From the NCBI RefSeq assembly GCF_018623055.1, contig NZ_CP076019.1, positions 2,666,001-2,730,000 of the forward strand: a stretch of 64,000 bases of DNA, in the 5' to 3' direction. Source of the stretch: Halorubrum sp. 2020YC2. GTDB taxonomy: Archaea; Halobacteriota; Halobacteria; Halobacteriales; Haloferacaceae. Positions within the stretch are counted from its first letter, which is position 1. Every line of letters starts with the position of its first letter. Made by a program: the position numbers and the translations under genes. Shown here piece by piece: positions 1-64,000 of this stretch. The notes under the pieces were generated by a model. It ran no database searches, was not told the DNA's origin, and saw only the letters and a program-made list of their open reading frames with translations.

Positions 1-347
1 AAACAGCCGACCACAGATCGACAGCGAACACCTCCAAAGCCCCAGCCGCGAGGCGAACGCACGCTCGCTGTGCTCCTCACTCGGTCGCTACCGCTCCCTC
101 GTTGCGGTGCTTGCGTCGCCTGCGTTCGCCTCGGGGCTGCCCCTTTGAGTCCACCTCACAGCACCGCAACCGCAGCCTCACACCTCCCCAGCCTCGTCGG
201 CCGGCCTCCGCTTTGCTCCGGCCGCCCGACTCCAGCGAGAATCGAAGATTCTCTGGCAGCCGGCGCGTAGCGCCGGCGACCTCGCGCGTGCTGCTCGGCC
301 GCAGGGCGGCCTCGCAGGCACGCGCCACCGCGGTTCACTTATAAATA
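1..347 (-). repeat. Structured intergenic element, copy A (left end may be cut by the window)
   Basis: First of six copies of an intergenic element. Read on the minus strand it begins at the TTATAAATA box (339-347). It then has the GCGCGTGC/GCACGCGC stem with a GGCCGC inner hairpin, a hairpin between GAGTC and GACGAGGCTGGGG, the motif ACTCAAAGGGGCAG, and finally CTGGGGCTTTGGAGG near position 30. This copy has two extra small hairpins (around 245-275) with a GAA-type loop and a TA-centred loop. The arms on each side of the central loop pair over about 13 bp (CGAGGCGAACGCA with TGCGTTCGCCTCG). Short frames through it show no protein signature, so I treat them as non-coding. Confidence 0.75.
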
Positions 348-357
348 ACCGCCATCA

Positions 358-373
358 GCTTGCGTACGCAAGC
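358..373. promoter_or_regulatory. Perfect 16-bp palindrome upstream of the phosphohexomutase gene
   Basis: GCTTGCGTACGCAAGC reads the same on both strands. It lies 11 bp after the TTATAAATA box of copy A, about where transcription from that box would begin, and 49 bp before the ATG at 423. It could be an operator or an RNA hairpin; nothing in the window decides between them. Confidence 0.4.
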
Positions 374-422
374 GGCACGAGCGACACCGGGCATTATTGT
401 CCCCGCCGCCGACGTGCTCGAC

Positions 423-1841
423 ATGGACCAGATCGCTTTCGGCACGGACGGGTGGCGCGCGACGCTCGACACCTTCACCGACGAGCGCGTGCGGATCGTG
501 GGGCAGGCCGTGGCCGACCACCTCGACGCGGCGGGCCGCGACGAACCGGTCGCCGTGGGGTACGACGCCCGCGAGACCTCGGAGGGGTTCGCGGAGAGCC
601 TCGCCGAGGTGCTCGCCGGCAACGGGTTCGACGTGCTCCTCCCCGAGCGCGACGCGCCGACGCCCGTCATCGCGCACGCCATCGTCAATCGCGGGCTCGC
701 CGGCGCGTGCATGGTCACGGCCTCGCACAACCCGCCCGAGTACAACGGCGTGAAGTTCATCCCGCACGACGGCGCGCCCGCGCTCCCGGACGTGACCGAG
801 GACGTCGTCGACCGGCTCGCGGAGCCGGACCTCCTGCCAGAGGCCGAGCGCGGCGAGGTCTCGCGCGTCGACCTCGTGAGCGACCACGCCGACGCGGCCC
901 GAGAGCTGGTGGGCCGAGTCGCCGGCGCCGGGAGCGACGGAGGGAGCGACGCGGCCGACCTCTCCGGGTTCACGGTCGCGTACGACGCGATGCACGGGAG
1001 CGGGCGCGGCGTCACGGACGCGCTCCTCGAATCGGCCGGCGCGGAGGTCGTCCGCCTGCGCTGCGAGCGCGACGTGACCTTCGGCGGCGACTCCCCGGAG
1101 CCGTCGGCCGAGCACCTCGACGCGCTGGCCGAGCGCGTGACGGACCCCGAAAGCGACGTCGACCTCGGAATCGCCAACGACGGCGACGCCGACCGGATCG
1201 CGGTCGTCACGCCCGACCGCGGCGTCCTCGACGCGAACCTCTTCTACGCCGCCTGCTACGACCGCCTGCTGGAGGCCGACTCGGGGCCGGCGGTCCGCAC
1301 CGTCTCGACGACGTTCCTCGTCGACCGCATCGCGGAGGCGCACGGCGAGGACGTGTACGAGACGCCGGTCGGCTTCAAGTGGGTCGCCGAAGCGATGGGG
1401 GAACGCGACGCCCTGTTCGGCGGCGAGGAGTCGGGCGGGTTCACCCTCCGCGGCCACGTCCGCGAGAAGGACGGCGTGTTGATGGCGCTGCTCGCGGCCG
1501 CGACCCACGCCGCCGAGCCGTTCGACGCGCGCGTCGACCGCCTGCTCGACGAGCACGGGCACATCGCGGCCGGAAAGGTGTCGCTCGACTGCCCCGACGA
1601 CCGGAAGGCGGGCGTCCTCGACGAGCTGGAGGACCACATCCCGGAGTCGGTGTGCGGCTCTCCCGTCGCGAAGGTCGTCACGCTCGACGGGTTCAAGCTC
1701 CTCTTGGAGAACGGCTCGTGGCTGCTCGTCCGCCCCTCGGGCACCGAGCCGAAGCTGCGGGTGTACGCGGAGTCCGACTCCGAGGCCGCCGTCGACGACC
1801 TGCTCGCGGAGGGGCGCGATATCGTCGAACCGCTGATTTGA
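423..1841 (+). CDS. Phosphoglucomutase/phosphomannomutase family protein
   Basis: A 472-residue alpha-D-phosphohexomutase, which moves phosphate between C1 and C6 of a hexose (glucose, mannose or glucosamine) in the cytoplasm. It supplies sugar phosphates for glycan and nucleotide-sugar synthesis. The phosphoserine loop TASHNP is at about residues 99-104 (Ser101). The metal loop DGDADR is near 253, the sugar-binding GEESGG near 333 and the phosphate-binding RPSGTEPK near 437. The frame is open further upstream, but the ATG at 423 gives the usual family N-terminus (MDQIAFGTDGW). The exact substrate cannot be told from sequence; GlmM-like or PMM-like activity are both possible. Confidence 0.93.
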   Translation: MDQIAFGTDGWRATLDTFTDERVRIVGQAVADHLDAAGRDEPVAVGYDARETSEGFAESLAEVLAGNGFDVLLPERDAPTPVIAHAIVNRGLAGACMVTASHNPPEYNGVKFIPHDGAPALPDVTEDVVDRLAEPDLLPEAERGEVSRVDLVSDHADAARELVGRVAGAGSDGGSDAADLSGFTVAYDAMHGSGRGVTDALLESAGAEVVRLRCERDVTFGGDSPEPSAEHLDALAERVTDPESDVDLGIANDGDADRIAVVTPDRGVLDANLFYAACYDRLLEADSGPAVRTVSTTFLVDRIAEAHGEDVYETPVGFKWVAEAMGERDALFGGEESGGFTLRGHVREKDGVLMALLAAATHAAEPFDARVDRLLDEHGHIAAGKVSLDCPDDRKAGVLDELEDHIPESVCGSPVAKVVTLDGFKLLLENGSWLLVRPSGTEPKLRVYAESDSEAAVDDLLAEGRDIVEPLI

Positions 1842-1971
1842 GGGCGAGCCGACCCCGGCCGCTCGGTTCCTCCCCGCCGCACGAGTTTCAGTTCCACTTT
1901 GCGTTCGGCTCATTTATTTATAAATTAACCACGTGAGTTCGCGTACGGCCGGACACCGGCCGGTTCGACCG

Positions 1972-2304
1972 ATGATCGACGAGTCACTACCGACGCCCGA
2001 GCGAACCGACGCCGAATCAAATCCGACCGACGATCGGGTCGACCGCGACGCCGGCGATCCGGGCCGCGAATCGGGACCGCCTGATCGAGGGCCGCGAGCG
2101 GAGCCGGAGCGGGCCACCGATCCGCCTCCCGACCCCGGCGACGGGGAGGGGAGTTCCGATTGCGAGTGCGACTGCGAGACGGCTCCCGAGGACGACGAGG
2201 CGGACGAATCCGACGGGCGCGAACACCGGCTCGAACGGCTCCGGCTGTGGCGAACCGTCGTCACGCTCGCGGTCGTCGTCGCCCGCCTCATCCGGTCGCT
2301 TTGA
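1972..2304 (+). CDS. Acidic low-complexity hypothetical protein
   Basis: I do not recognise this 110-residue protein. Residues 1-80 are rich in Asp, Glu, Pro and Arg. The C-terminus has a charged stretch (EHRLERLRLWR) followed by a short hydrophobic segment that could be an amphipathic or membrane-contact helix. A TTATTTATAAATTAAC box at 1914-1929 resembles both a strong TATA box and the boxes bounding the repeat elements. It would place the transcript start near 1945-1955, so I prefer the ATG at 1972 to the GTG at 1933. Overlapping frames on the other strand look like shadows. Confidence 0.5.
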   Translation: MIDESLPTPERTDAESNPTDDRVDRDAGDPGRESGPPDRGPRAEPERATDPPPDPGDGEGSSDCECDCETAPEDDEADESDGREHRLERLRLWRTVVTLAVVVARLIRSL

Positions 2305-2332
2305 GCGTTTCCGTGCCGGTCCGATCGGGTGC

Positions 2333-2340
2333 CTTTTTAG
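2333..2340 (+). promoter_or_regulatory. TATA box of the PCNA gene
   Basis: CTTTTTAG lies about 26-33 nt before the ATG at 2366, the distance expected for a leaderless or nearly leaderless haloarchaeal transcript. Confidence 0.55.
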
Positions 2341-2365
2341 GTGATACCGCCCAAGTTGAGCGTAT

Positions 2366-3109
2366 ATGTTCAAGGCCATCGTGGGCGCGTCGACGTTTCA
2401 GGACGCGCTCGATTCGGTGAGCGTGTTGGTCGACGAGTGTAAGATCCGCCTGAACGAGGAGGAGCTCTCCATCCGCGCCGTCGACCCCGCCAACGTCGGC
2501 ATGGTCGACCTCACGCTGGAGGCGGCCGCGTTCGAGTCGTACGACGCCGACGGCGGCGTCATCGGCGTCAACCTCGCCCGCTTGGAGGACATCGCCGGGA
2601 TGGCCAACTCGGGCGACCTGATCCACCTCGAACTCGACGAGGAGACCCGCAAGCTCCACATCGAGATCGACGGCCTCTCGTACACCCTCGCGCTCATCGA
2701 CCCCGACTCGATCCGCCAGGAGCCGGACATCCCGGACCTCGATCTCGCCTCCGAGATCGTCGTCGAGGGCGCCCAGCTCGACCGCGGGATCAAGGCCGCC
2801 GACATGGTCTCCGACCACATCCGCCTGCGCGTCGACGAGGCCGACGAGGCGTTCTTCATCGAGGCCGAGGGCGACACCGACGACGTCAACCTCAAGCTCG
2901 ACCGCGAGGACCTCATCGCGCTCAGCGCCGGCGCCGCCGACTCGCTGTTCAGCCTCGACTACCTCAAGGACATGAACAAGGCGATCCCCTCGGACGCCGA
3001 GGTCACCGTCGAGCTCGGCGAGGAGTTCCCCGTCAAGCTCCACTACGGGTTCGCGGAGGGGCTCGGACAGGCAACGTATATGTTAGCACCGAGGATTCAG
3101 AGCGACTGA
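2366..3109 (+). CDS. pcn: DNA polymerase sliding clamp PCNA
   Basis: A 247-residue archaeal PCNA, which forms a trimeric ring tethering DNA polymerases, ligase, FEN1 and other proteins to DNA. The N-terminus ([20 protein letters not shown]), the [15 protein letters not shown] stretch and the C-terminal LHYGFAEG...YMLAPRI are typical. The length matches the family. As is usual in haloarchaea, the surface is heavily acidic. It stands alone and converges on the histidine kinase gene. The 53-bp gap between them holds a small CCCG-GATT-CGGG hairpin (3115-3126) that could help terminate transcription. Confidence 0.98.
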
Positions 3110-3162
3110 AACGCCCGGATTCGGGAGCTTCGAAGGTATAAGAAGCCTAAATTTCTCTCTTG

Positions 3163-5001
3163 TCACTCCGCCCCGACCACCGGAACCGACACCGTCACTC
3201 GCGTCCCTCGCGGCGCCCGATTCTCGTACCCTACGTCCGCGCCGACCGCGGCGGCGCCCCAGGCGACGACCCACAGCCCCAGCCCGGAGCCGTGTTCGAG
3301 GGCGGTCTCCCGCCCGGATTCGACCGCCTCGACCTCGTGATCGGGGATGCCCGGGCCGTCGTCCTCGACGGTGAGAACGAAGCGGTCGTCGCCCTCGCGT
3401 TCGGCCGTCGTTCCGCCCTCCCTGCGGAGCGACGCGCGCACCCACGCTCCGCCGTCATCGCGCTCGGTCCCCTCGCCGTCGTGGTGGTCGACGGCGTTCT
3501 CCACGGTGTTCTCGACGACCGCGCGGAGCGCGTCGGGCCGTACGTGCGTGACCCAATCGGCGTTTCCGGCGTCGGCGCCGTCGTCGGACGCCACGGCATC
3601 CTCGACGTCGAGTTCGACGGCGGGCGCGTCGTCGCGCTCGCGGGCGTCCGCGACGACGGAGTTCAGGAGGTCGCGGACGTCCGTCGGCTCCGGGTCGCTC
3701 TCCGCGAGCAGCCGCTCGACCGTCCCGGCCTTCTCCCCGAGCGCGGCCAGCGCGCCCGCCCGTCGCTCGACGGCGTCGGCCATCTGCACCAGCTCCGGCT
3801 CTTCGAGGCGGTCGCGGAGGATCTCGCCGTAGCCGCGGACGACGCCGGCGTCGTTGCGGAGGTTGTGACGCAGGATGCGGTTGAGCACCTCCAGCTGCTG
3901 GCGGCGGCGCTCGCGCTCGGTGACGTCCGAGAGGACGACCGTGTAGCCGACGTGGGTCTCGTTGGGGTCGGTCAGCCGCGAGACCGACACCGCGTAGGTG
4001 CGGCGGCCGGCGCCGGCGACGGCGTCGGTCTCGACCGTCTCGCCGGATCCGCCGCCCGCGCCCTCGTCGCGGGCGGACTCCCCGCCGTCCGGTTCGTCCG
4101 CCCCCTCGTCCCCGACGGCGACCGGCAGGTCGAGGAACTCGGAGAGCGGGCGGTCGCGGGCGGTCTCGGCGTCGACGCCCAGCACCGCCTCGGCGGCGGG
4201 GTTGAGCCGGACGACGCGGCGGTCGAGCGCGAGCGCGACGACGGGGTCTCGCAGGTCGTCGATCGCCGTGCGCTCGGCGGCCCGGCTCGTCGTCGGGTTC
4301 CGCTCGAACATCTCCGCGCGGTCGAACGCGTACGCGTCGAGGACCATGTGCGGGACGAACATCAGCGGCGCGAGCTGGAGCTGCGGGACCGGGCCGAGCC
4401 CCAGCGTCCACGCGACGAGGGCGAACCCCGGCGGCAGCGAGCTCAGCGCGACCGCGGCGCTCTCCCGGCGGTAGAGGGGGCCGTAGCTGAGCAGCGTGTC
4501 GACGAGGAGGAAGACCGCGCTGGCGACGAGGACGGTCTCCGCGACGACCGTCAGGTACGCCCACGGGCCGAACGCGTAGGAGACGGTCTCGACGCCGAAG
4601 ACGGGGTCGCGGCCGAAGTCGGTCCAGAAGGCGCCGTGGAGCGAGTTCGTGGCGACGAGCGCAGAGGAGAGGAGACCGAACCCGACGACCGCCGCGAACA
4701 GGCGGCTCCGGACCACGTCGCTCCGACCGGTGTACTCCAAGGCGAAGCCGAGGAAGGCGATCCCGGTCCAGATCACGCCGAGCCACATCGTCGCCTCCAG
4801 CGCGGCGCGGATCGTCGGGTCCGCGACGAGGAGGCCGACCCCGTACGATAGACACCACGTCGCCTGCGCGGCGAACACGCCGAGGAACCAGTCGACGCCG
4901 GGGCGCCCGCGGTGTTCGCGGATCGCCCACGCGAGCGCGATCGCCCCCGCCCCGCCCGCGAGTGAGCCGACGGCGGGCCACGCGGGGACGAGGTCGAACA
5001 T
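3163..5001 (-). CDS. Membrane sensor histidine kinase (7TM-PAS-HisKA-HATPase)
   Basis: A 612-residue sensor kinase. Residues 1-215 hold about seven hydrophobic segments like the 7TM domain of archaeal histidine kinases. A PAS domain follows at about 225-345. The phospho-acceptor H-box LRHNLRND is near residue 379. The ATPase domain has an N-box (ENTVENAVDHHD, near 502), G1 (DDGPGIP, near 548) and G2 (GSGLGL, near 573). It should sit in the cytoplasmic membrane and pass a phosphate to a separate response regulator; none is adjacent. The PAS region holds an acidic insertion (about 290-315). The signal sensed is unknown. Confidence 0.92.
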   Translation of the reverse strand: MFDLVPAWPAVGSLAGGAGAIALAWAIREHRGRPGVDWFLGVFAAQATWCLSYGVGLLVADPTIRAALEATMWLGVIWTGIAFLGFALEYTGRSDVVRSRLFAAVVGFGLLSSALVATNSLHGAFWTDFGRDPVFGVETVSYAFGPWAYLTVVAETVLVASAVFLLVDTLLSYGPLYRRESAAVALSSLPPGFALVAWTLGLGPVPQLQLAPLMFVPHMVLDAYAFDRAEMFERNPTTSRAAERTAIDDLRDPVVALALDRRVVRLNPAAEAVLGVDAETARDRPLSEFLDLPVAVGDEGADEPDGGESARDEGAGGGSGETVETDAVAGAGRRTYAVSVSRLTDPNETHVGYTVVLSDVTERERRRQQLEVLNRILRHNLRNDAGVVRGYGEILRDRLEEPELVQMADAVERRAGALAALGEKAGTVERLLAESDPEPTDVRDLLNSVVADARERDDAPAVELDVEDAVASDDGADAGNADWVTHVRPDALRAVVENTVENAVDHHDGEGTERDDGGAWVRASLRREGGTTAEREGDDRFVLTVEDDGPGIPDHEVEAVESGRETALEHGSGLGLWVVAWGAAAVGADVGYENRAPRGTRVTVSVPVVGAE

Positions 5002-5062
5002 GTATCGGTCAGGAGGGTGCCCGCGGGGTAAAACTATCGCGCCGCGGCGGTCCGGGCCGCGG

Positions 5063-6472
5063 TCAGTCCGCCGACCGACCGAAGGCGACGGCCACGGGGA
5101 CGAGCAGCAGCGCGCCGATCAGGAACGGCGACGCGACCGCGACGGTGTAGAGGACCGCCATCAGCGGCGGGCCGACGGTCCGCCCGAGGCTCGACGCGCC
5201 CTGCGTCACGCCGAAGGCCGCGCCCTGCGCCGCGTCGTCGGCCGACGCCGAGACGAGCGTCGCCAGCGAGACGTTGACGAGGGCGTTGCCGAGCGAGAGC
5301 GCGGCGAGCGCCGCGAGCAGCGCGACCAGCGGGAGCGTGAGCCACCCCGGGCCGCCGAGGGCGGCGTCGCCCGCGACCCGGTCGACGAGGCCGGTCGCGG
5401 GGATCGCCGCGAGCGCGAGCGCGAGGACGACCGACCCGGCGGCGACGAGCGTCCGCGAGGAGACGACCCGCGAGAGCCGGCCGACGAGGACGCCCTGATT
5501 GATCGCGCCGAGGACGCCGACGTAGGTGAGCAGAAAGGCCGCGGCGGTCGCGTCGTAGCCGAACGCGTCCGCGACGTACGGGATGAACATCACCTGAACG
5601 CCCGCGAACGCGACGGCGACGACGAAGTACGCGACCGTCAGCGGCCGGAGCGAGACGGAGGCCAAGGCGTCGCGGAACTGACCGATCGCCGTGGTGCGCG
5701 CGCCGTCGTCCCCTTCCGCGCCGCCCGCGGGTCGCGTCCGCGTCGGCTCTTCGAGGAAGGCGAACCCGACGAGGACCGCGAGGAAGCTCATGGTCGCCGC
5801 CGCGAAGCTCGGCAGGGAGTAGGCGGTGGCCGGGACGAACGCCGGCAGGAGGGCGTCGGCGCGGGCGACAACTGGGTCGGCCGCGAGCAGGCCGCCGATC
5901 GCCGGGCCGAAGACGAAGCCGAGCGCGAACGACGCGCCGACGAGACCGAGGGCGCCCGCCCGCCGGTCCCGGGGCGTGATGTCCGCGACGTACGCCTGCG
6001 CGGCGGCGATGTTGCCGCCCATCGCGCCCGCGAGCGTCCGGGAGGCGAACAGCGTGACGAGCGCCGCGACGGGACCGAAGCGCGCCCCCGCCGCCCCGGC
6101 GTAGCCGAACGTCACCCACGCGACGCCGGCGGTCGCGAGCGACGCGAGCAGGACGGGGCGGCGCCCGATCCGGTCGGAGAGCCGCCCGAGCGTGGGCGCC
6201 GCGAGGAACTGCGCGAGCGAGTACGAGGCCGCAAGCAGCCCGATGAAGGCGTCGCTGACGCCGAACGAGCGGACGTAGAAGGGGAGGATGGGGATCACGA
6301 CCCCGAAGCCGACCAGATCGATGAAGACGACGCCGATCACGACCGCGAGCGCGCGCCGCGGGTTGGCGACCGCCGGGGGTCGGTCGGAGCCGCCGGCGGG
6401 GTCGGTCCGGGCGGCGTCCGCGCTCTCGCCGTCGCCGGGCGTCGACGCCGCGCCGGCCTCCGGGTGTGTCAC
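5063..6472 (-). CDS. MFS transporter, multidrug-efflux type
   Basis: A 469-residue major facilitator with about 12 membrane segments, preceded by an acidic 35-residue cytoplasmic tail. The loop between helices 2 and 3 carries the family motif (GRLSDRIGRRPVL). Helix 5 contains a motif-C-like stretch (GLVGASFALGFVFGPAIGGLL) typical of proton-driven antiporters, so export of a small molecule is likely. The frame stays open far upstream, but the best start is the GTG at 6472. It overlaps the TGA of the upstream gene by four bases (GTGA), which implies translational coupling. Substrate unknown. Confidence 0.88.
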   Translation of the reverse strand: MTHPEAGAASTPGDGESADAARTDPAGGSDRPPAVANPRRALAVVIGVVFIDLVGFGVVIPILPFYVRSFGVSDAFIGLLAASYSLAQFLAAPTLGRLSDRIGRRPVLLASLATAGVAWVTFGYAGAAGARFGPVAALVTLFASRTLAGAMGGNIAAAQAYVADITPRDRRAGALGLVGASFALGFVFGPAIGGLLAADPVVARADALLPAFVPATAYSLPSFAAATMSFLAVLVGFAFLEEPTRTRPAGGAEGDDGARTTAIGQFRDALASVSLRPLTVAYFVVAVAFAGVQVMFIPYVADAFGYDATAAAFLLTYVGVLGAINQGVLVGRLSRVVSSRTLVAAGSVVLALALAAIPATGLVDRVAGDAALGGPGWLTLPLVALLAALAALSLGNALVNVSLATLVSASADDAAQGAAFGVTQGASSLGRTVGPPLMAVLYTVAVASPFLIGALLLVPVAVAFGRSAD

Positions 6473-7062
6473 AGATGCCGTTCGATGACGCGCTTGGCGG
6501 CCTGTCCCTTCTCCTTCCAGCCGTACCCCTCGTCGTACACGTGGCGCTTGGCGTCGACGAGCTCCTCGGGGGTCGACTCCTCGAAGCCGCCGCGGTCCCA
6601 CGCGCCCGAGTCGCGGAGCCACTCGACCACGTTCTCGCGGGTCTCGGGCCACGAGAGGCCGACCATCTCGTACCACGCCACCATCGCGAAGACGGCGTTG
6701 TCGTGGCAGCCGGGGACGGAGCCGTGCTCGTAGACGGTCCGCATCGGCTCGCGGGTGGGCTCGGAGACCAGCTCCTTGAACTCGGCGGCGGTGAGCAGGC
6801 GGAGCCGGTTCCCGTCCTCGACGACGCGCTGGTCGCGTTGAAGCGCGCCGAGCGCCGCCTTGTGGAGGCCGCCCCAGTCCGCCGGGATCGCGTCCCGCAG
6901 CGCCGCCTCCGAGAGGCCGTCCGGCTCCGCGGACAGCACCGACAGCAGGTCCGTGTACGCCTTCTCGACGGTCGGCCAGCTCACGCCCTCGAACTCGCAG
7001 TCGGCGTCGTGGAGGCTGTTCGTCGTCCGACAGCCGGGACACGGGTAGCGGAACGTCGGCAC
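6469..7062 (-). CDS. Zinc-ribbon haloarchaeal protein of unknown function
   Basis: A 197-residue protein I cannot name. It begins with a short zinc-knuckle-like motif (PCPGCRTTNSLHDADCEF, about residues 6-23). A middle part looks like a winged helix (about 25-95: PTVEKAYTDLLSVL...LSEAALRDAIP). A conserved-looking C-terminal part has PGCHDNAVFAMVAWYEMVGL and WKEKGQAAKRVIERHL. I chose the GTG at 7062 because it puts the zinc motif at the N-terminus; an in-frame start exists 25 codons upstream. It is translationally coupled to the MFS gene and may regulate or assist it. Confidence 0.75.
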   Translation of the reverse strand: MPTFRYPCPGCRTTNSLHDADCEFEGVSWPTVEKAYTDLLSVLSAEPDGLSEAALRDAIPADWGGLHKAALGALQRDQRVVEDGNRLRLLTAAEFKELVSEPTREPMRTVYEHGSVPGCHDNAVFAMVAWYEMVGLSWPETRENVVEWLRDSGAWDRGGFEESTPEELVDAKRHVYDEGYGWKEKGQAAKRVIERHL

Positions 7063-7194
7063 TGGGTGGGAGTGTGCGGCCGCCGGAGTTAGGGTTTTCG
7101 CGACGGGTCGTCGGGAGGGGCGGCCCGAGTCGAACACGAACGTCCCTGCGGTTCCGAAACGTTTACTCGCCGCCCGGTCCCGGCTTCACACGGT

Positions 7195-8109
7195 ATGACA
7201 AAGGTCAGCGTTATCGGTGCGGCGGGGACCGTCGGAGCCGCGGCGGGCTACAACCTCGCGTTGCGCGACGTGGTCGACGAACTCGTCTTCGTGGACATCC
7301 CGGACCAGCGCGAGACGACGATCGGACAGGCCGCCGACGCGAACCACGGCGTCGCCTACGACTCGAACACGACCGTCCGGCAGGGCGAGTACGCGGACAC
7401 CGCCGGCTCGGACGTGGTCGTGATCACCGCCGGCATCCCGCGCAAGGAGGGGCAGACCCGTATCGATCTGGCGGGCGACAACGCGCCGATCATGGAGGAC
7501 ATCGGCTCGTCGCTGGCCGAGCACAACGACGACTTCGTCACCGTCACCACCTCGAACCCGGTCGACCTGCTCAACCGCCACCTCTACGAGGCGGGCGACC
7601 GCGACCGGCACAAGGTGGTCGGCTTCGGCGGCCGGCTCGACTCCGCGCGCTTCCGCTACGTCCTCTCCGAGCGCTTCGACGCGCCCGTGAAGAACGTCGA
7701 GGCGACGATCCTCGGGGAACACGGCGACGCGCAGGCGCCCGTCTTCTCGAAGGTGCGCGTGAACGGCCGCGACCCGAGCTTCGACGCCGACGAGAAAGAG
7801 CAGATCCTCGAAGACCTCCAGGAGTCCGCGATGGACGTGATCAGCCGGAAGGGCGCCACGCAGTGGGGCCCCGCCACCGGCGTCGCGCACACGGTCGAGG
7901 CCATCCTCAACGACACCGGTGAGGTGCTCCCCTGCTCGGTCGTGCTCGACGGCGAGTACGGCTACGACGACACCGCGCTCGGCGTGCCCGCGAAGCTCGG
8001 CTCGGACGGCGTCGAGGAGGTCGTCGAGTGGGACCTCGACGAGTACGAGTCGGAGCTTCTCGACGAGGCCGCAGAGAAGCTCTCGGAGCAGTACGGGAAG
8101 ATCGCGTAG
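7195..8109 (+). CDS. mdh: Malate dehydrogenase
   Basis: A 304-residue lactate/malate dehydrogenase family enzyme that interconverts malate and oxaloacetate with NAD(H) in the citric acid cycle. The NAD loop [11 protein letters not shown] is at residues 8-18. [10 protein letters not shown] (about 80-89) carries the Arg that selects a dicarboxylic substrate. ILGEHGD (about 176) holds the catalytic His. The closest match I know is the halophilic tetrameric enzyme of Haloarcula. A CGTTTAC box (7158-7164) about 30 nt before the ATG is a plausible promoter. Confidence 0.97.
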
Positions 8110-8146
8110 GGACGTTCCGCGGGACTCGGTCGCGGTCACCACCGTC

Positions 8147-8153
8147 TTTTTAT
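8147..8153 (+). promoter_or_regulatory. TATA box of the small membrane protein gene
   Basis: TTTTTAT lies 24-30 nt before the ATG at 8177, which supports that start and a leaderless transcript. Confidence 0.5.
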
Positions 8154-8176
8154 CGCTGCCGCGCGCTCTTCGGGGC

Positions 8177-8365
8177 ATGAACCGCGCCGAGATAGACACC
8201 GACGACCTCCTGAAAGTCGTGTTACTGCTCGTCGTCGCCTGGCTTCTCTTGGAGGTCGTCGGGGCCGTCCTCGAAGTCGCCTCGTGGCTGTTCGAGGCCC
8301 TCCCGACGCTGATCGGGGTCGCGCTCGTCGTCGTGATCGCCTTACACCTCACCGATCGGATCTGA
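8177..8365 (+). CDS. Small two-helix membrane protein
   Basis: A 62-residue protein with an acidic N-terminus (MNRAEIDTDDLLK) and two hydrophobic helices (about 13-34 and 41-58) separated by a short ASWLFEALP loop. It ends in LTDRI. The ATG at 8177 is supported by a well-placed TATA box. It is followed after 12 nt by the 2H phosphodiesterase gene, so the two are probably co-transcribed. I recognise it only as a small haloarchaeal membrane protein of unknown function. Confidence 0.75.
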   Translation: MNRAEIDTDDLLKVVLLLVVAWLLLEVVGAVLEVASWLFEALPTLIGVALVVVIALHLTDRI

Positions 8366-8377
8366 GGCGGCCGCGAC

Positions 8378-8935
8378 GTGTTCAGCCTCAACGTCCCGCT
8401 CCCGCCCGCGCTCGACCGGCTCGCGGGCGATCTCCATCCGAAACTAACGGGGTTCGACCGGGTTCGCGAGCGCCACACCCTCGTCTGTAAGCGGTTCGGC
8501 GTCGGAGACGTCCGAAGCGGGAAAGACGGGTCGAAGCAGGACCGGGAGGCGCCGCCCCGAGGGGAGGCAGTCGACCGCCTGCGCGAGCGCCTCCGGCGCC
8601 CCCTCGCCGGGACCGACCCCTTCGAGGTCGCCGTCACCGGAATCGACGTCTTCGACGCGCCGCGGTCGGGGTCGCGGCCGGTGGTGTATCTCACAGTCGA
8701 GAGCGACGAGCTGATCCGGCTTCACCGGCGGCTCTGTGCGTCGTTCGGCGCGGTGGAGGGGATCGAGGGCGACGAGTACGTGCCGCATATCACGCTGGCG
8801 CGGGGCGGGAATCCGGAGCCGGGAGCGGTGGCCGGCCTCGTCGACGCCGAGTTCGATCCGATCCGGTGGCGCGTCCACGCGCTCGACGTGTGGGACCCGG
8901 AGTACCGGGAAGTGGCCGCGAGCGTTGATTTATAA
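8378..8935 (+). CDS. 2'-5' RNA ligase (2H phosphoesterase) family protein
   Basis: A 185-residue 2H phosphoesterase. Its two catalytic HxTx-type motifs are HTLV (about residue 32) and HITL (about 135, in YVPHITLARGG), each starting a beta-strand as in LigT/ThpR folds. Members open or make 2',3'-cyclic or 2'-5' phosphodiester bonds in RNA. It diverges from the second family member at 14980, so it is not a simple duplicate. Its last codons are GAT TTA TAA, inside the TTATAAG box that opens repeat copy B. The last Leu and stop therefore come from the element. GTG start. Confidence 0.82.
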   Translation: MFSLNVPLPPALDRLAGDLHPKLTGFDRVRERHTLVCKRFGVGDVRSGKDGSKQDREAPPRGEAVDRLRERLRRPLAGTDPFEVAVTGIDVFDAPRSGSRPVVYLTVESDELIRLHRRLCASFGAVEGIEGDEYVPHITLARGGNPEPGAVAGLVDAEFDPIRWRVHALDVWDPEYREVAASVDL

Positions 8936-9351
8936 GTGATCGATTGCGGGATGTCGGTGACTACCTCTAAAGCCCCGACCACTCGCTTATAAATAAGCCA
9001 TCGTAGATCGACGGCGACCACCGCCAAAGCCCCAGCCACTCGTTTTTAAATCGTTACTGCCGGATCGACGGCGACCACCTCCAAAGCCCCAGCCGCGAGG
9101 ACTCGCGCACCTCGCTGCGCGCTTCAGTCGCTCGCTTCGCTCGCTCCTTCCAGTGCTTACGTCGGTGTGCTTCGTCCTCGCGGCTGCCCCTTTGAGCCCC
9201 ACCCGACAGCACCGCGACCGCACCTCACGCCTCCCCAGCCTCGTCGGTCGCCGTCGCTTCGCTCGGCGACCGACTCCCTCGCGCGTGCTGGCTCGCGGCC
9301 TGTCGGCCGCTCGCAGGCACGCGCCGGCCGCGGAGGTACTAATTTATAAAT
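8929..9351 (-). repeat. Structured intergenic element, copy B, with two extra tail modules
   Basis: On the minus strand the core runs from the TTATAAAT box at 9344-9351 to CTGGGGCTTTGGAGG near 9080. Two further copies of the 3' module follow, each ending in a TTATAA-like box (TTTTTAAA at 9043-9050, TTATAAATAAG at 8987-8997, TTATAAG at 8930-8936). The period is about 57 bp. The second stem is GTCGGTCGCC/GGCGACCGAC, a compensated variant of copy E's GTCAGTCGCC/GGCGACTGAC. The third stem is CAGCCGCGAGGAC/GTCCTCGCGGCTG. The element fills the gap between the 2H phosphoesterase and P450 operons. No protein-like frame is convincing in it. Confidence 0.8.
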
Positions 9352-9370
9352 GAACTACCGTCGGGATCGG

Positions 9371-9580
9371 CTACGCGTCGTCGACCGCGTTCCGCTCCTC
9401 GACCGCGTGATGCGGCCCCACCGGCCCGTGCGTCGGGCAGACGCCGGCGATTGGGGTCGCGTTGAGACAGCAGGCGCGCTGTTGGCCCGCGACGAGGCCC
9501 CGCGAGAGGGGGTCGCCGCAGCGGGCGCAGTAGGCGTCGTCGCTCGCGTTCTCGGGACTCGCCTCGTCGGCGCCCGCCAT
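9371..9580 (-). CDS. Small zinc-finger protein
   Basis: A 69-residue protein with clustered cysteines: CARCGD (about 18-23), a CC pair (about 37-38) and CPTHG (about 48-52). These could bind one zinc ion. It starts 3 nt after the stop of the P450 gene on the same strand and must share its transcript. Small zinc-finger proteins of this kind are common in haloarchaea and mostly uncharacterised. A role in assembly or regulation of the P450 is only a guess from position. Confidence 0.75.
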   Translation of the reverse strand: MAGADEASPENASDDAYCARCGDPLSRGLVAGQQRACCLNATPIAGVCPTHGPVGPHHAVEERNAVDDA

Positions 9581-9583
9581 CCC

Positions 9584-10978
9584 TCAGCGCTCGCGGATCC
9601 GCATCGGCACCGGGTGGTTCGGGTGCATCGTCAGCGACCCGCGCAGGGACAGATCCGGTCCCTCGTAGTCGAGTTCGAACCGCGAGCAGACGGTCGCGAG
9701 GATGACCTTCGCTTCGAGCAGCGAGAGCGCCTTCCCGATACAGTGGCGCGGGCCGCCGCCGAACGGGAAGAACGCGAACCGGGGGCGCTGGCTGCGTCGC
9801 TCGGGCGTCCAGCGGTCGGGGTCGAACGCCTCGGGGTCGTCGTACCACCGCTCGGACCGGTGGACGACCCACTGCGAGACCATCAGCGCCGACCCCTCTG
9901 GGATCCGGTACCCCCCCAGTTTCACGTCGAGCTTCGGCTCGCGGAAGAGGGTGTAGACGGGCGGGTACAGCCGCATCGACTCGTTGAGGACGCGCTCGGT
10001 GTACTCCATCCCACGGGCGTCGGCCGCGGTCGGGAGGCCGTCGGTCGTCGCTTCTATCGCCTCGCGCTCGACCCGCTCGCGGGCCTCCGGGTGGTTCGAG
10101 AGGAGGTAGAACGCGTAGGTGAGCGCGAGCGCGGTGGTGTCGTGGCCGGCGAGGAGCATCGTCACCAGCTCGTCGCGGAGGTTCTCGTCGGTCTGCTCGC
10201 CGCGGTCGCGGGCGCGGAGCAGGACGGAGAGCAGGTCCATCGGGAGGTCGGCGTCAGGGTCGCCAGGCGGTCCGCGGACCCCGGTCCCGTCCGGGCCGGC
10301 GGGGTCGACGCTCGGGTCGCGCTCCGTGCCGCGACGGCGGGCGACGATGTCGTCGATCACCGATTCGAGCGTGTCGATCGCGGCGTCGAACTCGCGGTTC
10401 TCGCGGGTCGGCACCCAGTCCGGGATCAGGTAGCGGCGCGGGTCCGGCTCGAACCGGGCGCCGAGCGGTTCGAGGTTCTCCTGAACCGTCTTCACCTCCT
10501 CGTCGGTGACGTCGGCGCCGAACATCGCCGTGACGATTATCTTCACCGTGAGCCGCGCCAGCTCCAACTGGAGGTCGACGACGTCGCCGTCCTGCCAGTC
10601 CGCGACGTGGGACTCGGCGTGGTCGGCCATCACGCCGTCGAGCGCGCCGATCCGGCGGTTGTGGAACGCGGGGTTCGCCAGCTTCCGCTGGCGCTGCCAC
10701 GTCTCGCCGTCGCTCATGAGGAGGCCGTCTCCGAGCAGCGCGTCCATCGCGTCGTCGCCGAACTGCGGCTTCCGGTAGCGCTCGGCGTCGGCAACGAGGA
10801 CGCGCTCGACGTCGGTGGGGTTCGTGAGCAGGTACGTCTCGCGGGGCCCGAGGTCGAGCCGCACCACGTCGCCGTAGCTGTCGGCGCAGGCGCGCAGGAA
10901 GCCGAACGGGTCGTCCGCGAACTGGCGACCGTTGCCGAACAGGGGGTCGCCCATCGGTCCGGGCGGCGTAACGGACAT
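9584..10978 (-). CDS. Cytochrome P450
   Basis: A 464-residue soluble haem-thiolate monooxygenase. The oxygen-binding I-helix motif AGHDTTA is near residue 278. The ExxR of the K-helix (ESMR) is near 333. The haem-binding loop FPFGGGPRHCIGK has its Cys ligand near 412. No N-terminal anchor is present. Haloarchaea carry a P450 of this type (CYP174 is the family I recall), with unknown substrate; a carotenoid or lipid is a reasonable guess. No ferredoxin or reductase gene is adjacent, so electrons must come from elsewhere. It is the first gene of a two-gene unit with the zinc-finger protein. Confidence 0.93.
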   Translation of the reverse strand: MSVTPPGPMGDPLFGNGRQFADDPFGFLRACADSYGDVVRLDLGPRETYLLTNPTDVERVLVADAERYRKPQFGDDAMDALLGDGLLMSDGETWQRQRKLANPAFHNRRIGALDGVMADHAESHVADWQDGDVVDLQLELARLTVKIIVTAMFGADVTDEEVKTVQENLEPLGARFEPDPRRYLIPDWVPTRENREFDAAIDTLESVIDDIVARRRGTERDPSVDPAGPDGTGVRGPPGDPDADLPMDLLSVLLRARDRGEQTDENLRDELVTMLLAGHDTTALALTYAFYLLSNHPEARERVEREAIEATTDGLPTAADARGMEYTERVLNESMRLYPPVYTLFREPKLDVKLGGYRIPEGSALMVSQWVVHRSERWYDDPEAFDPDRWTPERRSQRPRFAFFPFGGGPRHCIGKALSLLEAKVILATVCSRFELDYEGPDLSLRGSLTMHPNHPVPMRIRER

Positions 10979-11106
10979 ACGATTTCTGGGGGTTGAGCGG
11001 TGTTAAACGTTCGGCGGGAGGAAGAAAATCGACCGAACGAGGCGGGCGACGGGCGGGCGTCGAGACGGGAACAGTCGGAGGAACGGGGGCGTCGGGACGC
11101 GAGACG

Positions 11107-12729
11107 TTACCGCGCGTCCAGCTGTTCGACGCGGGCGATCAGCTCGTCGACGGCCGCCTCCTGGTCGTCGGTGGCGTCGACGATGCGCTCGGTCGCGTCC
11201 TCGGTGCGGTCGGAGCGCTCGCGGACCGCCTCCAGCGACGAGGTGAGCTCCTCGACGGTCGCGGCCTGGTCGTCGGTGGTGCGCGCGACCTCCGCGACGC
11301 CGGCGGCCGCCTCGTCGACCGCGTCGGCGATCTCTTCGAGGGAGTCGAGCACCGTCTCGATCTCGGTGCCCGCGTCCTCGATGCGGTCGTGGGAGCGCTC
11401 GACGGCGGTCGTGGTCTCCGCGGACTGCGCCTGTAGCTTGTCGAGGCTCTCCGTGATCTCCTCGGTGTAGCCGCGGGTCTCGTCCGCGAGCTTTTTCACC
11501 TCCTCCGCGACGACCGCGAAGCCGTCGCCGCCCTCGCCGGCGCGGGCGGCCTCGATGTTGGCGTTCAACGCGAGCAGGTTGGTCTGCTCGGCCACGTCGG
11601 AGATGACCTCGATGACCTCCTCGATGTCGTCCATCCGCTCGGAGAGCGCGCCGACGCTCTCGACCAGCTCGTCGCCGATCTCGACGACGTCCTCGGTCGC
11701 CGCGCGGGCGTCCTCGCTGGCGTCTAACCCCTCGTCGGCGGCGTCGGCGGCCGCGACCGCGGCGGAGTCGACCTCGTCGGCCGTCGCGGCCACCTCCTCC
11801 ATCCCAGCGGAGAACGACTGCATCTCGGAGACGCTCTCTTCGAGGAGCTCGTTCTGCTCGTCGACGTTCTCCGCGATGTCGGCGGCCGCGGCGCTCGCCT
11901 CGTCGACGGTGCCGTCGAGGTCGCGCGCCTTCTCGTGGACGCTCTCTGAGAGGTCCTCGAGGTTCTCGGCCATCTCGTTGACGACGCCGATGACGCTCAA
12001 CAGCTCCTCGTCGAGGACCTCGCACTCCTCGCGGCAGACGGCGCGGGCCTCCAAGTTCCCCTCCCCGATCTCCTCGGCCGTGGTGCGGATCTCGGAGACC
12101 AGCTCCTTCGTCGCGTCGCGCTCGTTGACGTTCTCCGTGCGGTCGACGACGACCTCGGTGACGCCGACGAGCTCGCCGCTGTCGTCGTACATCGGCGTCG
12201 CGGTGAACTCGATGTGCTTCTCGTCGCCGTGGCGGTCCAACATTGTGCTGGTGTCGCGGTAGCGCGTCCGGGCAGAGTCGCAGCGCTCCACGCCGTACAC
12301 CTCGTCGGCGTCCTCGGGCGCGTTGAGCACCTTGTCAGCGAGGGTGTCGGCCCGGCGCCCGTCGGGGTAGAACAGCTCGGAGACGTGCCCGTGGCCGATC
12401 GCGTCCTCGCGCTCGCTCCCGGTGAGCGAGACGATGGACTCGTTCCACTCCGCGACGTTGCCGTCGGCGTCGAGGATGAACATCGGGACGCTCGTGGCGT
12501 CGAACACCTGCTGGAAGCCCGCCCGGGCCAGCGTCTCGGCGCGGTCGACGCCCGTTTCTTCGGTGATCTCGTACTCCTCGCCCTCGGTTTCGGCGTCCGT
12601 TTCCTCGCTGCCCGCTCCCGGACCAACGTCGCTCCCGGCGTCGTCGACGACGACGCCCCCGTCCGGGACCGACTGCGAGTCCCGGTCTCGACCGAACACG
12701 CGCCGGAAGAGCCCCTGAAGTCCCGTCAT
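11107..12729 (-). CDS. Soluble chemotaxis transducer (PAS + MCP signalling domain)
   Basis: A 540-residue methyl-accepting chemotaxis transducer with no transmembrane segment, so it should sense a cytoplasmic cue. An acidic head (1-50) is followed by a PAS domain (about 60-190, [22 protein letters not shown]). A long coiled coil ends in the conserved hairpin tip ([32 protein letters not shown], about 380-415) that contacts CheA and CheW. I chose the ATG at 12729; a TTG seven codons upstream is less likely. No other chemotaxis gene is nearby. It is divergent from uvrC. Confidence 0.9.
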
Positions 12730-12872
12730 GTCTGCGTTACTGTCTGCCAACCGGCATCATAAACCGCACGTCCCGGTACTCACGTTTGATAATCCGAGTC
12801 ACAGCGAGGACACGGGCGCGCCTCGCCCCGCAGCGTTCAATGGCGTCGGGCGGTTACGACGACCGAGGACCG

Positions 12873-14648
12873 ATGGACGCCGACGCGGTGCGCGAGCGGG
12901 CCGGAGACCTTCCGACGGAGCCGGGGGTCTACCAGTTCCGAGCGGGCGAGACGACGCTGTACGTCGGCAAGGCGCTCGACCTCCGCGACCGGGTGCGGTC
13001 GTACGCGGACCCCCGCTCGGGCCGCATCCGCGGGATGGTCGAGCGCGCCGACCGGATCGAGTTCGCGGTCACCGACACGGAGACGCAGGCGCTCCTCTTG
13101 GAGGCGAACCTCATCAAGCGGCTGCGGCCGCGGTACAACGTCCGACTGAAGGACGACAAGTCGTACCCGCTCGTGGCCTTCTCGGACCACGAGGTCCCCA
13201 GAATCGAGGTGACCCGCGACCCCGAGGCGGGCGCGGTCGCGTACGGCCCGTTCACCGACGTGGGGCGCGTCGAGACGGTGGTGAAGGCGGTCCGCGACGA
13301 GTACCTGCTGCGGGGCTGCTCGGACCACAAGTACGAGGGGCGCGACCGGCCCTGCCTCGACTACGAGATGGGCATCTGCTCGGCGCCGTGCACCGGCGAG
13401 ATATCCACGGAGAGCTACGCCGAGGACGTGGCGGCCGCGCGGCGCTTCTTCGAGGGCGAGACCGGCGCCCTCGCGGACCCCCTGCGGCGCCGGATGGAGG
13501 CCGCGGCGGAGGCGAACGAGTTCGAGCGCGCCGCGAACCTCCGCGACCGCCTCGAAGCCGTCGAGGCGTTCCACGGCGAGGGCGGCGAGGCCGTCAGCGA
13601 CCGGAGCGACGACCGCACCGTCGACGTGCTGGCGGCCGCGGTGGAGGGCGACGCCGCCCGCGTGGCCCGGCTCCACAGCGAGCGCGGCCAGTTGGTCGAC
13701 CGGACTCGGCACCGACTCGACGCGGCGGCGGTGGAGGAGGGGTCGACCGGCGGCGAGGGGTCCGGAAGCCCCGACGCCAACACCCCCGCGGCCGTCCTCG
13801 CGGCGTTCCTCGCGCAGTACTACGCCGAGCGGGAGTTCCCGGACGCGGTCCTCCTCGCCGAGCAACCCGCCGATCCGGACGTGGTCGACTGGCTGGAGGG
13901 CGAGGGGGTGGCGGTCCGGGTCCCGGGCGCCGGCCGCGATGCGAAGCTGGTCGAACTCGCCCTCAAGAACGCCCGGAAGCGCGGGGGTCGCGACGACCCC
14001 GTGGGCGCGCTGGGCGAGCGGCTCGGAATCGCCCGCCCCGACCGGATCGAGGGGTTCGACGTGAGCCACGCGCAGGGGACCGCCGTCGTCGGCTCCGACG
14101 TGTGCTTCGTCGACGGGAGCGCGGAGACCGCCGACTACCGGCGGAAGAAGCTCACCGAGCGCAACGACGACTACGCGAACATGCGGGAGCTGATCCGGTG
14201 GCGCGCCGAGCGCGCGCTCGCCGGCGAGGACGACCGCCCGGATCCCGACCTCCTCCTGATCGACGGCGGCGAGGGCCAGCTGGGCGCCGCTCGCGACGCG
14301 CTCGCGGAGACGGGCTGGGACGTGCCCGTCGTCGCCCTCGCCAAGGCGGAGGAGCTGGTCGTCACCCCGACCGGCACCCGGCGGTGGGACGACGACGCGC
14401 CCGAACTCCACCTGCTCCAGCGCGTGCGCGACGAGGCGCACCGCTTCGCGGTCTCCTACCACCAGACCGTCCGCGACGAGGTGAAGACGGTCCTCGACGA
14501 CGTGCCCGGCGTCGGTCCCCAGACCCGCCGCCGGCTCCTCCGGCGGTTCGGCTCGGTCGAGAGCGTCCGGGACGCCTCCCGCGAGGACCTCACCGACGTC
14601 GACGGCGTCGGGGGCGCGACCGCCGAGACGCTCCGCGAACGCTTATAA
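12873..14648 (+). CDS. uvrC: Excinuclease ABC subunit C
   Basis: A 591-residue UvrC, which makes both incisions in nucleotide excision repair with UvrA and UvrB. The GIY-YIG nuclease domain is at about 10-90 ([19 protein letters not shown]). A cysteine cluster is near 150-170 ([11 protein letters not shown]...CSAPC). The UVR motif that binds UvrB is near 205-235. The RNase H-like second nuclease domain starts around [10 protein letters not shown] (about 395). A C-terminal helix-hairpin-helix pair ([25 protein letters not shown]) follows. I chose the ATG at 12873; the ATG at 12840 is also in frame. The final codons CGC TTA TAA lie in the opening TTATAAATA box of repeat copy C. Confidence 0.95.
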
Positions 14649-14954
14649 ATAGATCCGCGGTGGCGCGTGCCGGCGGGCGGCCGGAGCGGAGCGGAGGCCG
14701 CGAGTCGCACGCGCGAGGGAGTCGCTGGCGCCGACGGCGCCAGCGACGAGGCTGGGGTGGTGTGAGGTGCGGTTGCGGTGCGGTCGGGGCGGGACTCAAA
14801 GGGGCAGCCGCCGAGGCGGGCGAAGCACGACGACGCAAGCACCGCAGGGAGCGAGTGAAACGAGCGACCGAGGAGCGCAGCGAGCGTGCGCCCGCCTCGG
14901 CGGCTGGGGCTTTGGAGGTGGTCGTCGCCGATCCACGGTTGGATATTTATAAAT
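14643..14954 (+). repeat. Structured intergenic element, copy C
   Basis: This is the cleanest copy, framed by TTATAAATA (14643-14651) and TTATAAAT (14947-14954). Stem 1 is GCGCGTGC/GCACGCGC with an inner GCGGCC/GGCCGC. Stem 2 is GTCGCTGGCGCC-GAC-GGCGCCAGCGAC, perfect over 12 bp with a 3-nt loop. Stem 3 is CAGCCGCCGAGGCGGGCG with CGCCCGCCTCGGCGGCTG, perfect over 18 bp and different in sequence from the other copies. The box at the left end supplies the stop codon of uvrC. The box at the right end is placed to serve as the TATA box of thpR. Confidence 0.85.
14944..14954 (+). promoter_or_regulatory. Probable thpR promoter inside the right edge of copy C
   Basis: TATTTATAAAT is 26-36 nt before the thpR ATG at 14980, the normal TATA distance for a leaderless gene. 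The repeat element thus appears to supply the promoter of the next gene. Confidence 0.55.
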
Positions 14955-14979
14955 CGTCTCCTGTAACGCCTCACCCGTA

Positions 14980-15561
14980 ATGCGAGCGTTCTTCGCCGTC
15001 GACCTCCCGGACTCGCTCGCGCCGGCCGTCGCGGACGCGCAGGCCCCCTTCGCGGACGCGTCCGGCGTCAACCCGGTCGACCCCGAGCAGGCGCACGTGA
15101 CGCTGAAGTTCCTCGGTGACATTCCCGAAACAGCCGAGAGCGACCCTGAAACTCCCACCGTCGACGACGTGATCGCGGCCGGCGAGCGCGCGGTCGACCG
15201 CGCCGGCGTCGCCCCGTTTAAATGCGCGGTCGCCGGCCTCGGCGTCTTCCCGAACCGCGAGTACATCTCCGTCGTCTGGACCGGCGTCGACCGCGGCGGC
15301 CACGAACTGACCGCGCTCCACGAGGCCCTCGAAGCGGAGACGACCGCGCTCGGCGTCGCCCCGGCCGACCACGAGTTCACGCCGCACGTGACGCTGGCCC
15401 GGGTCGAGAACGCGACCGGGGCCGGGGCGGTCCGGGACGCGCTCGACGCCGGGGACCCGACGGTCGGGTCGTTCTCGGTCGACGAGATCCGACTGCTGAA
15501 ATCGACGCTGACCGAGTCGGGACCGGAGTACGCCGTCGTCCGAGAGTTCGGCCTCGGGTGA
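14980..15561 (+). CDS. thpR: RNA 2',3'-cyclic phosphodiesterase
   Basis: A 193-residue 2H phosphoesterase of the ThpR/LigT group. Its two catalytic motifs are HVTLKFLG (about residue 39) and HVTLARV (about 135). The N-terminus (MRAFFAVDLPD) is characteristic. The enzyme hydrolyses 2',3'-cyclic phosphates left on RNA ends and may also join 2'-5' RNA. A short Asp/Glu/Thr-rich insertion lies near 50-60. It stands alone here. Its likely promoter is the edge of repeat copy C. Confidence 0.93.
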   Translation: MRAFFAVDLPDSLAPAVADAQAPFADASGVNPVDPEQAHVTLKFLGDIPETAESDPETPTVDDVIAAGERAVDRAGVAPFKCAVAGLGVFPNREYISVVWTGVDRGGHELTALHEALEAETTALGVAPADHEFTPHVTLARVENATGAGAVRDALDAGDPTVGSFSVDEIRLLKSTLTESGPEYAVVREFGLG

Positions 15562-15612
15562 GGCGAGCCGACGCGCGCCCCGAGTCGATTCTCACCGCTG
15601 ATAGCCGCGGCC

Positions 15613-15627
15613 GTACGTTTAACGTAC
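15613..15627. promoter_or_regulatory. Inverted repeat over the promoter of the HEAT-repeat gene
   Basis: GTACGTT-T-AACGTAC is a perfect 7-bp inverted repeat with a 1-nt centre. It overlaps an AT-rich box (GTTTAAC) 23-37 nt before the ATG at 15650. A repressor bound there would cover the TATA element. The cognate regulator is unknown. Confidence 0.4.
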
Positions 15628-15649
15628 CGGATCGGTGAGGGGATCACAG

Positions 15650-17101
15650 ATGGACGACGGGCCGCGAACGGCGGGAGGCGCGGGGTCGACGGAGAGCGGC
15701 GGCGCCGGGCGCGACGGCGACGGCGCTTCCGACGGGGGCGACCCGCCCGACCGCGACGCCGCTCCCGACCGCGGACGCACGGACGGGGGTCGCCCCCCGG
15801 CGGTGGCGCGGCTCGACCGGCGGTTCGACGCGTCGACGCGACGCAAGGCGGCGGAGGCGCTCGGCAGCCCCTCCAGTTCGATGAGCGCCGACGCGGACCG
15901 GATCGTCGAGGCGCTGTTCGCGACCGCGCTCGACGACCCAGACGAGGCCGTCCGCGCGGCGGCGATAGAGTCGCTGTACTTCCACGGCGACGACCACGTC
16001 GATCGGCTGGCCCGGCGGATCGCAGAGCGGGAGGGCGACGAGACGTTCGCCGGGTGGCTGGGACGCGACCGGGCCGCGTATCGGATGGTCGGGGCGACCG
16101 GGCTGGCGGCCGTCGGCGGCGCGGACGCCGCCCCCCGGCTCCGCGAGGCGTTCGACGACGACGACGCGCGGGTCCGCGCCCGGGCCGTCAGGGGGTACGC
16201 GCGGGCCGGCGGCGAGTCGGTCGAGGCGGTCCGCCCGCTGGTGAACGTGCCGAACGGCCTCGTGCGCGGCGCCGCGGCCGACGCGCTCGTCGAGATGGAC
16301 ACCGACGACGCGGTCGAACTGCTCGCGCTCGCGGCGCGGCGCGGGAACGAGCGGCTCCGGCTCACCGCGGTCGACCGACTGGGCGAACTCGGCCGGCGGG
16401 ACGCCACCGGCGTGCTGCTCGGCTCGCTCGGGGACCCCGCGGCGGGGGTGCGTCGGACGGCCGCCGAGTCCGTCGCGACGGTCGTCGCGGAGGCGGACGC
16501 GGTCCCCGCGGGCGACGTGCGCGACCGGGTCCTGACCGAGCGCCCCTTCGAGGCCGACGGGGCGCTCGCGGCGTTCCGCGCGGTCGCCGCGGAGCGGACG
16601 GCCGCCGATCGGACCACCGGCGACCGGACGGCGGGTGACGGGGGCGAGTCGCGGGGACGCGTCGACGCCGACACGAGGCGGTACGCGGCGTGGCTGTACT
16701 GCGAGTGCCTCGAAGCGGCCGACCCAGGCGCGGCCGACCGGTCGGCGGCGGTCGAGTGGCTGATCGACGCGCTCGACCACCGCGACCGGCTGGTAGCGGA
16801 CCTCGCAGCCGCCTACCTGCCGCGGATCGTCTCGGCGGACGCGACCGAGGAAGGCCCCTCGGACGCCGTGACCGAAAGGGATCCCTCGGACGCCGTGACC
16901 GAGTCCCCGCTCGGCGTCGACGTCGAGCGGCGGCTCCGGTCGCTCGCGGGCGACGGGGCCGCCTCCGAGAGCGCTCGCGAGCGCGCCAGGGCGGTGTTGC
17001 GGCGGTTCAAGCGGGCCGTCGTCGAGGCGGCCGCGGAGCGCCACGTCGAGTACGTCTACGTCCGCTGGCCCGCGGACTACACGGAGAGCTACGAGGAGTG
17101 A
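15650..17101 (+). CDS. HEAT-repeat protein
   Basis: A 483-residue protein made of tandem PBS-lyase-type HEAT repeats, for example DDPDEAVRAAAIESLYFHG, DDDARVRARAVRGYARAGG and GDPAAGVRRTAAESVATV (about residues 85-300). A charged, glycine-rich head of about 50 residues precedes them. Such alpha-solenoids are protein-binding scaffolds; no catalytic residues are visible. The C-terminus ends in an unusual HVEYVYVRWPADYTESYEE tail. A short duplicated segment (SDAVTE..PSDAVTE, near 405-425) comes from a DNA direct repeat. The ATG at 15650 is preferred to the GTG at 15635. Confidence 0.82.
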   Translation: MDDGPRTAGGAGSTESGGAGRDGDGASDGGDPPDRDAAPDRGRTDGGRPPAVARLDRRFDASTRRKAAEALGSPSSSMSADADRIVEALFATALDDPDEAVRAAAIESLYFHGDDHVDRLARRIAEREGDETFAGWLGRDRAAYRMVGATGLAAVGGADAAPRLREAFDDDDARVRARAVRGYARAGGESVEAVRPLVNVPNGLVRGAAADALVEMDTDDAVELLALAARRGNERLRLTAVDRLGELGRRDATGVLLGSLGDPAAGVRRTAAESVATVVAEADAVPAGDVRDRVLTERPFEADGALAAFRAVAAERTAADRTTGDRTAGDGGESRGRVDADTRRYAAWLYCECLEAADPGAADRSAAVEWLIDALDHRDRLVADLAAAYLPRIVSADATEEGPSDAVTERDPSDAVTESPLGVDVERRLRSLAGDGAASESARERARAVLRRFKRAVVEAAAERHVEYVYVRWPADYTESYEE

Positions 17102-17150
17102 AGGGGGGGAGCTACGAGGAGCGAAGAGAGGGAGGCGAGACCGGCGAGCC

Positions 17151-17981
17151 CTACGGCCGCCGGACGAACCGCCCGTCGTCGACCGCGACCGTCAGGTCGA
17201 TCGTCTCGTCGAGGAGGTTCAGGACGGTGGCGACGTTGCGGTCGGCGTCGGCGTCGACGTACAGCTGTAACGCGCCGCGGGCGTCCGCGAGGCGCGCGGC
17301 GAGCATGCGGACGAACGCGACCGCCTGCTCGACGTCGAAGGCGGCGACGATCTGGCCGAAGACGCTCACCTCCAGCGAGACGCGCTCGCCGGGCTGGTGG
17401 TTGGCGTCGAGGATGCGCGAGACGGTCTCCCCGACCTCGTCGGGGGAGAGGCGCGGGTCGAGTTCGACGATCTCGACGTCGAGCCCCTCGAAGTCGACGT
17501 CCGCCGTCGCCTCGAACTCGTACTCGCCGGTGGAGACGATCACCGTCCGTCGGGGCCACGACGCGAGGCGCTCGTCGAGCGCGCGGACCAGCCGCTCCGG
17601 CGTGGGCGTCACGGCGACGACGAGCCCCGCGGCGCCGTGGAAGTGAGTCCGGAGCGCGTCGACCTCCTCGTCGGTCGCCGGCGCGTCGACCCGGACGACC
17701 CCGTCCCAGCCCAGCCGGTCGGCCACGTGGACCCCGTCGGCTATCCGGTCGGTCACGTGGTCGTGGAGGTGCGCTTTGAACTCGTCGACCGCGCCGTCGG
17801 TGTCGTAGGCGGTCTTGGCGGTGGCGCAGTACGGGCAGTCCCAGCTCACGCGGAAGTCCGACTTCGAGAGCGCGTCCGAGTGGTGCGCGAGCAGGTGCGA
17901 CCCGGTCACCTCGGCCATCTCCGACCGGTCCCGCGTCCACGCGACGAACCCGCACCGGTCACACGCCCAGCGGCTCACCAT
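17151..17981 (-). CDS. Haloarchaeal protein: C2H2-like zinc domain plus RecA-like domain without Walker A
   Basis: A 276-residue protein. The head has two Cys pairs with distal His residues (CDRCGF...SHLLAHH, about 7-34; CPYC...HLHDH, about 50-80), suggesting two zinc fingers. The rest resembles the haloarchaeal DUF7504-type fold related to RecA: AAGLVVAVTPTPERLV and RTVIVSTGEYEFEA are strand-like, then FEGLDVEIVELDPRLSPDEVGE. No P-loop is seen, so ATPase activity is unlikely. A regulatory role is plausible but unproven. The ATG at 17981 is preferred; an upstream start at 18020 is possible. Confidence 0.7.
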   Translation of the reverse strand: MVSRWACDRCGFVAWTRDRSEMAEVTGSHLLAHHSDALSKSDFRVSWDCPYCATAKTAYDTDGAVDEFKAHLHDHVTDRIADGVHVADRLGWDGVVRVDAPATDEEVDALRTHFHGAAGLVVAVTPTPERLVRALDERLASWPRRTVIVSTGEYEFEATADVDFEGLDVEIVELDPRLSPDEVGETVSRILDANHQPGERVSLEVSVFGQIVAAFDVEQAVAFVRMLAARLADARGALQLYVDADADRNVATVLNLLDETIDLTVAVDDGRFVRRP

Positions 17982-18093
17982 GATCGAGAACGTGTCTTTC
18001 GAGACCCGTCGGAGGCACATGTATGTTGTGTTATGTGTGTGGGCGCCGCGGGGGCGACGACCGCCTCGACGGCGACGGTCCGGGCGGCGACCG

Positions 18094-19395
18094 TCACGCG
18101 GGGTCCGCCGGCTCGTCGCCGCTCCCGCCGACCGCGGCGAACCCGTTCTCGTCGGCGTGTTCGACCCGGACTCGGGTGACCCGGGTCGCGGTCGCCCCCG
18201 TGACCGTGAAGGTGACGTCGCCCGCGGCGGCGCGGTCGCCCCCGGACGGGAGCCGGCCGAGCTGGCGGGTTATCAGGCCCGCCACGGTCTCGGCGCCCGC
18301 CTCCGCGGGCAGCGAGAGACCGAGCGTCTCGTTGAGGTGCGAGACGGTGGTCCAACCGCGGACGACGGCCGCGTCGGGCGCGACGACGTCGACGGCGTCC
18401 GTCTCCCACCGGCCGACCAGCTCCCCGACCACCTCCTCGAAGAGGTCCTCCAGCGTCGCGATCCCGACGACCGCGCCGTGTTCGTCGACGACGATCACCA
18501 TCCGGGCCTCGCTCGCGCGCATCTCCGCGAACAGCTCGTCGAGCGGCTTCGTCTCGGGGACGAACGTCGGCTCGCTGAGCGCGCTCGCGAGGTCGTCGCC
18601 CGCCTCGTCGGCCCGGATCGCGTCCCGGACGTCGAGTACGCCGACCACGTCGTCGCGGTTCTCGCCGTAGACGGGCATCCGGGTGACCCCCTCGCTCGCC
18701 GCCGTCGAGAGCGCGTCCGCCGGGGTCGCCGTGTCGGGGAGCGCGACCACGTCGGTCCGGGGGACCATCACCGCGGCGACGGTCGTGGTCTCTAACTCGA
18801 GGACGCCGCGGATCATCGCGCCCTCCTCGGCGTCGAGCGCGCCCGCGGCCTCGCCCGAGCGCACGAGCGTCGCGATCTCCTCGCGGGAGAGGTACGACTC
18901 GATGTCGGACTCGCCGCCCGTGAACCGGTTGACGACGCCCGAGAGCGCCTCGAACACGTACAGGACGGGCCGGAGGGCGCGCTGGATCGCGACCACCGTC
19001 CGAGAGACGCGGAGGGCGTGCCGCTCGGCGTTGGCGACCGCGTACGACTTCGGCGCGATCTCACCGAAGACGATGACGAAAAGCGAGGTGACGAGCGTCG
19101 ACCCCGTGGCCGCCTCGCCGCCGGAGAAGCCGAACCGGACGAACACCGCGGTCGCGACCGACGCGGCCGCGATGTTGGCGACGTTGTTGCTCACCAACGC
19201 CGTGACGAGGAAGCGGTGCGAGTCGTCGCGCAGCGCCGACAGCGCGCGGGCGCCCGGGACGTCGGTCGCGACGAGCGAGTCGATCCGGTGAGTCGGCACG
19301 GAGAACACCGCGAGCTCCGAACTGGAGAAGAAGGCGCTCACCGCGGTCAGCGCGAGGATGGCGCCGACGCCGACGAGCGCGATCGTGAGATCCAT
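18094..19395 (-). CDS. CNNM/CorC-type membrane protein (DUF21-CBS-CorC_HlyC)
   Basis: A 433-residue CNNM-family protein. Residues 1-200 form the DUF21 membrane domain with about four helices (VSAFFSSSELAVFSVPTHRIDSL, ALVSNNVANIAAAS, FGEIAPKSYAVANAE). Paired CBS domains follow at about 220-335 (MVPRTDVVALPD, RMPVYGENRDDVVGVLDVRD). A C-terminal CorC_HlyC domain comes last. Family members move or regulate Mg2+ or Na+, and CBS domains usually sense adenine nucleotides. A TTTTATAT box (19412-19419) about 20 nt upstream supports the ATG at 19395. Confidence 0.9.
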   Translation of the reverse strand: MDLTIALVGVGAILALTAVSAFFSSSELAVFSVPTHRIDSLVATDVPGARALSALRDDSHRFLVTALVSNNVANIAAASVATAVFVRFGFSGGEAATGSTLVTSLFVIVFGEIAPKSYAVANAERHALRVSRTVVAIQRALRPVLYVFEALSGVVNRFTGGESDIESYLSREEIATLVRSGEAAGALDAEEGAMIRGVLELETTTVAAVMVPRTDVVALPDTATPADALSTAASEGVTRMPVYGENRDDVVGVLDVRDAIRADEAGDDLASALSEPTFVPETKPLDELFAEMRASEARMVIVVDEHGAVVGIATLEDLFEEVVGELVGRWETDAVDVVAPDAAVVRGWTTVSHLNETLGLSLPAEAGAETVAGLITRQLGRLPSGGDRAAAGDVTFTVTGATATRVTRVRVEHADENGFAAVGGSGDEPADPA

Positions 19396-19457
19396 GCCCG
19401 ACCATGCGCCCGGATATAAAAGGGAGTACCGGCGCGTAAAGTGTACACGAACGCGCA

Positions 19458-19480
19458 CTCTCCACCGGAAACGAAGGGGT
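19458..19480 (+). other. ORB-like origin-recognition box between corC-like gene and serA
   Basis: CTCTCCACCGGAAACGAAGGGGT matches the haloarchaeal ORB pattern (TCCA...GAAACGAAGGGGT plus following bases) seen at the origin at 52.5 kb. It lies in the divergent gap, 86 bp before serA and 33 kb from the origin. An Orc1/Cdc6 protein could bind here as a regulator or titration site. Confidence 0.6.
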
Positions 19481-19565
19481 CGATGCCCACGAGCGCGGAT
19501 CCGGTCGGGCGGCAAAACGGCGCGATGAGGAAAGCGTTAACCCCGCTGCGCGGGTGCGTTTCGGC

Positions 19566-21170
19566 ATGAAGGTACTCGTGACCGACCCCATCGCGGACGC
19601 GGGGTTGGACCGACTCCGAGACGCCGGCCACGAGGTCGTCACCGACTACGAAGCCGACGGCGACGCGCTGCTCGACGCCGTCGCCGACGCCAACGCGCTG
19701 ATCGTGCGGTCCGGAACGGACGTGAGCGAGGCCGTCTTCGAGGCCGCGAGCGATCTGGTCATCGTCGGCCGCGCCGGCATCGGCGTCGACAACATCGACA
19801 TCGAGGCCGCCACCGACCACGGGGTCATCGTCGCGAACGCGCCCGAGGGGAACGTCCGCGCCGCCGCCGAGCACACGGTCGCGATGACGTTCGCCGTCGC
19901 GCGCTCGATCCCGCAGGCGCACGGCCGCCTCGTCGGCGGCGAGTGGGCGAAAGGCGAGTTCCTCGGCACCGAGGTGAACAACAAGACGCTCACCATCGTC
20001 GGCCTCGGCCGCGTCGGTCAGGAGGTCGCCAAGCGCCTCGACTCGCTCGGGATGGATCTGGTCGTCTACGACCCGTACATCTCCGAGGAGCGCGCGGACC
20101 GGATGGGCGCCGAACTCGTCGAGGACCTCCACGACGCGCTCGCGGCCGGCGACTTCGCGACGATCCACACCCCGCTCCTCCCCGAGACGGAGGGGATGAT
20201 CGGGGAGGCCGAGCTGGCCCAGCTGGAGGGCGGCTACCTGATCAACTGCGCCCGCGGCGGCATCGTCGACGAGGACGCGCTCGCGGCGGCGGTCGACGAC
20301 GGCGTCCTCGCGGGCGCCGCGCTCGACTCCTTCGCGGAGGAGCCGCTCCCCGACGACTCCCCCCTGCTCGACGTCGAAGAGATCGTCTTGACGCCACACC
20401 TCGGCGCTTCCACGGAGGCCGCACAGGAGAACGTCGCGGTCGACACCGCCGAGGCGGTGCTGGCCGCGTTCGACGGCGAGCCGGTCCTGACGGCGCTCAA
20501 CGCGCCCTCCGTCGACGAGAGCGCCTTCCCGCGGATCGAGCCGTACATCGACGTGGCCGAGACCGCCGGCAAGGTCGCCGCCCAGCTGCTCGACGGCCGG
20601 ATCACGGAGGTGGAGACGACCTACGAGGGCGACATCGCCGCCGAGGAGGTCGACCTCGTCACCGCGAGCGCCCTGAAGGGCGTCTTCGAGCCGCTGGAGT
20701 GGCAGGTGAACTCGGTGAACGCGCCGCGGCTCGCGGAGGAGCGCGGCATCGAGGTGACGGAGTCGAAGACCCGCCAGACCGACGACTTCCAGAGCCTCGT
20801 GCGCGTCACCGTCCGCAACGGCGACGACGAGATCGCGGTCGAGGGGACCCTGTTCGCCGGCGAGGACGCCCGCATCGTCCGGATCGACGGGTTCCGCGTC
20901 GACGCGGTCCCGTACGGCCACATGCTGGTCGCGCGCAACACCGACGAGCCGGGCGTCATCGGCCTCATCGGCACCGTCCTGGGCGACCACGGCGTGAACA
21001 TCGCCGGGATGTTCAACGGCCGCGAGACGCAGGGCGGGGAGGCGCTCACCGTCTACAACCTCGACTCGGCCGTCCCCGACGCCGCTATCGATGACCTCCT
21101 CGCGGACGACCGGATCGTCGAGATCACCGAGATCACGCTGGACGGCGCCGACGGCCGCGCCGACGAGTAG
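19566..21170 (+). CDS. serA: D-3-phosphoglycerate dehydrogenase
   Basis: A 534-residue long-form SerA, which catalyses the first step of serine synthesis (3-phosphoglycerate to 3-phosphohydroxypyruvate, NAD-dependent). The NAD loop GLGRVGQEVAKRL is at about 147-159. Catalytic Arg, Glu and His are in NCARGGIVDEDAL, about 230, in the following ASBP-type region, and in LTPHLGAST, about 280. The ASB domain and a C-terminal ACT domain (about 455-530, NTDEPGVIGLIGTVLGDHG) give serine feedback control in the family. The ATG at 19566 is preferred to the in-frame GTG four codons earlier. Confidence 0.95.
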   Translation: MKVLVTDPIADAGLDRLRDAGHEVVTDYEADGDALLDAVADANALIVRSGTDVSEAVFEAASDLVIVGRAGIGVDNIDIEAATDHGVIVANAPEGNVRAAAEHTVAMTFAVARSIPQAHGRLVGGEWAKGEFLGTEVNNKTLTIVGLGRVGQEVAKRLDSLGMDLVVYDPYISEERADRMGAELVEDLHDALAAGDFATIHTPLLPETEGMIGEAELAQLEGGYLINCARGGIVDEDALAAAVDDGVLAGAALDSFAEEPLPDDSPLLDVEEIVLTPHLGASTEAAQENVAVDTAEAVLAAFDGEPVLTALNAPSVDESAFPRIEPYIDVAETAGKVAAQLLDGRITEVETTYEGDIAAEEVDLVTASALKGVFEPLEWQVNSVNAPRLAEERGIEVTESKTRQTDDFQSLVRVTVRNGDDEIAVEGTLFAGEDARIVRIDGFRVDAVPYGHMLVARNTDEPGVIGLIGTVLGDHGVNIAGMFNGRETQGGEALTVYNLDSAVPDAAIDDLLADDRIVEITEITLDGADGRADE

Positions 21171-21176
21171 TCCGCG

Positions 21177-21281
21177 TCAGTACGCGGCGACCGGGACAAA
21201 CGGCTCGAAGTCGTCGACGCTTCGGGTGACGACCGTCAGGTAATCGATCAGCGACGTCGTGTCGAGCGGGTACCGAGTCAC
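21177..21281 (-). pseudogene. VapC-type PIN toxin remnant (large internal deletion)
   Basis: A 34-codon frame starting at a GTG that overlaps the antitoxin stop (GTGA). It keeps the first strand of a PIN domain (YPLDTTSLIDYL, with the first catalytic Asp) and then jumps to what looks like a PIN C-terminus (TVVTRSVDDFEPF). About 100 middle residues, including the other acidic active-site residues, are missing. An in-frame deletion has therefore disarmed the toxin while its antitoxin gene stays intact. The identification rests on motif recognition in a short peptide. Confidence 0.6.
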
Positions 21282-21493
21282 GCCGACTCATCGAACCGAT
21301 CGCAGGACGCCGCGACGGCCTCGCGCAGCGAGTCGGCCTCCTCGGCCGACAGCGACCCGAACCCCTCTCGCCAATCGCCCTCGCTCTCGTCGATCGGCCG
21401 GTCGATGAGGTCGGAGAAGCTCTCGTCGTCGCGCTTCCGAGCGCGGAGCCGCTCGTACGCCTCCTCGCGAACGCCGATCGTCTTGGTTGGCAT
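21278..21493 (-). CDS. VapB-like antitoxin
   Basis: A 71-residue antitoxin of the archaeal VapB/DUF217 type: the N-terminal strand-turn-helix (MPTKTIGVREEAYERLRARKRDDESFSDLI) is the DNA-binding signature, and the acidic tail normally wraps the toxin. A TTTTAAGC box about 30 nt upstream is a likely promoter. The toxin gene that should follow is only a remnant, so this is an orphan antitoxin. It might still protect against related toxins or act as a repressor. Confidence 0.82.
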   Translation of the reverse strand: MPTKTIGVREEAYERLRARKRDDESFSDLIDRPIDESEGDWREGFGSLSAEEADSLREAVAASCDRFDESA

Positions 21494-21605
21494 CTCGTGG
21501 TTGCGTACGTGTTTGTGTGCTTAAAAGACGGCGACGGGGGCGAAGCGAAGCGCGAGCGGAGAACTGCGAGCCCGGACGGCCGCGCCGGCCCCTCGCGTCG
21601 GCCGC

Positions 21606-22889
21606 TCAGTCGCGCAGGTGGTCGAGGACCGCGTCGACGTCGTTCGGGACGGGTTCGGGGTCGCCGCCGGCCTCGTAGGCGGCGTCGGGGTCCTTGAGGA
21701 GGTGGCCGGTCGTCAGGCAGACCACCCGCTCGTCGTCGTCGACGACGCCCTCGCGGCGGAGCTTCTTCAGGCCCGCGAGGCTCGCCGCGGACGCGGGTTC
21801 GACGCCGACGCCCTCGGCCGCGAGGTGGCGCTGCGCGGCGGTGATCTCCGGGTCGCTCACGGCGACCGCGGTGCCGCCGGTGTTCCGGACGCCGGGGATC
21901 GCCTTCGGCGCGTTGACGGGGTTGCCGATCCGGATCGCGGTCGCGCGGGTCTCTACCTCCTCCCAGCGCCGGATCTCCTCGTTCCCCTCCTCTATCGCCT
22001 CGACCATCGGGGCGGCGCCCTCCGCCTGGACGCCGGTCAGTTTGGGGACCTCGTCGACGTCGAGCGCGCCCGCCTGCACGAGTTCGCGGAACCCCTTGTA
22101 CAGCGCCGAGGTGTTGCCGGCGTTGCCGACGGGGAGGACGATCCGGTCGGGGAAGCTCCCGTAGTCGGCGTAGAACTCCTCTAGGATCTCGAAGCCGATC
22201 GTCTTCTGGCCCTCCAGGCGGAACGGGTTTAGGGAGTTGAGCAGGTACGCCTCGCCGCGGGCGGCCAGCGCCTGCACGATGTCGAGGCAGGCGTCGAAGT
22301 TGCCGTCGACCTCCAGGATGCGCGCGCCGTGGAGGCTCGCCTGCGCGACCTTCCCCGCCGCGACCTTCCCCGCGGGGAGGAGCACGAGCGTCCGCATGTC
22401 GCCGCGCCCGCCGTAGGCCGCGAGCGCGGCCGAGGTGTTGCCCGTCGAGGCGCACGCGAGCGCGCCGACCCCGAGCTCCTTCGCGACCCGGACGCCGACG
22501 GTCATCCCGCGGTCCTTGAACGAGCCGGTGGGGTTCATCCCCTCGTGTTTGACCCGGAGGGCGTCGACGCCGACCGCCTCCTCGATCCGGGGGACGCGGT
22601 GGAGCGGGGTGTCGCCCTCGGGGAGCGTGACCCCGAGGTCGAACGGGAGCGCCTCGCGGTAGCGCCAGACGCCGCGGTCGGGGCCCTCGGAGGGCGCGCC
22701 CGACCCGAACTCGTCGAACGTCGGCGGGTCGTCGTAGCGCACTTCGAGCAGGCCGCCGCAGTCGTCGCAGGTGTACCGGACCTCCTCGAAGGGGGCGAAC
22801 GTCTCGTCGCACGCGATGCACGCGAGCCACGTCCCGTCGGCGGCGCAGTCGGGCGCCGCCGGGGTCGGGGCGTCGATGGCGAGATCCAT
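21606..22889 (-). CDS. thrC: Threonine synthase
   Basis: A 427-residue PLP enzyme that converts O-phosphohomoserine to threonine. A zinc-ribbon-like head has two CxxC pairs (CIACDE, CDDCGG, about 24-46). The PLP lysine is in NPTGSFKDRG (about 122-131). The phosphate cup is in STGNTSAALAAYGG (about 150) and the glycine loop is PVGNAGNTSALY (about 255). A CTTAAG box lies about 30 nt upstream. It shares the aspartate pathway with the aspartate kinase gene at 39.4 kb, but the two are not linked in an operon. Confidence 0.95.
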   Translation of the reverse strand: MDLAIDAPTPAAPDCAADGTWLACIACDETFAPFEEVRYTCDDCGGLLEVRYDDPPTFDEFGSGAPSEGPDRGVWRYREALPFDLGVTLPEGDTPLHRVPRIEEAVGVDALRVKHEGMNPTGSFKDRGMTVGVRVAKELGVGALACASTGNTSAALAAYGGRGDMRTLVLLPAGKVAAGKVAQASLHGARILEVDGNFDACLDIVQALAARGEAYLLNSLNPFRLEGQKTIGFEILEEFYADYGSFPDRIVLPVGNAGNTSALYKGFRELVQAGALDVDEVPKLTGVQAEGAAPMVEAIEEGNEEIRRWEEVETRATAIRIGNPVNAPKAIPGVRNTGGTAVAVSDPEITAAQRHLAAEGVGVEPASAASLAGLKKLRREGVVDDDERVVCLTTGHLLKDPDAAYEAGGDPEPVPNDVDAVLDHLRD

Positions 22890-23006
22890 TACGTTGCGGT
22901 CCGTCCCGGTACGGCTTAAGACGGGCGGTCGGAACGGACGTTGCCGGCCGAAGCGAAGGTGTTCGGGCGTTGCCGACCGAATCCGCGACGGCCGCCCTCC
23001 GCGGCC

Positions 23007-23222
23007 TCAGTCGACGATGATCTCGGAGCCCTCGGAGCCCTCGTCGCCGCCGGAGCCGAGCCGGTCCTGATAGCGCTGGATCCAGTCGGCAAAGCAGTCG
23101 GGACAGAGCCGCTGCGTGTCGATGTTCGCCCGGTCGACGCTCAGCCGGACGGTGCGCGAGAGCGCGTCCGTCGTCGGGTCGCCGCAGGCGTCGCAGGGCT
23201 CGGTCGTCGGCGCGTCGCTCAT
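23007..23222 (-). CDS. Small zinc-ribbon protein
   Basis: A 71-residue protein with two CxxC pairs (CDACGD, about 10-15; CPDCFADW, about 40-47) that should bind one zinc. An acidic glycine-rich tail (GSGGDEGSEGSE) follows. It belongs to the large pool of small zinc-finger proteins of haloarchaea with unknown function. It has its own start and sits between upp and thrC on the same strand. Confidence 0.75.
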   Translation of the reverse strand: MSDAPTTEPCDACGDPTTDALSRTVRLSVDRANIDTQRLCPDCFADWIQRYQDRLGSGGDEGSEGSEIIVD

Positions 23223-23298
23223 GTGGTCTCGGTCGCGGCCGCGGCTCTTAAAAGTACGTCGGCGGACCCGAAGGCGGCGGCGCGGGCCGCGGACACGC

Positions 23299-23976
23299 TC
23301 ACACCGTCCGGAACGCCCGGTCGCCGGCGTCTCCCAGCCCGGGAACGATGAACCCGTCCCCGTCGAGGCGGTCGTCGATGGCGACCGTCAGCAGGTCGGC
23401 GTCGGGGACCGACTCGCTCACGCGCACGAGCCCCTCGGGCGCGGAGACCGCCGAGAGGACGAACAGGTCCTCGAGGTCGTCGGCCTCGTCGAGGACGTGG
23501 TCGAGGACGGCGCACATCGTCGAGCCGGTGGCGAGCATCGGGTCCGCGACGATCACGGTGTCCTCGGGCCGGATCTCCGGGAGCTTCACGTAGTCGATGG
23601 TGATCGGGAACTCGCCGTCGTCGGTCATCCCGGCCGCCTCGTCGCGGCCGGCGGAGATGACTCCCTGTTTCGCGCGGGGGAACGCCTTCAGGAGCCCCTC
23701 GACGAACGGCGTCGCGGCCCGGAGGACGTTGATGATCACCACGTCGTCGAGCCCCTTCACGCGCTCGCCGGTGGTCTCCGCGAGAGGGGTCTCGACGGGG
23801 ACGTACTCGGTCTCCATCGCGCCGTCGATGATCTCGTAGCCGCAGATCCGGCCGAGCTTCACCAGCCCCTTGCGGAACGCGACCTGCTCGGTCTCGACGT
23901 CGCGCAGCCGCGAGAGGGTGTCCGTCGCCAGCGCGTGGGTGATGAGGTACGCGTCGTCGCGGTCTTCGATCGTCAT
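23299..23976 (-). CDS. upp: Uracil phosphoribosyltransferase
   Basis: A 225-residue salvage enzyme that makes UMP from uracil and PRPP. The PRPP-binding motif [14 protein letters not shown] is at about residues 125-138. The C-terminal uracil loop is [29 protein letters not shown] (about 85) is the other conserved block. The ATG at 23976 is the family start ([16 protein letters not shown]), and a GTTTTAAG box lies about 30 nt upstream. The frame is open upstream but not conserved-looking. Confidence 0.95.
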
Positions 23977-24172
23977 TGTCCGGAATCCCGCCCGGAACGG
24001 TCTTAAAACGTGGCGAATCGGCCGCTCTCCCGTCGGTGCGCGAAGCGGAGAGCGCCGGCGAGGGGCACGACGCCGGTCGGGGGTCGAGACGGGGAGACGG
24101 GACGCGCGGCGAGACCGGTCGGGGCCGATCCGAGCCGATACGTTGATACGCTGTGGTCGTCGAACTCGCGAC

Positions 24173-24376
24173 ATGGTACTGTCCGCCTCCGCCGTGTCGC
24201 TGGTCAGCATCGCGGTGACGGTGCTGATGGTCGCCGCGATGCTGTACTTAGTCTGGGGATCACTCGACAGCGAGATCCACAGTCCCAGTCCCGACGACAG
24301 CGGGCAACCGGAGCTGGGTGAGGGCGACGAGACGGCCGAAGATCAAGAGGGGCTGCCCGAGAGCAACGCGGCGTAG
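24173..24376 (+). CDS. Small single-pass membrane protein
   Basis: A 67-residue protein with one hydrophobic helix (about residues 5-28, [20 protein letters not shown]) followed by an acidic, Pro/Ser-rich tail ending in ESNAA. The tail should face the cytoplasm or the exterior depending on orientation; I cannot tell which. It is divergent from upp. I know no function. Confidence 0.65.
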
Positions 24377-24429
24377 TTGTCCCGTCCGCGGTCGGAGCGC
24401 CACCGGTCGTGGGTTCGCGTCCGAGCTTT

Positions 24430-24819
24430 TTATTTCGGGTCGCTTTCAGACGGCTCGTACGCGACCGCGTCGCCGTCGGCCGGTGGCGCGCCGATCGCCA
24501 ACACGGTCACGTGGCCGTCGCCGTCGGCCGGGTTGTACGCTCGCTGCGGGCTCTCCGGGTCCACGACGAACAGGTCGTCCGCCGGGACCTCGTAGGTGCG
24601 CTCGGGGGTCTCGACCGCGAGCGTCCCGTCGAGCACGTAGAACGCCTCCTGTTGGGTCTCGTGGTAGTGGTACGCGAGCGGTAGCTGCTCGCCAGGCGCG
24701 GCGCTGAACCGGTTGATCGCCACGGCGTCGAGGCCGCCGGGACCGGACAGCTTCCGACACTCGGACGGTCGGTCCGGCTCCGGGTCGACCGAGTCGACGT
24801 CGACGACGCGATATCCCAT
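24430..24819 (-). CDS. Cupin-fold protein
   Basis: A 129-residue single cupin. The two metal-binding motifs can be seen: LAYHYHETQQEAFYVLDG (about 47-64, with His, His, Glu) and QRAYNPADGDGHVTV (about 90-104, where the usual motif-2 His is not obvious). Small cupins bind a metal and can be isomerases, dioxygenases or sensors; there is no basis for choosing here. The ATG at 24819 gives MGYRVVDVD. It is divergent from the next gene. Confidence 0.82.
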   Translation of the reverse strand: MGYRVVDVDSVDPEPDRPSECRKLSGPGGLDAVAINRFSAAPGEQLPLAYHYHETQQEAFYVLDGTLAVETPERTYEVPADDLFVVDPESPQRAYNPADGDGHVTVLAIGAPPADGDAVAYEPSESDPK

Positions 24820-24901
24820 GCCAACGAATTCCACGGAGCGAGCAAAAGGGCGTCGGGAGCGGTTTTAAGCAGGAGAACCCCGTACCGGGGCATAAGAAAT
24901 C

Positions 24902-25162
24902 ATGACAGACGAACCGGACCGGTCGGACGGGGGCGACGGCGCGGTCGAGGCGGAGGCGTGCGGGCGCTGCTCGATGTCGACCGTCGTCGGCGCGGTGGCG
25001 AGAGACCAGTCGCCGGCGAAGCGGGCCGAGCGCGACCCGTTCGCGGGCGAGCGGATCGAGGTCGACGAGTCGGCGGTCCGGCGGGTCTCACCCGCGGGAT
25101 ACCTCGGCGACCTCAAGGAGCGTCTCGACGCGGTCGCGCGCCGAATCGCGTACGGGGAGTAG
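24902..25162 (+). CDS. Hypothetical acidic protein
   Basis: An 86-residue protein I do not recognise. It has an acidic head with an isolated CGRC pair (about 20-23), a mixed charged middle and a C-terminal helix (YLGDLKERLDAVARRIAYGE). TATA-like TTTTAAG (24863-24869) lies about 35 nt upstream. It may be real, given codon usage and the clean start, but no motif is diagnostic. Confidence 0.6.
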   Translation: MTDEPDRSDGGDGAVEAEACGRCSMSTVVGAVARDQSPAKRAERDPFAGERIEVDESAVRRVSPAGYLGDLKERLDAVARRIAYGE

Positions 25163-25256
25163 CCGTCGACCGCGGTCTCGGCGGCCGAGCCGCGCGGTGC
25201 GGGTCGCGTCGGTGCGGGGAAACTTATACGCGTCCGCTCCGTAACGGGGGCAACCG

Positions 25257-25943
25257 ATGGAAGAGAGCATCTCCGGCTTCAAAGTGCGCGGCGACTGGGG
25301 CGACGTCGTCGAACACGGCGAGCGGATCGCCCTCGCGCTCCGGGAGGTCGGCATCGACGGCGACGCCTACTACGAGTTCGACGAGTGGCGTCCCAAGACC
25401 CACGAGCGCATCGACGAGGACGTCTCGGAGAAGACCGCGGCGCAGGCCTCCGTCGACGAGGGGAAAGGCGAGCGCGCCGGGCAGTCGCCGGGCGACGACC
25501 TCCAGACAGCCGGCGAGAAGCTCACGGAGTCCTACGAGAAGGTCGAGGAGAACGACACCGAGAGCGCCCGCGAGAGCTGGGGCGAGTCGATAGAACACGT
25601 CGCCCGCGCGGCCGACTCGGCCAGCCGGAAGGCGCTCCGGAAGGTGGAAGACGCCGTCTACCGGAACGTGATGACCCAGATGGCGCCGTACTACTTCGAC
25701 AACGAGCTCGTCAGCGCCAACATTCAGGAGGTCGCCCGCGCCGAGGACGGCGAGACGTTCGTCTTCGAGGTGAACGTCAACGACGACGAGCTGAAGGGGG
25801 AGGTGTCGGACGTGCTCGGGGAGTACGAGTCCGAAATCGACCGCTGGCACGTCGAGGCCGAGAAGCGGACCGAGGACGTCGCGGCCGCCGAGGGCGTCGA
25901 GCCGCCGGCCGAGGAGGGCGGCCCGGACTCGACGACGACGTAA
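25257..25943 (+). CDS. Haloarchaeal conserved protein, DUF5828-like
   Basis: A 228-residue acidic protein. The head (MEESISGFKVRGDWGDVVEHGERIA) and the WGESIEHVARAADSASRKALRKVEDAVYRNVMT stretch (about 105-140) resemble the haloarchaeal DUF5828 family as I remember it. Long helices dominate, with a beta-rich part near 150-180 (FDNELVSANIQEVARAEDGETFVFEVNV). No enzyme motif is visible. A CTTATAC box (25222-25228) lies about 30 nt before the ATG, so it is probably leaderless. Confidence 0.72.
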   Translation: MEESISGFKVRGDWGDVVEHGERIALALREVGIDGDAYYEFDEWRPKTHERIDEDVSEKTAAQASVDEGKGERAGQSPGDDLQTAGEKLTESYEKVEENDTESARESWGESIEHVARAADSASRKALRKVEDAVYRNVMTQMAPYYFDNELVSANIQEVARAEDGETFVFEVNVNDDELKGEVSDVLGEYESEIDRWHVEAEKRTEDVAAAEGVEPPAEEGGPDSTTT

Positions 25944-26019
25944 CGCGGGACGGCGGGCCCGGGGGCCGCGGGCGCGCCGTACCGGTCGCTTTTAACTCGT
26001 CGGCCACCGAACCGAACCC

Positions 26020-26259
26020 ATGAGCGAGGTACTCCGAGTCGAGGCGGGCGAGCTGTCCGTCGACGAACTCATCGACGCGCTCAACGACGGGCGGCGGATC
26101 CTCGTCGACGTCGAGGTCGCGGGCGCCAACCACGAGGTCGCCCTGCGCTACGACGGGGAGACGTACCACTGCGACACGCCGACGAACCTCCATCGGCACG
26201 GAGACGAGTCGGGGATGCGCGGCTGTATCGACCAGATGGGGTACGCCGCCGAGGAGTGA
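26020..26259 (+). CDS. Small haloarchaeal conserved protein
   Basis: A 79-residue acidic protein: MSEVLRVEAGELSVDELIDALNDG, then a beta-rich middle (RRILVDVEVAGANHEVALRYDGETYHCDTP) and a His/Cys-containing tail (NLHRHGDESGMRGCIDQMGYA) that might bind a metal. TTTTAAC (25990-25996) is well placed as a TATA box. Function unknown. The gap to the next gene is 55 bp, with its own TATA-like box (TTTAAC). Confidence 0.7.
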   Translation: MSEVLRVEAGELSVDELIDALNDGRRILVDVEVAGANHEVALRYDGETYHCDTPTNLHRHGDESGMRGCIDQMGYAAEE

Positions 26260-26314
26260 CGCGCCCGGCGGACGGAAACCGACATTTAACCTCGCCGCGG
26301 GCGAACCGACCGGC

Positions 26315-26689
26315 ATGAGCGACCCCGAAATCGAGGACCTCGTCGGCGACCGGTCTCCCTCGTTCGAACACGTCCTCTCCTGCGTCTTCGGCGTGCGCGA
26401 CCACGAGAGCCGCGCGTACCTCGCGCTGTTGGAGCACCCGGGCAGCACCGTCGCGGAGCTGGCCGACGCGCTCGACCGGGACCGGTCGAACGTGAACCGG
26501 TCGCTGTCGACGTTACGGGAGAAGGGACTCGTCGAGCGCCGCCGGCGGCTGCTCGACTCCGGCGGCTACGTCTACCAGTACACCGCGATTCCGGTCCCGG
26601 AGGCCAAGCGCCGCCTCCACGACGCCCTCGACGAGTGGGTCGCGGACGTCCACGACGCCATCGACGGCTTCGACCCGGACGAGGCCTGA
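26315..26689 (+). CDS. Winged-helix transcription regulator (TrmB/MarR-like)
   Basis: A 124-residue DNA-binding protein. The winged helix-turn-helix is at about 35-95: ESRAYLALLEHPGSTVAELADALDRDRSNVNRSLSTLREKGLVERRRR, followed by a wing (SGGYVYQYTAIP) and a C-terminal helix that probably dimerises. It resembles short haloarchaeal TrmB-family regulators without a sugar-binding domain. It converges on the S9 peptidase gene; its targets are unknown. Confidence 0.85.
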   Translation: MSDPEIEDLVGDRSPSFEHVLSCVFGVRDHESRAYLALLEHPGSTVAELADALDRDRSNVNRSLSTLREKGLVERRRRLLDSGGYVYQYTAIPVPEAKRRLHDALDEWVADVHDAIDGFDPDEA

Positions 26690-26711
26690 GTCCGTTTCGG
26701 GGGACGGACGC

Positions 26712-28832
26712 CTATTTCTCCGCCTCGTCCCCCGCGTCCGCGTCCGACTCCGCGCCCGCGGTCAGCCCGTCGTCCCCGGGGCGGTCGAGCGCGCGCTCGG
26801 CGTCGTGGTGCTCGGAGTAGCCGTCGAACCAGCGGGCGATCCGCTCGATGCGGTCGACGACGTGCGCCGGCTCGCCGGACCGAGAGAGCTCGTGGCCCTC
26901 GCGGGGGTACCTGACGAACCGCGTGTCGACGCCGTTCTTGCGGAGGATCCGGTGGTACAGCTCCGCCGTACAGATCGGGGTCCGCGTGTCGTCCTCCGAG
27001 TGGATCAGGAGCGTCGGCGTGTCGACCGCGTCGGCGTGGCCGGTCGGGGACCGCTCCCAGAGCCACTCCGGCTCCTCGGAGGGGACCGTGTCGAAGTCGC
27101 CCTCGACGAGCTTGTACGCCGCGTCGGTCGAGCCGTAGAAGCCGGTGAGGTCGTAGACGCCGCGCTGGGAGACAGCCCCGCGGAAGTAGTCCGTCTGGCC
27201 GACGATCCACGCGGTCATGAACCCGCCGAAGGAGCCGCCGGTGACGAACGCGTTCGACGCGTCTACCTCCGGACGGTCGGCGACCGTCTCGACGCCGGCC
27301 ATCACGTCGCGGGTGGTGACCGCGCCCCAGTCGCGCTCGATGGCCTGCATGAACTCCTCGCCGTAGCCGGTGGAGCCGCGGGGGTTCGACCAGAAGACGG
27401 CGTAGCCGCGCGCGGCGAGCGTCTGGAACTCGTGCCACATCGTCCCGGCCGTCGACCACATCGCGTGCGGGCCGCCGTGGATCTCGACCGCGAGCGGGTA
27501 CGGCTCGTCGGCGTCGGTAGCCGATTCCGGCGGCGTCAGCAGCCACCCCTGAATCTCGACGCCGTCGGACTCGAAGCGGAGCGCCTCCGGCTCCCCGATC
27601 GCCCGCTCGTCGAGGTAGTCGGCGTTCAGCTCCGTCAGGCGCGCCGTCTCGTCGGCCGCGGCGTCGTAGGCGAACGCGTCGCCCGGGTGGTCCCACTCGC
27701 TGGCGGCGTACGCGACCGTCACCGACTCGGGTCCGGCGTCCGCCTCGCCGCCGACGGTCGCGCCCGAGACGGTGCCCGGCCGAAGCAGGCGCTCGGGGTC
27801 GGCGCTCCCGTCGGCGGGGACGTGCCACAGCGCCGTCTTCCCCTCGTCGGGCGTCGCGAAGTACAGCGTCTCGTCGGCCGGTCCCCACTGCGGGGTCGTC
27901 CCCCGGCCGAGGCCGCGGTCGAGGTCGCCGGTGAGGTCGGTGACGGCCCCGGAGTCGGCGTCGAGGACGCGGAGGTCCGTCGGCCGCATCGACACCTGGT
28001 CCGGCTCGGCGTGGGTGAACGCGACGCGGCCGTCGGGCGTCGCCGCGAGGTCGGCGCCCCAGCCGGTCGTGGTGTGGACGCGCTCGTCCTCGCCGGCCGC
28101 GAGGTCGCGGGCGTGGATGGCGATCTCGACCGAGTCGTCCGGGTCGTCCCCGACCGCCTCGGTGTAATACAGCGTGTCGGCGTCGCCCCACGAGGGCGCG
28201 GCGAAGTCGGCGTCGCGGTCGGTGACCCGCCTGACCGCCCCGGACTCGGCCGGGTCGGGGTCGGTGACGCCGCCGACAGTCGCGTCCGCGTCGACGGCGT
28301 ACACGCCGGGGCGGCGGCCGTCGAAGTAGCGCTCGGCGGCCCGGTAGACGGTCCGGTCGATGACCCGCGGGTCCGGGTGGTCCTCCGGCTCGTAGTCGTC
28401 CGGGACCGCGAGGTCGCGGTCCGCTTCTCGGTCGTCGGCCGTCACCGACTGGACGAACGCGATCCGCTCGCCGTCGGGCGACCACGCGACGGCGGAGACG
28501 CCGCCGACCACGTCGGTGACGCGGCGCGCCTCGCCGCCGTCGAGCGGGAGGACCCACAGCTGCTGGCGGTCGTCGGCCGCGCCCCGGGTGGAGGTGAAGG
28601 CGATCCGGTCGCCGGAGGGGCTCCAGCGCGGCTCGGCGTCCGAGCCCTCGGGGAGGGTGAGCCGGCGCGGCTCGTCCTCGCCCGCGGCGTCGACGAGGTA
28701 CACCGTCGTCTCGTAGCCGTCGTCGTCGTTCGGCTGTCGGCGCACGAAGGCGACGCGGTCGCCGTCCGGCGAGATACGGGGGTCGGACGGGACCGCGAGG
28801 TCGCGGTAGTCGGCGGCGGTGACGCGCTCCAT
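26712..28832 (-). CDS. S9 family serine peptidase (acylaminoacyl/dipeptidyl peptidase type)
   Basis: A 706-residue prolyl-oligopeptidase-type enzyme. The first 430 residues form a WD40-like propeller (repeated SPDGDRVAFVRR, SPSGDRIAFTSTRG, SPDGERIAFVQS) that gates access to the active site. The alpha/beta hydrolase domain has the nucleophile in TGGSFGGFMTAW (about 534), the Asp in HSEDDTRTP (about 613) and the His in REGHELSRS (about 648). It trims short peptides in the cytoplasm. An acidic tail of about 30 residues ends the protein. Confidence 0.93.
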   Translation of the reverse strand: MERVTAADYRDLAVPSDPRISPDGDRVAFVRRQPNDDDGYETTVYLVDAAGEDEPRRLTLPEGSDAEPRWSPSGDRIAFTSTRGAADDRQQLWVLPLDGGEARRVTDVVGGVSAVAWSPDGERIAFVQSVTADDREADRDLAVPDDYEPEDHPDPRVIDRTVYRAAERYFDGRRPGVYAVDADATVGGVTDPDPAESGAVRRVTDRDADFAAPSWGDADTLYYTEAVGDDPDDSVEIAIHARDLAAGEDERVHTTTGWGADLAATPDGRVAFTHAEPDQVSMRPTDLRVLDADSGAVTDLTGDLDRGLGRGTTPQWGPADETLYFATPDEGKTALWHVPADGSADPERLLRPGTVSGATVGGEADAGPESVTVAYAASEWDHPGDAFAYDAAADETARLTELNADYLDERAIGEPEALRFESDGVEIQGWLLTPPESATDADEPYPLAVEIHGGPHAMWSTAGTMWHEFQTLAARGYAVFWSNPRGSTGYGEEFMQAIERDWGAVTTRDVMAGVETVADRPEVDASNAFVTGGSFGGFMTAWIVGQTDYFRGAVSQRGVYDLTGFYGSTDAAYKLVEGDFDTVPSEEPEWLWERSPTGHADAVDTPTLLIHSEDDTRTPICTAELYHRILRKNGVDTRFVRYPREGHELSRSGEPAHVVDRIERIARWFDGYSEHHDAERALDRPGDDGLTAGAESDADAGDEAEK

Positions 28833-28923
28833 GCGCGTCGGTCGGGCGGGGGCGACAAAAGGCGTCGGGAGCCGGAAAGGCGGGTCGGGGCGACGGGCGT
28901 CGCCCGCGGAACCGCGGCGTCCG

Positions 28924-29523
28924 TCAGTCGCCGCCGTTGTCGAACGCGAGCGCGACGCCGTCGGCGTCGACGGTCGCGCCCGCGGCGCAGACCGGGTGTT
29001 CGAGGTCGGCGCCGAGCAGTTCGGTCGCGACCGACCCGGCGTCGGTCGCTGTCAGGTCGTACGGCTCCGGCGAGTCCGTCTCGTAGGTCGCGACGACCGT
29101 CGGCTCCTCGACGGCCTCGACGAGCAGCGCGTCGCGGCGGACGGTACCGATCGTCGCCGCGTCGGCGCCGACGACGCCGGCGACGCGGGGCGTGTCGTAG
29201 TCGTCCTTCTCGTAGTCGAGCGCGAGCAGCGCGGCGGCGAGCGCGTCGCGGGCGGGGTACCCGCGCTCTAACTTCTCCGCGATGGGATCGACGTGCGAGC
29301 CGTTGCCGAGGGCCGCCAGCGGCTCACCGGTCGGGGCCTCGACCGCTCGCGCGCAGTTGTACGAGACGTAGGGGTTGTCGGTGTCCGGGGCGTCCGGCGT
29401 CGGGCCGACGGTGAGCGTCCCGTCGCGGTCGCGGTCGCGGACGCGGCGGTTCGGGAACGAGCGCGAGGAGACGCGGTAGCCGCCGACACCGGGCGCGACG
29501 ACGACGAATCGTCCGACATACAT
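28924..29523 (-). CDS. purO: IMP cyclohydrolase, archaeal type
   Basis: A 199-residue PurO, which closes FAICAR to IMP in the last step of archaeal purine synthesis. The start [12 protein letters not shown], the [10 protein letters not shown] stretch (about 19-28), [10 protein letters not shown] (about 50) and [13 protein letters not shown] (about 72) are family features. It begins at an ATG with TATGTATG just before it and a GTTTTAATC box about 25 nt upstream. A PurH-like two-domain enzyme is not needed. Confidence 0.93.
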
Positions 29524-29710
29524 ACAACTTCGTGCGGATTGAGCCGATTAAAACGCACCGATATACGCACGAACGCGATCCGTCGGCGGGGCGTCTCTCG
29601 TCGCGACACCGGCGGCCGGCGCCACCGGCGGCGGCTCGTTCGTCAACCGATCGCACGGCGGCGGCAACGCGCAACGCTTACAAACACGTGCGGGCTATCG
29701 GTGAGTACGC

Positions 29711-29783
29711 AGTCCATTGGGGTAGTGGCCAATCCTGTTGCCTTCTGGGGGCAACGACCCTGGTTCGAATCCAGGATGGACTA
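29711..29783 (+). tRNA. tRNA-Gln (anticodon CTG)
   Basis: The 73-nt cloverleaf has acceptor arms AGTCCAT/ATGGACT with discriminator A. The anticodon arm GTTGCC-TTCTGGG-GGCAAC has CTG at the anticodon, and the T-arm is CCTGG-TTCGAAT-CCAGG. The CCA end is not encoded, and no intron is present. CTTACAAAC about 30 nt upstream is a plausible promoter box. In haloarchaea Gln-tRNA is charged with Glu and then amidated by GatCAB/GatDE, which are not in the window. Confidence 0.95.
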
Positions 29784-29790
29784 CTTCTGC

Positions 29791-29812
29791 CACACCTCGT
29801 TTCGACTGGAAC
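29791..29812 (-). other. ORB-like site next to tRNA-Gln (minus orientation)
   Basis: Read on the minus strand, GTTCCAGTCGAAACGAGGTGTG resembles the origin ORB (TTCCA..CGAAACGAAGGGGT), with two changes in the G-run. It faces the plus-oriented site at 29836-29857, with 23 bp between them. Confidence 0.4.
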
Positions 29813-29835
29813 CGAGCGGCGCCTCCGTCTTGCGG

Positions 29836-29857
29836 TTTCCAGACGAAACAAAGGGGT
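29836..29857 (+). other. ORB-like site between tRNA-Gln and the Cgi121 gene
   Basis: TTTCCAGACGAAACAAAGGGGT keeps the TCCA...GAAAC.AAGGGGT core of the ORB. It ends 3 bp before the stop codon of the Cgi121 gene and pairs with the opposite-facing site at 29791-29812. Confidence 0.5.
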
Positions 29858-29860
29858 ACG

Positions 29861-30454
29861 TCACTTCTCGACGTCCAGCAGCGCGACGCGCTCGCGGACC
29901 AGATCGGCGAGGTCCCCGTTCGTCACGGCGAGTTCGCGGTCGGTGATCCCGTAGAACTCGCGGACGCGGGGTTCGTCGAATCCGGCGCCGACCGCGTCGC
30001 CGTCGGATTCCTCCGGCGGACGGACGGCGAGCGCGCGGACCGCCTCGGTCGCGGCCGCGAGGTCTCCGTCGGGGCGGTCCGCACCGGAGACGCCGCCGAA
30101 GTCCGCGAGGAGGACGACCGCCGGGCGTTCGCCATCCGAGACGCCGAGTTCGAGGGCGCGGTCGATCTGTCGGCGTCCGGCCGCGTACAGCATGACCTCG
30201 ACGCCGGGGTCGCGCGCGACCGCCTCGCCGCGGGCGATCGACCGCGCCGCGAGCCGCGCGGCCTCGCGGAGTTGCGTCGCGGAGACGACGAGGTCGGCGT
30301 CGAACGCCTGAACGACCGCGCCGGTCTCCGCGGCGATTTCGTCGAGGGCCGCGAGGAACGCGTCGAGGTCGTCGATCGCGAACGTCCCGCGGACGAGGCG
30401 GACCGCGGGGTCCGGGGCCGGATTTCCGTCGGGGTCGACCGCGGGGGCGGTCAT
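29861..30454 (-). CDS. KEOPS complex subunit Cgi121
   Basis: A 197-residue Cgi121, the KEOPS/EKC subunit that binds the tRNA 3' end and helps the complex make the t6A modification at position 37. [26 protein letters not shown] (about 83-108) is the family signature, and the start ATG overlaps the hel308 stop by four bases (ATGA). The gene follows Hel308, an arrangement common in haloarchaea. The other KEOPS subunits are not in the window. Confidence 0.9.
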
Positions 30455-32904
30455 CCGAAGTCACCCAGGCTCGCCTGCCCGTCGCCGTCGCCGTCGGCGT
30501 CAGCGCCCGCGGTGGCCGCCGCGGAGGCCGAACTGTCGGGGTCGACGCCGTCGAGCGACGGGTCCTCGCGGCCGGCGTTCTCCAGGATCCGCTCGGCGGT
30601 GCGCTCGCGGCCGCGGAGCGCGCCGAGGACGACCGCCTTGTCGGCCTCCCGGAGGTCGGCGCGGCTCTCGATGCCGGCCTCGTAGAGGCGGCGGGCGCGC
30701 TTGCGGCCGACGTTGTGGACGCCGGCGAGGTCGAGCAGCTCCTCGCGGACCCCGTACTCCAGCCGCTTGCGGGCCTCGCGGACCTGAACGACGGCGTCGC
30801 CGTCGATGCCCTCCACGTCGCGCGCGAGCGTCTCCGCCGCGCGGAGGAGCCACTCGGCGGTGTCGACCTTCCCGCGGATGTCGCCCGGGCCGACGCCGTA
30901 CCGCTCCGCGATCCGGTCCTCGTCAACCTCGTTCGCCCAGTCTTCGAGGAGCCGGGCGGTCTTCAGCGCGGCGAGCCAGTCCTCGAAGCGTACGTCCTCG
31001 TACTCCGAGGGCACGTCGCCCAGAAGCTCCGTCTCGCGCTCGTAGCAGACCTCGGTGTACTCCTCGCGGTCGCCGGACTTGAGGTACAGCTCGTAGGTGT
31101 CCGGGGTCCGGCTGACGAGGTGGTAGAGGCCGAGGGGGGTGACCGAAGCGGACTCGGGTTCGGTGGCCTCGTCCGCCTCGTCGACGGAGTCGCTCCCTTC
31201 CTCGTCCGCCCGCGTGTACGTCGTGAATCCGGAGTCGTCTGCGTCGGCGTCGGGCTCCGGGGCGGCGCCGTCGGCGGGGACGAAGTCGCCGGCGTCGCTC
31301 TCGACGTCACCGTCCGCCACGGTCCGGAGTCCGTCGAGTATCTCGGCCGCGCTCATCGGGTCGAGGTAGAGCCGCGAGACGGTGTGGCCGATCCCGGTCG
31401 CCGCGATGCCCTCGCTTCCGCCGTCGCGGTCGCGCTCGACGAAGCCGTTGACCGTCAGGTAGTCGAGGACCGTGTCGGTGACCGCAGCGAGGCGCCCCTC
31501 GTCGTCGGTCTGGGCCGCGTAGAGGGTGTTATCGAGGAAGGAGAGCAGCCCCTCGCGGGTGGCGGCGAAGCCGGACGCGACCGTCGCGAGGACGTGGGTC
31601 CGGAGCGCGGGCTCGGCCGCCAGCTTCGAGCGGACCGGCTCCGCCTCGGCCCAGACGTAGCGGTCGAACAGCTCCTCGCGGGTGTCCGCGTCGTTCGCGA
31701 GTAGCACCGCCTCACCGTAGGGGTCGAGCCCCGGGCGGCCCGCGCGGCCGCACATCTGGTGGACTTCGAGGACGTCGAGGGGCTGCATCCCGCCGAACTC
31801 CCCGTCGTAGCGGCGCCAGTCGCGCACGATCACCCGGCGGGCTGGGGTGTTGACGCCGGCGGCGAGCGTCGGCGTCGCGGAGACGCACTTGATCAGGCGG
31901 TCGCGGAAGGCGTCCTCGATCAGGCTCCGGTGCTCGCTCGCGAGGCCGGCGTGGTGGAACGCCGACCCCTGCTCGACCGCGTCCGCGAGGTCCTCGGAGG
32001 TGTCGGTGTCGGAGACGCCGCGGATCTCTTCGGCCAGCTCGCGCAGGCGGTCCCGCTCCTCGCCGGTGAGCCGCGGCGCGGTGACCTCGCCCAGCTTGCG
32101 GGCCGACGACTCCGCGTTACGCCGGGAGTTGACGAAGACGAGCGAGGAGCCGCCCTGCCCGTCTTCCTCGGTGTCTAAGGCGTCCGCGACGAGCCTCGCG
32201 GTCTGGTCCTCGCCGCGCTCGACGGGCACCTCGCGCTGGCTCCCGTCGTCGAAGTTGACCGCGTTGCCGAAGTGGACGCCAGTTCGGAGCTCGATGGGGC
32301 GCCAGTCGGACTCGACGAGCTCGGCGTCGAGCCAGTCGGCGATGACGTCCGCGTTGCCGACGGTCGCGGAGAGCGCGACCGTCTGGAGGCCGGGGTTCAC
32401 CTTGCGGAGCTTCGCGAGGGTCACTTCGAGGGTGGGGCCGCGGTGCGAGTCGTCGACGAGGTGGACCTCGTCGCTGACGACGCAGGTGAGGTCGTCGATC
32501 CACGGCGCGCCGTTGCGGATGAGCGAGTCCACCTTCTCCGAGGTGGCGACGATGATGTCCCGGCTCGCGAGCCACTCGCCGTCGGAGTCGTAGTTGCCCG
32601 TGGAGACGCCGACCGTGACGCCGAACTCCTCCCAGCGCTCGAACTCGGCCTTCTTCTCGCTGGCGAGCGCGCGCAGCGGGACGATGTAGAGGGCCTTCCC
32701 GCCGCGCTCGACGGACGACAGCATCGCCAGCTCGGCGATCAGGGTCTTCCCCGACGCGGTCGGGACCGCCGCGACGAGGCTCTCGCCGTCGGTGACGCCC
32801 GCCTCGACGGCCGCCTGCTGGGGCGGGTACAGCTCCGCGACGCCCTCCGCTTCGAGCGCCTCGCCGACGCCCGCGGGGAGCCCGGAGAGCGAACTCGGTT
32901 CCAT
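30451..32904 (-). CDS. hel308: Ski2-like ATP-dependent DNA helicase Hel308
   Basis: An 817-residue superfamily 2 helicase that acts 3'-5' at stalled forks. Walker A PTASGKT is near residue 47, DEVH near 142, SATVGN (motif III) near 192 and the arginine-finger motif [10 protein letters not shown] near 386. Winged-helix, ratchet and C-terminal helix-hairpin-helix domains follow ([17 protein letters not shown], about 720). A low-complexity acidic insertion lies near 540-590. The ATG at 32904 is preceded by TTTAAAT about 25 nt upstream. The frame runs on into repeat copy D, but that part is not protein-like. Confidence 0.95.
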
Positions 32905-32999
32905 TACCGGAGCGTGGGCCCCCACGCGATTTAAATCGTCGGAACGGGGCGGTGCGAGAGCGAACAGGCACGGCCGCGACCAACCGCGATGACGTACTC

Positions 33000-33289
33000 T
33001 TATAAATAGATCCGCGGTGGCGCGTGCCTGCGAGGCCGCCTTGCGGCCGAGCAGCACGCGCGAGGGAGTCGCGAGCGGAGCGAGCGACGAGGCTGGGGAG
33101 GTGTGAGGTGCGGTTGCGGTGCTGTGCGGGGCGGGACTCAAAGGGGCAGCCGCGAGGACGGCGCAGGCGACGTAAGGACCACAGGGAGTGAGCGAAGCGA
33201 ACGACCGAGGACCGCAGCGAGCGTACGACGTCCTCGCGGCTGGGGCTTTGGAGGTGTTCGACACCGCTCCGCGGTCACTTATTTATAAG
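33000..33289 (+). repeat. Structured intergenic element, copy D
   Basis: Framed by TTATAAATA (33000-33008) and TTATTTATAAG (33279-33289). Stem 1 is GCGCGTGC/GCACGCGC, with an inner TGC-GA-GGCCGC / GCGGCC-GA-GCA that forms a symmetric tandem GA loop. Stem 2 has GTCGC/GCGAC arms. Stem 3 is CAGCCGCGAGGACG/CGTCCTCGCGGCTG. It is the shortest copy. A degenerate tail (AAGCGGCTGTGGCTGTGGAAG) follows to about 33325. Positions 33326-33450 show nothing I can recognise. Confidence 0.82.
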
Positions 33290-33452
33290 CAAGCGGCTGT
33301 GGCTGTGGAAGTGATCGTCATCGTCACGTATTCATCGGTACATCAGCGGTTCCGGTCGGCGAGCGGTGCGTAAGACGCAGCCTCGCGGGTGGTTCGTCCG
33401 GGGAAGCCAACGGAGAATCGAACCCGCCCGTCAGTTGCCACCACAAAATATT

Positions 33453-33465
33453 CATTTAAATAAGG
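33453..33465 (+). promoter_or_regulatory. TATA box of the small membrane protein at 33478
   Basis: CATTTAAATAAGG is 13-25 nt before the ATG at 33478. It is a strong TATA-like sequence in a GC-rich genome. Confidence 0.5.
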
Positions 33466-33477
33466 TTTTTCAGACAC

Positions 33478-33726
33478 ATGGAAGTAGTACAGGCATTCCG
33501 CGAGTATTCGCTCTGGATTTGCTGGATTTTGACGGTCTGTATCGGGGTCGGCGTCGGGTTCATTCGGGGATGGAACGCGAACAACGCCTTCAGATCGGAG
33601 AACCGTCCCGAGGTGTCATCGGTCCCCCCGGTGCCGGAGGACGTCGCCACCGCCGTGCTCTGATTGATCATCGCGCTCGTCGCGACGGGCGTTCTCGGGG
33701 CCGTCGCCGGTCGGCGAGAGTCGTGA
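33478..33726 (+). pseudogene. Small membrane protein gene with an in-frame TGA
   Basis: The first frame encodes 61 residues with one membrane helix (about 10-30, YSLWICWILTVCIGVGVG) and stops at TGA (33661-33663). The same frame continues for 20 codons with a second hydrophobic segment (LIIALVATGVLGAVAG) and a positive RRES end, then TGA at 33724. This looks like a two-helix protein of about 82 residues split by a nonsense change. A short functional 61-residue product is the alternative. Haloarchaea are not known to use TGA for selenocysteine. Confidence 0.55.
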
Positions 33727-33820
33727 AGCGTTCGCGCGACGACCCCGCGCCACGCATCGAACGGGACCGAGGCACGGCGTCGGCCGCGAATAAGTAACGA
33801 CTGTTATTTATAAACGCAGA

Positions 33821-34498
33821 TTAAGGTGCCACGCCGACCGTCAACAGCGTCCCCCACGTCCGGTAGCGGTCGACCATCGCCTCGCGCGTCTCGTACCCCT
33901 CGGTCGGGAACGCCGAGGCCTCGGGGATATCGACCTCGTTATCCGGAATCGCGTCCTGCTCGGCGACGTACAGGCCGGCCTCGCGGAACGCCTCGCGGTA
34001 CTCCGCACGCGACCACAGCGTCATGTCGACGGAGATGTTCTCCTGCCACGCGTGGGTCGTCTCGCTCTCTTCGAAGTAGTTGACCGCGCAGTAGAAGGTG
34101 CCGCCCGGCTTCAGCACGCGGCGGACCTCTTCGAGCGTGTGGACCGGGTCGGCCGCGTAGTAGAACGCCTCCATCGAGAAGACGTGGTCAAGCGAGTCGT
34201 CGGCGAAGGGCAGTTCGTCGAAGTCGCCGACGAGGAAGCCGACCGCGTCGTCGTCGGTGTACCCGCGGGCGTTGCGGGCCATCTCCGGGGCGCCGTCGAG
34301 CCCGTACCCGCGGCCGATGCCCCGCTCGCGGAGCGCGCGGAGCGCGTAGCCGGAGCCGGTGCCCAGATCGAGGACGGCGTCGCCCTCCTCGACCGGCATC
34401 CGCGCGAGGACGTGTTTCGCGGTGTGCCAGTGGCGGTCCTCCATGCCGCGGTCCTTCCCCGTCGCCGCCCACTCGTCGAACTCCTCGCGAACGCTCAT
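33821..34498 (-). CDS. Class I SAM-dependent methyltransferase
   Basis: A 225-residue methyltransferase. The SAM loop VLDLGTGSGYALRAL is at about 42-56, motif II-like DFDELPFADDSLDHVFS at about 90-106 and post-II EVRRVLKPGGTFYCAVNYF at about 123-141. The C-terminus (WGTLLTVGVAP) is unusual for the family. Substrate unknown; small molecules such as a quinone are common for this type. A TTATTTATAAA box like those of the repeat elements lies 12 bp beyond the stop. The ATG at 34498 is preferred to one 24 codons upstream. Confidence 0.85.
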   Translation of the reverse strand: MSVREEFDEWAATGKDRGMEDRHWHTAKHVLARMPVEEGDAVLDLGTGSGYALRALRERGIGRGYGLDGAPEMARNARGYTDDDAVGFLVGDFDELPFADDSLDHVFSMEAFYYAADPVHTLEEVRRVLKPGGTFYCAVNYFEESETTHAWQENISVDMTLWSRAEYREAFREAGLYVAEQDAIPDNEVDIPEASAFPTEGYETREAMVDRYRTWGTLLTVGVAP

Positions 34499-34619
34499 AC
34501 CGGGGCGACGGGCGGACGGGTGAAAACGAGTTCGGAGCGAGGCGGCCTCGGGCTCCGAACCCGCCGTCACCGGCCGCGAAGCGGGGACGTTTTATTCGCT
34601 CCCGGCGCGTCGAGGAGGT

Positions 34620-35063
34620 ATGAAGCGGCCGAATGCGCTCCGCCGACCGACCTACCGGCTGGCGGACTCCGCCCAGCAGGCCGTCGGCGGGTTCCTCCTC
34701 GCGGGGCCGTTCGTCGTCACCGAGGAGGTGTGGGTGCTGGCGGCCGGCATGCACTGGACTCAAGGGGTGGCGACCGCGGGAATCGTCGCCCTGATCGGCT
34801 ACGCCGCGCTCTACCGCGCCGACACCGACCGCGACCCGGACGGCGAACAGGAGATAGCCGGGATCCCCGCGCGGTTCCTCTCGCTGATGATCGTCGCGTT
34901 CGGCTCCGTGCTCCTGCTCGCCGTCCTCTTCGACGCCCCCGACACGTTCCTCATCGAGCGGGGCGTCGCCGGGCGGGAGCTGTGGGCGACGACGCTCAAG
35001 GCGGTCTCCGTCGGCGCGGTGTTCAGCGTCGTCGGCGCCGCGACGGCCGACAGCGTGTTCTGA
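34620..35063 (+). CDS. Integral membrane protein, DUF2391-like
   Basis: A 147-residue protein with four hydrophobic segments (about 20-38, 48-64, 85-103, 124-143). The part QQAVGGFLLAGPFVVTEEVW resembles the TIGR02587/DUF2391 family of membrane proteins of unknown function. TTTTATTC (34589-34596) lies about 25-31 nt before the ATG. It lies divergently beside the methyltransferase gene and converges on the MgtE-like pair. Confidence 0.8.
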   Translation: MKRPNALRRPTYRLADSAQQAVGGFLLAGPFVVTEEVWVLAAGMHWTQGVATAGIVALIGYAALYRADTDRDPDGEQEIAGIPARFLSLMIVAFGSVLLLAVLFDAPDTFLIERGVAGRELWATTLKAVSVGAVFSVVGAATADSVF

Positions 35064-35095
35064 GCGCGTCGGGGTCGGAGTTCCCCCGACCGACC

Positions 35096-35671
35096 TCACA
35101 CGACGACCGAGACGACCGCGAAGAGGATCAACACGCCGGCGATGTCACAGAGGTTCGTCACCACGGGGATCGTCGTGTCGTCGGGGTTGAGTCCGACGCG
35201 GTAGGAGACCTCGACGGCGGCGACGCTGGCGACGACGACGAGGACCGCGAGACACAGCCCGGAGACCAAAGATATCAGCAGCACGCGGCCGAGCGCGAGC
35301 GACCCGCCGAGCGCGAGTCCGATCGCCCACGCGGCGACTCCCACGGCGCCGAAGACGGTCGCGGCGAGGGCGAACACCGCGCCCGCGTTCGCCCGGAGCG
35401 CCGGGTTCGAGGGGCTGAACTCGTAGGTCCCCAGATACAGTTGGGTCGTGAGCCGCGAGCAGGTGATCGACGCGAGGTTGCCGGCCGTCCCGATCTGGAC
35501 CGGCACTAAGACGAGGAGCGCCGGGTAGCGCAGGAGGACCGCCTCGTAGGTCTCTAAGACGGTCCCGGAGACGAGCTGTAACACCGACAGCGCGGCCAAA
35601 AGCGGGATCATCGTGCGGACGATCCGCCACACCGACCACTCGTCGACGGGGGTCGACTGCGGGTCGGTCAC
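35096..35671 (-). CDS. MgtE/SLC41-type divalent cation transporter half, second subunit
   Basis: A 191-residue protein that is only the membrane domain of MgtE, with five hydrophobic helices and no N or CBS domain. LLVLVPVQIGTAGNLASITCSRLTTQLYLG (about 58-87) and LNPDDTTIPVVTNLCDIAGVLILF (about 162-185) line the pore and hold the acidic ion-binding residue in the family. It overlaps the preceding half-transporter by four bases, so the two are made together and probably form a heterodimer for Mg2+. Confidence 0.88.
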   Translation of the reverse strand: MTDPQSTPVDEWSVWRIVRTMIPLLAALSVLQLVSGTVLETYEAVLLRYPALLVLVPVQIGTAGNLASITCSRLTTQLYLGTYEFSPSNPALRANAGAVFALAATVFGAVGVAAWAIGLALGGSLALGRVLLISLVSGLCLAVLVVVASVAAVEVSYRVGLNPDDTTIPVVTNLCDIAGVLILFAVVSVVV

Positions 35672-36240
35672 GACACCGCCCCCACGACGGCGACGCCGAC
35701 GAGGAGGAAGAACACGCCGAACACGTCGCCCAGCGTCGTGACGACCGGGCCGATGACGTTGTCGGGGTCCAGCCCGCGGCGGTAGCCGACAAAGATGACG
35801 ACGATGAGCACCGTGATCATGAGCACCGCCGAGAGGAAGCCGGCGACAACCATCACCCCGACCAGTTGGAACAGGCTCCCGCCGTCACCGAACAGGACCA
35901 GCGTGAGGTAGGTGACGACCGCGATGAACGCCGAGACGGTCATCCCGTTGAGGAAGGAGGCGACGACCGCGTTCGTGAGCCGGCGGTCGAGCCGGAACCG
36001 CGGCTCGATGATCCCCTGGTGAAGCCCGGTGGAGAGCCGGGCGCCGAGCGAGCCGTACACCCCGCCGCGGGTGGCCAAAAAGGCCGGCAGCAGCAGCAGG
36101 AGTCCGGGGACCTCCGCGATGTTCGCGCGCATCGTCTCGGAGGCGAGTATCGTCCCCGCGAACAGCCCGGCGATCAGGCTGACCGCGATCACCGGGAGCG
36201 CCTGCCGGTAGATGTCGCGCGCGGAGTCGTGCCCGGGCAT
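35668..36240 (-). CDS. MgtE/SLC41-type divalent cation transporter half, first subunit
   Basis: A 190-residue membrane domain homologous to the next gene: LLLLPAFLATRGGVYGSLGARLSTGLHQG (about 47-75) and LDPDNVIGPVVTTLGDVFGVFFLL (about 157-180). In bacterial MgtE one such domain forms a homodimer; in SLC41 two are fused. Here two separate, clearly diverged halves are encoded in overlapping genes. Lack of the cytoplasmic Mg2+-sensing domain means gating must differ from MgtE. The ATG at 36240 is chosen. Confidence 0.88.
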   Translation of the reverse strand: MPGHDSARDIYRQALPVIAVSLIAGLFAGTILASETMRANIAEVPGLLLLLPAFLATRGGVYGSLGARLSTGLHQGIIEPRFRLDRRLTNAVVASFLNGMTVSAFIAVVTYLTLVLFGDGGSLFQLVGVMVVAGFLSAVLMITVLIVVIFVGYRRGLDPDNVIGPVVTTLGDVFGVFFLLVGVAVVGAVS

Positions 36241-36352
36241 CGAGCGCACCGACGGCGGGCGGGGCAAAAAAACCGACCGCCGCGGCCGGCGACGGGGGAC
36301 CGACTCCGCGGTCCGCGCGTCGACGTGGTCGCCGGCCGCACACGTATCAGTA

Positions 36353-36374
36353 TCTCCAGACGAAACGGAGGGGA
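36353..36374 (+). other. ORB-like site upstream of the gene at 36492
   Basis: TCTCCAGACGAAACGGAGGGGA keeps the ORB core (TCTCCA..GAAACGGAGGGG), identical in pattern to the site before orc1. It lies 118 bp before the next start codon in the divergent gap. Confidence 0.5.
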
Positions 36375-36491
36375 GGCGGGCGCGAACGGGCGCGAAACCG
36401 ACCGAGCGCGGAGCGAGCGACCCCGCCGCGTCCGACGGTCTCGGGCCGCCCCGGCCCGCACCGTTAAGTCGGTCCGGCGAGTGCCGATCCC

Positions 36492-37070
36492 ATGGACTAC
36501 TCCCTCGCCGTCGAGAACGGGCCGGAAACGATACCGGGCGGGACCGGACTCCTGCTCGTCCACCCGAGCATCGGCGAGACGGACCGGATCGACACGGACT
36601 TCCTCAAGACCGACACCGACGCCTTCCTCGTTGTCTCCACGCGGACCACCGCCCGCGAGGTCGAGCAGAAACTGGAGTACTACGACGTCGACGAGACGAA
36701 GGCGACCATCCTCGACACGCTCTCCGTCGAGCGCGGCTACTCCCGGCGCACCGCCGACGACGTCTACTACGTCTCCGCGCCCGACGACCTCGACGGCGTC
36801 GTCGACCGCGTCGAGCGGTTCCTCACCGAGAACGAGGGGAAGCGACGCGTCTCGGTCGACTCGCTCACCGAGATGGCGTACTACGCCGACGACGACGCGG
36901 TGTACGAGGCCGCCGCCGAGATCCTCGAGCTCCTCGACGAGCACGACGCGGTCGGCATCTTCCACCTCTCCGAGGAGGTCCACGAGGTCGCGACGCTCGA
37001 CCGGTTTCGGGAGCTGTTCGACGGCGTCATCGACCTCGACGGCGACGGCAACGTCACCGTCGACCTCTGA
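36492..37070 (+). CDS. Haloarchaeal RecA-like fold protein without P-loop
   Basis: A 192-residue acidic protein. The pattern TGLLLVHPSIGETDRIDTDFLKTD, DAFLVVSTRTTAREVEQKL and TILDTLSVERGYSRR resembles the degenerate RecA-superfamily proteins common in haloarchaea (DUF7504/DUF7090-like in my memory, not checked). The C-terminal half is helical, with SVDSLTEMAYYADDDAVYEAAAEILELL. No Walker A is present. A regulatory or signalling role is possible. GTTAAG about 25 nt upstream may be its promoter. Confidence 0.68.
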   Translation: MDYSLAVENGPETIPGGTGLLLVHPSIGETDRIDTDFLKTDTDAFLVVSTRTTAREVEQKLEYYDVDETKATILDTLSVERGYSRRTADDVYYVSAPDDLDGVVDRVERFLTENEGKRRVSVDSLTEMAYYADDDAVYEAAAEILELLDEHDAVGIFHLSEEVHEVATLDRFRELFDGVIDLDGDGNVTVDL

Positions 37071-37097
37071 TCGACCGGCCTTCGCCGCGACCGTTTT

Positions 37098-37964
37098 TCA
37101 CTCCTCGTCGTCGACGAGCGCCGCGAACGTCTTTTCAGCCCACGCCACTGCGTAGGCCGCACCGCGGTCCCGGTAGGCGCCCGTGTCGAGCGCGCCGTAC
37201 GGCGCCGGCAGGTCGAGGTCGTGTCTGACCGCCGAGCAGGCGTACTCCGTCGCGCTCGGGAAGTCCGTGTCGCCGCGCGCCACCTCGCCGGAGAGGCCGC
37301 CGAGCCGACCGGAGAGCCGGTCGCCGGCGTCGGCCCACGCGTCGAACAGGCGCGGGTGTTCACCCTCCCACGACGCGAACTCCTCGCGGGTGTGAAGCCC
37401 CACCCACGCGTCGAACAGCGCGTTCGCAACCTGAAAGACGTCGGTCGGGCCGAAACCCGTCGTCGACGCCCCCGTCTCCGGGTCCGGGCGCCGGATCGCG
37501 GCGTCGAGGTCGCGGTAGCGCTCTCCGAAGAAGGGGAGGAACGACTCCGGGAGGCCGGGGGGACTACCGCCGGCGACGGCTCCCGGAACCGGCTCGCAGC
37601 CGATCTGGACCAGTCGCTCGGCGACGAGGAACGCGAGGAAGTCGTCGGGGGTCCCCTCCGCGCGCTGCTTGACGAGGACCGCCGGCGGGTCGGTCTGCGC
37701 GGTCCGAACGGCCGTCCCGTCGCCGGGAAGCCCGACGGTGAACGACGGCCCGGCGTACCGCCGGAGCAGGTCGGGCACCGACTCGGGGAGCCACTCGGCG
37801 GGGTACGACGCGGGGTCGAGCGCGTCGACGAAGAGGCCGAGGTCCTCCGCGGCGGCCGGCGGGAGCGTCTCGAAGTCGGAGTCGACGTCGAGGACGGGCG
37901 AATCCGGCGCGTGCCGGTCGCGGATCGTCGCGAGGTCGTCGTCGAGCGGCCGGGTCGAGAACAT
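37098..37964 (-). CDS. Haloarchaeal conserved protein of unknown function
   Basis: A 288-residue soluble acidic protein I cannot name. It starts MFSTRPLDDDLATIRDRHAPDSPVLDVDSDFE and has a possible His-containing face (GLHTREEFASWEGEHPRLF, about 210) and a C-terminal AAYAVAWAEKTFAALVDDEE. No enzyme motif stands out. Its ATG overlaps the stop of the 29-residue membrane peptide upstream (TGATG), so the two are coupled. Confidence 0.75.
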   Translation of the reverse strand: MFSTRPLDDDLATIRDRHAPDSPVLDVDSDFETLPPAAAEDLGLFVDALDPASYPAEWLPESVPDLLRRYAGPSFTVGLPGDGTAVRTAQTDPPAVLVKQRAEGTPDDFLAFLVAERLVQIGCEPVPGAVAGGSPPGLPESFLPFFGERYRDLDAAIRRPDPETGASTTGFGPTDVFQVANALFDAWVGLHTREEFASWEGEHPRLFDAWADAGDRLSGRLGGLSGEVARGDTDFPSATEYACSAVRHDLDLPAPYGALDTGAYRDRGAAYAVAWAEKTFAALVDDEE

Positions 37965-38053
37965 CAGGCGAAGACGTACGAGAGGACGATGAGCACAGAG
38001 AGGACGGCCGAGACGCCGACCGTGCCGGCCACGATCTTGGTTGACTTGGACAT
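37964..38053 (-). CDS. 29-residue membrane microprotein
   Basis: A small frame with a Lys-rich head (MSKSTKIVAG) and one hydrophobic helix (about residues 8-28) ending in SYVFA. The stop TGA shares a base with the ATG of the next gene (TGATG). A GATTTTAAC box (38079-38087) lies about 27-35 nt upstream. Start, promoter and coupling all support a real gene that ordinary length filters would miss. It would insert as a single-pass peptide; function unknown. Confidence 0.65.
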   Translation of the reverse strand: MSKSTKIVAGTVGVSAVLSVLIVLSYVFA

Positions 38054-38142
38054 GGCCGTTCTTGCGTCCGCCGGTCGTTAAAATCAACCGGTCCGCGCCG
38101 ACCGTGCGGCGATTTTATGTCGACGGGCGAGAGTGCGAATGT

Positions 38143-38583
38143 ATGCGAGTTCGTGACGCGGTCGAGACGGACGCCGCGGCCTTGGCGTCGATGACGGGCC
38201 GGCCCGAGGGCGTCGTCCGCGACATGATCCACGACCGATCGGTGCGCGTCGCGACGACCGACGCTGTCGCGTCGGCGGGGGACGCCGACGACGGGGCGGA
38301 CACCCCGGTCGACGCGGTCGGCGGGTTCGTCGCGTTCGACGCGCGCGACGGCGTCGTCCACGTGACGAACGTCGAGGGTGACCCCGACGCGGTCGAGCGG
38401 CTGTTCGAGGAGCCGGTGCGGTTCGCGACCCGCGAGGGGATGACCGTCGAGGCCGTCATCCCGGCCGACGGAACCGCGGCCGAGGCGGCCGAGACGGTCG
38501 GGTTCGAGGCGCTCGGCTCTGGGCCGCGGATCGACGGCGCGCCGACGACGCGGTATCGGTTCGACCCGGACGAGAGCGACTGA
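38143..38583 (+). CDS. GNAT-like acetyltransferase-related protein
   Basis: A 146-residue protein whose start (MRVRDAVETDAAALASMTG) is typical of GNAT N-acetyltransferases. Later parts (VGGFVAFDARDGVVHVTNVEGD, ERLFEEPVRFATREGMTVEAVIPADG) fit the fold's central strands. The acetyl-CoA loop (Q/RxxGxG/A) is not seen, so catalytic activity is doubtful. A GATTTTATG box (38111-38119) about 25 nt upstream supports the ATG at 38143. Confidence 0.65.
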   Translation: MRVRDAVETDAAALASMTGRPEGVVRDMIHDRSVRVATTDAVASAGDADDGADTPVDAVGGFVAFDARDGVVHVTNVEGDPDAVERLFEEPVRFATREGMTVEAVIPADGTAAEAAETVGFEALGSGPRIDGAPTTRYRFDPDESD

Positions 38584-38759
38584 GGGTCGGAGGCGGCTGA
38601 AATCCTGATTCGCGGGTCTGCTGAATAGAGCGTGTGAATCTCGCACGGAGCCGCGTAAGGATTCAAGTGTTCAGGATCGGCCAACACCGGGAGGGAATGA
38701 ATCAGATCGGCAGCCGCGATGGGATATTTAAACATCTGTGAGCGACGGCGACAATTGTT
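38584..38759. other. Intergenic DNA of lower GC content before copy E
   Basis: This 176-bp stretch has lower GC content than its neighbours and contains GTCTGCTGAATAGAG and a GATATTTAAACATC box. It looks like leftover mobile-element or foreign DNA, but I cannot match it to a known insertion sequence and see no open frame. Confidence 0.3.
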
Positions 38760-39169
38760 TATAAAACGCGATGCGGTCGGCGCGTGCCTGCGAGGCCGCC
38801 TCGCGGCCGAGCAGCACGCGCGAGGGAGTCAGTCGCCGGAGCCGAGCGGAGGCGACTGACGAGGCTGGGGAGGCGTGAGGCGCGGTTGCTGTGCGGTCGG
38901 GCGGGGTTCAAATGGGCAGTCGTGAGGCCGCAGTAGGCGTTCACGAGAGCGAAGCTCTCGTGAGCCAATCAGAACGCTCCGCGTTCTGATGACGACGTAA
39001 GCACTGGAAGGAGCGAGCAACGCGAGCGACTGAAGCGCGCAACGAGCGTACTGCGGCCTCACGGCTGGGGCTTTGGAGATGGTCGTCGTCGATCCGCAGT
39101 CTGCCATTTATAAACGAGCGGCTGGGAATTTGGAAATCTTCACCACGAAGTCGCGAATTACTTATAAAC
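38760..39169 (+). repeat. Structured intergenic element, copy E, with one tail module
   Basis: The core runs from TTATAAAA (38760-38767) to TTATAAA (39108-39114). One tail module of about 54 bp ends at TTATAAAC (39162-39169). Stem 2 is GTCAGTCGCC/GGCGACTGAC. Stem 3 contains CAGTCGTGAGGCCGCAG opposite CTGCGGCCTCACGGCTG, where the single T-G pair is a wobble only if the plus strand is the RNA. Two perfect hairpins are inserted after stem 3: TCACGAGAGC-GAA-GCTCTCGTGA and ATCAGAACGC-TCC-GCGTTCTGAT. The same two occur in copy F. Confidence 0.82.
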
Positions 39170-39376
39170 AATCACACAGCGATCCGACGCGTCTGCTCCC
39201 GCAACCGATCAAGAAGCACGCGTATTCTATCGGCTGATTCAAGATCAAAACAGAGTAAATAACGTAGTTCCCGCGATGACTACACCCGCTGTATTCGGCA
39301 GCCGTTTCCTATCTGGTATAAGGGATTTCGGCAGAGTCGAACTCGGCCGTCTAAGCGTCGAACAAAGACGTTTGAC
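39170..39376. other. AT-richer spacer downstream of aspartate kinase
   Basis: About 200 bp of noticeably lower GC than the rest of the window (for example ATCAAGATCAAAACAGAGTAAATAACG). There is no open frame with haloarchaeal codon use and no RNA gene I can recognise. It may contain the 3' end and terminator of the aspartate kinase transcript or remains of foreign DNA. Confidence 0.3.
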
Positions 39377-40558
39377 TCAGTCGAAGCGGTCCTGAACGAT
39401 TTCGAGCGCCTCCTCGCGGTCGTCCCAGTCGACGAACACCGCGACGGAGGTGGCGCTCGTGATCAGGTCGATGATGTTGATCCCGGCCTCCGCGATGGGC
39501 GCGATGATGTCCTGGATGACGCCCGACTGGTTGGGGAGTTCGCCGCCCGTGACGCGGATCACGGCGATGGGGTTAGCGACGGTGACGGAGGAGAGCGCCT
39601 CGTCGGTGACGACCGCCTCGTGCAACAGCGCCTCCGCCGTCTCGGCCACGTCGACGTCGACGTAGAAGGTGACCGAGTCCATCCCGGAGGCGACCGCGTC
39701 GATGTTGATCTCCTCGGCGCGGAGCGCGTTCGCCAGCTCTGAGAGGATCCCGGGGCGATTCCGGATCGCCCGGCCCGCGATGGTGAGACACGCGAGCGGC
39801 TCCTCGCGCATGTCGATCAGGCTCTCGAACTCGCCTTCGATCCGGGTGCCGCCCCGGAGCAGGTCGCCGTGCTGGTAGTGGACGACCCGGACCGCCAACC
39901 CCTCGTGCTTGTACGAGAGCGCGGAGGGCGCGACCACCTCGGCGCCGCGGAACGAGAGGTTCCGCAGCTCGTCGACCGTGATCTCCCCGACGTTGCGCGC
40001 GCCCTCGACCACCCGCGGGTCGCCGGTCATCACGCCCTCCACGTCGGTGACGATGACGACCTCGTCGGCGTCGATGTAGTTGCCGAGCATGACCGCGGTC
40101 GTGTCCGACCCGCCGCGGCCGAGCGTGGTGACGTTGCCGTCGTGGTCCTCCGCGAGGAACCCGGTGATGATCGGGACGACCCCGTCCATGTCGGCGGCGA
40201 TCTCTCGCGCGCGCTTCTTCGTCTCCGCGATGTCGACCTCGCCGCGCTCGTCCGTGATCACCGGCCAGTCGGGGTGGCCGGGTTCGAGGAAGACGGCGTC
40301 GACGTCCCGGACGGACAGCGCGGCCTTCAGCATCCGGACGCTGGTGCGCTCGCCCATCGAGATGATCTCCGCGCGGTCGGCGTCGTCCGTCTCGAAGGTG
40401 ATGTCGTCGAGCAGGTCGTCCGTGGTCGACCCCATCGCGCTGGCGACGACCGCGATCTCGTGGCCGGCCGCGACCGCGCTCGCGACGGAGTCGGCCGCGC
40501 GCTCGATCCGGTCGCCGCTGCCGAGGCTCGTGCCGCCGAACTTCGCGACTACGCGCAT
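39377..40558 (-). CDS. lysC: Aspartate kinase
   Basis: A 393-residue aspartokinase, which phosphorylates aspartate in the first step of Thr, Met and Lys synthesis. The start VVAKFGGTSLGSGDR (residues 3-17) is the kinase signature. TTLGRGGSDTTAVMLG (about 145-160) binds nucleotide. Two C-terminal ACT domains (about 255-325 and 330-393) mediate feedback inhibition in the family. No dehydrogenase is fused. Upstream, a frame of about 50 codons ends ten bases inside the gene (see the adjacent entry). Confidence 0.95.
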   Translation of the reverse strand: MRVVAKFGGTSLGSGDRIERAADSVASAVAAGHEIAVVASAMGSTTDDLLDDITFETDDADRAEIISMGERTSVRMLKAALSVRDVDAVFLEPGHPDWPVITDERGEVDIAETKKRAREIAADMDGVVPIITGFLAEDHDGNVTTLGRGGSDTTAVMLGNYIDADEVVIVTDVEGVMTGDPRVVEGARNVGEITVDELRNLSFRGAEVVAPSALSYKHEGLAVRVVHYQHGDLLRGGTRIEGEFESLIDMREEPLACLTIAGRAIRNRPGILSELANALRAEEINIDAVASGMDSVTFYVDVDVAETAEALLHEAVVTDEALSSVTVANPIAVIRVTGGELPNQSGVIQDIIAPIAEAGINIIDLITSATSVAVFVDWDDREEALEIVQDRFD

Positions 40559-40890
40559 GCGGGTACCTCGTTGGCCTCGCGTACGTCGCGGGTCCGTTCC
40601 GGTCGGTCTCCGAGGGACGGTCGACGCGGTTCGAGCGCGACGGCGCGGTCCGGACCGAGGCCGGAGACCCGGCCCGGTCGGCGGAAGCGATCGGCTAACA
40701 TGCGACTCCGTAGCGGAGGAAGCCGGATAACAGTATCTTCTTCGACAAGGGTCGCCCGAAGCACCGAATCGACCGAAGAGACGGCCGCGAAGCGGCGAAA
40801 ACGGAACGAACGATCACCGGAGCTTTAGATCAGGGACGGGATCGGGGGTCGGGATCGCTGTGGGACGCGCGGAGGGCGAGTGAGTCGACG
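40559..40890. other. Intergenic region upstream of aspartate kinase
   Basis: This 332-bp gap separates the aspartate kinase start from the end of oapC; both genes are on the minus strand. An ATG at 40701 opens a 50-codon frame on the minus strand (MLADRFRRPGR...) that ends at TAG overlapping the kinase start (GTACCCGCATGCGCGTAG). ACTGTTATCC near 40735 could be a TATA box giving a transcript that begins just before that ATG. It might be an upstream leader frame or chance; it shows no run of Thr, Lys or Met codons. The rest shows nothing. Confidence 0.35.
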
Positions 40891-41511
40891 CTACTCGTCC
40901 TGAATGCCCCACGCGTCGGGCATCTCGATGACGTACCGGCCGTCCTCCTGGAGGGAGATGATGTACTCCTGTCGGTCGTACAGCTCCATCAGGTTCAGCT
41001 CGTACTGCCCGGGGCTGACGATGCGGATGCTCTCGAACTGGTCGTTGAGTTCGTCGCGGAGCGCGTCGATACCCGGCTGGGCCTCGTCGTCGGCCGGCGG
41101 CTCCGCGGCGTCGGCCGCGTCGACCTCGCGGCTCGCGCGGTCGAGTTCGTCCGGGGAGACCACCTCGGAGCGAGCGCTCGCCTGCGCGGTGTCCTCGTCG
41201 CTCCGGTCCGCGATCTGCTCCGTGCCGTCAGTTTCGGGCGACGGGTCGGCGTTCGCGGCGGCGTCGGTCGGCGTCGCGTCCGCGGGGTCGCTCGGCGTCG
41301 TATCGGCAGCGCCCTCGTCCGGCGTCGGCGCCGCCCGGTCCTCCGGGGTCGGGGGGGAGGGGTCGGCCCCCTCGCCGCCGGAGCCGGCCTCCTCCGTCGC
41401 GCCCGCGGGCTTGAACTGGAACTTGTTCCCGCCGCAGTCGGGACAGCCCGACAGCATCTCCTTGGAGCCGTCGGGGAACGTCCGCCCGCAGGAGGTGCAC
41501 TGGTGGGGCAT
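40891..41511 (-). CDS. oapC: Zinc-ribbon protein OapC/ArvC family
   Basis: A 206-residue protein. The head is a zinc ribbon (CTSCGRTF...GCPDCGGNKFQF, about 5-33). The middle is a long disordered stretch rich in Ala, Pro, Asp and Thr (about 38-150). The C-terminus is a compact conserved domain (SIRIVSPGQYELNLMELYDRQEYIISLQEDGRYVI, about 165-200). In Haloferax the oapABC genes sit beside the main origin and were named origin-associated proteins. Here they lie about 10 kb from the origin at 52.5 kb. Last gene of the oapA-oapB-oapC operon. Confidence 0.85.
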   Translation of the reverse strand: MPHQCTSCGRTFPDGSKEMLSGCPDCGGNKFQFKPAGATEEAGSGGEGADPSPPTPEDRAAPTPDEGAADTTPSDPADATPTDAAANADPSPETDGTEQIADRSDEDTAQASARSEVVSPDELDRASREVDAADAAEPPADDEAQPGIDALRDELNDQFESIRIVSPGQYELNLMELYDRQEYIISLQEDGRYVIEMPDAWGIQDE

Positions 41512-41925
41512 CTACTTGCGGGAGACGAGGGTGCTGATGAGGTTCTCGTCTTTGTGAAGGGTCTCGATGCGGTTCGCCGGGCCGATCACCGTGAGCTTCT
41601 GGGTCGACTCGCGGCCCATCAGCTTGTCGAGGAAGCTCTGGTCGCCCGCCTCGGCCTTCGGGTACGTCTCTATCTCGATGCCGGTGAAGTCGTCGGGGCT
41701 GATCTCGGTCATCGTCACCTCGATGAGCTTCGACTCCTCGTCCGGGGAGAGCCCCTCTTCGAGGATGACGATGTTGCCCTCGCGGACGCCGTCGAGGATG
41801 AGCCGGATCTTCTCCATGCTCGTGAGCCCCTCCATCCGCGCGCCGCTTATCATGTCGATGCGGACGCCGTCGTCGCCGTCGTCGGGGTCGTCCGCGGCGT
41901 CGACGTTGGCTTTCGGGCCGGGCAT
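41512..41925 (-). CDS. oapB: DUF2073 protein OapB/ArvB family
   Basis: A 137-residue DUF2073 protein. An acidic head (about 1-22) is followed by RIDMISGARMEGLTSMEKIRLILDGVREGNIVILEEGLSPDEE and FTGIEIETYPKAE, all typical of the family. Its ATG shares a base with the oapA stop (TGATG), and the next gene starts directly after its stop. It is thought to work with the GTPase encoded upstream; the biochemical role is unknown. Confidence 0.88.
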   Translation of the reverse strand: MPGPKANVDAADDPDDGDDGVRIDMISGARMEGLTSMEKIRLILDGVREGNIVILEEGLSPDEESKLIEVTMTEISPDDFTGIEIETYPKAEAGDQSFLDKLMGRESTQKLTVIGPANRIETLHKDENLISTLVSRK

Positions 41926-42566
41926 CAGCCGAAGTACTCCGCTATCTTGGTGTACACTTCGTCCATGTTGTCGCCCTCCAGCGCGGACAGCGGGATGGTC
42001 TCGTGTTGCGGGAAGGCGTTCGCGATCTGCTGGACGTCCGACCCCGGCAGGTCCGTCTTGTTCGCGAGGATGAGCGCTGGCAGGTCCTGCGACTCGATGA
42101 TCCCGATCAGCATCGTGTTCACCTGCGTGAACGGGTCCGTCGTGGAGTCGAGCACGTAGATGACGCCGTCGACGTCCTCGCGGAGCCAGTGCATCGCCTC
42201 CGCGACGCCCTCGGTCGCCTCGCGCGACCGGCGGACGGCGTCGTCCTTCTCCATGTCGTGGTCGAGGAACTCCTTGTAATCGACCTTCGTCGTCACCCCG
42301 GGAGTGTCGACGATGTCGATGGTGACCGTCCGCCCGTTGCGTTCGATCTCCACGCCCTCCTTCCGGCGGGCCCGGCGAGTCTCGTGGGGGATGTGGCTCT
42401 CTGGGCCGACGGCGTCACCCGTCCAGTCGCGTGCGATCCGGTTTGCGAGGGTCGTTTTACCGGCGTTCGGCGGTCCGTAGATCCCGATCCGCTTGGGCTC
42501 GTCGGCCGCGAACAGGCCGTCTGTGACCCGCGATATGCTGTCTCTGAGATTCGTGAGCAGTCCCAT
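41925..42566 (-). CDS. oapA: Era-like GTP-binding protein OapA
   Basis: A 213-residue small GTPase. G1 GPPNAGKT is at about 31-38, G3 DTPG at about 88-91 and G4 NKTD near 168. SALEG (about 195) serves as G5. The N-terminal helix (MGLLTNLRDSISRVTDGLF) may be a membrane or partner contact. There is no KH domain, so it is not true Era. It leads an operon with oapB and oapC. The leader is about 90 nt if TTCTTAAGT (42678-42686) is its TATA box. Confidence 0.9.
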   Translation of the reverse strand: MGLLTNLRDSISRVTDGLFAADEPKRIGIYGPPNAGKTTLANRIARDWTGDAVGPESHIPHETRRARRKEGVEIERNGRTVTIDIVDTPGVTTKVDYKEFLDHDMEKDDAVRRSREATEGVAEAMHWLREDVDGVIYVLDSTTDPFTQVNTMLIGIIESQDLPALILANKTDLPGSDVQQIANAFPQHETIPLSALEGDNMDEVYTKIAEYFG

Positions 42567-42730
42567 CCTGACCTCCAGTCCGTGTGGTTTTCCCGAACTC
42601 CGCGTTCGTTCCGCGACGCCGTTCGATCCGACGCTTGACGCCCGTTCGGGGGATTACGGTAGGATCCTCGCCGGGGTCACTTAAGAACTGCGTCAGACAC
42701 CGCCGATCCGGAGCGTCGGCGGCGGACGAA

Positions 42731-42743
42731 CCCGAAATTCGGG
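42731..42743 (-). terminator. Possible hairpin terminator after the DoxX gene
   Basis: CCCGAA-A-TTCGGG is a perfect 6-bp inverted repeat 26 bp beyond the DoxX stop, between that operon and oapA, which is read the same way. It lacks a clear T-run, so termination is only suggested. Confidence 0.3.
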
Positions 42744-42768
42744 GGAGAAAGGGGATCCGAATCCGGGA

Positions 42769-43257
42769 TTACTCCCCGTCGCTCCCGCCGTCCACATCGC
42801 GCCCGCGCTCCTCGTCGCTCTCGGCCTCCGCATCGCTCTCGCTCCCTTCGTCGCCCCCGCTCGCGGCGTCGAGGAAGACGAGCGCGCCGCCGAGCAGCGC
42901 GAGGTTCTTCAGGAAGTTGATCTTGTTCCCCTGCCGCTCTTTCCCCTCCATCGTCCAGAAGTCGTGGATCGCGGGCGTCGTCCCGAGGAAGAAGACGACG
43001 AGCGCGCCCGCGGCCGCCCGCGGGAGCCGCCAGAGGACGATCCCGAGGTTGGCGACGAGCAACATCCCGGTGACGAACGGGACGAGCGCGTCGGGCATCG
43101 GGACGCCCTTCTCCTCGGCAACGGCGACGCGCTTGTCGTTGTTCTTGAACCCGTCGACGGCCATGTACGCGAGGACGCCGCCGTACAGCGACCGTCCGAG
43201 CAGGGAGGGTGCGTCGTTGCTCCGGTCCGCATCTTCTGACGCGGATTCGTCCGCCAT
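42769..43257 (-). CDS. DoxX-like membrane protein
   Basis: A 162-residue membrane protein with about four hydrophobic segments and a short acidic head and long acidic tail. LGRSLYGGVLAYMAVDGFKNNDKRVAVAEEKGVP (about 19-52) and the later NLALLGGALVF segment match the DoxX/SURF4-like group, several of which handle quinones or thiosulfate. Its ATG follows directly on the stop of the BNR gene (TGA ATG on the minus strand), so the two are one unit under the divergent operator at 44349-44368. Confidence 0.82.
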   Translation of the reverse strand: MADESASEDADRSNDAPSLLGRSLYGGVLAYMAVDGFKNNDKRVAVAEEKGVPMPDALVPFVTGMLLVANLGIVLWRLPRAAAGALVVFFLGTTPAIHDFWTMEGKERQGNKINFLKNLALLGGALVFLDAASGGDEGSESDAEAESDEERGRDVDGGSDGE

Positions 43258-44319
43258 TCAGACCACCTCGATCCGGCTGACGTTCGCGTCGACGCGCCCG
43301 ACCGTCTCGTAGGTCGGTCCCTCGTCGCCCTCGCCGTCGAGACGCCGCATGATCCGCCCCGCCACGTCGTCGCGCTCGTCGGGCACGTCGAAGAGGCCGG
43401 AGCCGCAGACCACGTCGCCGTCGTGGACCGCCCACGTCTCGATTATCTCGTGGGGCTCGCCGGGGAAGGAGACGCGCTCGAAGTCGCGGCCGAAGTTCGT
43501 CGACTCGAATAAGGCGACCTCGTGGTCGTCGTTCACCCACGCCGGGGGCGCCTCCTCGCCGCCGCAGAAGACCACCCGGCCGTCGTGGACGAACACCCGA
43601 CGGATGTACGAGAAGTCGCTGCCGACGTCGAGCCGGTCCCACGACTCGCCGGCGTCGGTGGTCCGCCACAGGCCGCCTTCCCCGACCGCGTGGCCGAGAC
43701 CGAGGTTCTCCAAGTCGTGGTCGAGGTAGCCGGTCGCCGCCAGCCAGACGTCCTCCGAAATCGGGAGGACCTGATGGACGTCGTCGACGATGGCGTCCCG
43801 GTGGTCGGACCACGTGCGGCCGCCGTCGCGGCTGACGTGGATCCCGCCGGCCTCGACGCCCGCGATCAGGTGCTCGGGGCGACCGGGGACCGCCTCCAGC
43901 GCGCGGAGGCGGGCGTAGTGGGGGTCGATGGGCGACTCCCAGTGGCCGCGCGAGGGGAGTTCCCGGAACCCCTTCTGCTCGGTCCACGTCTCGCCGCCGT
44001 CGACCGAGCGGAACACGTACGGGTCGTTGGTGCCGGCGTACAGCGCGCCGTCGGCGGTCGCGAGGATCGACCACACCTCGCTCTGCCCCGCGTGCCAGAA
44101 GCGGTCTCCGAGCGGGACCCCCAGGTCGGTCCACGTCTCGCCGCCGTCGACCGAGCGGTACGCGCCCGTCGAGGAGGCGACGAAGACGCCCTCGGTGTGG
44201 TCCCACGACTTCACGGCGGTGACGACCCCGCAGTCGAGGACTGGGTCAAGGTCGTCGCGCTCGAAGGGGACGTCGCCGGCTCGGTACAGGCCTGAGTCTG
44301 TCCCGATCAACAGTGTCAT
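43258..44319 (-). CDS. BNR/sialidase-type beta-propeller protein
   Basis: A 353-residue propeller with repeated Asp-box motifs SxDGGxTW (SVDGGETWTD, SVDGGETWTEQ, SRDGGRTWSD, TTDAGESWD). It has no signal peptide, so it is cytoplasmic. Such proteins are often loosely called glycosyl hydrolases, but the catalytic residues of sialidases are not visible. More likely it is a lactonase-like or ligand-binding propeller within the catabolic cluster. First gene of a two-gene operon with DoxX, facing the TatD-like gene across the shared operator. Confidence 0.82.
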   Translation of the reverse strand: MTLLIGTDSGLYRAGDVPFERDDLDPVLDCGVVTAVKSWDHTEGVFVASSTGAYRSVDGGETWTDLGVPLGDRFWHAGQSEVWSILATADGALYAGTNDPYVFRSVDGGETWTEQKGFRELPSRGHWESPIDPHYARLRALEAVPGRPEHLIAGVEAGGIHVSRDGGRTWSDHRDAIVDDVHQVLPISEDVWLAATGYLDHDLENLGLGHAVGEGGLWRTTDAGESWDRLDVGSDFSYIRRVFVHDGRVVFCGGEEAPPAWVNDDHEVALFESTNFGRDFERVSFPGEPHEIIETWAVHDGDVVCGSGLFDVPDERDDVAGRIMRRLDGEGDEGPTYETVGRVDANVSRIEVV

Positions 44320-44348
44320 AGCTGAGAGTCAAGCGGGCGCATAATAAA

Positions 44349-44368
44349 GTTTTACCAATCTGTAAAAC
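44349..44368. promoter_or_regulatory. Inverted-repeat operator in the BNR/TatD divergent promoter
   Basis: GTTTTAC-CAATCT-GTAAAAC is perfect over 7 bp. Aligned as TTTACC-N4-GGTAAA it has one mismatch but the same spacing as the sites at 48402 and 52294. It lies between the start codons at 44319 and 44399, close to both, where a repressor would block both promoters. The TetR-type regulator at 48481 is the natural candidate. Confidence 0.65.
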
Positions 44369-44398
44369 GCTAAGTGGCCGGGCCGCGACGGGGCAGTC

Positions 44399-45402
44399 AT
44401 GTCCGAGCCGCACCCCACAGTCCGTCCGACCGACGCCGCGTCCCTCGACGAATCGGACCCCGAGCTCCCCTCGGAGTTGCTGAACGTCCCGTGGATCGAC
44501 CCGCACAACCACGCGCACACGCTCTCGTGGGAGGACCGCGAGCGCTACGCGCTCTCCGGCTGCCGGTCGATGGTGATGGTGTCGTCGGGGTATCACTGGA
44601 CCCCGTACAAGCCCGTCCAAGCCAGCGACATCCGCTTCCTGTGGGACGACGCGATCAACCGCCGGCAAGCGATCGAGCGCAACCACTTCTTCGAGGCGAA
44701 GCTGGGGCTGGGCGTCCACACCGGCGTCCGGATCGAGAACCCCGACGAGCTGCTGGCGGCGATGGACGACTACTGCGCGCTCGACGAGGTCGTCGCGGTG
44801 GGCGAGACGGGCGTGACCCCGATCCAGCACGTCGAGCGCTGGGACGTCGACGAACAGCAGGCGGTCGTTGGGGCGCAGATGGAACTGGCCGAGGACCACG
44901 GCCTCCCCGTCCTGCTCCACACGCCGAACACCACCCCCGAGGCGAAACGCGAGTACCGCGACGACCTCGGCGTCACGCCCGGCTACGAAAGAACGCGGGA
45001 CTCGGCACGGAGCCGGTCCTCGACGGCGAGAACCCCGCGCTCGAAGCCGTGAAACGCGACGTGGAGGCCGCGCGCGACGCCGGCTGGACGAGGAGCGCGT
45101 CGTGGCCTCGCACGCGGACGCGAACAACACCGCGTACCTGATGGAGGACGGACTGTTACCTGAGCTACACCATCGGCCACTCGTGGCTCGTCGGCGTCGA
45201 CGCCGCCGACGTGGCGAACGCCATCGACGAGTACGGTCCCGAGCGGATCATGATCGACACCGACACCGCGAACGTGCTGCGCACGGACCCGTACGCGGTG
45301 AAGCGCGCAATCTTCGAGCTGTACCGCTACGGCATCGACGTCGACGACATCCGGACCGTCGTGTACGAGAACCCGCGGGACGTGTTCGGGCTGGCGGAGT
45401 AG
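44399..45402 (+). pseudogene. TatD-like metal-dependent hydrolase, frameshifted
   Basis: The reading frame must change three times to follow the protein: near 44985-44995 (after LGVTPGYE), near 45080-45087 (after ARDAGW) and near 45147-45153 (after YLMEDG). Pieced together, it has the TatD/amidohydrolase metal ligands: IDPHNHAHT (HxH), GETGVTP (Glu), LLHTPN (His), SHADANN (His) and MIDTDTAN (Asp). The last part (SYTIGHSWLVGVDAADVANAID...) is well preserved. The operator upstream is intact. Either recent decay or sequence error; clustering with two other frameshifted genes favours decay. Confidence 0.75.
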
Positions 45403-45404
45403 AC

Positions 45405-45937
45405 TATTTAAATGAGCCCGCGGTGCGGTGGCGCGTGCCGGTGAGCGGCCGACAGGCCGCGAACCGCACGCGCGAGGGACGCGGCGAACGCGAGCGGCGA
45501 AGCCGCGAAGCGTGAGCCGCGAGGCTAGGGAGGCGTGAGGTGCGGCCGCTGTGCGGGTGGGGTGGGACTCAAAGGGGCAGTCGCGAGGCGACCGTAGGCG
45601 TTCACGAGAGCAAAGCTCTCGTGAGCCAATCAGAACGCTTCGCGTTCTGATGACGACGCAAGCACCGCAGCGAAGGAACGTAGTGACTGAGCGAGGAGCG
45701 TGGTTCGAGACGCCGAAGGCGTCTCGTCATCACGAAAGGCGCGAAGCGCCTTTCGAACGACAGCGAGCGTACGGCCGCCTCGCGGCTGGGGATTTGGAGG
45801 TCGTCACTCCGCCAGTAACGACTTATAAGCGACCAACTGGGACTCCAGAGGCGTTCACCGCCGATCCGCAGGCAACGTTATATAAGCGATCGACGGAGGC
45901 TTTGAATCGCGTCAGGACGTCGGTAATCATTTATAAG
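45405..45937 (+). repeat. Structured intergenic element, copy F, longest, with tail modules
   Basis: The element starts at TATTTAAAT (45405-45413), three bases after the TatD-like stop codon. Stem 1 has CGGT-GA-GCGGCC/GGCCGC-GA-ACCG, again with a tandem GA loop. Stem 3 is CAGTCGCGAGGCG/CGCCTCGCGGCTG with a T-G wobble. It carries the same two inserted hairpins as copy E, plus GAGACGCC-GAA-GGCGTCTC and CGAAAGGCGC-GAA-GCGCCTTTCG. After the core (CTGGGGATTTGGAGG), degenerate tail modules end in TTATAAG (45823-45829), TTATATAAG (45878-45886) and TTATAAG (45931-45937). Confidence 0.82.
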
Positions 45938-45957
45938 ATCCCGACGGAGCCGCGGTC

Positions 45958-46896
45958 CTATTCCGTCTCGAACTCGTTCGTCAGTTCGCCAACGCCCTCG
46001 ACGCCGACCGTAACTGAATCGCCGTCCCCGAGCAGCACCGGCGGCTCGCGGTAGACCCCCACTCCCGGGGGCGTGCCGGTGAACACCAGATCGCCGGGTT
46101 CGAGCGTGAACGCCTGACTACAGAACGAGATCAGGTCGTCGACGCCGAAGATCAGGTTCTCGGTCGACGACTCCTGCAGGCGCTCACCGTTGATCTCCGC
46201 GAAGATGTCGAGGTCGTGGGGGTCGCCGGCCTCGTCGGTCGTGACGAGGTCGGGACCGGTCGGGGCGAACGTGTCGAGGCTCTTCCCGCGGACCCACTGG
46301 CCGTCGCCGTGCTGGAGGTCGCGCGCGGAGACGTCGTTGCCGACGGTGAAGCCGGCGACGTGGTCCATCGCCTCGTCGGGGTCGACACGGCGGGCGCGCT
46401 CCCCGATGACGGCGACGAGTTCGGCCTCGTAGTCCACCTTCTCGGTGTAGTCGGGGTCCCAGCGGACCGCGTCCTCGGGACCGACGACGGAGGTCGGGAA
46501 CTTCGAGAAGAGGACCGGCTCGTCCGGAATCTCGTTGTCGCCCTCCTCGGCGTGGTCGCGGTAGTTCAGCCCGACGCAGACGACCTTCTGCGGGTCGTCG
46601 ACGGGGGCGGCGCGGTCGAGGTCGGCGGGGTCGCGGAGGCCGACGCCGGTCGACTCGGCGTACTCGACCGCGAGGTCGGCCTTGCGGCGCCACTCCCAGT
46701 CGGCCAGCAGGTCGCTGGTCTTGGGGCCGATGTCGACGCCGGCCGCGGCGCCGGCGGTCGAGAGGTCGACGACGCCCTCGTCGGTGGCGACGCCGACCCA
46801 AGGGTCGGTTCCGGCGGCGGCCGAGGACGTCCTGTCGGTCGCGGCTGTGCTGTCGGTTCGCGTCGTATCGCTGTCGGTGTATTGTCCGATTCGCAT
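45958..46896 (-). CDS. Fumarylacetoacetate hydrolase (FAH) family protein
   Basis: A 312-residue FAH-fold enzyme. VVCVGLNYRDHAEEGDNEIP (about 102-121), YEAELVAVIG (about 155-164, metal-binding Glu), FTVGNDVSARDLQ (about 185), GKSLDTFAPTGPDLVT and FTGTPPGVGV (near the end) are the conserved blocks. The N-terminal lid holds a Thr/Ala/Asp-rich insertion (about 8-30). Relatives cleave or decarboxylate acylpyruvates or 2-oxo-acids. Its likely partners in the cluster are the amidohydrolase just upstream and the CoA-dependent operon, but no substrate can be named. Confidence 0.9.
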   Translation of the reverse strand: MRIGQYTDSDTTRTDSTAATDRTSSAAAGTDPWVGVATDEGVVDLSTAGAAAGVDIGPKTSDLLADWEWRRKADLAVEYAESTGVGLRDPADLDRAAPVDDPQKVVCVGLNYRDHAEEGDNEIPDEPVLFSKFPTSVVGPEDAVRWDPDYTEKVDYEAELVAVIGERARRVDPDEAMDHVAGFTVGNDVSARDLQHGDGQWVRGKSLDTFAPTGPDLVTTDEAGDPHDLDIFAEINGERLQESSTENLIFGVDDLISFCSQAFTLEPGDLVFTGTPPGVGVYREPPVLLGDGDSVTVGVEGVGELTNEFETE

Positions 46897-46920
46897 TGGG
46901 TGTGGTGTGAGTCGTTGTCG

Positions 46921-46960
46921 CGTCGGCGCCTCGGAAGGTTCGTCGGCGCCTCGGAAGGTT
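46921..46960. repeat. Two exact tandem copies of a 20-bp unit
   Basis: CGTCGGCGCCTCGGAAGGTT occurs twice in a row, then the start of a third (CGTCAGCG). It lies in the 117-bp gap between the amidohydrolase and FAH genes. Probably a recent slippage duplication; it could also hold a binding site. Confidence 0.6.
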
Positions 46961-47013
46961 CGTCAGCGGGCGATTACGGCGGACCCGAAACGGCGGGGAA
47001 CGGCCGGTGCGAG

Positions 47014-48368
47014 TTACGCGTCGATGCCGGCCTCGTCGAGCAGGCGTTCGCCGGAGGCGACGAACCGGTCGAACTCCTCGCGGACCTTCGGGTTCGTCAG
47101 GTCGCCGTCGCGCTTGACGACCTCGCCGTCGACGAGGACGGTGTCGACGTGCGAGGGGTCGGACTGGAACACGACCGTCTGGACCGGGTTGTGGCAGGGC
47201 GCGGTCAGGAAGTCATCGGCGTCGAACAAGACGAGGTCCGCGCGCTTGCCGGGCGTGATCGTCCCGATTTCGTCGTCGAGGCCGAGCGCCTTCGCGCCCT
47301 CGATGGTGGCCATCTCCAAGGTGTCGCGCGCGGAGATACTGACTTCCGTGACCTCCTCGTGACCCTCCAAGACCGCCTGATTGTCGAACATGCGCTGGAG
47401 CTGCATCCCGATCCGCATCTGGGTCCCCATGTCGCCGCTAATGTTCGAGCAGACGTCGACGCCCCACGCCGGGCGGCCGCCGGCTTCGAGCACCTTGCCG
47501 GTGACGGGGATGCCGTGGCCCATCTGCATCTCGACCTCGGGGTCGACGAGAAGGAGACGCCCTGCTCGACGGCGTGGTCGACGTCCTCCTGCGAGAAGTG
47601 GTTCCCGTGGGCGACGTTGACGTCCGGGCCGAGCATGTCCTCGATGGCGCCGAACCCCTGGTAGTCGTCGCCGTACACCGAGGACGGCCACAGCGCGGCG
47701 CCCATGTGGATCGTCGAGAGCGCGCCCAGATCGCGAGCCAGTTCGAGGTCCGCGCGGGCGGTCTCGTCGGTACAGAAGTCCGGGCCGCGGAGCCCGAGCG
47801 CGAGGCTGAGCAGGTCGTCGTCGCGGATCTTCTCCTCGTGGAGGCTGCGGATGTTCTCCTCGGGGAGGCCGACGTCGCTCTCGTACCACCACTTCGCCGC
47901 GTCGTCGCCGGGCGGGCCGTAGGTGTACACCGCGCGCAGGCCGGCGTCCTGTAGCGCGTCGACGGCGCGCTCGCCGTGTTCGAGCGTGTTGGGGTACGAC
48001 CAGTCGAGCGCCGTCGTCGTCCCGGTGTAGAGCTTCTCGAACGCGCCGAAGAGCCCGCCGAGGTACATGTCCTCGGGCCGGTAGAGCCCGGTGATGTTGC
48101 CGAGCATGTGGTCGAAGTACTCGCCCATGAGCGACCAGTCGCCGGCGATCCCGCGTACCTGCGTCTGCGCGAGGTGGATGTGCGAGTCGACGAACCCGGG
48201 GACGACGATCTTTCCGGAGGCGTCGATCTCCTCGGCGTTCGACGCCGACAGCCCGGTCCCGACCTCGATTATCTCCCCGTCCTCGATCAGGACGTCGGCC
48301 TCGTCGAACTCCCCCACGTCCGGGTCGAGCGAGACCACGGTCCCGTTTCGCACGATCGTTTGTGTCAT
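47014..48368 (-). pseudogene. Amidohydrolase (SsnA/AtzB/cytosine-deaminase-like), single frameshift
   Basis: A metal-dependent hydrolase of about 451 residues whose frame breaks near 47536-47541. One frame carries it to HAVEQGVSFSST, and the other continues PEVEMQMGHGIPVTG to the end. Adding one base in the run CCCCGAGG (minus strand) restores it. Metal ligands are HIHLAQ (HxH), HMGAALW (His), AHGNHFSQED (His) and SNISGDMG (Asp). Relatives deaminate or dechlorinate purine-, pterin- or triazine-like rings. It is divergent from the TetR gene across the operator at 48402-48419. Inactive if the sequence is right. Confidence 0.78.
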
Positions 48369-48401
48369 GTTCGATAATAGGGTTTGACCAAGAGGTTAAA
48401 A

Positions 48402-48419
48402 GTTTACCGGGCGGTAAAC
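48402..48419. promoter_or_regulatory. Inverted-repeat operator in the amidohydrolase/TetR divergent promoter
   Basis: GTTTACC-GGGC-GGTAAAC is perfect over 7 bp with a 4-nt centre. It lies 34 bp before the amidohydrolase start, over the expected promoter, and 62 bp before the TetR start. It matches the sites at 44349 and 52294. Placement next to a TetR-family gene suggests that this protein binds it and controls its own synthesis. Confidence 0.72.
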
Positions 48420-48480
48420 GCGGCGATCGGAGAAAGAGGAGGAGCAATCGTATTATGTACCTCACACGTAGAGTGTGGGT

Positions 48481-49182
48481 ATGAGCGAATCACACGGCGG
48501 ATCGGCGAGCGAACCCGCCGAGTCCCCGGCCGACGACGCCGACGCCGGCGACGCCGACGCCGGCGACGCCGACACCGGCGACGAGACGGTGTCCTCCAAA
48601 GACACGAAGGAGGTGATCATGGAGGCGACGTTCCGCGCGCTGAGCAAGCACGGGTACAAGGACCTCCGGATGCGCGACATCGGCGAGGAGATGGACCTCA
48701 CCCGACAGGTGATCCACTACCACTTCGACGGGAAGTACGACCTCATGTCCTCGTTCCTCGAACACATCATCGACCAGTACGAGGGGAGCGTGGTCGTCGA
48801 GGGGGACGCCGACCCCCGGACCGAACTGCGCGCGCGCGTCGACCAGTGTCTGTTCGGGCCCGAGTTCGAGGAGTTCAGTCACTGGGACCGGATGAAGGTG
48901 TACCACGAGCTGTACACGCAGGCGCAAAACGACGGCGAACACCGGGAGGTGTTCAACGAGCACTACGAGCGGCTCCGCGGCAGCATCGTCGAGGTGGTCG
49001 AGGAGGGGATAGAGGACGGCGTCTTCCGCGACGTCGACGCCGAACGGATGGGCCAGCTGGTGACCGACGTCATCCACGCCGCCCGCGGGCGCCGGATATC
49101 GCTCGGCCACGACGACGCGCCCGCAGAGGCGCGGAAGGCGATGGACGAGTTCATCTTCGAGTCGCTGGAACGGACCGAGTAG
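48481..49182 (+). CDS. TetR/AcrR family transcriptional regulator
   Basis: A 233-residue repressor-type protein. The DNA-binding helix-turn-helix is at about 40-88: TKEVIMEATFRALSKHGYKDLRMRDIGEEMDLTRQVIHYHFDGKYDLMSSFL. A ligand-binding helical domain follows with a possible effector pocket. The acidic head contains three 15-bp DNA repeats (48538-48582; ADAGD/ADTGD). A TATTATG box (48450-48456) and the ATG at 48481 give a start with no long leader. It probably controls the catabolic cluster through the three inverted repeats; the inducer may be a CoA thioester or pathway substrate. Confidence 0.9.
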   Translation: MSESHGGSASEPAESPADDADAGDADAGDADTGDETVSSKDTKEVIMEATFRALSKHGYKDLRMRDIGEEMDLTRQVIHYHFDGKYDLMSSFLEHIIDQYEGSVVVEGDADPRTELRARVDQCLFGPEFEEFSHWDRMKVYHELYTQAQNDGEHREVFNEHYERLRGSIVEVVEEGIEDGVFRDVDAERMGQLVTDVIHAARGRRISLGHDDAPAEARKAMDEFIFESLERTE

Positions 49183-49236
49183 GAGGGTAACGGCAGAGGC
49201 GGTCGAACCGAGATTCGCGGCGGCGCGCTTTCGATT

Positions 49237-49632
49237 CTACGAGTCGTCGACCGCGACGAGCCGCGGGTCGGTCTCATCGCGCCCGTCGCGAAGCCGGTGG
49301 GAGCCGTCGAACCGCACGGCGTCGCCGGGAGACAGGTCGCCGTCGGCGGCCTGCGCGATCAGCCGGACCTCGTCGAACCGGACCAGCGCGAGGTGGTTCG
49401 GCGCGCGGACGTCCGGCGGCGTGGTCTCGACCGTCGTCGTCGCGACGACCGCCCCCGTTTCGAGTCGAACCGTCGAGGCCTCGACCGAGGAGCGGCCGCA
49501 GCCCGGGCATCGGCGGCGGTCGTAGTACCAACGGCGCCCGCAGTCGTCCCAGACGAAGGCGCGGTCCGCGCGGAGGTCCCGGTCCGCAGGCGAAGCGGGC
49601 GTCGGGGGAGAGTCGTCGTTGGACTCGGTCAC
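49237..49632 (-). CDS. DUF35 zinc-ribbon/OB-fold protein
   Basis: A 131-residue acyl-CoA-associated OB-fold protein, normally the partner subunit of a thiolase. The rubredoxin-like zinc ribbon is at about 30-48 (WDDCGRRWYYDRRRCPGCG); only three of the usual four Cys remain, as the first CxxC reads WDDC. The OB-fold follows, ending HRLRDGRDETDPRLVAV. Its GTG start overlaps the thiolase stop by four bases. The two probably form one complex, if the thiolase is made at all. Confidence 0.82.
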   Translation of the reverse strand: MTESNDDSPPTPASPADRDLRADRAFVWDDCGRRWYYDRRRCPGCGRSSVEASTVRLETGAVVATTTVETTPPDVRAPNHLALVRFDEVRLIAQAADGDLSPGDAVRFDGSHRLRDGRDETDPRLVAVDDS

Positions 49633-50812
49633 GCGCGCAACACCGTACAGACGCTGTTGTTTCCGAAGCCGGCGACGTTGATCGCGAACCCGGTTTCCGC
49701 GCCGTCGACGCGCCGGGTCTCGGGGGGTCGCCGCGCAGTTGCCACACGAGTTCGACGATCTGTGAGAGCCCGGTCGCGCCGAGCGGGTGGCCCCGCGCCT
49801 TCAGCCCACCGCCGGGGTTGACCGGCAGGTCGCCGTCGAGCGCGGTGTCGCCGTCGAGCGTCGCCTCCCACGCGGTCCCCGTCTCGTAGAACCCCAGCTC
49901 TTCGAGTTCGATCAGTTCGAGGACGGTGAACGCGTCGTGGATACAGGCGACGTCGACGTCGTCGGGACCGACTCCGGCGCGGTCGAAGACGCGCTCGCCC
50001 GCGGTCCGGACGGAGTCGATCGAGAGGGGGTCGGGACGCTCGGCCACGGCGTGGGTGCCCGTCTCGCTCGCGATACCGGCGACGCGGGGGGCGTCTCGGG
50101 GGCCGGGATCGTCACCCGCAGTCCGCGCCAGGACCGCCGCGGCGGCGCCGTCGGACATCGGACAGCAGTCGTACAGGCGAAGGGGGGCGGCGACGACGGG
50201 CGAGTCGAGCGCGTCCGCCACGTCGATCGGCTTGCGGAACTGGGCGACAGGGTTGTCGACCGCGTTCCCGTGGTTCTTGCTCGCGACCGCGGCGAGCGAC
50301 TCGCGGGGCGCGTCGTGGCGGTCGAGGTAGGCGCCCGCGGCGAGTCCGCCGAAGGAGGGGAGGGTGATCCCCTGCGCGTACTCCCGCCGGTGGACGAGCC
50401 GGCTGATCGCCTCGGTGACGCTCCGCGTGTCGCCCGCGGACATCTTCTCGGCGCCGACGACGAGGGCGACGTCGGTGCCGTCGTCCTCGGCGCTCCCCGT
50501 GGCGCCGCTCTCGACGCCCTCGACCCCGCGGTGGAACGCGCTCGCGCCGGTCGCGCTCGTGTTCTCGACCCGGTCCGCGGAGGCGCCGTCGAGCCCGAGG
50601 GCGGCCGCGAGCGCGTTCGCGAGGCCCGCGCTCTCGTCTAGCGCCTCCGCGAGGGCGTTGCCGAAGTGGAGCGCGTCGACGGCCGCGGGGTCGACCGCGG
50701 CGTCCGCGAGGGCCGCTTCGGCGGCCGTGGCGGCGAGATCGGTGGGCGAGCGCCCGGAGTCGCTCTCGAACGGGGTCATCCCGACGCCGGCGACGCGCAC
50801 CTCAGTCGTCAT
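49629..50812 (-). pseudogene. Thiolase (SCP-x-like), frameshifted near the C-terminus; nucleophile Cys replaced by Ser
   Basis: A thiolase-fold protein of about 394 residues. The frame breaks at a run of six G on the plus strand (49722-49727). Upstream it reads IVELVWQLRGD; after shifting it continues PETRRVDGAETGFAINVAGFGNNSVCTVLRA and ends 31 codons later. GGGLKARGHPLGATG (about 340-355) is conserved. The position of the usual acyl-accepting Cys (ENxCASG) is Ser86 (ENTSATG), so classical thiolase chemistry is doubtful even if the frame is repaired. Its start overlaps the CoA-transferase stop. Confidence 0.75.
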
Positions 50813-52241
50813 TCACGTCGTCCGCGTCGCCGGCGTCGTCCGGGTTGCCGGCGTCGTCCGCGTCGCCGGCGTCGTCCGGGTTGCCGGCGTCGTCCGCGTC
50901 GCCGGCGTCGCTCTCGTCGTCTTCGTCCCCGAACACGCCGAGTTCCGCGAGGCGGTCGATCTCCGCCTCGGAGTAGCCGCGTTCGCGGAACACCTCGCGG
51001 TTGTGTTCGCCCAAGAGCGGGGGCGGAAGTTCGAAGCCGCTCTCCGCGTTGCGGAACTTGAGCGGGTGCTCGATCACGGGGACCTCACCGAGTTCGGGGT
51101 GTTCGATCTCGGTGACGGTCCCTCGGGCCTCGATCTGCGGGCTGTCGAGCGCCTCCTCGACGCTGTACACCGGGCCGGCGGGGACGCCCGCGTCCTCAGC
51201 GATGACCTCGATCCACTCGTCCGTGGTCTTGTCCGCGAGGGTGGCCTCGATTTCGGCTTCGAGTTCGTCGAGGTGCTCCACGCGGTCCGCGTTCTGCTCG
51301 AAGCGCTCGTCATCCGGGAGATCGGGCCGGTCGAGCGCCTCGCAGAGCTCGCCCCAGAGCTTCTCGTTGAGGATACAGATGTTGATGAACCCGTCTTTCG
51401 TCTCGAACGTCTGGTAGGGGGCCAGCACGGGGTCTTTCGTCCCCATGCGCTTCGTCTCCTCGCCCGCGAACACTATGCCGGCCTGCTTGGTGAGCCACGG
51501 GAGGGTGGCTTCGAGCATCCCGAGGTCGATGTACTCGCCCTCGCCGGTCTGCCCCCTGCGGTAGAGGGCCGTGGTCGCGCCGAACGCGGCCCACATCGCG
51601 GTGATCAGGTCCGTCATCGGCAGGCCGACCTTCACCGGCTGCCGGTCCGCCTCGCCGGTGACGCTCATGATCCCGCTCATCCCCTGAATGAGCAGATCGT
51701 ACCCGGACCGCTCGCGCCACGGGCCGGTCTGTCCGAACGCCGATATCGCGAGGTAGATCAGGTCCTCGTTGTGGTCGGTGAGCGTCTCGTAGTCGACGTC
51801 GAGCCGCTCGGCGGTGCCGGGGCGGAAGTTCTGGATGAAGATGTCCGCCTCCTCGACCAGCTCGTATAACGCCTCCTTGGCGTCGTCGTTTTTCAGGTCG
51901 AGTTCGAGGCTCTTCTTCCCGTAGCTCAGCGTCCAGTAGTACGGCGACTCGCCCTCGATGAACGGCGGACCGGAGTGCCGGACCGCGTCGCCGTAGCCGG
52001 GCTGTTCGATCTTCACGACCTCGGCGCCCTGGTTCGCCAGCATCGCGGAGCAGAACCCGCCGGTGACGAACGTCGAGAGGTCGATGACGGTAACGCCCTC
52101 CAGAATTTTCCCGCCGACCGGGCCGTCGCCTGTCGCCCCGGACGGAGAACCCCCGGTCTCGGTCTCAGTCCCGGCTCTGTCGGTATCGCTGGTTCCGGCT
52201 CTGTCGGTATCGCTGGTTCCGGCTCTGTCGGTATCAGTCAC
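50802..52241 (-). CDS. CaiB/BaiF family CoA-transferase
   Basis: A 479-residue family III CoA-transferase, which swaps CoA between acyl groups. GVTVIDLSTFVTGGFCSAMLANQGAEVVKIEQPG (about 45-78), YYWTLSYGKKSLELDLK (about 95-111), QNFRPGTAERLD and GLPMTDLITAMWAAFGATTAL (with the catalytic Asp) are the family blocks. Both ends carry tandem-repeat sequence: TDTDRAGTS (three copies) at the start, and alternating DDAGNP/DDAGDA (five copies of 18 bp) at the end. First gene of the thiolase operon, with the operator 53 bp upstream. GTG start. Confidence 0.9.
   Translation of the reverse strand: MTDTDRAGTSDTDRAGTSDTDRAGTETETGGSPSGATGDGPVGGKILEGVTVIDLSTFVTGGFCSAMLANQGAEVVKIEQPGYGDAVRHSGPPFIEGESPYYWTLSYGKKSLELDLKNDDAKEALYELVEEADIFIQNFRPGTAERLDVDYETLTDHNEDLIYLAISAFGQTGPWRERSGYDLLIQGMSGIMSVTGEADRQPVKVGLPMTDLITAMWAAFGATTALYRRGQTGEGEYIDLGMLEATLPWLTKQAGIVFAGEETKRMGTKDPVLAPYQTFETKDGFINICILNEKLWGELCEALDRPDLPDDERFEQNADRVEHLDELEAEIEATLADKTTDEWIEVIAEDAGVPAGPVYSVEEALDSPQIEARGTVTEIEHPELGEVPVIEHPLKFRNAESGFELPPPLLGEHNREVFRERGYSEAEIDRLAELGVFGDEDDESDAGDADDAGNPDDAGDADDAGNPDDAGDADDVNDD
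50821..50910. repeat. Five 18-bp tandem repeats in the 3' end of the CoA-transferase gene
   Basis: TCCGCGTCGCCGGCGTCG alternates with TCCGGGTTGCCGGCGTCG, five units in all. It encodes an acidic, flexible tail (DDAGDADDAGNP). The copy number is likely to vary between strains. Confidence 0.8.
52171..52239. repeat. Three 24-bp tandem repeats in the 5' end of the CoA-transferase gene
   Basis: CCGGCTCTGTCGGTATCGCTGGTT occurs twice and a third time in part. It encodes repeats of TSDTDRAG at the N-terminus, so both ends of this enzyme are built of slippage-prone DNA. Confidence 0.8.
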
Positions 52242-52293
52242 CGAACCACCCCGTCTGACGTGGCCGTTCGTGTCATAGGTGTCCGTACAGTTT

Positions 52294-52312
52294 GTTTACC
52301 GGTTGGTAAAAC
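52294..52312. promoter_or_regulatory. Inverted-repeat operator before the CoA-transferase operon
   Basis: GTTTACC-GGTT-GGTAAAAC matches TTTACC-N4-GGTAAA exactly. It lies 53 bp before the GTG at 52241. It is the third member of the operator set controlled, by inference, by the TetR regulator. A weaker variant (ACTACC-GGTG-TGTAAAC, 52693-52709) lies inside the origin. Confidence 0.7.
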
Positions 52313-52511
52313 TATCGGCGTCGACCGTGATATTCGTCGCTCGTCGAAGATTTCGGTCGGACGTCCCTCGTCGAACGCCGTCGGTCGAGCGTCGCCGGCT
52401 GGGCGTTGCTCGTCAAACCTCCCCGGCCGGACGTTTCAGGTCGAGCGCCATCGGCCGCCCATCGGTCTCGGACAACGGAGTCGGTAACTGGGTGTCGAGT
52501 TCGATACCTTC

Positions 52512-52542
52512 CCCCCCACCCCTTCGTTTCGGGTGGAACGGT
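52512..52542 (-). other. ORB element, left arm of the origin
   Basis: This 31-bp sequence is the exact reverse complement of 52741-52771. It carries the haloarchaeal ORB core CACCCGAAACGAAGGGGT (minus strand) followed by a G-string of seven. Orc1/Cdc6 binds such boxes at replication origins. Confidence 0.85.
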
Positions 52543-52740
52543 GTGGATGGGTCGGGTGGTGGGCGGTGATGCGGTGGGGGTCGGTGCGGCGATCGTAATT
52601 ATCGAACTATATTTAGATAAAACAACTACAGCTCTACTAATATAATTTTGAGAGGATTGTCGAGGGTACTGTTGTACAGATATTATATTAAAACTACCGG
52701 TGTGTAAACACCCCTCCCCGCCCCTCCCCACCCCAGTTTC

Positions 52741-52771
52741 CCGTTCCACCCGAAACGAAGGGGTGGGGGGG
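52741..52771 (+). other. ORB element, right arm of the origin
   Basis: TTCCACCCGAAACGAAGGGG followed by TGGGGGGG forms an ORB with a G-string, in the opposite orientation to the left arm and identical to it base for base. Confidence 0.85.
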
Positions 52772-52826
52772 TCCACCGAATCGGGACCATCACCGTGACG
52801 TGATATATGTGACATTACACCACGGG

Positions 52827-52931
52827 AACCCACGGCAGACGAACTCACGGTAAAAGAACTCACGGCAGAAAGACTCACGGCAGAAAGACTCACGGCAGAA
52901 GAACCGCCGACACAAGGAACCATGGCACAAG
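52827..52931. repeat. Seven degenerate 15-bp tandem repeats beside the origin
   Basis: Units of the form AACTCACGGCAGAAG repeat head to tail with few changes in units 1-5 and more in units 6-7 (AACCGCCGACACAAG, GAACCATGGCACAAG). They lie 56 bp outside the right ORB. They may be iteron-like protein sites or slippage. The minus-strand frame across them (Ser/Val-rich) is not convincing as a protein. Positions 52932-53426 hold a degenerate ORB (TTCCACCGGAAATACTCCCG, 53161-53180) and nothing else I can name. Confidence 0.65.
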
Positions 52932-53426
52932 CAAGTGTGATATAACTAACTACGACACGGAAAACCGGACGGGTTCAACGGAGCCGGCAGCCGACACTCG
53001 AGAGAGACCTCGGCAACCCCGGGAATGAAACACCGACATCGGGACCGGTCAACGGCCTAACGAGCGGACCGACGGTGCGACGGGATCCGAAGTGCGACGG
53101 GATCTGGACGCCGAACGCAGGGGAACGTACTAGCCGGATCGCACACACCAAGCTCCCGCGTTCCACCGGAAATACTCCCGGTCGGATCCAGCCTTTGTCG
53201 ATCTGAATCCGTCGCAAACGGGCGTAAGAACCTCTCGATCGACTCGAATCGCTTCGAGTCGACGCGGCGTCCCGTACGGGAGGACCGTTTCAACTCCAGA
53301 GAGGAACACTTTTGTACCGTCTCTTCATCTGGTTCGAGTGTATCAACTGGACGTGGTCGGCCTCCAATTCGACCACAGGTCCGTATTTCCGACGGGAGAC
53401 GGCGTGAGAACCGACTCGCCCGACCG

Positions 53427-53448
53427 TCTCCACCTGAAACGGAGGGGT
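53427..53448 (+). other. ORB at the start of orc1/cdc6
   Basis: TCTCCACCTGAAACGGAGGGGT ends four bases before the ATG of the initiator gene, so the protein could repress its own promoter or ribosome entry. It matches the origin ORB core with two changes. Confidence 0.7.
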
Positions 53449-53452
53449 TCAC

Positions 53453-55303
53453 ATGGACGAAGGCGATCACACACCGCGGGCTGACGACGGCACCGACCCG
53501 GACGACGGCGACGGTCCGGAACGTAGCAACGACTCCGACGCCGACGAAGCCGAGGTCGGAAGTTCCGACTCCGACAATCCGACCGGAACCGACCCCGACT
53601 CCGCCGACGGGACCAGCCCCGGTAACGGGACCGACCCTGCCGATGGGACCGACCTCGGTTCCAGTCTCGACGTCGATTCCGACCCCGATTCTGACCTCGA
53701 CGTCGATTCCGACCTCAACGGAAGTTCGGATCTCGGTCGGTCAGACGTCGACGCCGATCCGGCGTCGGGGTCGACCTCCCCGTCCGACCCTCCGACCGGC
53801 GCCGCACCTGAAACCGCGGGGATCGGTAACGGGGGGCGCGACCGCTCGTCCCCGGACGTCGACCTCGACGGTGTCGTCCTCGACGACGAAGACGAGAACC
53901 AGGGGCTGTTCGACGACCTCCTCTCCGGCGAGCCGATATTCGAGAACAAGGAGGTCCTCCGCCCCTCGTACACCCCGCACGAACTCCCGCACCGGAACGA
54001 CCAGATCAACCGGATGGCGACCATCCTCGTCTCCGCGCTCCGCGGCGAGACCCCGTCGAACATCCTCATCTACGGGAAGACGGGGACCGGGAAGACCGCC
54101 TCCGCCAAGTTCGTCTCTCAGGAGCTCGAGTCCACCTCACAGAAGTACGACGTTCCCTGCGAGGTCGAGTACATCAACTGCGAGGTGACCGACACCCAGT
54201 ACCGCGTCCTCGCCCAGCTCGCGAACACGTTCATCGAGGAGAATCAGGAGGTCATCTCCGACCGCCTCGACCGCCTCGAAGCGCTCCGGGCCGAGGCGAC
54301 CGACGCCGAGGAGGCCGCCGGCCGCGACGCGAGCGCCGCGCTCGCCGGCACCGAGTTCGACTCGGTCGCGGAGCTCGACGACCGAGTCGAGACGTTGGAG
54401 GACGACGCCGACGAGATGGAGGAGGTCCCGATGACGGGGTGGCCCACCGACCGCGTCTACTCGACGTTTTTCGAGGCGGTCGACTACCACGAGCGCGTGG
54501 TCGTGATCATGCTCGACGAGATCGACAAGCTCGTCGAGAAGAGCGGCGACGACACCCTGTATAACCTCTCGCGGATGAACTCCGAACTCGACCGCTCACG
54601 CATCTCGATCATGGGGATCTCGAACGACCTGAAGTTCACCGACTTCCTCGACCCCCGCGTCAAGTCGAGCCTGGGCGAAGAGGAGATCGTCTTCCCGCCG
54701 TACGACGCCAACCAGCTCCGCGACATCCTCCAGCACCGCGCCGACACCGCCTTTAAGCCCGACGCGCTCACCGACGACGTGATCCCGCTGTGCGCGGCGT
54801 TCGCGGCGCAGGAACACGGTGACGCGCGCCGCGCGCTCGACCTCCTCCGCACCGCGGGCGAACTGGCCGAGCGCTCGCAAGCCGAGATCGTCGCGGAGAA
54901 ACACGTCCGGCAGGCGCAGGACAAGATCGAACTCGACCGTGTCGTCGAGGTCGTCCGGACTCTCCCCACCCAGAGCAAGATCGTCTTATTCGCCGTGATA
55001 CTCTTAGAGAAGAACGGCGTCCACAACATCAACACCGGCGAGGTGTTCAACATCTACAAGCGACTCTGCGAGGAGATCGACGCCGACGTGCTGACCCAGC
55101 GGCGCGTCACCGACCTCATCAGCGAACTCGACATGCTCGGGATCGTCAACGCCGTCGTCGTCTCGAAGGGCCGCTACGGCCGGACGAAGGAGATGGGCCT
55201 CTCCGTGCCCGTCGAGGAGACCGAGGCGGTCCTCCTGTCGGACTCGCGACTCGGAGACATCGAGAACGCGCAGCCGTTCGTCCAGGCCCGGTTCGACAAC
55301 TGA
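53453..55303 (+). CDS. orc1: Replication initiator Orc1/Cdc6
   Basis: A 616-residue AAA+ initiator. The first 140 residues are an acidic, repetitive, probably disordered tail (stretches of DSD, DLD, GTDP). The Walker A loop ILIYGKTGTGKTASA is near residue 203, Walker B VVIMLDEIDK near 348 and sensor-1/arginine-finger part GISNDLKFTDFLDPRVKSSL near 385. An acidic insertion (about 265-325) separates two parts of the AAA+ core. A winged-helix domain at the C-terminus (about 500-600) reads the ORB. It binds the adjacent origin and probably its own start site. Confidence 0.96.
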   Translation: MDEGDHTPRADDGTDPDDGDGPERSNDSDADEAEVGSSDSDNPTGTDPDSADGTSPGNGTDPADGTDLGSSLDVDSDPDSDLDVDSDLNGSSDLGRSDVDADPASGSTSPSDPPTGAAPETAGIGNGGRDRSSPDVDLDGVVLDDEDENQGLFDDLLSGEPIFENKEVLRPSYTPHELPHRNDQINRMATILVSALRGETPSNILIYGKTGTGKTASAKFVSQELESTSQKYDVPCEVEYINCEVTDTQYRVLAQLANTFIEENQEVISDRLDRLEALRAEATDAEEAAGRDASAALAGTEFDSVAELDDRVETLEDDADEMEEVPMTGWPTDRVYSTFFEAVDYHERVVVIMLDEIDKLVEKSGDDTLYNLSRMNSELDRSRISIMGISNDLKFTDFLDPRVKSSLGEEEIVFPPYDANQLRDILQHRADTAFKPDALTDDVIPLCAAFAAQEHGDARRALDLLRTAGELAERSQAEIVAEKHVRQAQDKIELDRVVEVVRTLPTQSKIVLFAVILLEKNGVHNINTGEVFNIYKRLCEEIDADVLTQRRVTDLISELDMLGIVNAVVVSKGRYGRTKEMGLSVPVEETEAVLLSDSRLGDIENAQPFVQARFDN

Positions 55304-55324
55304 CTCGCGCCGTCGAGACGCCCG

Positions 55325-56494
55325 CTACGCCGCCGGAGCGGACGAAGCGAGGGCCGGACCCGCCGACGGAAGGCCGCTCCCCACCGTCCCCGCTATCGCC
55401 TCGTTCAGCTCCACCTGCCCCGTCGCGAGCAGGCGGATGTACCCGAGGTACGGGACCCGGAGGCGGGCGACCCCGTCGACCCACTCGGCCTTGACCGGCG
55501 GCGAGAGGCCGCTGGCCTGGTCGTAGGCCCCGTTATTGTCCCCGAGCGTGATGTACCCGTCGTGCGGCGCCGGGCAGTTGGCGAGCGACCCGCAGTCGAC
55601 GGCGTTGTGATACTGCCCGTCGGCGCGGTCGTACCAGTTCTCGCCCTCGGTAACCCGGAACATTGCCCGGTGGATGATCGGCGATCCGGTCCGCTCGGGG
55701 GGCGTGTATATCACGACCGAGCCGTAGGAGCCGAACGTCCGGTAGTCGGCTTCCGCTCCCGCCTCGTGGGTCACGACGCCGACGCCGTTGTCGGCCGCGT
55801 CCGGCGCGAGCCGCCCCGGCTCCGTCACGAACACCAGATCGCCCACCCGCATGTTCGGCTCCATGCTGCCCGACTCGACGGCGACCATCGGCGGCCAGAT
55901 GCCGCTGACGCCGAACAGCAGCAGCCCGACCAGCAGGACGACGCCGACGCTCGACAGCATCTCTCGGAGCCACATCAGCGCGCCGTCGCGGTCGTGACGG
56001 AACCGATACCACAGGGAGTCGTTCCCGTCCGGCTCCGACGGCTCGGACGCCTCGGCGCGATCCTCGCCGGCGACTTCCCCCCCGACACCGACTGACTCGT
56101 CCCCGTCCCCGGTCTTCCCCGCGTCGGACGCGGACCCGGATCCGAACGCAGTCCCAGACGCGGACACGGCACCGGATCCGGACGGGGTTCGCTCCCCGTC
56201 CGGTACCTCGGAGTCGGGTCCGGTTCGATCTCCGTCCGGTACCTCGGAGTCGCCGCTCGGCTCGCTCGTCTCGGAATCGTCGGCAGGCTCGCCCGCGCGA
56301 GAACCACCGGTCTGCTCGTCCGGTCCGTCGTCGACTGTGGGATCGCCCTCGGCCGGGTCATCGGGGGCGTCGCCGCTCGGCTCGCCGGCGATTTCGCCGT
56401 CCGACCTGTCGAGGCGGTCCTCCGACTCTTCGCTTCTCGACTCGTCTCGACCGGCCGACCCGTCGGCGTCCGTCGGCCGATCCCCTTCGTCCAT
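55325..56494 (-). CDS. Signal peptidase I with long acidic N-terminal extension
   Basis: A 389-residue archaeal signal peptidase of the S26 family. Residues 1-160 are acidic and low-complexity. One membrane helix follows (about 175-200, SVGVVLLVGLLLFGVSG). The catalytic domain has VESGSMEPNM (nucleophile Ser, about 209-218), IIHRAMF (catalytic His, about 275) and LGDNNGAYDQASGLSP (Asp, about 320). The Ser-His-Asp arrangement is the archaeal one. It removes signal peptides at the outer face of the membrane. The cytoplasmic tail is unusual and shares its composition with the neighbouring Orc1 and PolD tails. Confidence 0.9.
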   Translation of the reverse strand: MDEGDRPTDADGSAGRDESRSEESEDRLDRSDGEIAGEPSGDAPDDPAEGDPTVDDGPDEQTGGSRAGEPADDSETSEPSGDSEVPDGDRTGPDSEVPDGERTPSGSGAVSASGTAFGSGSASDAGKTGDGDESVGVGGEVAGEDRAEASEPSEPDGNDSLWYRFRHDRDGALMWLREMLSSVGVVLLVGLLLFGVSGIWPPMVAVESGSMEPNMRVGDLVFVTEPGRLAPDAADNGVGVVTHEAGAEADYRTFGSYGSVVIYTPPERTGSPIIHRAMFRVTEGENWYDRADGQYHNAVDCGSLANCPAPHDGYITLGDNNGAYDQASGLSPPVKAEWVDGVARLRVPYLGYIRLLATGQVELNEAIAGTVGSGLPSAGPALASSAPAA

Positions 56495-56640
56495 TACGAC
56501 GGCATTGGCGGGTTTCGTTCATAAGCTTCCGGGTGCGGACGTCGCCTCCGGCTTTGCGCCCGACCCGACCGACGGCTCAGCCCGACGGCCGGCCCGACGC
56601 CTCCGGAACGGTTTTGACCGAGACCCACCTTTCGAGTAGC

Positions 56641-58308
56641 GTGCCGCTGGAGTCGAACGCCCGGATCGCGAAAGCCCTCGCCGAGCGCGGCTACAACGCC
56701 GAGCGCGAGGCGGTCACCCTGCTCGCGGGCGCGACCGACCCCGCCGCCGCCGTCGCGGCCGCGGTCGACCACGCCCCCGACGAGGCCCTCCGGATCACCG
56801 CCGACCACGTCCGCGAGGCCACCGCCGACGGCGAGAGATCGACGGCCTCGCCCGAGGAGACCGGACAATCTCCAGTTGAAACGAAGGGGTCTGGCAACCA
56901 AGACCACGGACGGTCCGCGACGGGATCCGAGCGCGTGGCCCCGGACGCCGCGACCGCCGGTTCCGGAGCCGCGGCGAGCGTCGGTTCCGAGCCCGTCGAC
57001 TCCCCGACCAGCGACTCCGAACGGACCGCTCCGACGAGCGATTCCGACCGGTCTCGCGACTCCGAACGCTCTCCGGATTCCGAACGCTCTCGGGACCCCG
57101 ACCTGCGCGACCTGGAAGTCGGCAACGACATGACCGGCCGCAGCACGGGGACCGGCGAGTACGCCGACTTCGTGACGACGTTCCGCGACCGCTACGAGCG
57201 GCTCTCGAAGATCCTCCGCGGCCGCGTCAACCACCGGCCCGCCGAGGCGATCGCGAACATGCCCGGGGGCAGCGACGCCGCGATGATCGGCCTCGTCAAC
57301 GACGTCCGCTCCACCAAGTCCGGCCACTGGCTCGTCGAGCTGGAGGACACCACCGGGACCTTCCCCGCCCTCGTGATGAAGGACAAGGGCCTCGCGGACC
57401 TCGTCGACGAGATCCTCTTAGACGAGTGCGTCGCCGTCGAGGGGACGCTCGCTGACGACGCCGGCATCCTCTTCGCGGACTCGCTCCACTTCCCCGACGT
57501 TCCCCGAACCCACAACCCGGGCGGGGCCGACCGCCACGTCCAGGCCGCGCTGATCTCCGACGTCCACGTCGGCAGCGACGAGTTCATGGCCGACGCGTGG
57601 CACAGCTTCACCGACTGGCTCCACACGCCAGAGGCCGACCCCGTGGAGTACCTCCTGCTCGCGGGCGACATGGTCGAGGGCGTCGGCGTCTACCCCGACC
57701 AGGACGAGGAGCTGGACATCGTCGACATCTACGAGCAGTACGAGGTCTTCGCGGAACACCTCAAGGAAGTGCCCGCGGACACCGAGGTCGTGATGATCCC
57801 CGGGAACCACGACGCGGTCCGGCTGGCCGAGCCGCAGCCCGGGTTCAACGACGAGATCCGGTCCATCATGGACGTACACGACGCGCGGATCGTCTCGAAC
57901 CCGGCCACGGTCTCGGTCGAGGGCGTCGAGGTGCTGATGTACCACGGCGTCTCGCTCGACGAGGTGATCGCGGAGCTACCCGAGGAGAAGGCGAGCTACG
58001 ACGAGCCGCACAAGGCGATGTACCAGCTGTTGAAGAAGCGCCACGTCGCGCCGCAGTTCGGCGGCCACACCCGCGTCGCGCCCGAGGAGCGCGACTACCT
58101 CGTCATGGAGGACGTGCCCGACGTGTTCCACACCGGCCACGTCCACAAGCTCGGGTGGGGGAAGTACCACAACGTACTCGCGGTCAACTCCGGCTGCTGG
58201 CAGGCCCAGACCGACTTCCAGAAGTCCGTCAACATCGACCCCGACGCCGGCTACGCCCCCATCCTCGACCTGGACACCCTCGACATGACGGTCCGGAAGT
58301 TCTCGTAG
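56641..58308 (+). CDS. polB: DNA polymerase D small subunit (DP1), 3'-5' exonuclease
   Basis: A 555-residue PolD small subunit. After a short helical head (PLESNARIAKALAERGYNAEREAV) comes an acidic Ser/Asp-rich linker (about 60-160), an OB-fold and the calcineurin-like nuclease domain. Its metal motifs are ISDVHVGS (about 305), AGDMVEG (about 342), PGNHDA (about 388), MYHGVS (about 437), FGGHTR (about 472) and HTGHVHK (about 498). It proofreads for the large subunit DP2, which is not in the window. The GTG at 56641 is the family start. An ORB-like sequence is embedded in the linker. Confidence 0.95.
   Translation: MPLESNARIAKALAERGYNAEREAVTLLAGATDPAAAVAAAVDHAPDEALRITADHVREATADGERSTASPEETGQSPVETKGSGNQDHGRSATGSERVAPDAATAGSGAAASVGSEPVDSPTSDSERTAPTSDSDRSRDSERSPDSERSRDPDLRDLEVGNDMTGRSTGTGEYADFVTTFRDRYERLSKILRGRVNHRPAEAIANMPGGSDAAMIGLVNDVRSTKSGHWLVELEDTTGTFPALVMKDKGLADLVDEILLDECVAVEGTLADDAGILFADSLHFPDVPRTHNPGGADRHVQAALISDVHVGSDEFMADAWHSFTDWLHTPEADPVEYLLLAGDMVEGVGVYPDQDEELDIVDIYEQYEVFAEHLKEVPADTEVVMIPGNHDAVRLAEPQPGFNDEIRSIMDVHDARIVSNPATVSVEGVEVLMYHGVSLDEVIAELPEEKASYDEPHKAMYQLLKKRHVAPQFGGHTRVAPEERDYLVMEDVPDVFHTGHVHKLGWGKYHNVLAVNSGCWQAQTDFQKSVNIDPDAGYAPILDLDTLDMTVRKFS
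56869..56890 (+). other. ORB-like site inside the PolD small-subunit gene
   Basis: TCTCCAGTTGAAACGAAGGGGT is a good ORB match. It encodes SPVETKG in the disordered linker of the polymerase subunit, where the protein can tolerate any sequence. It lies 3.4 kb from orc1 and about 4.1 kb from the origin. Confidence 0.55.
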
Positions 58309-58326
58309 CTCCCCCGTCAGCGGACG

Positions 58327-58959
58327 TCAGCGACCGATCTCCACCCGACCGCTCGTCGCGTCGTTGAGCCGCTCGCGGAGTTCCTCGACCTCCGCGACCG
58401 GCACGCGAAGGTCGAACCGGACCCGCTCGCCGTAGTCCGCGTCGAACTCGAAGCCCGTCGACTCGATCACGCCTCGAACGGTCCCCGAGTCGTCGTACTC
58501 CGTCTCGACGACCAGACTCCGGTGCGGTCGCTCCTCGATCACCCCGGCCGCGTCGACGCCGTCCTTCGCCGCGCGCGAGTAAGCTCGCGCGAGGCCGCCG
58601 ACCCCGAGGTTCGTCCCGCCGTAGTACCGCGTCACCACCGCGGCGACGTTCCGGACCTCGCGCTGCTGGAGGACGTTCAGCGCCGGCTTCCCCGCCGACC
58701 CGGTCGGCTCGCCGTCGTCGGACGAGTACTCCCGTAACATCGGCTCCGACCCCGGCGCGCGCTCGGAGGGTTCGCCCGCGGGAACCCGGTAGGCGGGCAC
58801 GTTGTGCGTCGCGTCGGCGTACTCGTCCCGGACCGCCTCGACGAACGACTCCGCCGCCTCAACCGTGTCGGCGGGCGCGACGTGGCCGAGGAACTCCGAC
58901 CCCTGGACCTCGAACCGGGCGGTGGCGCGCTCGGCCACCGTTCGGTACGCGTCGGTCAC
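58327..58959 (-). CDS. IMPACT/YigZ family protein
   Basis: A 210-residue YigZ/IMPACT-type protein. KPALNVLQQREVRNVAAVVTRYYGGTNLGVGGLARAYS (about 95-132) is the UPF0029 signature, and an N-terminal GSEFLGHVAP fits. The C-terminal domain (RFDLRVPVAEVEELRERL) resembles a translation-factor fold. The family is linked to translation regulation but has no settled activity in archaea. The GTG at 58959 overlaps the stop of the gene upstream (GTGA). Confidence 0.88.
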   Translation of the reverse strand: MTDAYRTVAERATARFEVQGSEFLGHVAPADTVEAAESFVEAVRDEYADATHNVPAYRVPAGEPSERAPGSEPMLREYSSDDGEPTGSAGKPALNVLQQREVRNVAAVVTRYYGGTNLGVGGLARAYSRAAKDGVDAAGVIEERPHRSLVVETEYDDSGTVRGVIESTGFEFDADYGERVRFDLRVPVAEVEELRERLNDATSGRVEIGR

Positions 58960-59468
58960 GACGGCTCTCCCGCGGTCCGCTCCTCCTCGCTCCCTTCCCG
59001 TTCCGCCGTCTCGGCCTCCTCCGTCCCGGCCTCGCCTCCCCGTCGGCGCTCGACGACGACGCTCGTCGGCGGCGCGAGCCGGTACAGCGCGAGGTAGGCG
59101 GCGACCCCGACGGCCTCGACGGCCGCCGCGGCGACCGCCAGCGGCTCCGCCGCCAGCGCGGCGACTGCTCCGGTCCCGTGCCACGCGACGAACCCGCCGA
59201 GGAACGTCGCGAGCGTCCCCGCGCCGAGCGCGTACAGCCGGCGGTACTCGCCCGCGCGAAGCGTCGCGACGGCGACCGCCACCGCGAGCGCGCTCCCCGC
59301 GAGGAAGAGGTAGGGTCGCGCGTCCGGCGGGGACCCGAGCCGCGGCCACGCCCACAGCAGGTGGACCGCCGCGGCGACGGCCGCGGTCTGGACCGCGACG
59401 CCCCGGAGGACCCGCTTTCTCGGAGCGTTCCGCCCGCCCGACGGCTCCGCGGTCGGGTCGCCGCTCAT
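58956..59468 (-). CDS. Four-helix membrane protein
   Basis: A 170-residue integral membrane protein with four hydrophobic segments (about 22-40, 48-66, 78-96, 102-124), a basic head and an acidic Glu-rich tail (EEAETAEREGSEEERT). I do not recognise the family. It is the middle of a three-gene unit (PspAB-like, this gene, YigZ) whose start and stop codons overlap by four bases, so all are coupled. Confidence 0.72.
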   Translation of the reverse strand: MSGDPTAEPSGGRNAPRKRVLRGVAVQTAAVAAAVHLLWAWPRLGSPPDARPYLFLAGSALAVAVAVATLRAGEYRRLYALGAGTLATFLGGFVAWHGTGAVAALAAEPLAVAAAAVEAVGVAAYLALYRLAPPTSVVVERRRGGEAGTEEAETAEREGSEEERTAGEPS

Positions 59469-60070
59469 TCCCACGGATGCTTCCCGCGCGCGTCGGGCCA
59501 CAGGGGGTACCAGTAGGACTCGTCGTCCTCTAAGCCGAGTTCGCCGTCGAGGACCGACTGGAGCTTGAACTCGATCCGCTGGTTCCGGTCGTCCGTCCCC
59601 CGCGGCGCGAACGGGTAGTACGCGCCGCGCCGGAACGAGTAGATCCAGTAGGCCGGCCCGTCGCCGCTCTCGAAGCCGAAGACGGCCGCGAGCAGCCGCG
59701 AGCCGAACCCTTCCTCGATGAACTGGTCGGCGGCGAAGTGGACGCTCGTCACGAGGTCCTCCGGGTCGTCGTCCTCCAAGACGAACCAGTGGTAGCCGTG
59801 GTCGTCCTCGTGGCGGTGGAACCCCGTGCCGGTCTCTATCTCGCCGGCCTCGAGGATGGCCTCGACCGTCTCGACCGCGTCGTCGAAGCGGGTGCTGTCG
59901 ACGCCGGAGAAGCAGAGCGCGGCCTCCCCGCAGTGGTCGTAGCCGAGGTCGGCCTCCATCGTCATGTACGCGGTCGACATCCCGAAGAGGTCCTCGGGGT
60001 CCGCGTCGCGGGTCGCGTCGGTCTCCGCGCTCGTCCCGAGCACGGCCCGTATCGTGTCGAAGATGCCCAT
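59465..60070 (-). CDS. PspAB-like conserved protein
   Basis: A 201-residue soluble acidic protein. The start MGIFDTIRAVLGTS, the DLFGMSTAYMTMEADLGY stretch (about 27-45) and the LCFSGVDSTRFDDAVETVEAIL, GYHWFVLEDDDPEDLVTSVHFAADQFIEEGFGSRLLAAVF blocks resemble the PspA-associated protein PspAB, which accompanies phage-shock membrane proteins in actinobacteria and archaea. No PspA gene is in the window. The stop overlaps the next gene's start (ATGA). Family assignment is from memory and moderate. Confidence 0.7.
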   Translation of the reverse strand: MGIFDTIRAVLGTSAETDATRDADPEDLFGMSTAYMTMEADLGYDHCGEAALCFSGVDSTRFDDAVETVEAILEAGEIETGTGFHRHEDDHGYHWFVLEDDDPEDLVTSVHFAADQFIEEGFGSRLLAAVFGFESGDGPAYWIYSFRRGAYYPFAPRGTDDRNQRIEFKLQSVLDGELGLEDDESYWYPLWPDARGKHPWE

Positions 60071-60167
60071 CTGGGCGGGGCTACGGGCGGCGGGGTTTAG
60101 GGCGTTTCTCTCGGCGGGGCCGCGACGCGGCCGGGTCTCGCCCGGCTACCGCGTCGCGGCCGGCGAG

Positions 60168-61082
60168 TCACTCCCCGTCGTCGACGCGGTCGAGGTACGT
60201 CAACACGCCTCGCGTGTTCAGGCTCGTGTTCGCGCGCGCCCGCTCCGGGTTCCAGTAGTCGATGTCGCGGCTCGCCGCCTCGAAGTGGTCGACGACCGCC
60301 TCGTCGTCGTCGAGTTCGGCGCGCTTCTCCCTGACCCGCTCGACCCACTCGACGAACGCGCGCTTCGCCTCCCCGAGCAGGTCGGCGTCGCAGCTCCGCG
60401 GTCCGAAGTGGCCGAAACAGACCGTCTCCGGGTCCAGATCCTCGATCAGCCGGATGTCGTCGAGACACCGCTCGAAGTCGAACTGCGGCGGCGGCGACGT
60501 CGGGGTCACCGCGTCGATTTCCGGGACGTAGATGCCGGCGGCGTCGGCCGAGAACACGACCGCCGCGTCGGGGTCGTGGTAGACCGCGTGGTGGGGCGCG
60601 TGCCCGGGCGCGTCGTGGACGACTAACTCGCGGTCGCCCAGGTCGATCCGGTCGCCCTCGCTCACCCCCTCGATCCGGTCGTCGGGGACCGGCCTCGGCT
60701 CCGCGTAGTACTCCCACTGCTCTTCGACCGCCGACTTGGTGCCGGCGACGAGGGCCTCGGGGTCGACGAGGTGGCGGACGCCCTCCTCGGGGACCCGGAC
60801 CTCGGCGTTCGGGTAGCGCTCCGCGAGGTGGCCCGCGCCCCCGGCGTGGTCGAGGTGGGCGTGGGTGGGGAGGATCCACGCGAGTTCCTCGCGGGAGACT
60901 CCGATCTGCTCGATACTTTCGAAGAGGGCCTCCCGGTTCGCCCCCGTGCCGGTGTCTATCACGATCGGTCGCTCGGCGTCGTACACGTAGACGGCGCCGT
61001 ACTCGTCGGTGTCGAACATGCCGGTGTCGTGGACGTACAGGTCCTCGACGCCGCGGACCGGTTCGAACTCGCCAGCGCGCAT
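60168..61082 (-). CDS. Metallo-beta-lactamase-fold hydrolase
   Basis: A 304-residue MBL hydrolase. The metal motif THAHLDHAGG is at about 72-81, followed by a distal His (APGHAPHHAVY, about 160) and Asp (FSADAAG, about 177), then CFGHFGP (about 228). Such enzymes hydrolyse thioesters or lactones, for example glyoxalase II type. The C-terminal part is helical with many charged residues. The ATG at 61082 is preferred to one 8 codons earlier. It is divergent from the next gene. Confidence 0.9.
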   Translation of the reverse strand: MRAGEFEPVRGVEDLYVHDTGMFDTDEYGAVYVYDAERPIVIDTGTGANREALFESIEQIGVSREELAWILPTHAHLDHAGGAGHLAERYPNAEVRVPEEGVRHLVDPEALVAGTKSAVEEQWEYYAEPRPVPDDRIEGVSEGDRIDLGDRELVVHDAPGHAPHHAVYHDPDAAVVFSADAAGIYVPEIDAVTPTSPPPQFDFERCLDDIRLIEDLDPETVCFGHFGPRSCDADLLGEAKRAFVEWVERVREKRAELDDDEAVVDHFEAASRDIDYWNPERARANTSLNTRGVLTYLDRVDDGE

Positions 61083-61218
61083 ACCGGACGAGGAACCCGG
61101 GGGCACTTCTAGCGATCGGTCCGCGAGCCGACTCGCTCGGGGGCGCTCGCGACGACCGCGCCCCCGAGCGAGGTCCGTCCGGGCCGAGGCTTATGGTCGC
61201 TCCGCCCGAGGGAACGGT

Positions 61219-62163
61219 ATGCGAGTGCTCGTCACCGGCGCGACCGGATTCGTCGGGAACCGACTGGTCCCGACGCTCCTCGCGCGCGGCCACGACGTGG
61301 TCGCGCTCGTCCGCGACGCCGACGGCTACGCGGCCCCCGACGGCGTCGCCGTCGTCGAGGGCGACCTCTTGGAACCGGAGACGCTCCCCCCGGCGTTCGA
61401 ACTCGACGGCGAGACCGTCGACGCCGCCTACTACCTCGTCCACTCGATGGACGGCGGCCCGGGCTACGAGGAGCGGGACCGGAACTGCGCGACCAACTTC
61501 GCCGCGGCCGCGTCGGAGGCGGGGATCGACCGGATCGTCTACCTCGGCGGGCTCGGTGAGGACCGGGACGACCTCTCCGAACACCTCCGGTCGCGGCGCG
61601 AGGTGGAGCGGATCCTCGGGGAGGGGGGCCCGGCGCTCACGACGCTCCGGGCCGCGATCATCATCGGCGCCGGCAGCGCCAGCTTCGAGGTGATCGCCGG
61701 GCTGGCGCGGCGGCTCCCGGTGATGATCACCCCGAAGTGGGTCGACACGCTGTGCCAGCCGATCGCGATAGCCGACGTGGTCGCGTACCTCGCGGGGGTC
61801 CTCGACGCGCCCGAGACCGCGGGCGAGACGTTCGAGATCGGCGGCCCAGAGGTGTTGACCTACGCCGAGATCCTCCGCAGAACCCGGCGACAGCTCGGCG
61901 GCGGCCTCCGGATCGTCAGGGTCCCGGTGTTGAGCCCGGAGCTGTCGGCCCGGTGGCTCCGGCTCGTCACCGACGTGAACCCCTACCTCGCCCGGTCGCT
62001 TGTCGAGGGACTCCGCAACACCGTGATCGTCGAGGACGACCGGATCCGAGAGTTCGTGCCCGTGGAGCGCACGTCCTTCGAACTGGGGGTCGCGCGGGCG
62101 CTGACCGAGTCGCGGAACGCGGAGGCGTCGCGACTGAGCGCGCTCCCCGGGGTCTCGCCGTGA
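61219..62163 (+). CDS. NAD(P)-binding epimerase-like protein (complex I 39-kDa-like)
   Basis: A 314-residue Rossmann-fold protein. The nucleotide loop GATGFVGNRLVP is at residues 7-18 and YLVHSMDGGPGYEERDRNCATNFAAAA at about 76-102. A catalytic YxxxK is not obvious, so it belongs to the atypical SDR group that includes the complex I NDUFA9 subunit and quinone-binding relatives. ITPKWVDTLCQPIAIADVVAYL (about 172) is conserved in this set. It is coupled to the next gene by a GTGA overlap. Confidence 0.88.
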   Translation: MRVLVTGATGFVGNRLVPTLLARGHDVVALVRDADGYAAPDGVAVVEGDLLEPETLPPAFELDGETVDAAYYLVHSMDGGPGYEERDRNCATNFAAAASEAGIDRIVYLGGLGEDRDDLSEHLRSRREVERILGEGGPALTTLRAAIIIGAGSASFEVIAGLARRLPVMITPKWVDTLCQPIAIADVVAYLAGVLDAPETAGETFEIGGPEVLTYAEILRRTRRQLGGGLRIVRVPVLSPELSARWLRLVTDVNPYLARSLVEGLRNTVIVEDDRIREFVPVERTSFELGVARALTESRNAEASRLSALPGVSP

Positions 62164-62840
62164 GCCGCGAGTACGGGGAGACGTGGGTGTACGAGAGCCT
62201 CGTCGGGGGGATCCCCGGACTCGGCATCTCGCGGACCCTGGCGGTCGCGCTCCAGTTCGTCATCTTCGAGGTCGGCGTGGTGGGGCTCGGCTGGTACTAC
62301 GGGACCTGGGACGCCGTGGCGGCCGGGACGGTCGCCGTCGTCGTCGCGGCGGTCGGCAGCGTCGAGATGCACCGGCTGGGCGCGAAGAACCGGCTGCTCG
62401 GGACGCCGCCCGAACACAAGCGGCTGCTGTTCGGGTCGAGCATCGAGATCGTGTTGGGCGTGCTGGCGTTCATCGCGCTGGTGACCTACCTGTTCGCGTG
62501 GGACGGGGCCGCGGGACCGACGCTCATCGACCGGCTGTTCGGGTCGGACCCGCCGCTCCCGGTCGTCTACCTCACGCTGCTCGTCCTCTGGGACCTGACG
62601 TACCGGATCGGCACCTCGTGGTGGAGCGCCGTCGTCGCGCTGTGGCGCGCGGTCCACGTCGACCTCTCGCCCGAGGAGCGGAAAACCGTCCGGCGGCTCG
62701 ACGCCGAGAACATCGGGTTCTCGGTCGTCCAGCTCGCCCTCGTGCCGTTCCTGCTCACCGAACCGGTGCTGCTCGGCGCGGTGGTCGGTCACGTCGTCGC
62801 GGTCGCGGTCGTCTGCTCCGCGGCGATCTGGCTCTCCTGA
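62160..62840 (+). CDS. Membrane protein of unknown function
   Basis: A 226-residue protein with about five hydrophobic segments (about 27-65 as two, 95-115, 135-152, 190-225). A cytoplasmic loop (MHRLGAKNRLLGTPPEHKRLLFG) is positively charged. It starts at a GTG overlapping the stop of the SDR-like gene, so the two are made together and may act on the same lipid or quinone. I do not recognise the family. Confidence 0.78.
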   Translation: MSREYGETWVYESLVGGIPGLGISRTLAVALQFVIFEVGVVGLGWYYGTWDAVAAGTVAVVVAAVGSVEMHRLGAKNRLLGTPPEHKRLLFGSSIEIVLGVLAFIALVTYLFAWDGAAGPTLIDRLFGSDPPLPVVYLTLLVLWDLTYRIGTSWWSAVVALWRAVHVDLSPEERKTVRRLDAENIGFSVVQLALVPFLLTEPVLLGAVVGHVVAVAVVCSAAIWLS

Positions 62841-62916
62841 GCGCCGTCAGTCGTTAGCACGTCGCTATCCGGGTTTCGAGAACGGAGTCAGAAGGCGCGG
62901 CGTCGCCGCGGCCGCG

Positions 62917-63090
62917 TCACTTCCCCTGAAGCTCTTCGAACTTGTCGAGGAGTGCCTCCGTCGAGTCGCCCGAGTCGTAGGTCAGGGAACCGGAGTACTC
63001 GGGCCGCTCCGCGTCGAAGTCGGCGTCGACTTCGCTGGTCTTCTTCTCGCGACGCTCGTGTTCGGCCTCGTCATAGGCACCCATTGACAT
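62917..63090 (-). CDS. Small acidic protein, DUF5786-like
   Basis: A 57-residue protein (MSMGAYDEAEHERREKKTSE...) of the haloarchaeal DUF5786 type, acidic and probably mostly disordered with a C-terminal helix (STEALLDKFEELQGK). A GGTATATTAC box (63114-63123) lies about 25-30 nt upstream, giving a leaderless transcript. Function unknown; such proteins are small and widely conserved in haloarchaea. Confidence 0.82.
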   Translation of the reverse strand: MSMGAYDEAEHERREKKTSEVDADFDAERPEYSGSLTYDSGDSTEALLDKFEELQGK

Positions 63091-63208
63091 GGTACACCCA
63101 CACTTGGCCGTTTCCTGTAATATACCTGTCGCCAAAAGTATCATAAACCGTGATCGACCCTCCCCTCCACCGGAATCGATTAACCCCGCGGTGTGATACC
63201 ACACGCAC

Positions 63209-64000
63209 GTGGCACAACCGCTCCGTTTCAGGCGCTCGCCCGGCCGGTGGACCGCGGACCGAGTCCGGTCGCAGATCGGCCGCTCGCTCGACGAGAACCT
63301 CGGAGCGACCGCCGGCGACCCGTGGTTCGCGCCGCCGCCGGACTACGAGGCGCGCCGGTTCGACATGGACGACGGGTCGTTCGCGCTGTTCTGCTGGACC
63401 GACGACGACGCCGACCCGCCGGCGGGCGCCGACGGCGGCCCAGTCGGGTACTGGCTCGGGAACACGGAGACGCCGAGCGAGCTCTGGCGGACGGACAAGT
63501 ACGGGTTCGACGAGGTCCCGTACCCGGTCTCGCGGTGGGCGCAGCGGGAGCTGCTCGCCGGACTCCACGACGACGAGCCGTGGCTGGCCGACTACCCGCA
63601 CGTCTCGTGGTACTTCCTCCCGGTGTTCTGCTCGAAGGACGGCGCGGAGACGAGCCGGGCGTTCTTCCGCGACCACGCCGCCGGGTTCCCGGACGCGACC
63701 CGCGACGCCGGGACCGGGTTCGTCGAGGAGACGCTCAGGCCGGGGACGCTCGACGGCTACCGCGAGACGATGGCCGGGAAGCTCGGGACCTCCGCCTCGA
63801 CCGATCTCGTCCGCATGAGCGCGGCCATCGCCGAGTTCACCGCCGCCCGGATCCTCGCGGAGGCCGGGTACGAGGTCACTCCCGAAATCGAGGTGACGAC
63901 GGGGCACTCGCTGGACTACCGCGCGACGGACCCGGAGACGGGCGCCGGCCGGCTCGTCGAGGTAACGCGCCCGCAGCCGACCGCCGGGCGCTCCGCGAAC
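63209..64000 (+). CDS. DUF5784-like protein (runs off the right edge)
   Basis: The first 264 codons of a gene that continues past the window. It starts at a GTG (MAQPLRFRRSPGRWTADRVRSQI) and has a well-formed acidic, Trp-rich body: DPWFAPPPDYEARRFDMDDGSFALFCW, GYWLGNTETPSELWRTDKYGFDEVPY and PHVSWYFLPVFCSKDG. I recall the haloarchaeal DUF5784 family in this style. A short inverted repeat (GTGTG-ATAC-CACAC, 63191-63204) sits just before the start. Function unknown. Confidence 0.78.
   Translation, partial: MAQPLRFRRSPGRWTADRVRSQIGRSLDENLGATAGDPWFAPPPDYEARRFDMDDGSFALFCWTDDDADPPAGADGGPVGYWLGNTETPSELWRTDKYGFDEVPYPVSRWAQRELLAGLHDDEPWLADYPHVSWYFLPVFCSKDGAETSRAFFRDHAAGFPDATRDAGTGFVEETLRPGTLDGYRETMAGKLGTSASTDLVRMSAAIAEFTAARILAEAGYEVTPEIEVTTGHSLDYRATDPETGAGRLVEVTRPQPTAGRSAN

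Follow-up and report, generated by a model that had tools for sequence, protein, structure and literature searches.

A structured intergenic repeat of Halorubrum shares its TTATAA box with the ends of some neighbouring genes

The window, a stretch of 64,000 nucleotides from Halorubrum sp. 2020YC2 that was analysed as a whole, holds two genes whose last six letters also belong to something else. The 2H phosphoesterase gene ends GAT TTA TAA and uvrC ends CGC TTA TAA, and in both cases the leucine codon and the stop lie exactly on an AT-rich box of a repeat element (8930–8935 and 14643–14648, respectively), as originally predicted. This raises the question of whether the element gave these genes their ends, as the same prediction proposed, or whether gene and element came to share six bases in another way.

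The element and its boxes at gene ends

The features of the window on which the analysis rests are the following.

1–344, minus strand: element copy, cut by the window edge; left box 339–344
1914–1926, unstranded: solo box TTATTTATAAATT
8378–8935, plus strand: 2H phosphoesterase (LigT-like) gene
8930–8935, plus strand: TTATAA, serving both as Leu-stop of the 2H gene and as the element's outermost tail box
8930, 8987 and 9043–9049 (degenerate), minus strand: boxes of the 57 nt tail units of the 2H-side copy
8936–9343, minus strand: element copy beside the 2H gene, with tail units of 57 nt
9344–9349, minus strand: left box TTATAA of the 2H-side copy
12873–14648, plus strand: uvrC
14643–14648, plus strand: TTATAA, serving both as Leu-stop of uvrC and as left box of the element copy that follows
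14643–14952, plus strand: element copy separating uvrC from a second LigT-like gene; right box 14947–14952
14980–15561: second LigT-like gene, following the uvrC-side copy
33000–33288, plus strand: element copy; boxes 33000–33005 and 33283–33288
33804–33814, unstranded: solo box TTATTTATAAA beside a methyltransferase stop
38759–39167, plus strand: element copy; boxes at 38759, 39108 and 39162
45405–45936, plus strand: element copy after a TatD-like gene; left box TATTTAAAT, tail boxes at 45823 and 45931

In Halorubrum the element is a GC-rich, non-coding and strongly structured intergenic repeat of approximately 300–400 nt. It opens with a left box (TTATAA-ATA). Two hairpins follow, the first being GGCGCGTGC...GCACGCGC, and then a core in which CTCAAAGGGGCAGCCGCGAGG pairs with CCTCGCGGCTGGGGCTTTGGAG; the copy closes with a tail whose unit of 51–57 nt is sometimes repeated. 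AT-rich TTATAA boxes mark the left end and terminate every tail unit. Exact matches to the tail motif number 82 genome-wide. The left-box consensus is near-palindromic and in its fullest form is the palindrome TTATTTATAAATAA with TTATAA inside. The left hairpin begins about 15–25 nt inward of this box; among 34 copies compared, nearly all preserve its stem, and changes close to the loop are compensatory. RNAalifold applied to these 34 copies of one genome gave a consensus fold of −193 kcal/mol, to which covariation contributes strongly. Pairs that alternate between C-G, G-C, U-A and A-U are numerous, which argues that the fold is conserved, either as RNA or as single-stranded DNA. The element is a candidate for a family of structured RNA or single-stranded DNA. 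Rfam returned no match at gathering score for the whole window and none at E≤1 for one element copy.

Tail units of 51, 54 or 57 nt are also found in tandem arrays of up to six nearly identical copies (locus L008 at 2502–2833, and L003, L048, L051 and L031), which are local expansions of one element end. In the clade of genomes G016 and G021 (G016 blocks L312–L315; L341–L366) the elements persist with their TTATAA boxes mostly gone; 77 kb of G016 contain a single TTATAA, and the tail frequently reads GGCTTCGG.

The host genome, that of a Halorubrum whose uvrC is 95 % identical to that of named Halorubrum, is 70 % GC, and the leucine codon of the box is rare in it. TTATAA occurs 15 times in the window, where shuffles predict 0.17. 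The 3.06 Mb genome contains 420 copies of it and 92 of the reversed hexamer, which served as control. Among 152 occurrences in our sample, which comprises 56 repeat-centred loci (L001–L056) and the window, 138 are intergenic near an element match, 12 are intergenic away from one and 2 are intragenic. TTA accounts for 103 of 78,121 internal codons (1.3 per 1000), confirming its predicted rarity, and is the last codon in 8 of 320 genes.

When all called gene ends of the 56 loci and the window were slid against TTATAA, the two coincided 7 times at offset 0. Every other offset between −30 and +11 scored zero, and each offset from +12 to +60 scored 0 to 5. Genes ending in TTATAA make up 7 of 75 genes with an element match within 150 nt of the 3′ end and 0 of 236 others (Fisher 3.8e-5); in blocks from eight genomes the figures are 12 of 44 where an element lies no more than 300 nt downstream and 2 of 562 where none does. 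The 66 element-bearing intergenic regions comprise 27 convergent, 28 tandem and 11 divergent ones. Of their 80 three-prime-facing sides, 6 lie at a distance of exactly zero and the next at 12 nt, a count whose filter left out the zf-CHY case (L026) described below. On the opposite side only 1 of 46 five-prime-facing element sides comes within 60 nt of a start codon, in line with the proposed selection against gene disruption. Promoters and coding sequence are thus avoided by the elements, while some stop codons directly adjoin an element end. The precise placement at gene ends with some link to TTATAA that had been suggested is borne out by this pile-up and by the orthologues below. In the same sample, TAA stops are commoner beside elements even when TTATAA cases are removed (23 of 68 versus 31 of 236). 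The boxes were also considered as TATA boxes lying some 30 nt upstream of start codons, and a general role of this kind was rejected, with 2 of 31 box-to-start distances of up to 150 nt falling at 24–36 nt; the LigT-like gene after uvrC, 33 nt from its box, is an exception with TATA-like spacing.

Two further gene ends had been placed next to boxes, and both are indeed close to one, though not as described. The TatD-like stop (45400–45402) lies 2 nt rather than three bases before a box that reads TATTTAAAT and not TTATAA, and the methyltransferase stop (33821–33823, minus strand) lies 6 nt, not 12, from the solo box TTATTTATAAA and 7 nt from the TTATAA inside it. The TatD-like gene (44399–45402) carries several frame changes in this assembly, with 217 aa open compared to 335 aa in six relatives, and is either a pseudogene or affected by sequencing error.

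Gene ends in orthologues with and without the element

Ten genes ending on a box (TTATAA, CTATAA or TTTTAA) in the window genome were compared with their orthologues, using up to 34 Halorubrum sequences per gene. An orthologue was scored as having the element if a profile match lay within 300 nt downstream; 3 rows, in which the downstream sequence fell short of 300 nt, were left out.

Seven of the ten, namely uvrC, 2H, an AIR-synthase-like gene, hemB, DUF192, L020 and L004, have an ancestral terminal residue and stop position. This residue is Leu in five of them and Phe in two (L020 and L004), and it is kept in 110 of 116 element-free orthologues, usually as CTG, TTG or TTC followed by TGA or TAG. 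Since residue and stop are ancestral, the element does not add a codon here; box and gene end share six bases. What differs is the spelling: TTATAA or TTTTAA is found in 67 of the 95 orthologues with the element and in 22 of the 116 without it, these being raw counts that ignore relatedness and include the rows of the window genome, in which the ten genes were picked for the coincidence. Genes facing the left end of the element carry either hexamer in 44 of 46 cases with element and 12 of 47 without, compared to 23 of 49 and 10 of 69 for genes facing the tail. Beside the element, 26 of the 49 tail-facing ends are thus neither TTATAA nor TTTTAA, often retaining a GC-richer Leu- or Phe-stop. The AT-rich hexamer is distributed over the single genes as follows.

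uvrC: 13 of 13 with element, 2 of 21 without
hemB: 17 of 19 with element, 5 of 10 without
L020 (Phe): 14 of 14 with element, all TTTTAA; 5 of 16 without, TTC and a stop being found in 10 of these 16
2H: 7 of 16 with element, 4 of 12 without (singly non-significant, p 0.7)
AIR-synthase-like: 7 of 12 with element, 1 of 18 without
DUF192 (L021): 3 of 8 with element, 2 of 22 without (singly non-significant, p 0.1)
L004 (Phe): 6 of 13 with element, 3 of 17 without (singly non-significant, p 0.12)

On the uvrC tree we counted at least 6 changes for element presence, 8 for box state and 8 for both jointly, showing that box and element change together several times and that the association does not go back to one event.

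For the two genes that prompted the question, the proposal that the element supplies the last codon and stop does not hold. Leu is the last residue in all 21 element-free Halorubrum orthologues of uvrC and in 11 of 12 of 2H, and in both genes the element-bearing state differs from the element-free one only synonymously. Element-free orthologues that themselves end in TTA TAA, named in advance as evidence against a supply by the element, exist as a minority (2 of 21 for uvrC, 4 of 12 for 2H).

The proposal applies to the other three of the ten genes, whose ends have changed. Among element-free orthologues of the zf-CHY gene (L026), those alignable up to the end have their stop some 12 codons further upstream, and 13 of 16 element-bearing ones run on by about 12 residues to end in TTATAA at the box. 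In L051 an ancestral ER* becomes ERDL* beside the element, a gain of two residues; of seven sequences with the element, five end in TTATAA, one in CTATAA and one is unextended. DUF6360 (L013A) reads DDSS* or DDAD* without the element and DSL* with it, the final Ser or Asp having turned into Leu in 7 of 12. In all three genes the altered C-terminus is supplied by the box.

How gene and element may come to share six bases

The reading we regard as probable is that of a shared hexamer, in which the element sits at TTWTAA-like sites and its box doubles as the Leu- or Phe-stop of the gene, held AT-rich through synonymous change. Some copies are positioned such that the box is the last sense codon and stop of the neighbouring gene, and the protein remains unchanged if the gene already ended on Leu (TTA TAA) or Phe (TTT TAA). 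At most shared ends the protein is unchanged because gene end and element end are the same six letters. We infer that the element inserted at TTWTAA-like sequences, for which Leu- and Phe-stop gene ends would offer a tolerated source in a genome this rich in GC, and that a need of the element for its left box keeps this box AT-rich, while a minority of genes may have lost or changed their own stop and come to use the box. Two states in relatives are consistent with such a course. At two hemB loci (L212 and L226) TTATAA is followed after 5–6 nt by the stop of the convergent gene with no element in between, which looks like a target-like state. In another species the L020 locus (L379) reads TTCTAG followed, by eye, by apparent left-end sequence with the element itself undetectable, which looks like decay after element loss.

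The changed ends of zf-CHY, L051 and DUF6360 are what would be expected if mutation or truncation had removed the original stop of a gene and reading continued to the stop of the box, which would then supply both codon and stop, and the excess of TAA stops beside elements outside the TTATAA cases (23 of 68 versus 31 of 236) agrees with this as well. As a general explanation, however, such capture is refuted by the seven of ten genes that keep the last residue and stop position of their element-free orthologues, and we consider it unlikely beyond the minority. Less probable still is that insertion or gene conversion swapped CTGTAG-like DNA for TTATAA, with only synonymous insertions being kept. 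This would explain why uvrC in close element-free relatives of element-bearing species ends in CTGTGA or CTGTAG and not in TTATAA, but L020 and L004 carry TTTTAA and hemB has TTATAA without the element in 5 of 10 sequences. The match at L020 follows the gene's own residue, Phe; ends that read TTATAA for Leu and TTTTAA for Phe speak for an AT-rich site used in common and against replacement of the gene end by one invariant element terminus. That gene ends are AT-rich for reasons of their own, such as 3′ end signals or codon drift, with elements merely gathering downstream, is strongly disfavoured and in our view very improbable: elements are indeed commoner at gene 3′ ends (27 convergent and 28 tandem versus 11 divergent regions), but TTATAA ends number 0 of 236 without an element within 150 nt and 2 of 562 in the eight-genome blocks.

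Within the shared-hexamer reading, a more specific and tentative idea concerns what holds the left box. It may be a working site of the element, either a promoter or a palindromic protein-binding site, and at the same time encode the host gene's final residue and stop, whereby TTATAA or TTTTAA would be kept against GC pressure and decay synonymously after element loss, and the repeat would home to Leu- or Phe-stop sequences. The near-palindromic left box TTATTTATAAATAA is a putative site that could suit a dimeric DNA-binding protein. If this idea is true, the repeat imposes a dual-coding constraint on gene ends. Sharing of the hexamer would allow a high-copy element to occupy the ends of genes in a compact, GC-rich archaeal genome without cost, and would account for the local excess of a very rare codon as well as for C-terminal extensions in a few proteins. 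With the same six bases set against synonymous alternatives in dozens of orthologues, these loci also represent a natural test of constraint on an element end.

Spread and relation to known repeats

The element is present in all 22 same-genus Halorubrum genomes listed, the window genome included. Across the class, matches were obtained in 125 of 194 genomes and 45 of 65 genera with three candidates scored per genome, and those outside Halorubrum are partial, covering mostly core and hairpins; presence is therefore claimed within Halorubrum only, and the element may be an old, class-wide family. No match was found in 50,697 phage records. The open-licence literature searched contains no description of the repeat, which is weak evidence for its novelty.

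Traces of mobility were sought at several levels. The comparisons revealed no recent insertion. In G016 and G021, the most similar genomes (94 % over the compared loci), the differing sites also differ in other sequence, so that neither a clean empty site nor a duplication can be read there. Orthologous intergenic regions of seven relatives, too diverged or rearranged, yielded no clean insertion event, and at hemB a copy of TTATAA is absent from the far side, where a target duplication would place it. TTATAA stands at both element ends, but also inside the tail units, and a comparison by eye of the 34-copy consensus left end with the reversed right end revealed only TTATAAAT and a short GCGG motif in common. 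As to a parent transposon of the Y1 (IS200/605) family, element matches were present within the flanks at 4 of 25 Y1-transposase loci from 12 genomes, with no consistent placement at the transposase ends.

REP and BIME sequences are structured extragenic repeats located close after stop codons. Whereas a REP sits downstream of the stop, the box of our element is the last codon and the stop itself.

A resemblance in length exists to the halovirus HF2, a virus related to Halorubrum, for which the accessible text of PMC8707807 describes intergenic repeats of 56–58 nt carrying promoters with a TATA-like box, close in size to the 57 nt tail unit; the motifs quoted there differ from ours. Prokaryotic MITEs, in the accessible portion of PMC10969869, are short, non-coding, high-copy and intergenic, all of which applies to the element, but clear terminal inverted repeats were not recognised in it by eye, its parent transposase was not found among the Y1 family, and the term 'stop codon' does not appear in that review. 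The PATEs and SMRs of Haloquadratum, as far as the available part of PMC3119063 covers them, are transposase-free, present in many copies and have no demonstrated target duplication, and PATEs have palindromes near the end that match IS605-type transposon ends. Our element is likewise haloarchaeal, multi-copy and transposase-free, and its left hairpin provides a near-terminal palindrome. It differs in that a relation to IS605-type ends is not seen, given the few and inconsistently placed matches at Y1 loci, and in its tandem 57 nt tail units and stop-codon overlap, which that part of PMC3119063 does not mention. With the palindrome present and the IS605 relation lacking, the element is not classed as a PATE, SMR or MITE; closest to it are the transposase-free haloarchaeal repeats that these represent.

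What the first reader, a model, noticed from the sequence alone, without database searches (positions are those of the whole stretch)
14643..14954. A family of six intergenic elements with co-varying stems: probable undescribed structured RNA
Copies at 1-347, 8929-9351, 14643-14954, 33000-33289, 38760-39169 and 45405-45937 share boundaries (TTATAAAT-type boxes), short conserved blocks (GCGCGTGC, GACGAGGCTGGGG, ACTCAAAGGGGCAG, GACGYAAGCAC, CTGGGGCTTTGGAGG) and three stems. Arm sequences change between copies while pairing is kept. Examples are stem 2 GTCAGTCGCC/GGCGACTGAC in copy E against GTCGGTCGCC/GGCGACCGAC in copy B and GTCGCTGGCGCC/GGCGCCAGCGAC in copy C. Stem 3 is extended by CGAACGCA, GACG or CCGCAG, each matched on the other side. 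Loops vary freely. This is what selection on RNA (or cruciform) structure looks like, not protein coding. About one copy per 10 kb is a high density.
Basis: seen in the sequence. Interest (0 to 1): 0.9.

Follow-up and report, generated by a model that had tools for sequence, protein, structure and literature searches.

The report
Class-wide folded repeat family in haloarchaea
The six repeats are real members of a family of at least about 130 copies per genome in this salt-loving archaeon and its genus, related to repeats in most haloarchaeal genera sampled; one strand folds into a conserved hairpin fused to a probable four-stranded G-quadruplex, and neither Rfam nor the papers searched describes it.

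Summary
The six copies belong to a dispersed intergenic family with at least 138 matches in this 3.06 Mb haloarchaeal chromosome and 131 in a congener. The 3' hairpin was found in 130 of 194 genomes (50 of 64 genera) of the order. A phylogeny-preserving test gives 13 significant column pairs, 12 of them standard base pairs. Across 97 copies from other genera, 37 of 41 pairs change on both sides.

(2) Perfect hairpins in the window's copies all have C-G-closed triloops, 7 of 9 of GNA type, against 1 of 299 perfect hairpins outside; RNA-type GNRA and UNCG tetraloops are rare. (3) Copies evolve in concert: one base pair is A-U in 42 of 46 copies here and G-C in 31 of 33 in a congener. (4) Only this genus carries a TATA box upstream, so a promoter is not ancestral.

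Best reading: a REPIN-like dispersed element whose single-stranded form is maintained, perhaps as ssDNA. An RNA is not shown and not excluded. Y1/RAYT transposase dependence was tested and not met. No match in Rfam, phages or viral contigs; no description found in searched papers.

The parts
14643..14954 (+). Copy C, the given element, between uvrC (12873-14648) and a ligT-like gene (14980-15561); gene names are by eye
14643..14650 (+). Left TTATAAAT box; also supplies the uvrC stop codon TAA at 14646-14648
14662..14718 (+). Stem 1 (GGCGCGTGCC ... GCACGCGCGAGG)
14721..14747 (+). Stem 2, 12 bp with GAC triloop, hypervariable between copies
14786..14793 (+). G-tracts 1 and 2 (GGGG-C-GGG)
14792..14921 (+). 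3' hairpin domain (model R1) with variable covarying arms, tandem G.A ladder and apical triloop
   Evidence: 112.4 bits; pair counts
14801..14804 (+). G-tract 3 (AAAGGGGCAG)
14906..14909 (+). G-tract 4 (CTGGGGCTTTGG), facing tract 3
14946..14954 (+). Right TTTATAAAT box at a fixed distance from CTTTGG; likely promoter of the downstream gene (inferred)
1..347 (-). Copy A (3' domain 28-152), cut by the window edge; double-hairpin module between stems 1 and 2
8929..9351 (-). Copy B (3' domain 9075-9199) with two further degenerate tail units
33000..33289 (+). Copy D (3' domain 33134-33257)
38760..39169 (+). Copy E (3' domain 38904-39082) with a double-hairpin insert; absent at the orthologous site in G063, G022 and G051
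45405..45937 (+). Copy F (3' domain 45565-45803) with two double-hairpin inserts and two degenerate tail units

Best explanation
A dispersed, non-coding, REPIN-like element family of haloarchaea whose strand, in the orientation used here, is maintained for its single-stranded fold. Shown by computation: the hairpin with covarying arms, polarity, class-wide distribution, dispersed intergenic copies and lineage-specific homogenisation. Inferred: four G-tracts form a quadruplex clamped between two helices (GGG-Y-GGG plus GGG facing GGG); the fold arises in single-stranded DNA (replication, repair or recombination intermediates), is recognised by a factor acting in trans, and thereby spreads and homogenises the copies by transposition-like copying and gene conversion. 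In the genus of the window the family also carries TATA boxes at its ends and so may serve as promoter material for neighbours.
For: Covariation: 13 pairs E<0.05, 12 standard; 96.6% of cells paired in 68 copies, all measures 0/500 shuffles; 37 of 41 pairs with double changes over 97 distinct copies from other genera. Polarity: conserved G.A ladder, A.A mismatch and GGG/GGG on one strand. Loops: triloops in 105 of 127 stem-1/2 loops, 68 GNA, no GNRA or UNCG; apical loops 74 of 103 and 64 of 72 triloops with 3 and 2 GNRA; in the window 9 of 9 perfect hairpins inside copies have C-G closed triloops, 7 of GNA type, against 1 GNA/TNC of 299 hairpins outside. d(GCGNAGC) minihairpins are extraordinarily stable in DNA (PMC4686876). 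G-tracts: GGG-N-GGG upstream in 41 of 43 own copies; in other genera all nine copies with an AAGGGCGA...GAGGG loop have GG-N-GG, while most others have GGG-N-GGG. Element-like dynamics: at least 138 and 131 copies, random spacing and no strand bias, intergenic in all orientations, empty site E and opposite orientation near site A in relatives, head-to-head pairs and inverted-repeat-bounded units in other genera, local tandem tails. Concerted evolution.
Against: No mobilising protein identified. Y1 transposase is absent from complete genomes that carry the family (G016, G072) and is generally not adjacent to copies (1 of 12 loci). Many sites are occupied at orthologous positions across species, which is slow for a mobile element. 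No clean target-site duplication was seen. ssDNA rather than RNA rests on loop type and missing promoters only. The quadruplex is predicted, not measured; the type II copies may go back to a single event.
Confidence: 0.45

Rival explanations
1. A multicopy structured non-coding RNA: each copy is transcribed, in this genus from the TTATAAAT box upstream, and the RNA fold acts in trans or binds a protein.
For: TATA box within 60 nt upstream in 28 of 43 own copies, mostly 14-25 nt from stem 1, against 3 of 1140 control windows; the covariation is of the kind used to define RNA families; defined polarity.
Against: TATA box in only 1 of 56 copies of other genera; box spacing to stem 1 varies from 10 to 54; RNA-type tetraloops rare; about 130 copies of one trans-acting RNA gene would be unusual.
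Confidence: 0.32
2. Ordinary MITEs derived from an insertion sequence (IS6-like, terminal repeat TGTTCAGATAA); the hairpin is a passenger.
For: Copies in G025, G026, Halonotius and Halegenticoccus lie between TGTTCAG...CTGAACA repeats; sequence downstream of the same repeat in G027 codes for a transposase that I judge IS6-like by eye.
Against: Only 3 of 56 copies from other genera passed a simple scan for repeats on both sides, and none of the copies inspected in the window's genus has them; a passenger would not keep its fold in nearly every copy.
Confidence: 0.1
3. Mutational artefact: template switching during replication keeps rewriting hairpin arms, so covariation needs no selection.
For: Template switching can create and maintain hairpins (PMC8794818); C-G to G-C swaps, which cannot pass through a G.U pair, are the commonest double change in the wide set (435 against 292 transition-type cells); wholesale stem-2 replacement between copies.
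Against: Template switching should erase mismatches, yet the G.A ladder, the A.A mismatch and GGG/GGG are conserved; GNA loops are specific to the elements; unpaired blocks are conserved across genera.
Confidence: 0.08

Closest known systems
REPINs / REP elements with RAYT transposases (bacteria; PMC3116915, PMC2817692)
   Same: About 100 or more extragenic copies, hairpins in ssDNA or mRNA with compensatory changes, inverted doublets (here in some other genera), tandem clusters that include flanking sequence
   Different: No Y1/RAYT transposase dependence; copies in the window's genus are single hairpin units with an extra 5' domain; conserved G-tracts; much longer; archaeal
MITEs of archaeal insertion sequences
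   Same: Small, non-coding, dispersed; bounded by TGTTCAGATAA-type terminal repeats in some genera
   Different: No such terminal repeats seen in the window's genus; the fold itself is conserved
ERIC, BOX, NEMIS and similar bacterial intergenic repeats (own knowledge)
   Same: Intergenic, modular, stem-forming, vertically persistent
   Different: Strand-polar fold with G-tracts, class-wide in Halobacteria, homogenised with compensatory changes; relation not tested
Rfam structured RNA families, including archaeal SRP RNA
   Same: Covarying stems with conserved unpaired blocks
   Different: No match at gathering threshold; two chance-level matches at relaxed threshold

Membership tests
REPIN/RAYT | Many extragenic copies able to form hairpins with compensatory changes | tested here: met
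REPIN/RAYT | Unit is a doublet of inverted repeats | tested here: not met
   Window copies are single hairpin units; head-to-head pairs occur in some other genera
REPIN/RAYT | Dedicated Y1 transposase (RAYT) linked to the repeats | tested here: not met
   PF01797 absent in G016 and G072, which carry the family; 1 of 12 Y1 loci has a copy nearby
MITE of an IS6-like element | Terminal inverted repeats matching a transposon | tested here: inconclusive
   Present in some other genera; not seen in the window's genus
MITE of an IS6-like element | Target-site duplication at precise insertions | tested here: inconclusive
   Empty site E has no precise boundaries; TTATAAAT at both ends is suggestive only
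Structured non-coding RNA family | Significant covariation supporting conserved helices | tested here: met
Structured non-coding RNA family | Conserved promoter of its own | tested here: not met
   28 of 43 in the window's genome, 1 of 56 in other genera
Structured non-coding RNA family | A discrete transcript | not testable with these tools
   No expression data available
Described Rfam family | Score at or above gathering threshold | tested here: not met
G-quadruplex | Four G-tracts conserved in number and matched in length | tested here: met
   (sequence only; own copies mostly 4+3)
G-quadruplex | Folding in KCl measured by CD, NMR or DMS | not testable with these tools
   needs experiment

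The most novel reading that the evidence does not exclude
A new kind of strand-polar nucleic-acid element: a G-quadruplex intercalated between two helices of a covarying hairpin, formed in single-stranded DNA, present across Halobacteria, which drives its own homogenisation by initiating gene conversion between about 130 dispersed copies.
Probability: 0.22. Interest if true: 0.92.

Novelty: new variant of a known kind. Interest (0 to 1): 0.74.

Why it matters
Dispersed repeats are usually read as decaying copies of something mobile. Here nearly every copy examined keeps its fold, orthologous sites persist across a genus, and a compensatory double change has swept through almost all sampled copies of one lineage. 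That asks for a mechanism: selection on each copy, or gene conversion steered by the fold. The conserved G-tracts in cells with molar potassium and the DNA-type hairpin loops make the question of ssDNA or RNA function directly testable with synthetic oligonucleotides. The family also matters for annotation: about 130 intergenic regions per genome carry it, sometimes with a TATA box next to the downstream gene, and Rfam has no entry for it.

Tried and rejected
Archaeal SRP RNA or another Rfam family: no match. A cis-regulatory leader: copies sit in all gene orientations, 16 convergent, 6 divergent, 23 tandem. Regular chromosomal spacing or strand bias: none. RAYT/REPIN membership: Y1 transposase absent in two carriers. 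Phage or virus origin: no hits in 50,697 phage records or, with one exact pattern, in 2.9 million viral contigs; plasmids only four weak hits. Autonomous promoter as an ancestral feature: not met outside the genus. The third double-hairpin module as an independent mobile element: of 18 sites with at most one mismatch, most coincide with copies. Literature searches for haloarchaeal dispersed structured repeats, MITEs or quadruplex repeats gave no description. A first loop-count script failed and was rerun; its stem-3 extraction was wrong and was redone.

Full report
Observation. The six copies are present at the stated places. Oriented alike, each reads: TTATAAAT box - GCGGTGGCGCGTGCC stem 1 - hypervariable stem 2 - GACGAGGCTGGGGAGG - G-rich variable linker - GGGGYGGG - ACTCAAAGGGGCAG - long hairpin with variable arms - CTGGGGCTTTGGAGG - about 30 nt - TTTATAAGCGAGC, the last 54-57 bp sometimes repeated in tandem. 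The window is positions 2,666,001-2,730,000 of a 3.06 Mb single-contig chromosome. Its genus is not named by the tools; Halorubrum is likely, from a weak plasmid match and the general look of the genomes, but this was not verified.

Covariation. On 59 full copies from this and related species, aligned without structure, I compared every column pair with a null that reassigns each column's changes to branches of the tree. Of 31,125 pairs, 13 reach E<0.05; 12 are standard base pairs in the predicted stems, and the other I read as a register shift in stem 2 (own implementation, 40 null sets). In the 3' hairpin domain 96.6% of 2,756 cells pair, 28 of 41 pairs change on both sides, and no shuffle reaches any measure (alignment fitted to the model). 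In 97 distinct copies from other genera the figures are 88.9% and 37 of 41.

Distribution. A covariance model of the 3' domain finds 138 matches in the own genome and 131 in the congener G063; both searches scored 150 candidates, so these are lower bounds. All 22 other congeners first searched by BLAST have matches. In the order, 130 of 194 genomes and 50 of 64 genera match at E<=1e-5. An exact core pattern scanned over 84,980 bacterial and archaeal species genomes hits 38 stretches, all haloarchaeal by record title: Halobaculum, Haloparvum, Haloglomus, Natrinema, Haloarcula, Halonotius, Halorussus and others. There are no phage or viral-contig hits and four weak plasmid hits.

The shared core. 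Comparing genera reduces the element to GGGYGGGACTGAAAGGGG - arm - GACGYAAGCACYGCA - apical hairpin - GGAGCGCAGCGAG - arm' - GGGGCTTTC. Two G-tracts separated by one nucleotide lie upstream; two more face each other inside the helix, where they cannot pair conventionally. In the own genome 41 of 43 copies have both upstream tracts of three or more. In other genera nine copies have an alternative internal loop (AAGGGCGA ... GAGGG) that leaves two free G on each side, and all nine have GG-N-GG upstream; most of the remaining copies have GGG-N-GGG. This matched change from three to two is what a quadruplex of three or two tetrads predicts. The nine come from five genomes and may trace to one event, so this is suggestive, not proof.

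Which strand, and DNA or RNA. The conserved mismatches (tandem G.A, A.A) and GGG/GGG exist on one strand only, so that strand is the folded one. Terminal loops are striking: 105 of 127 loops in stems 1 and 2 are triloops, 68 of the form GNA, none GNRA or UNCG; apical loops behave alike here and in other genera. In the window, perfect hairpins inside copies have triloops in 9 of 9 cases, 7 GNA or its complement; outside, in the window and in other flanks, 1 of 299. GNA minihairpins such as GCGAAGC are extraordinarily stable in DNA (PMC4686876). A TATA box lies upstream of 28 of 43 own copies (control 3 of 1,140 windows) but of only 1 of 56 copies in other genera. These points favour ssDNA but do not exclude RNA.

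Evolution. At the uvrC-ligT site most related species examined have a copy at the same place and orientation, with different arms; others have none. Over window sites A-F in six relatives, B, C, D and F are often occupied; E is absent in three, with intergenic gaps of roughly 20-40 bp; near A one relative has the opposite orientation. Orthologous copies are on average no more alike (0.81) than different copies within one genome (0.80-0.82), although close species keep high identity (18 copies). The pair at the base of the hairpin is A-U in 42 of 46 own copies and G-C in 31 of 33 copies of G063. So the copies evolve in concert with compensatory changes. Gene conversion, turnover by copying, and selection by a shared factor are all possible.

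Mobility. In several genera copies form head-to-head pairs, or lie between TGTTCAGATAA-type repeats also found next to a transposase that I judge IS6-like by eye. In the window's genus no such repeats were seen. Y1 transposases, the partners of bacterial REPINs, are missing from two carriers and rarely adjacent. REPINs remain the closest analogue: their authors describe hairpins in ssDNA or mRNA with common compensatory changes, and tandem clusters with flanks (PMC3116915).

Rivals. Template switching can create and maintain hairpins (PMC8794818), and C-G to G-C swaps are unusually frequent here. But it does not explain conserved mismatches, conserved unpaired blocks, G-tracts or element-specific loops. 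The RNA-gene view stays open until transcripts are measured.

Verdict. A real, apparently undescribed, class-wide structured repeat family. Best reading: REPIN-like in behaviour, not a REPIN by membership, with a probable quadruplex-hairpin core.

Noticed in passing
L009 (own genome, about 524,400-524,740): A 57-bp tail unit (GGCTGGGGCTTTGGAGG...TTTATAAGCGAGC) repeated about five times in tandem, the copies seen being identical; other loci (L014, L020, L027, L028, L029) have their own locally homogeneous arrays.
   Followed up: partly
window 38940-38990, 45601-45651, 45705-45755 and 236-277: Double-hairpin modules inserted at three fixed positions inside copies, with C-G closed triloops; similar modules occur in relatives, in Haloarcula (L186) and in G026 (L126).
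   Followed up: partly
L133, L134 (G027): Sequence downstream of TGTTCAGATAA codes for an apparently IS6-like transposase; the same repeat bounds hairpin units in G025, G026 and Halonotius.
   Followed up: partly
L182, L186, L238, L242, L244 and others: A loosely conserved block (about GRCCAACC) shortly upstream of GGGYGGG in copies of other genera; in some it is complementary to the tail after CTTTC.
   Followed up: no
window 14643-14650: The uvrC stop codon is supplied by the element's left TTATAAAT box here; species without the element end uvrC with another stop codon.
   Followed up: no
L091-L119 (G024): In this family stem 2 repeats the apical motif of the 3' hairpin in direct orientation, so the motif occurs twice in the element.
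   Followed up: no
window 50798-50941: Tandem 9- to 18-bp repeats (CGTCGTCCGCGTCGCCGG) at the end of a predicted gene.
   Followed up: no
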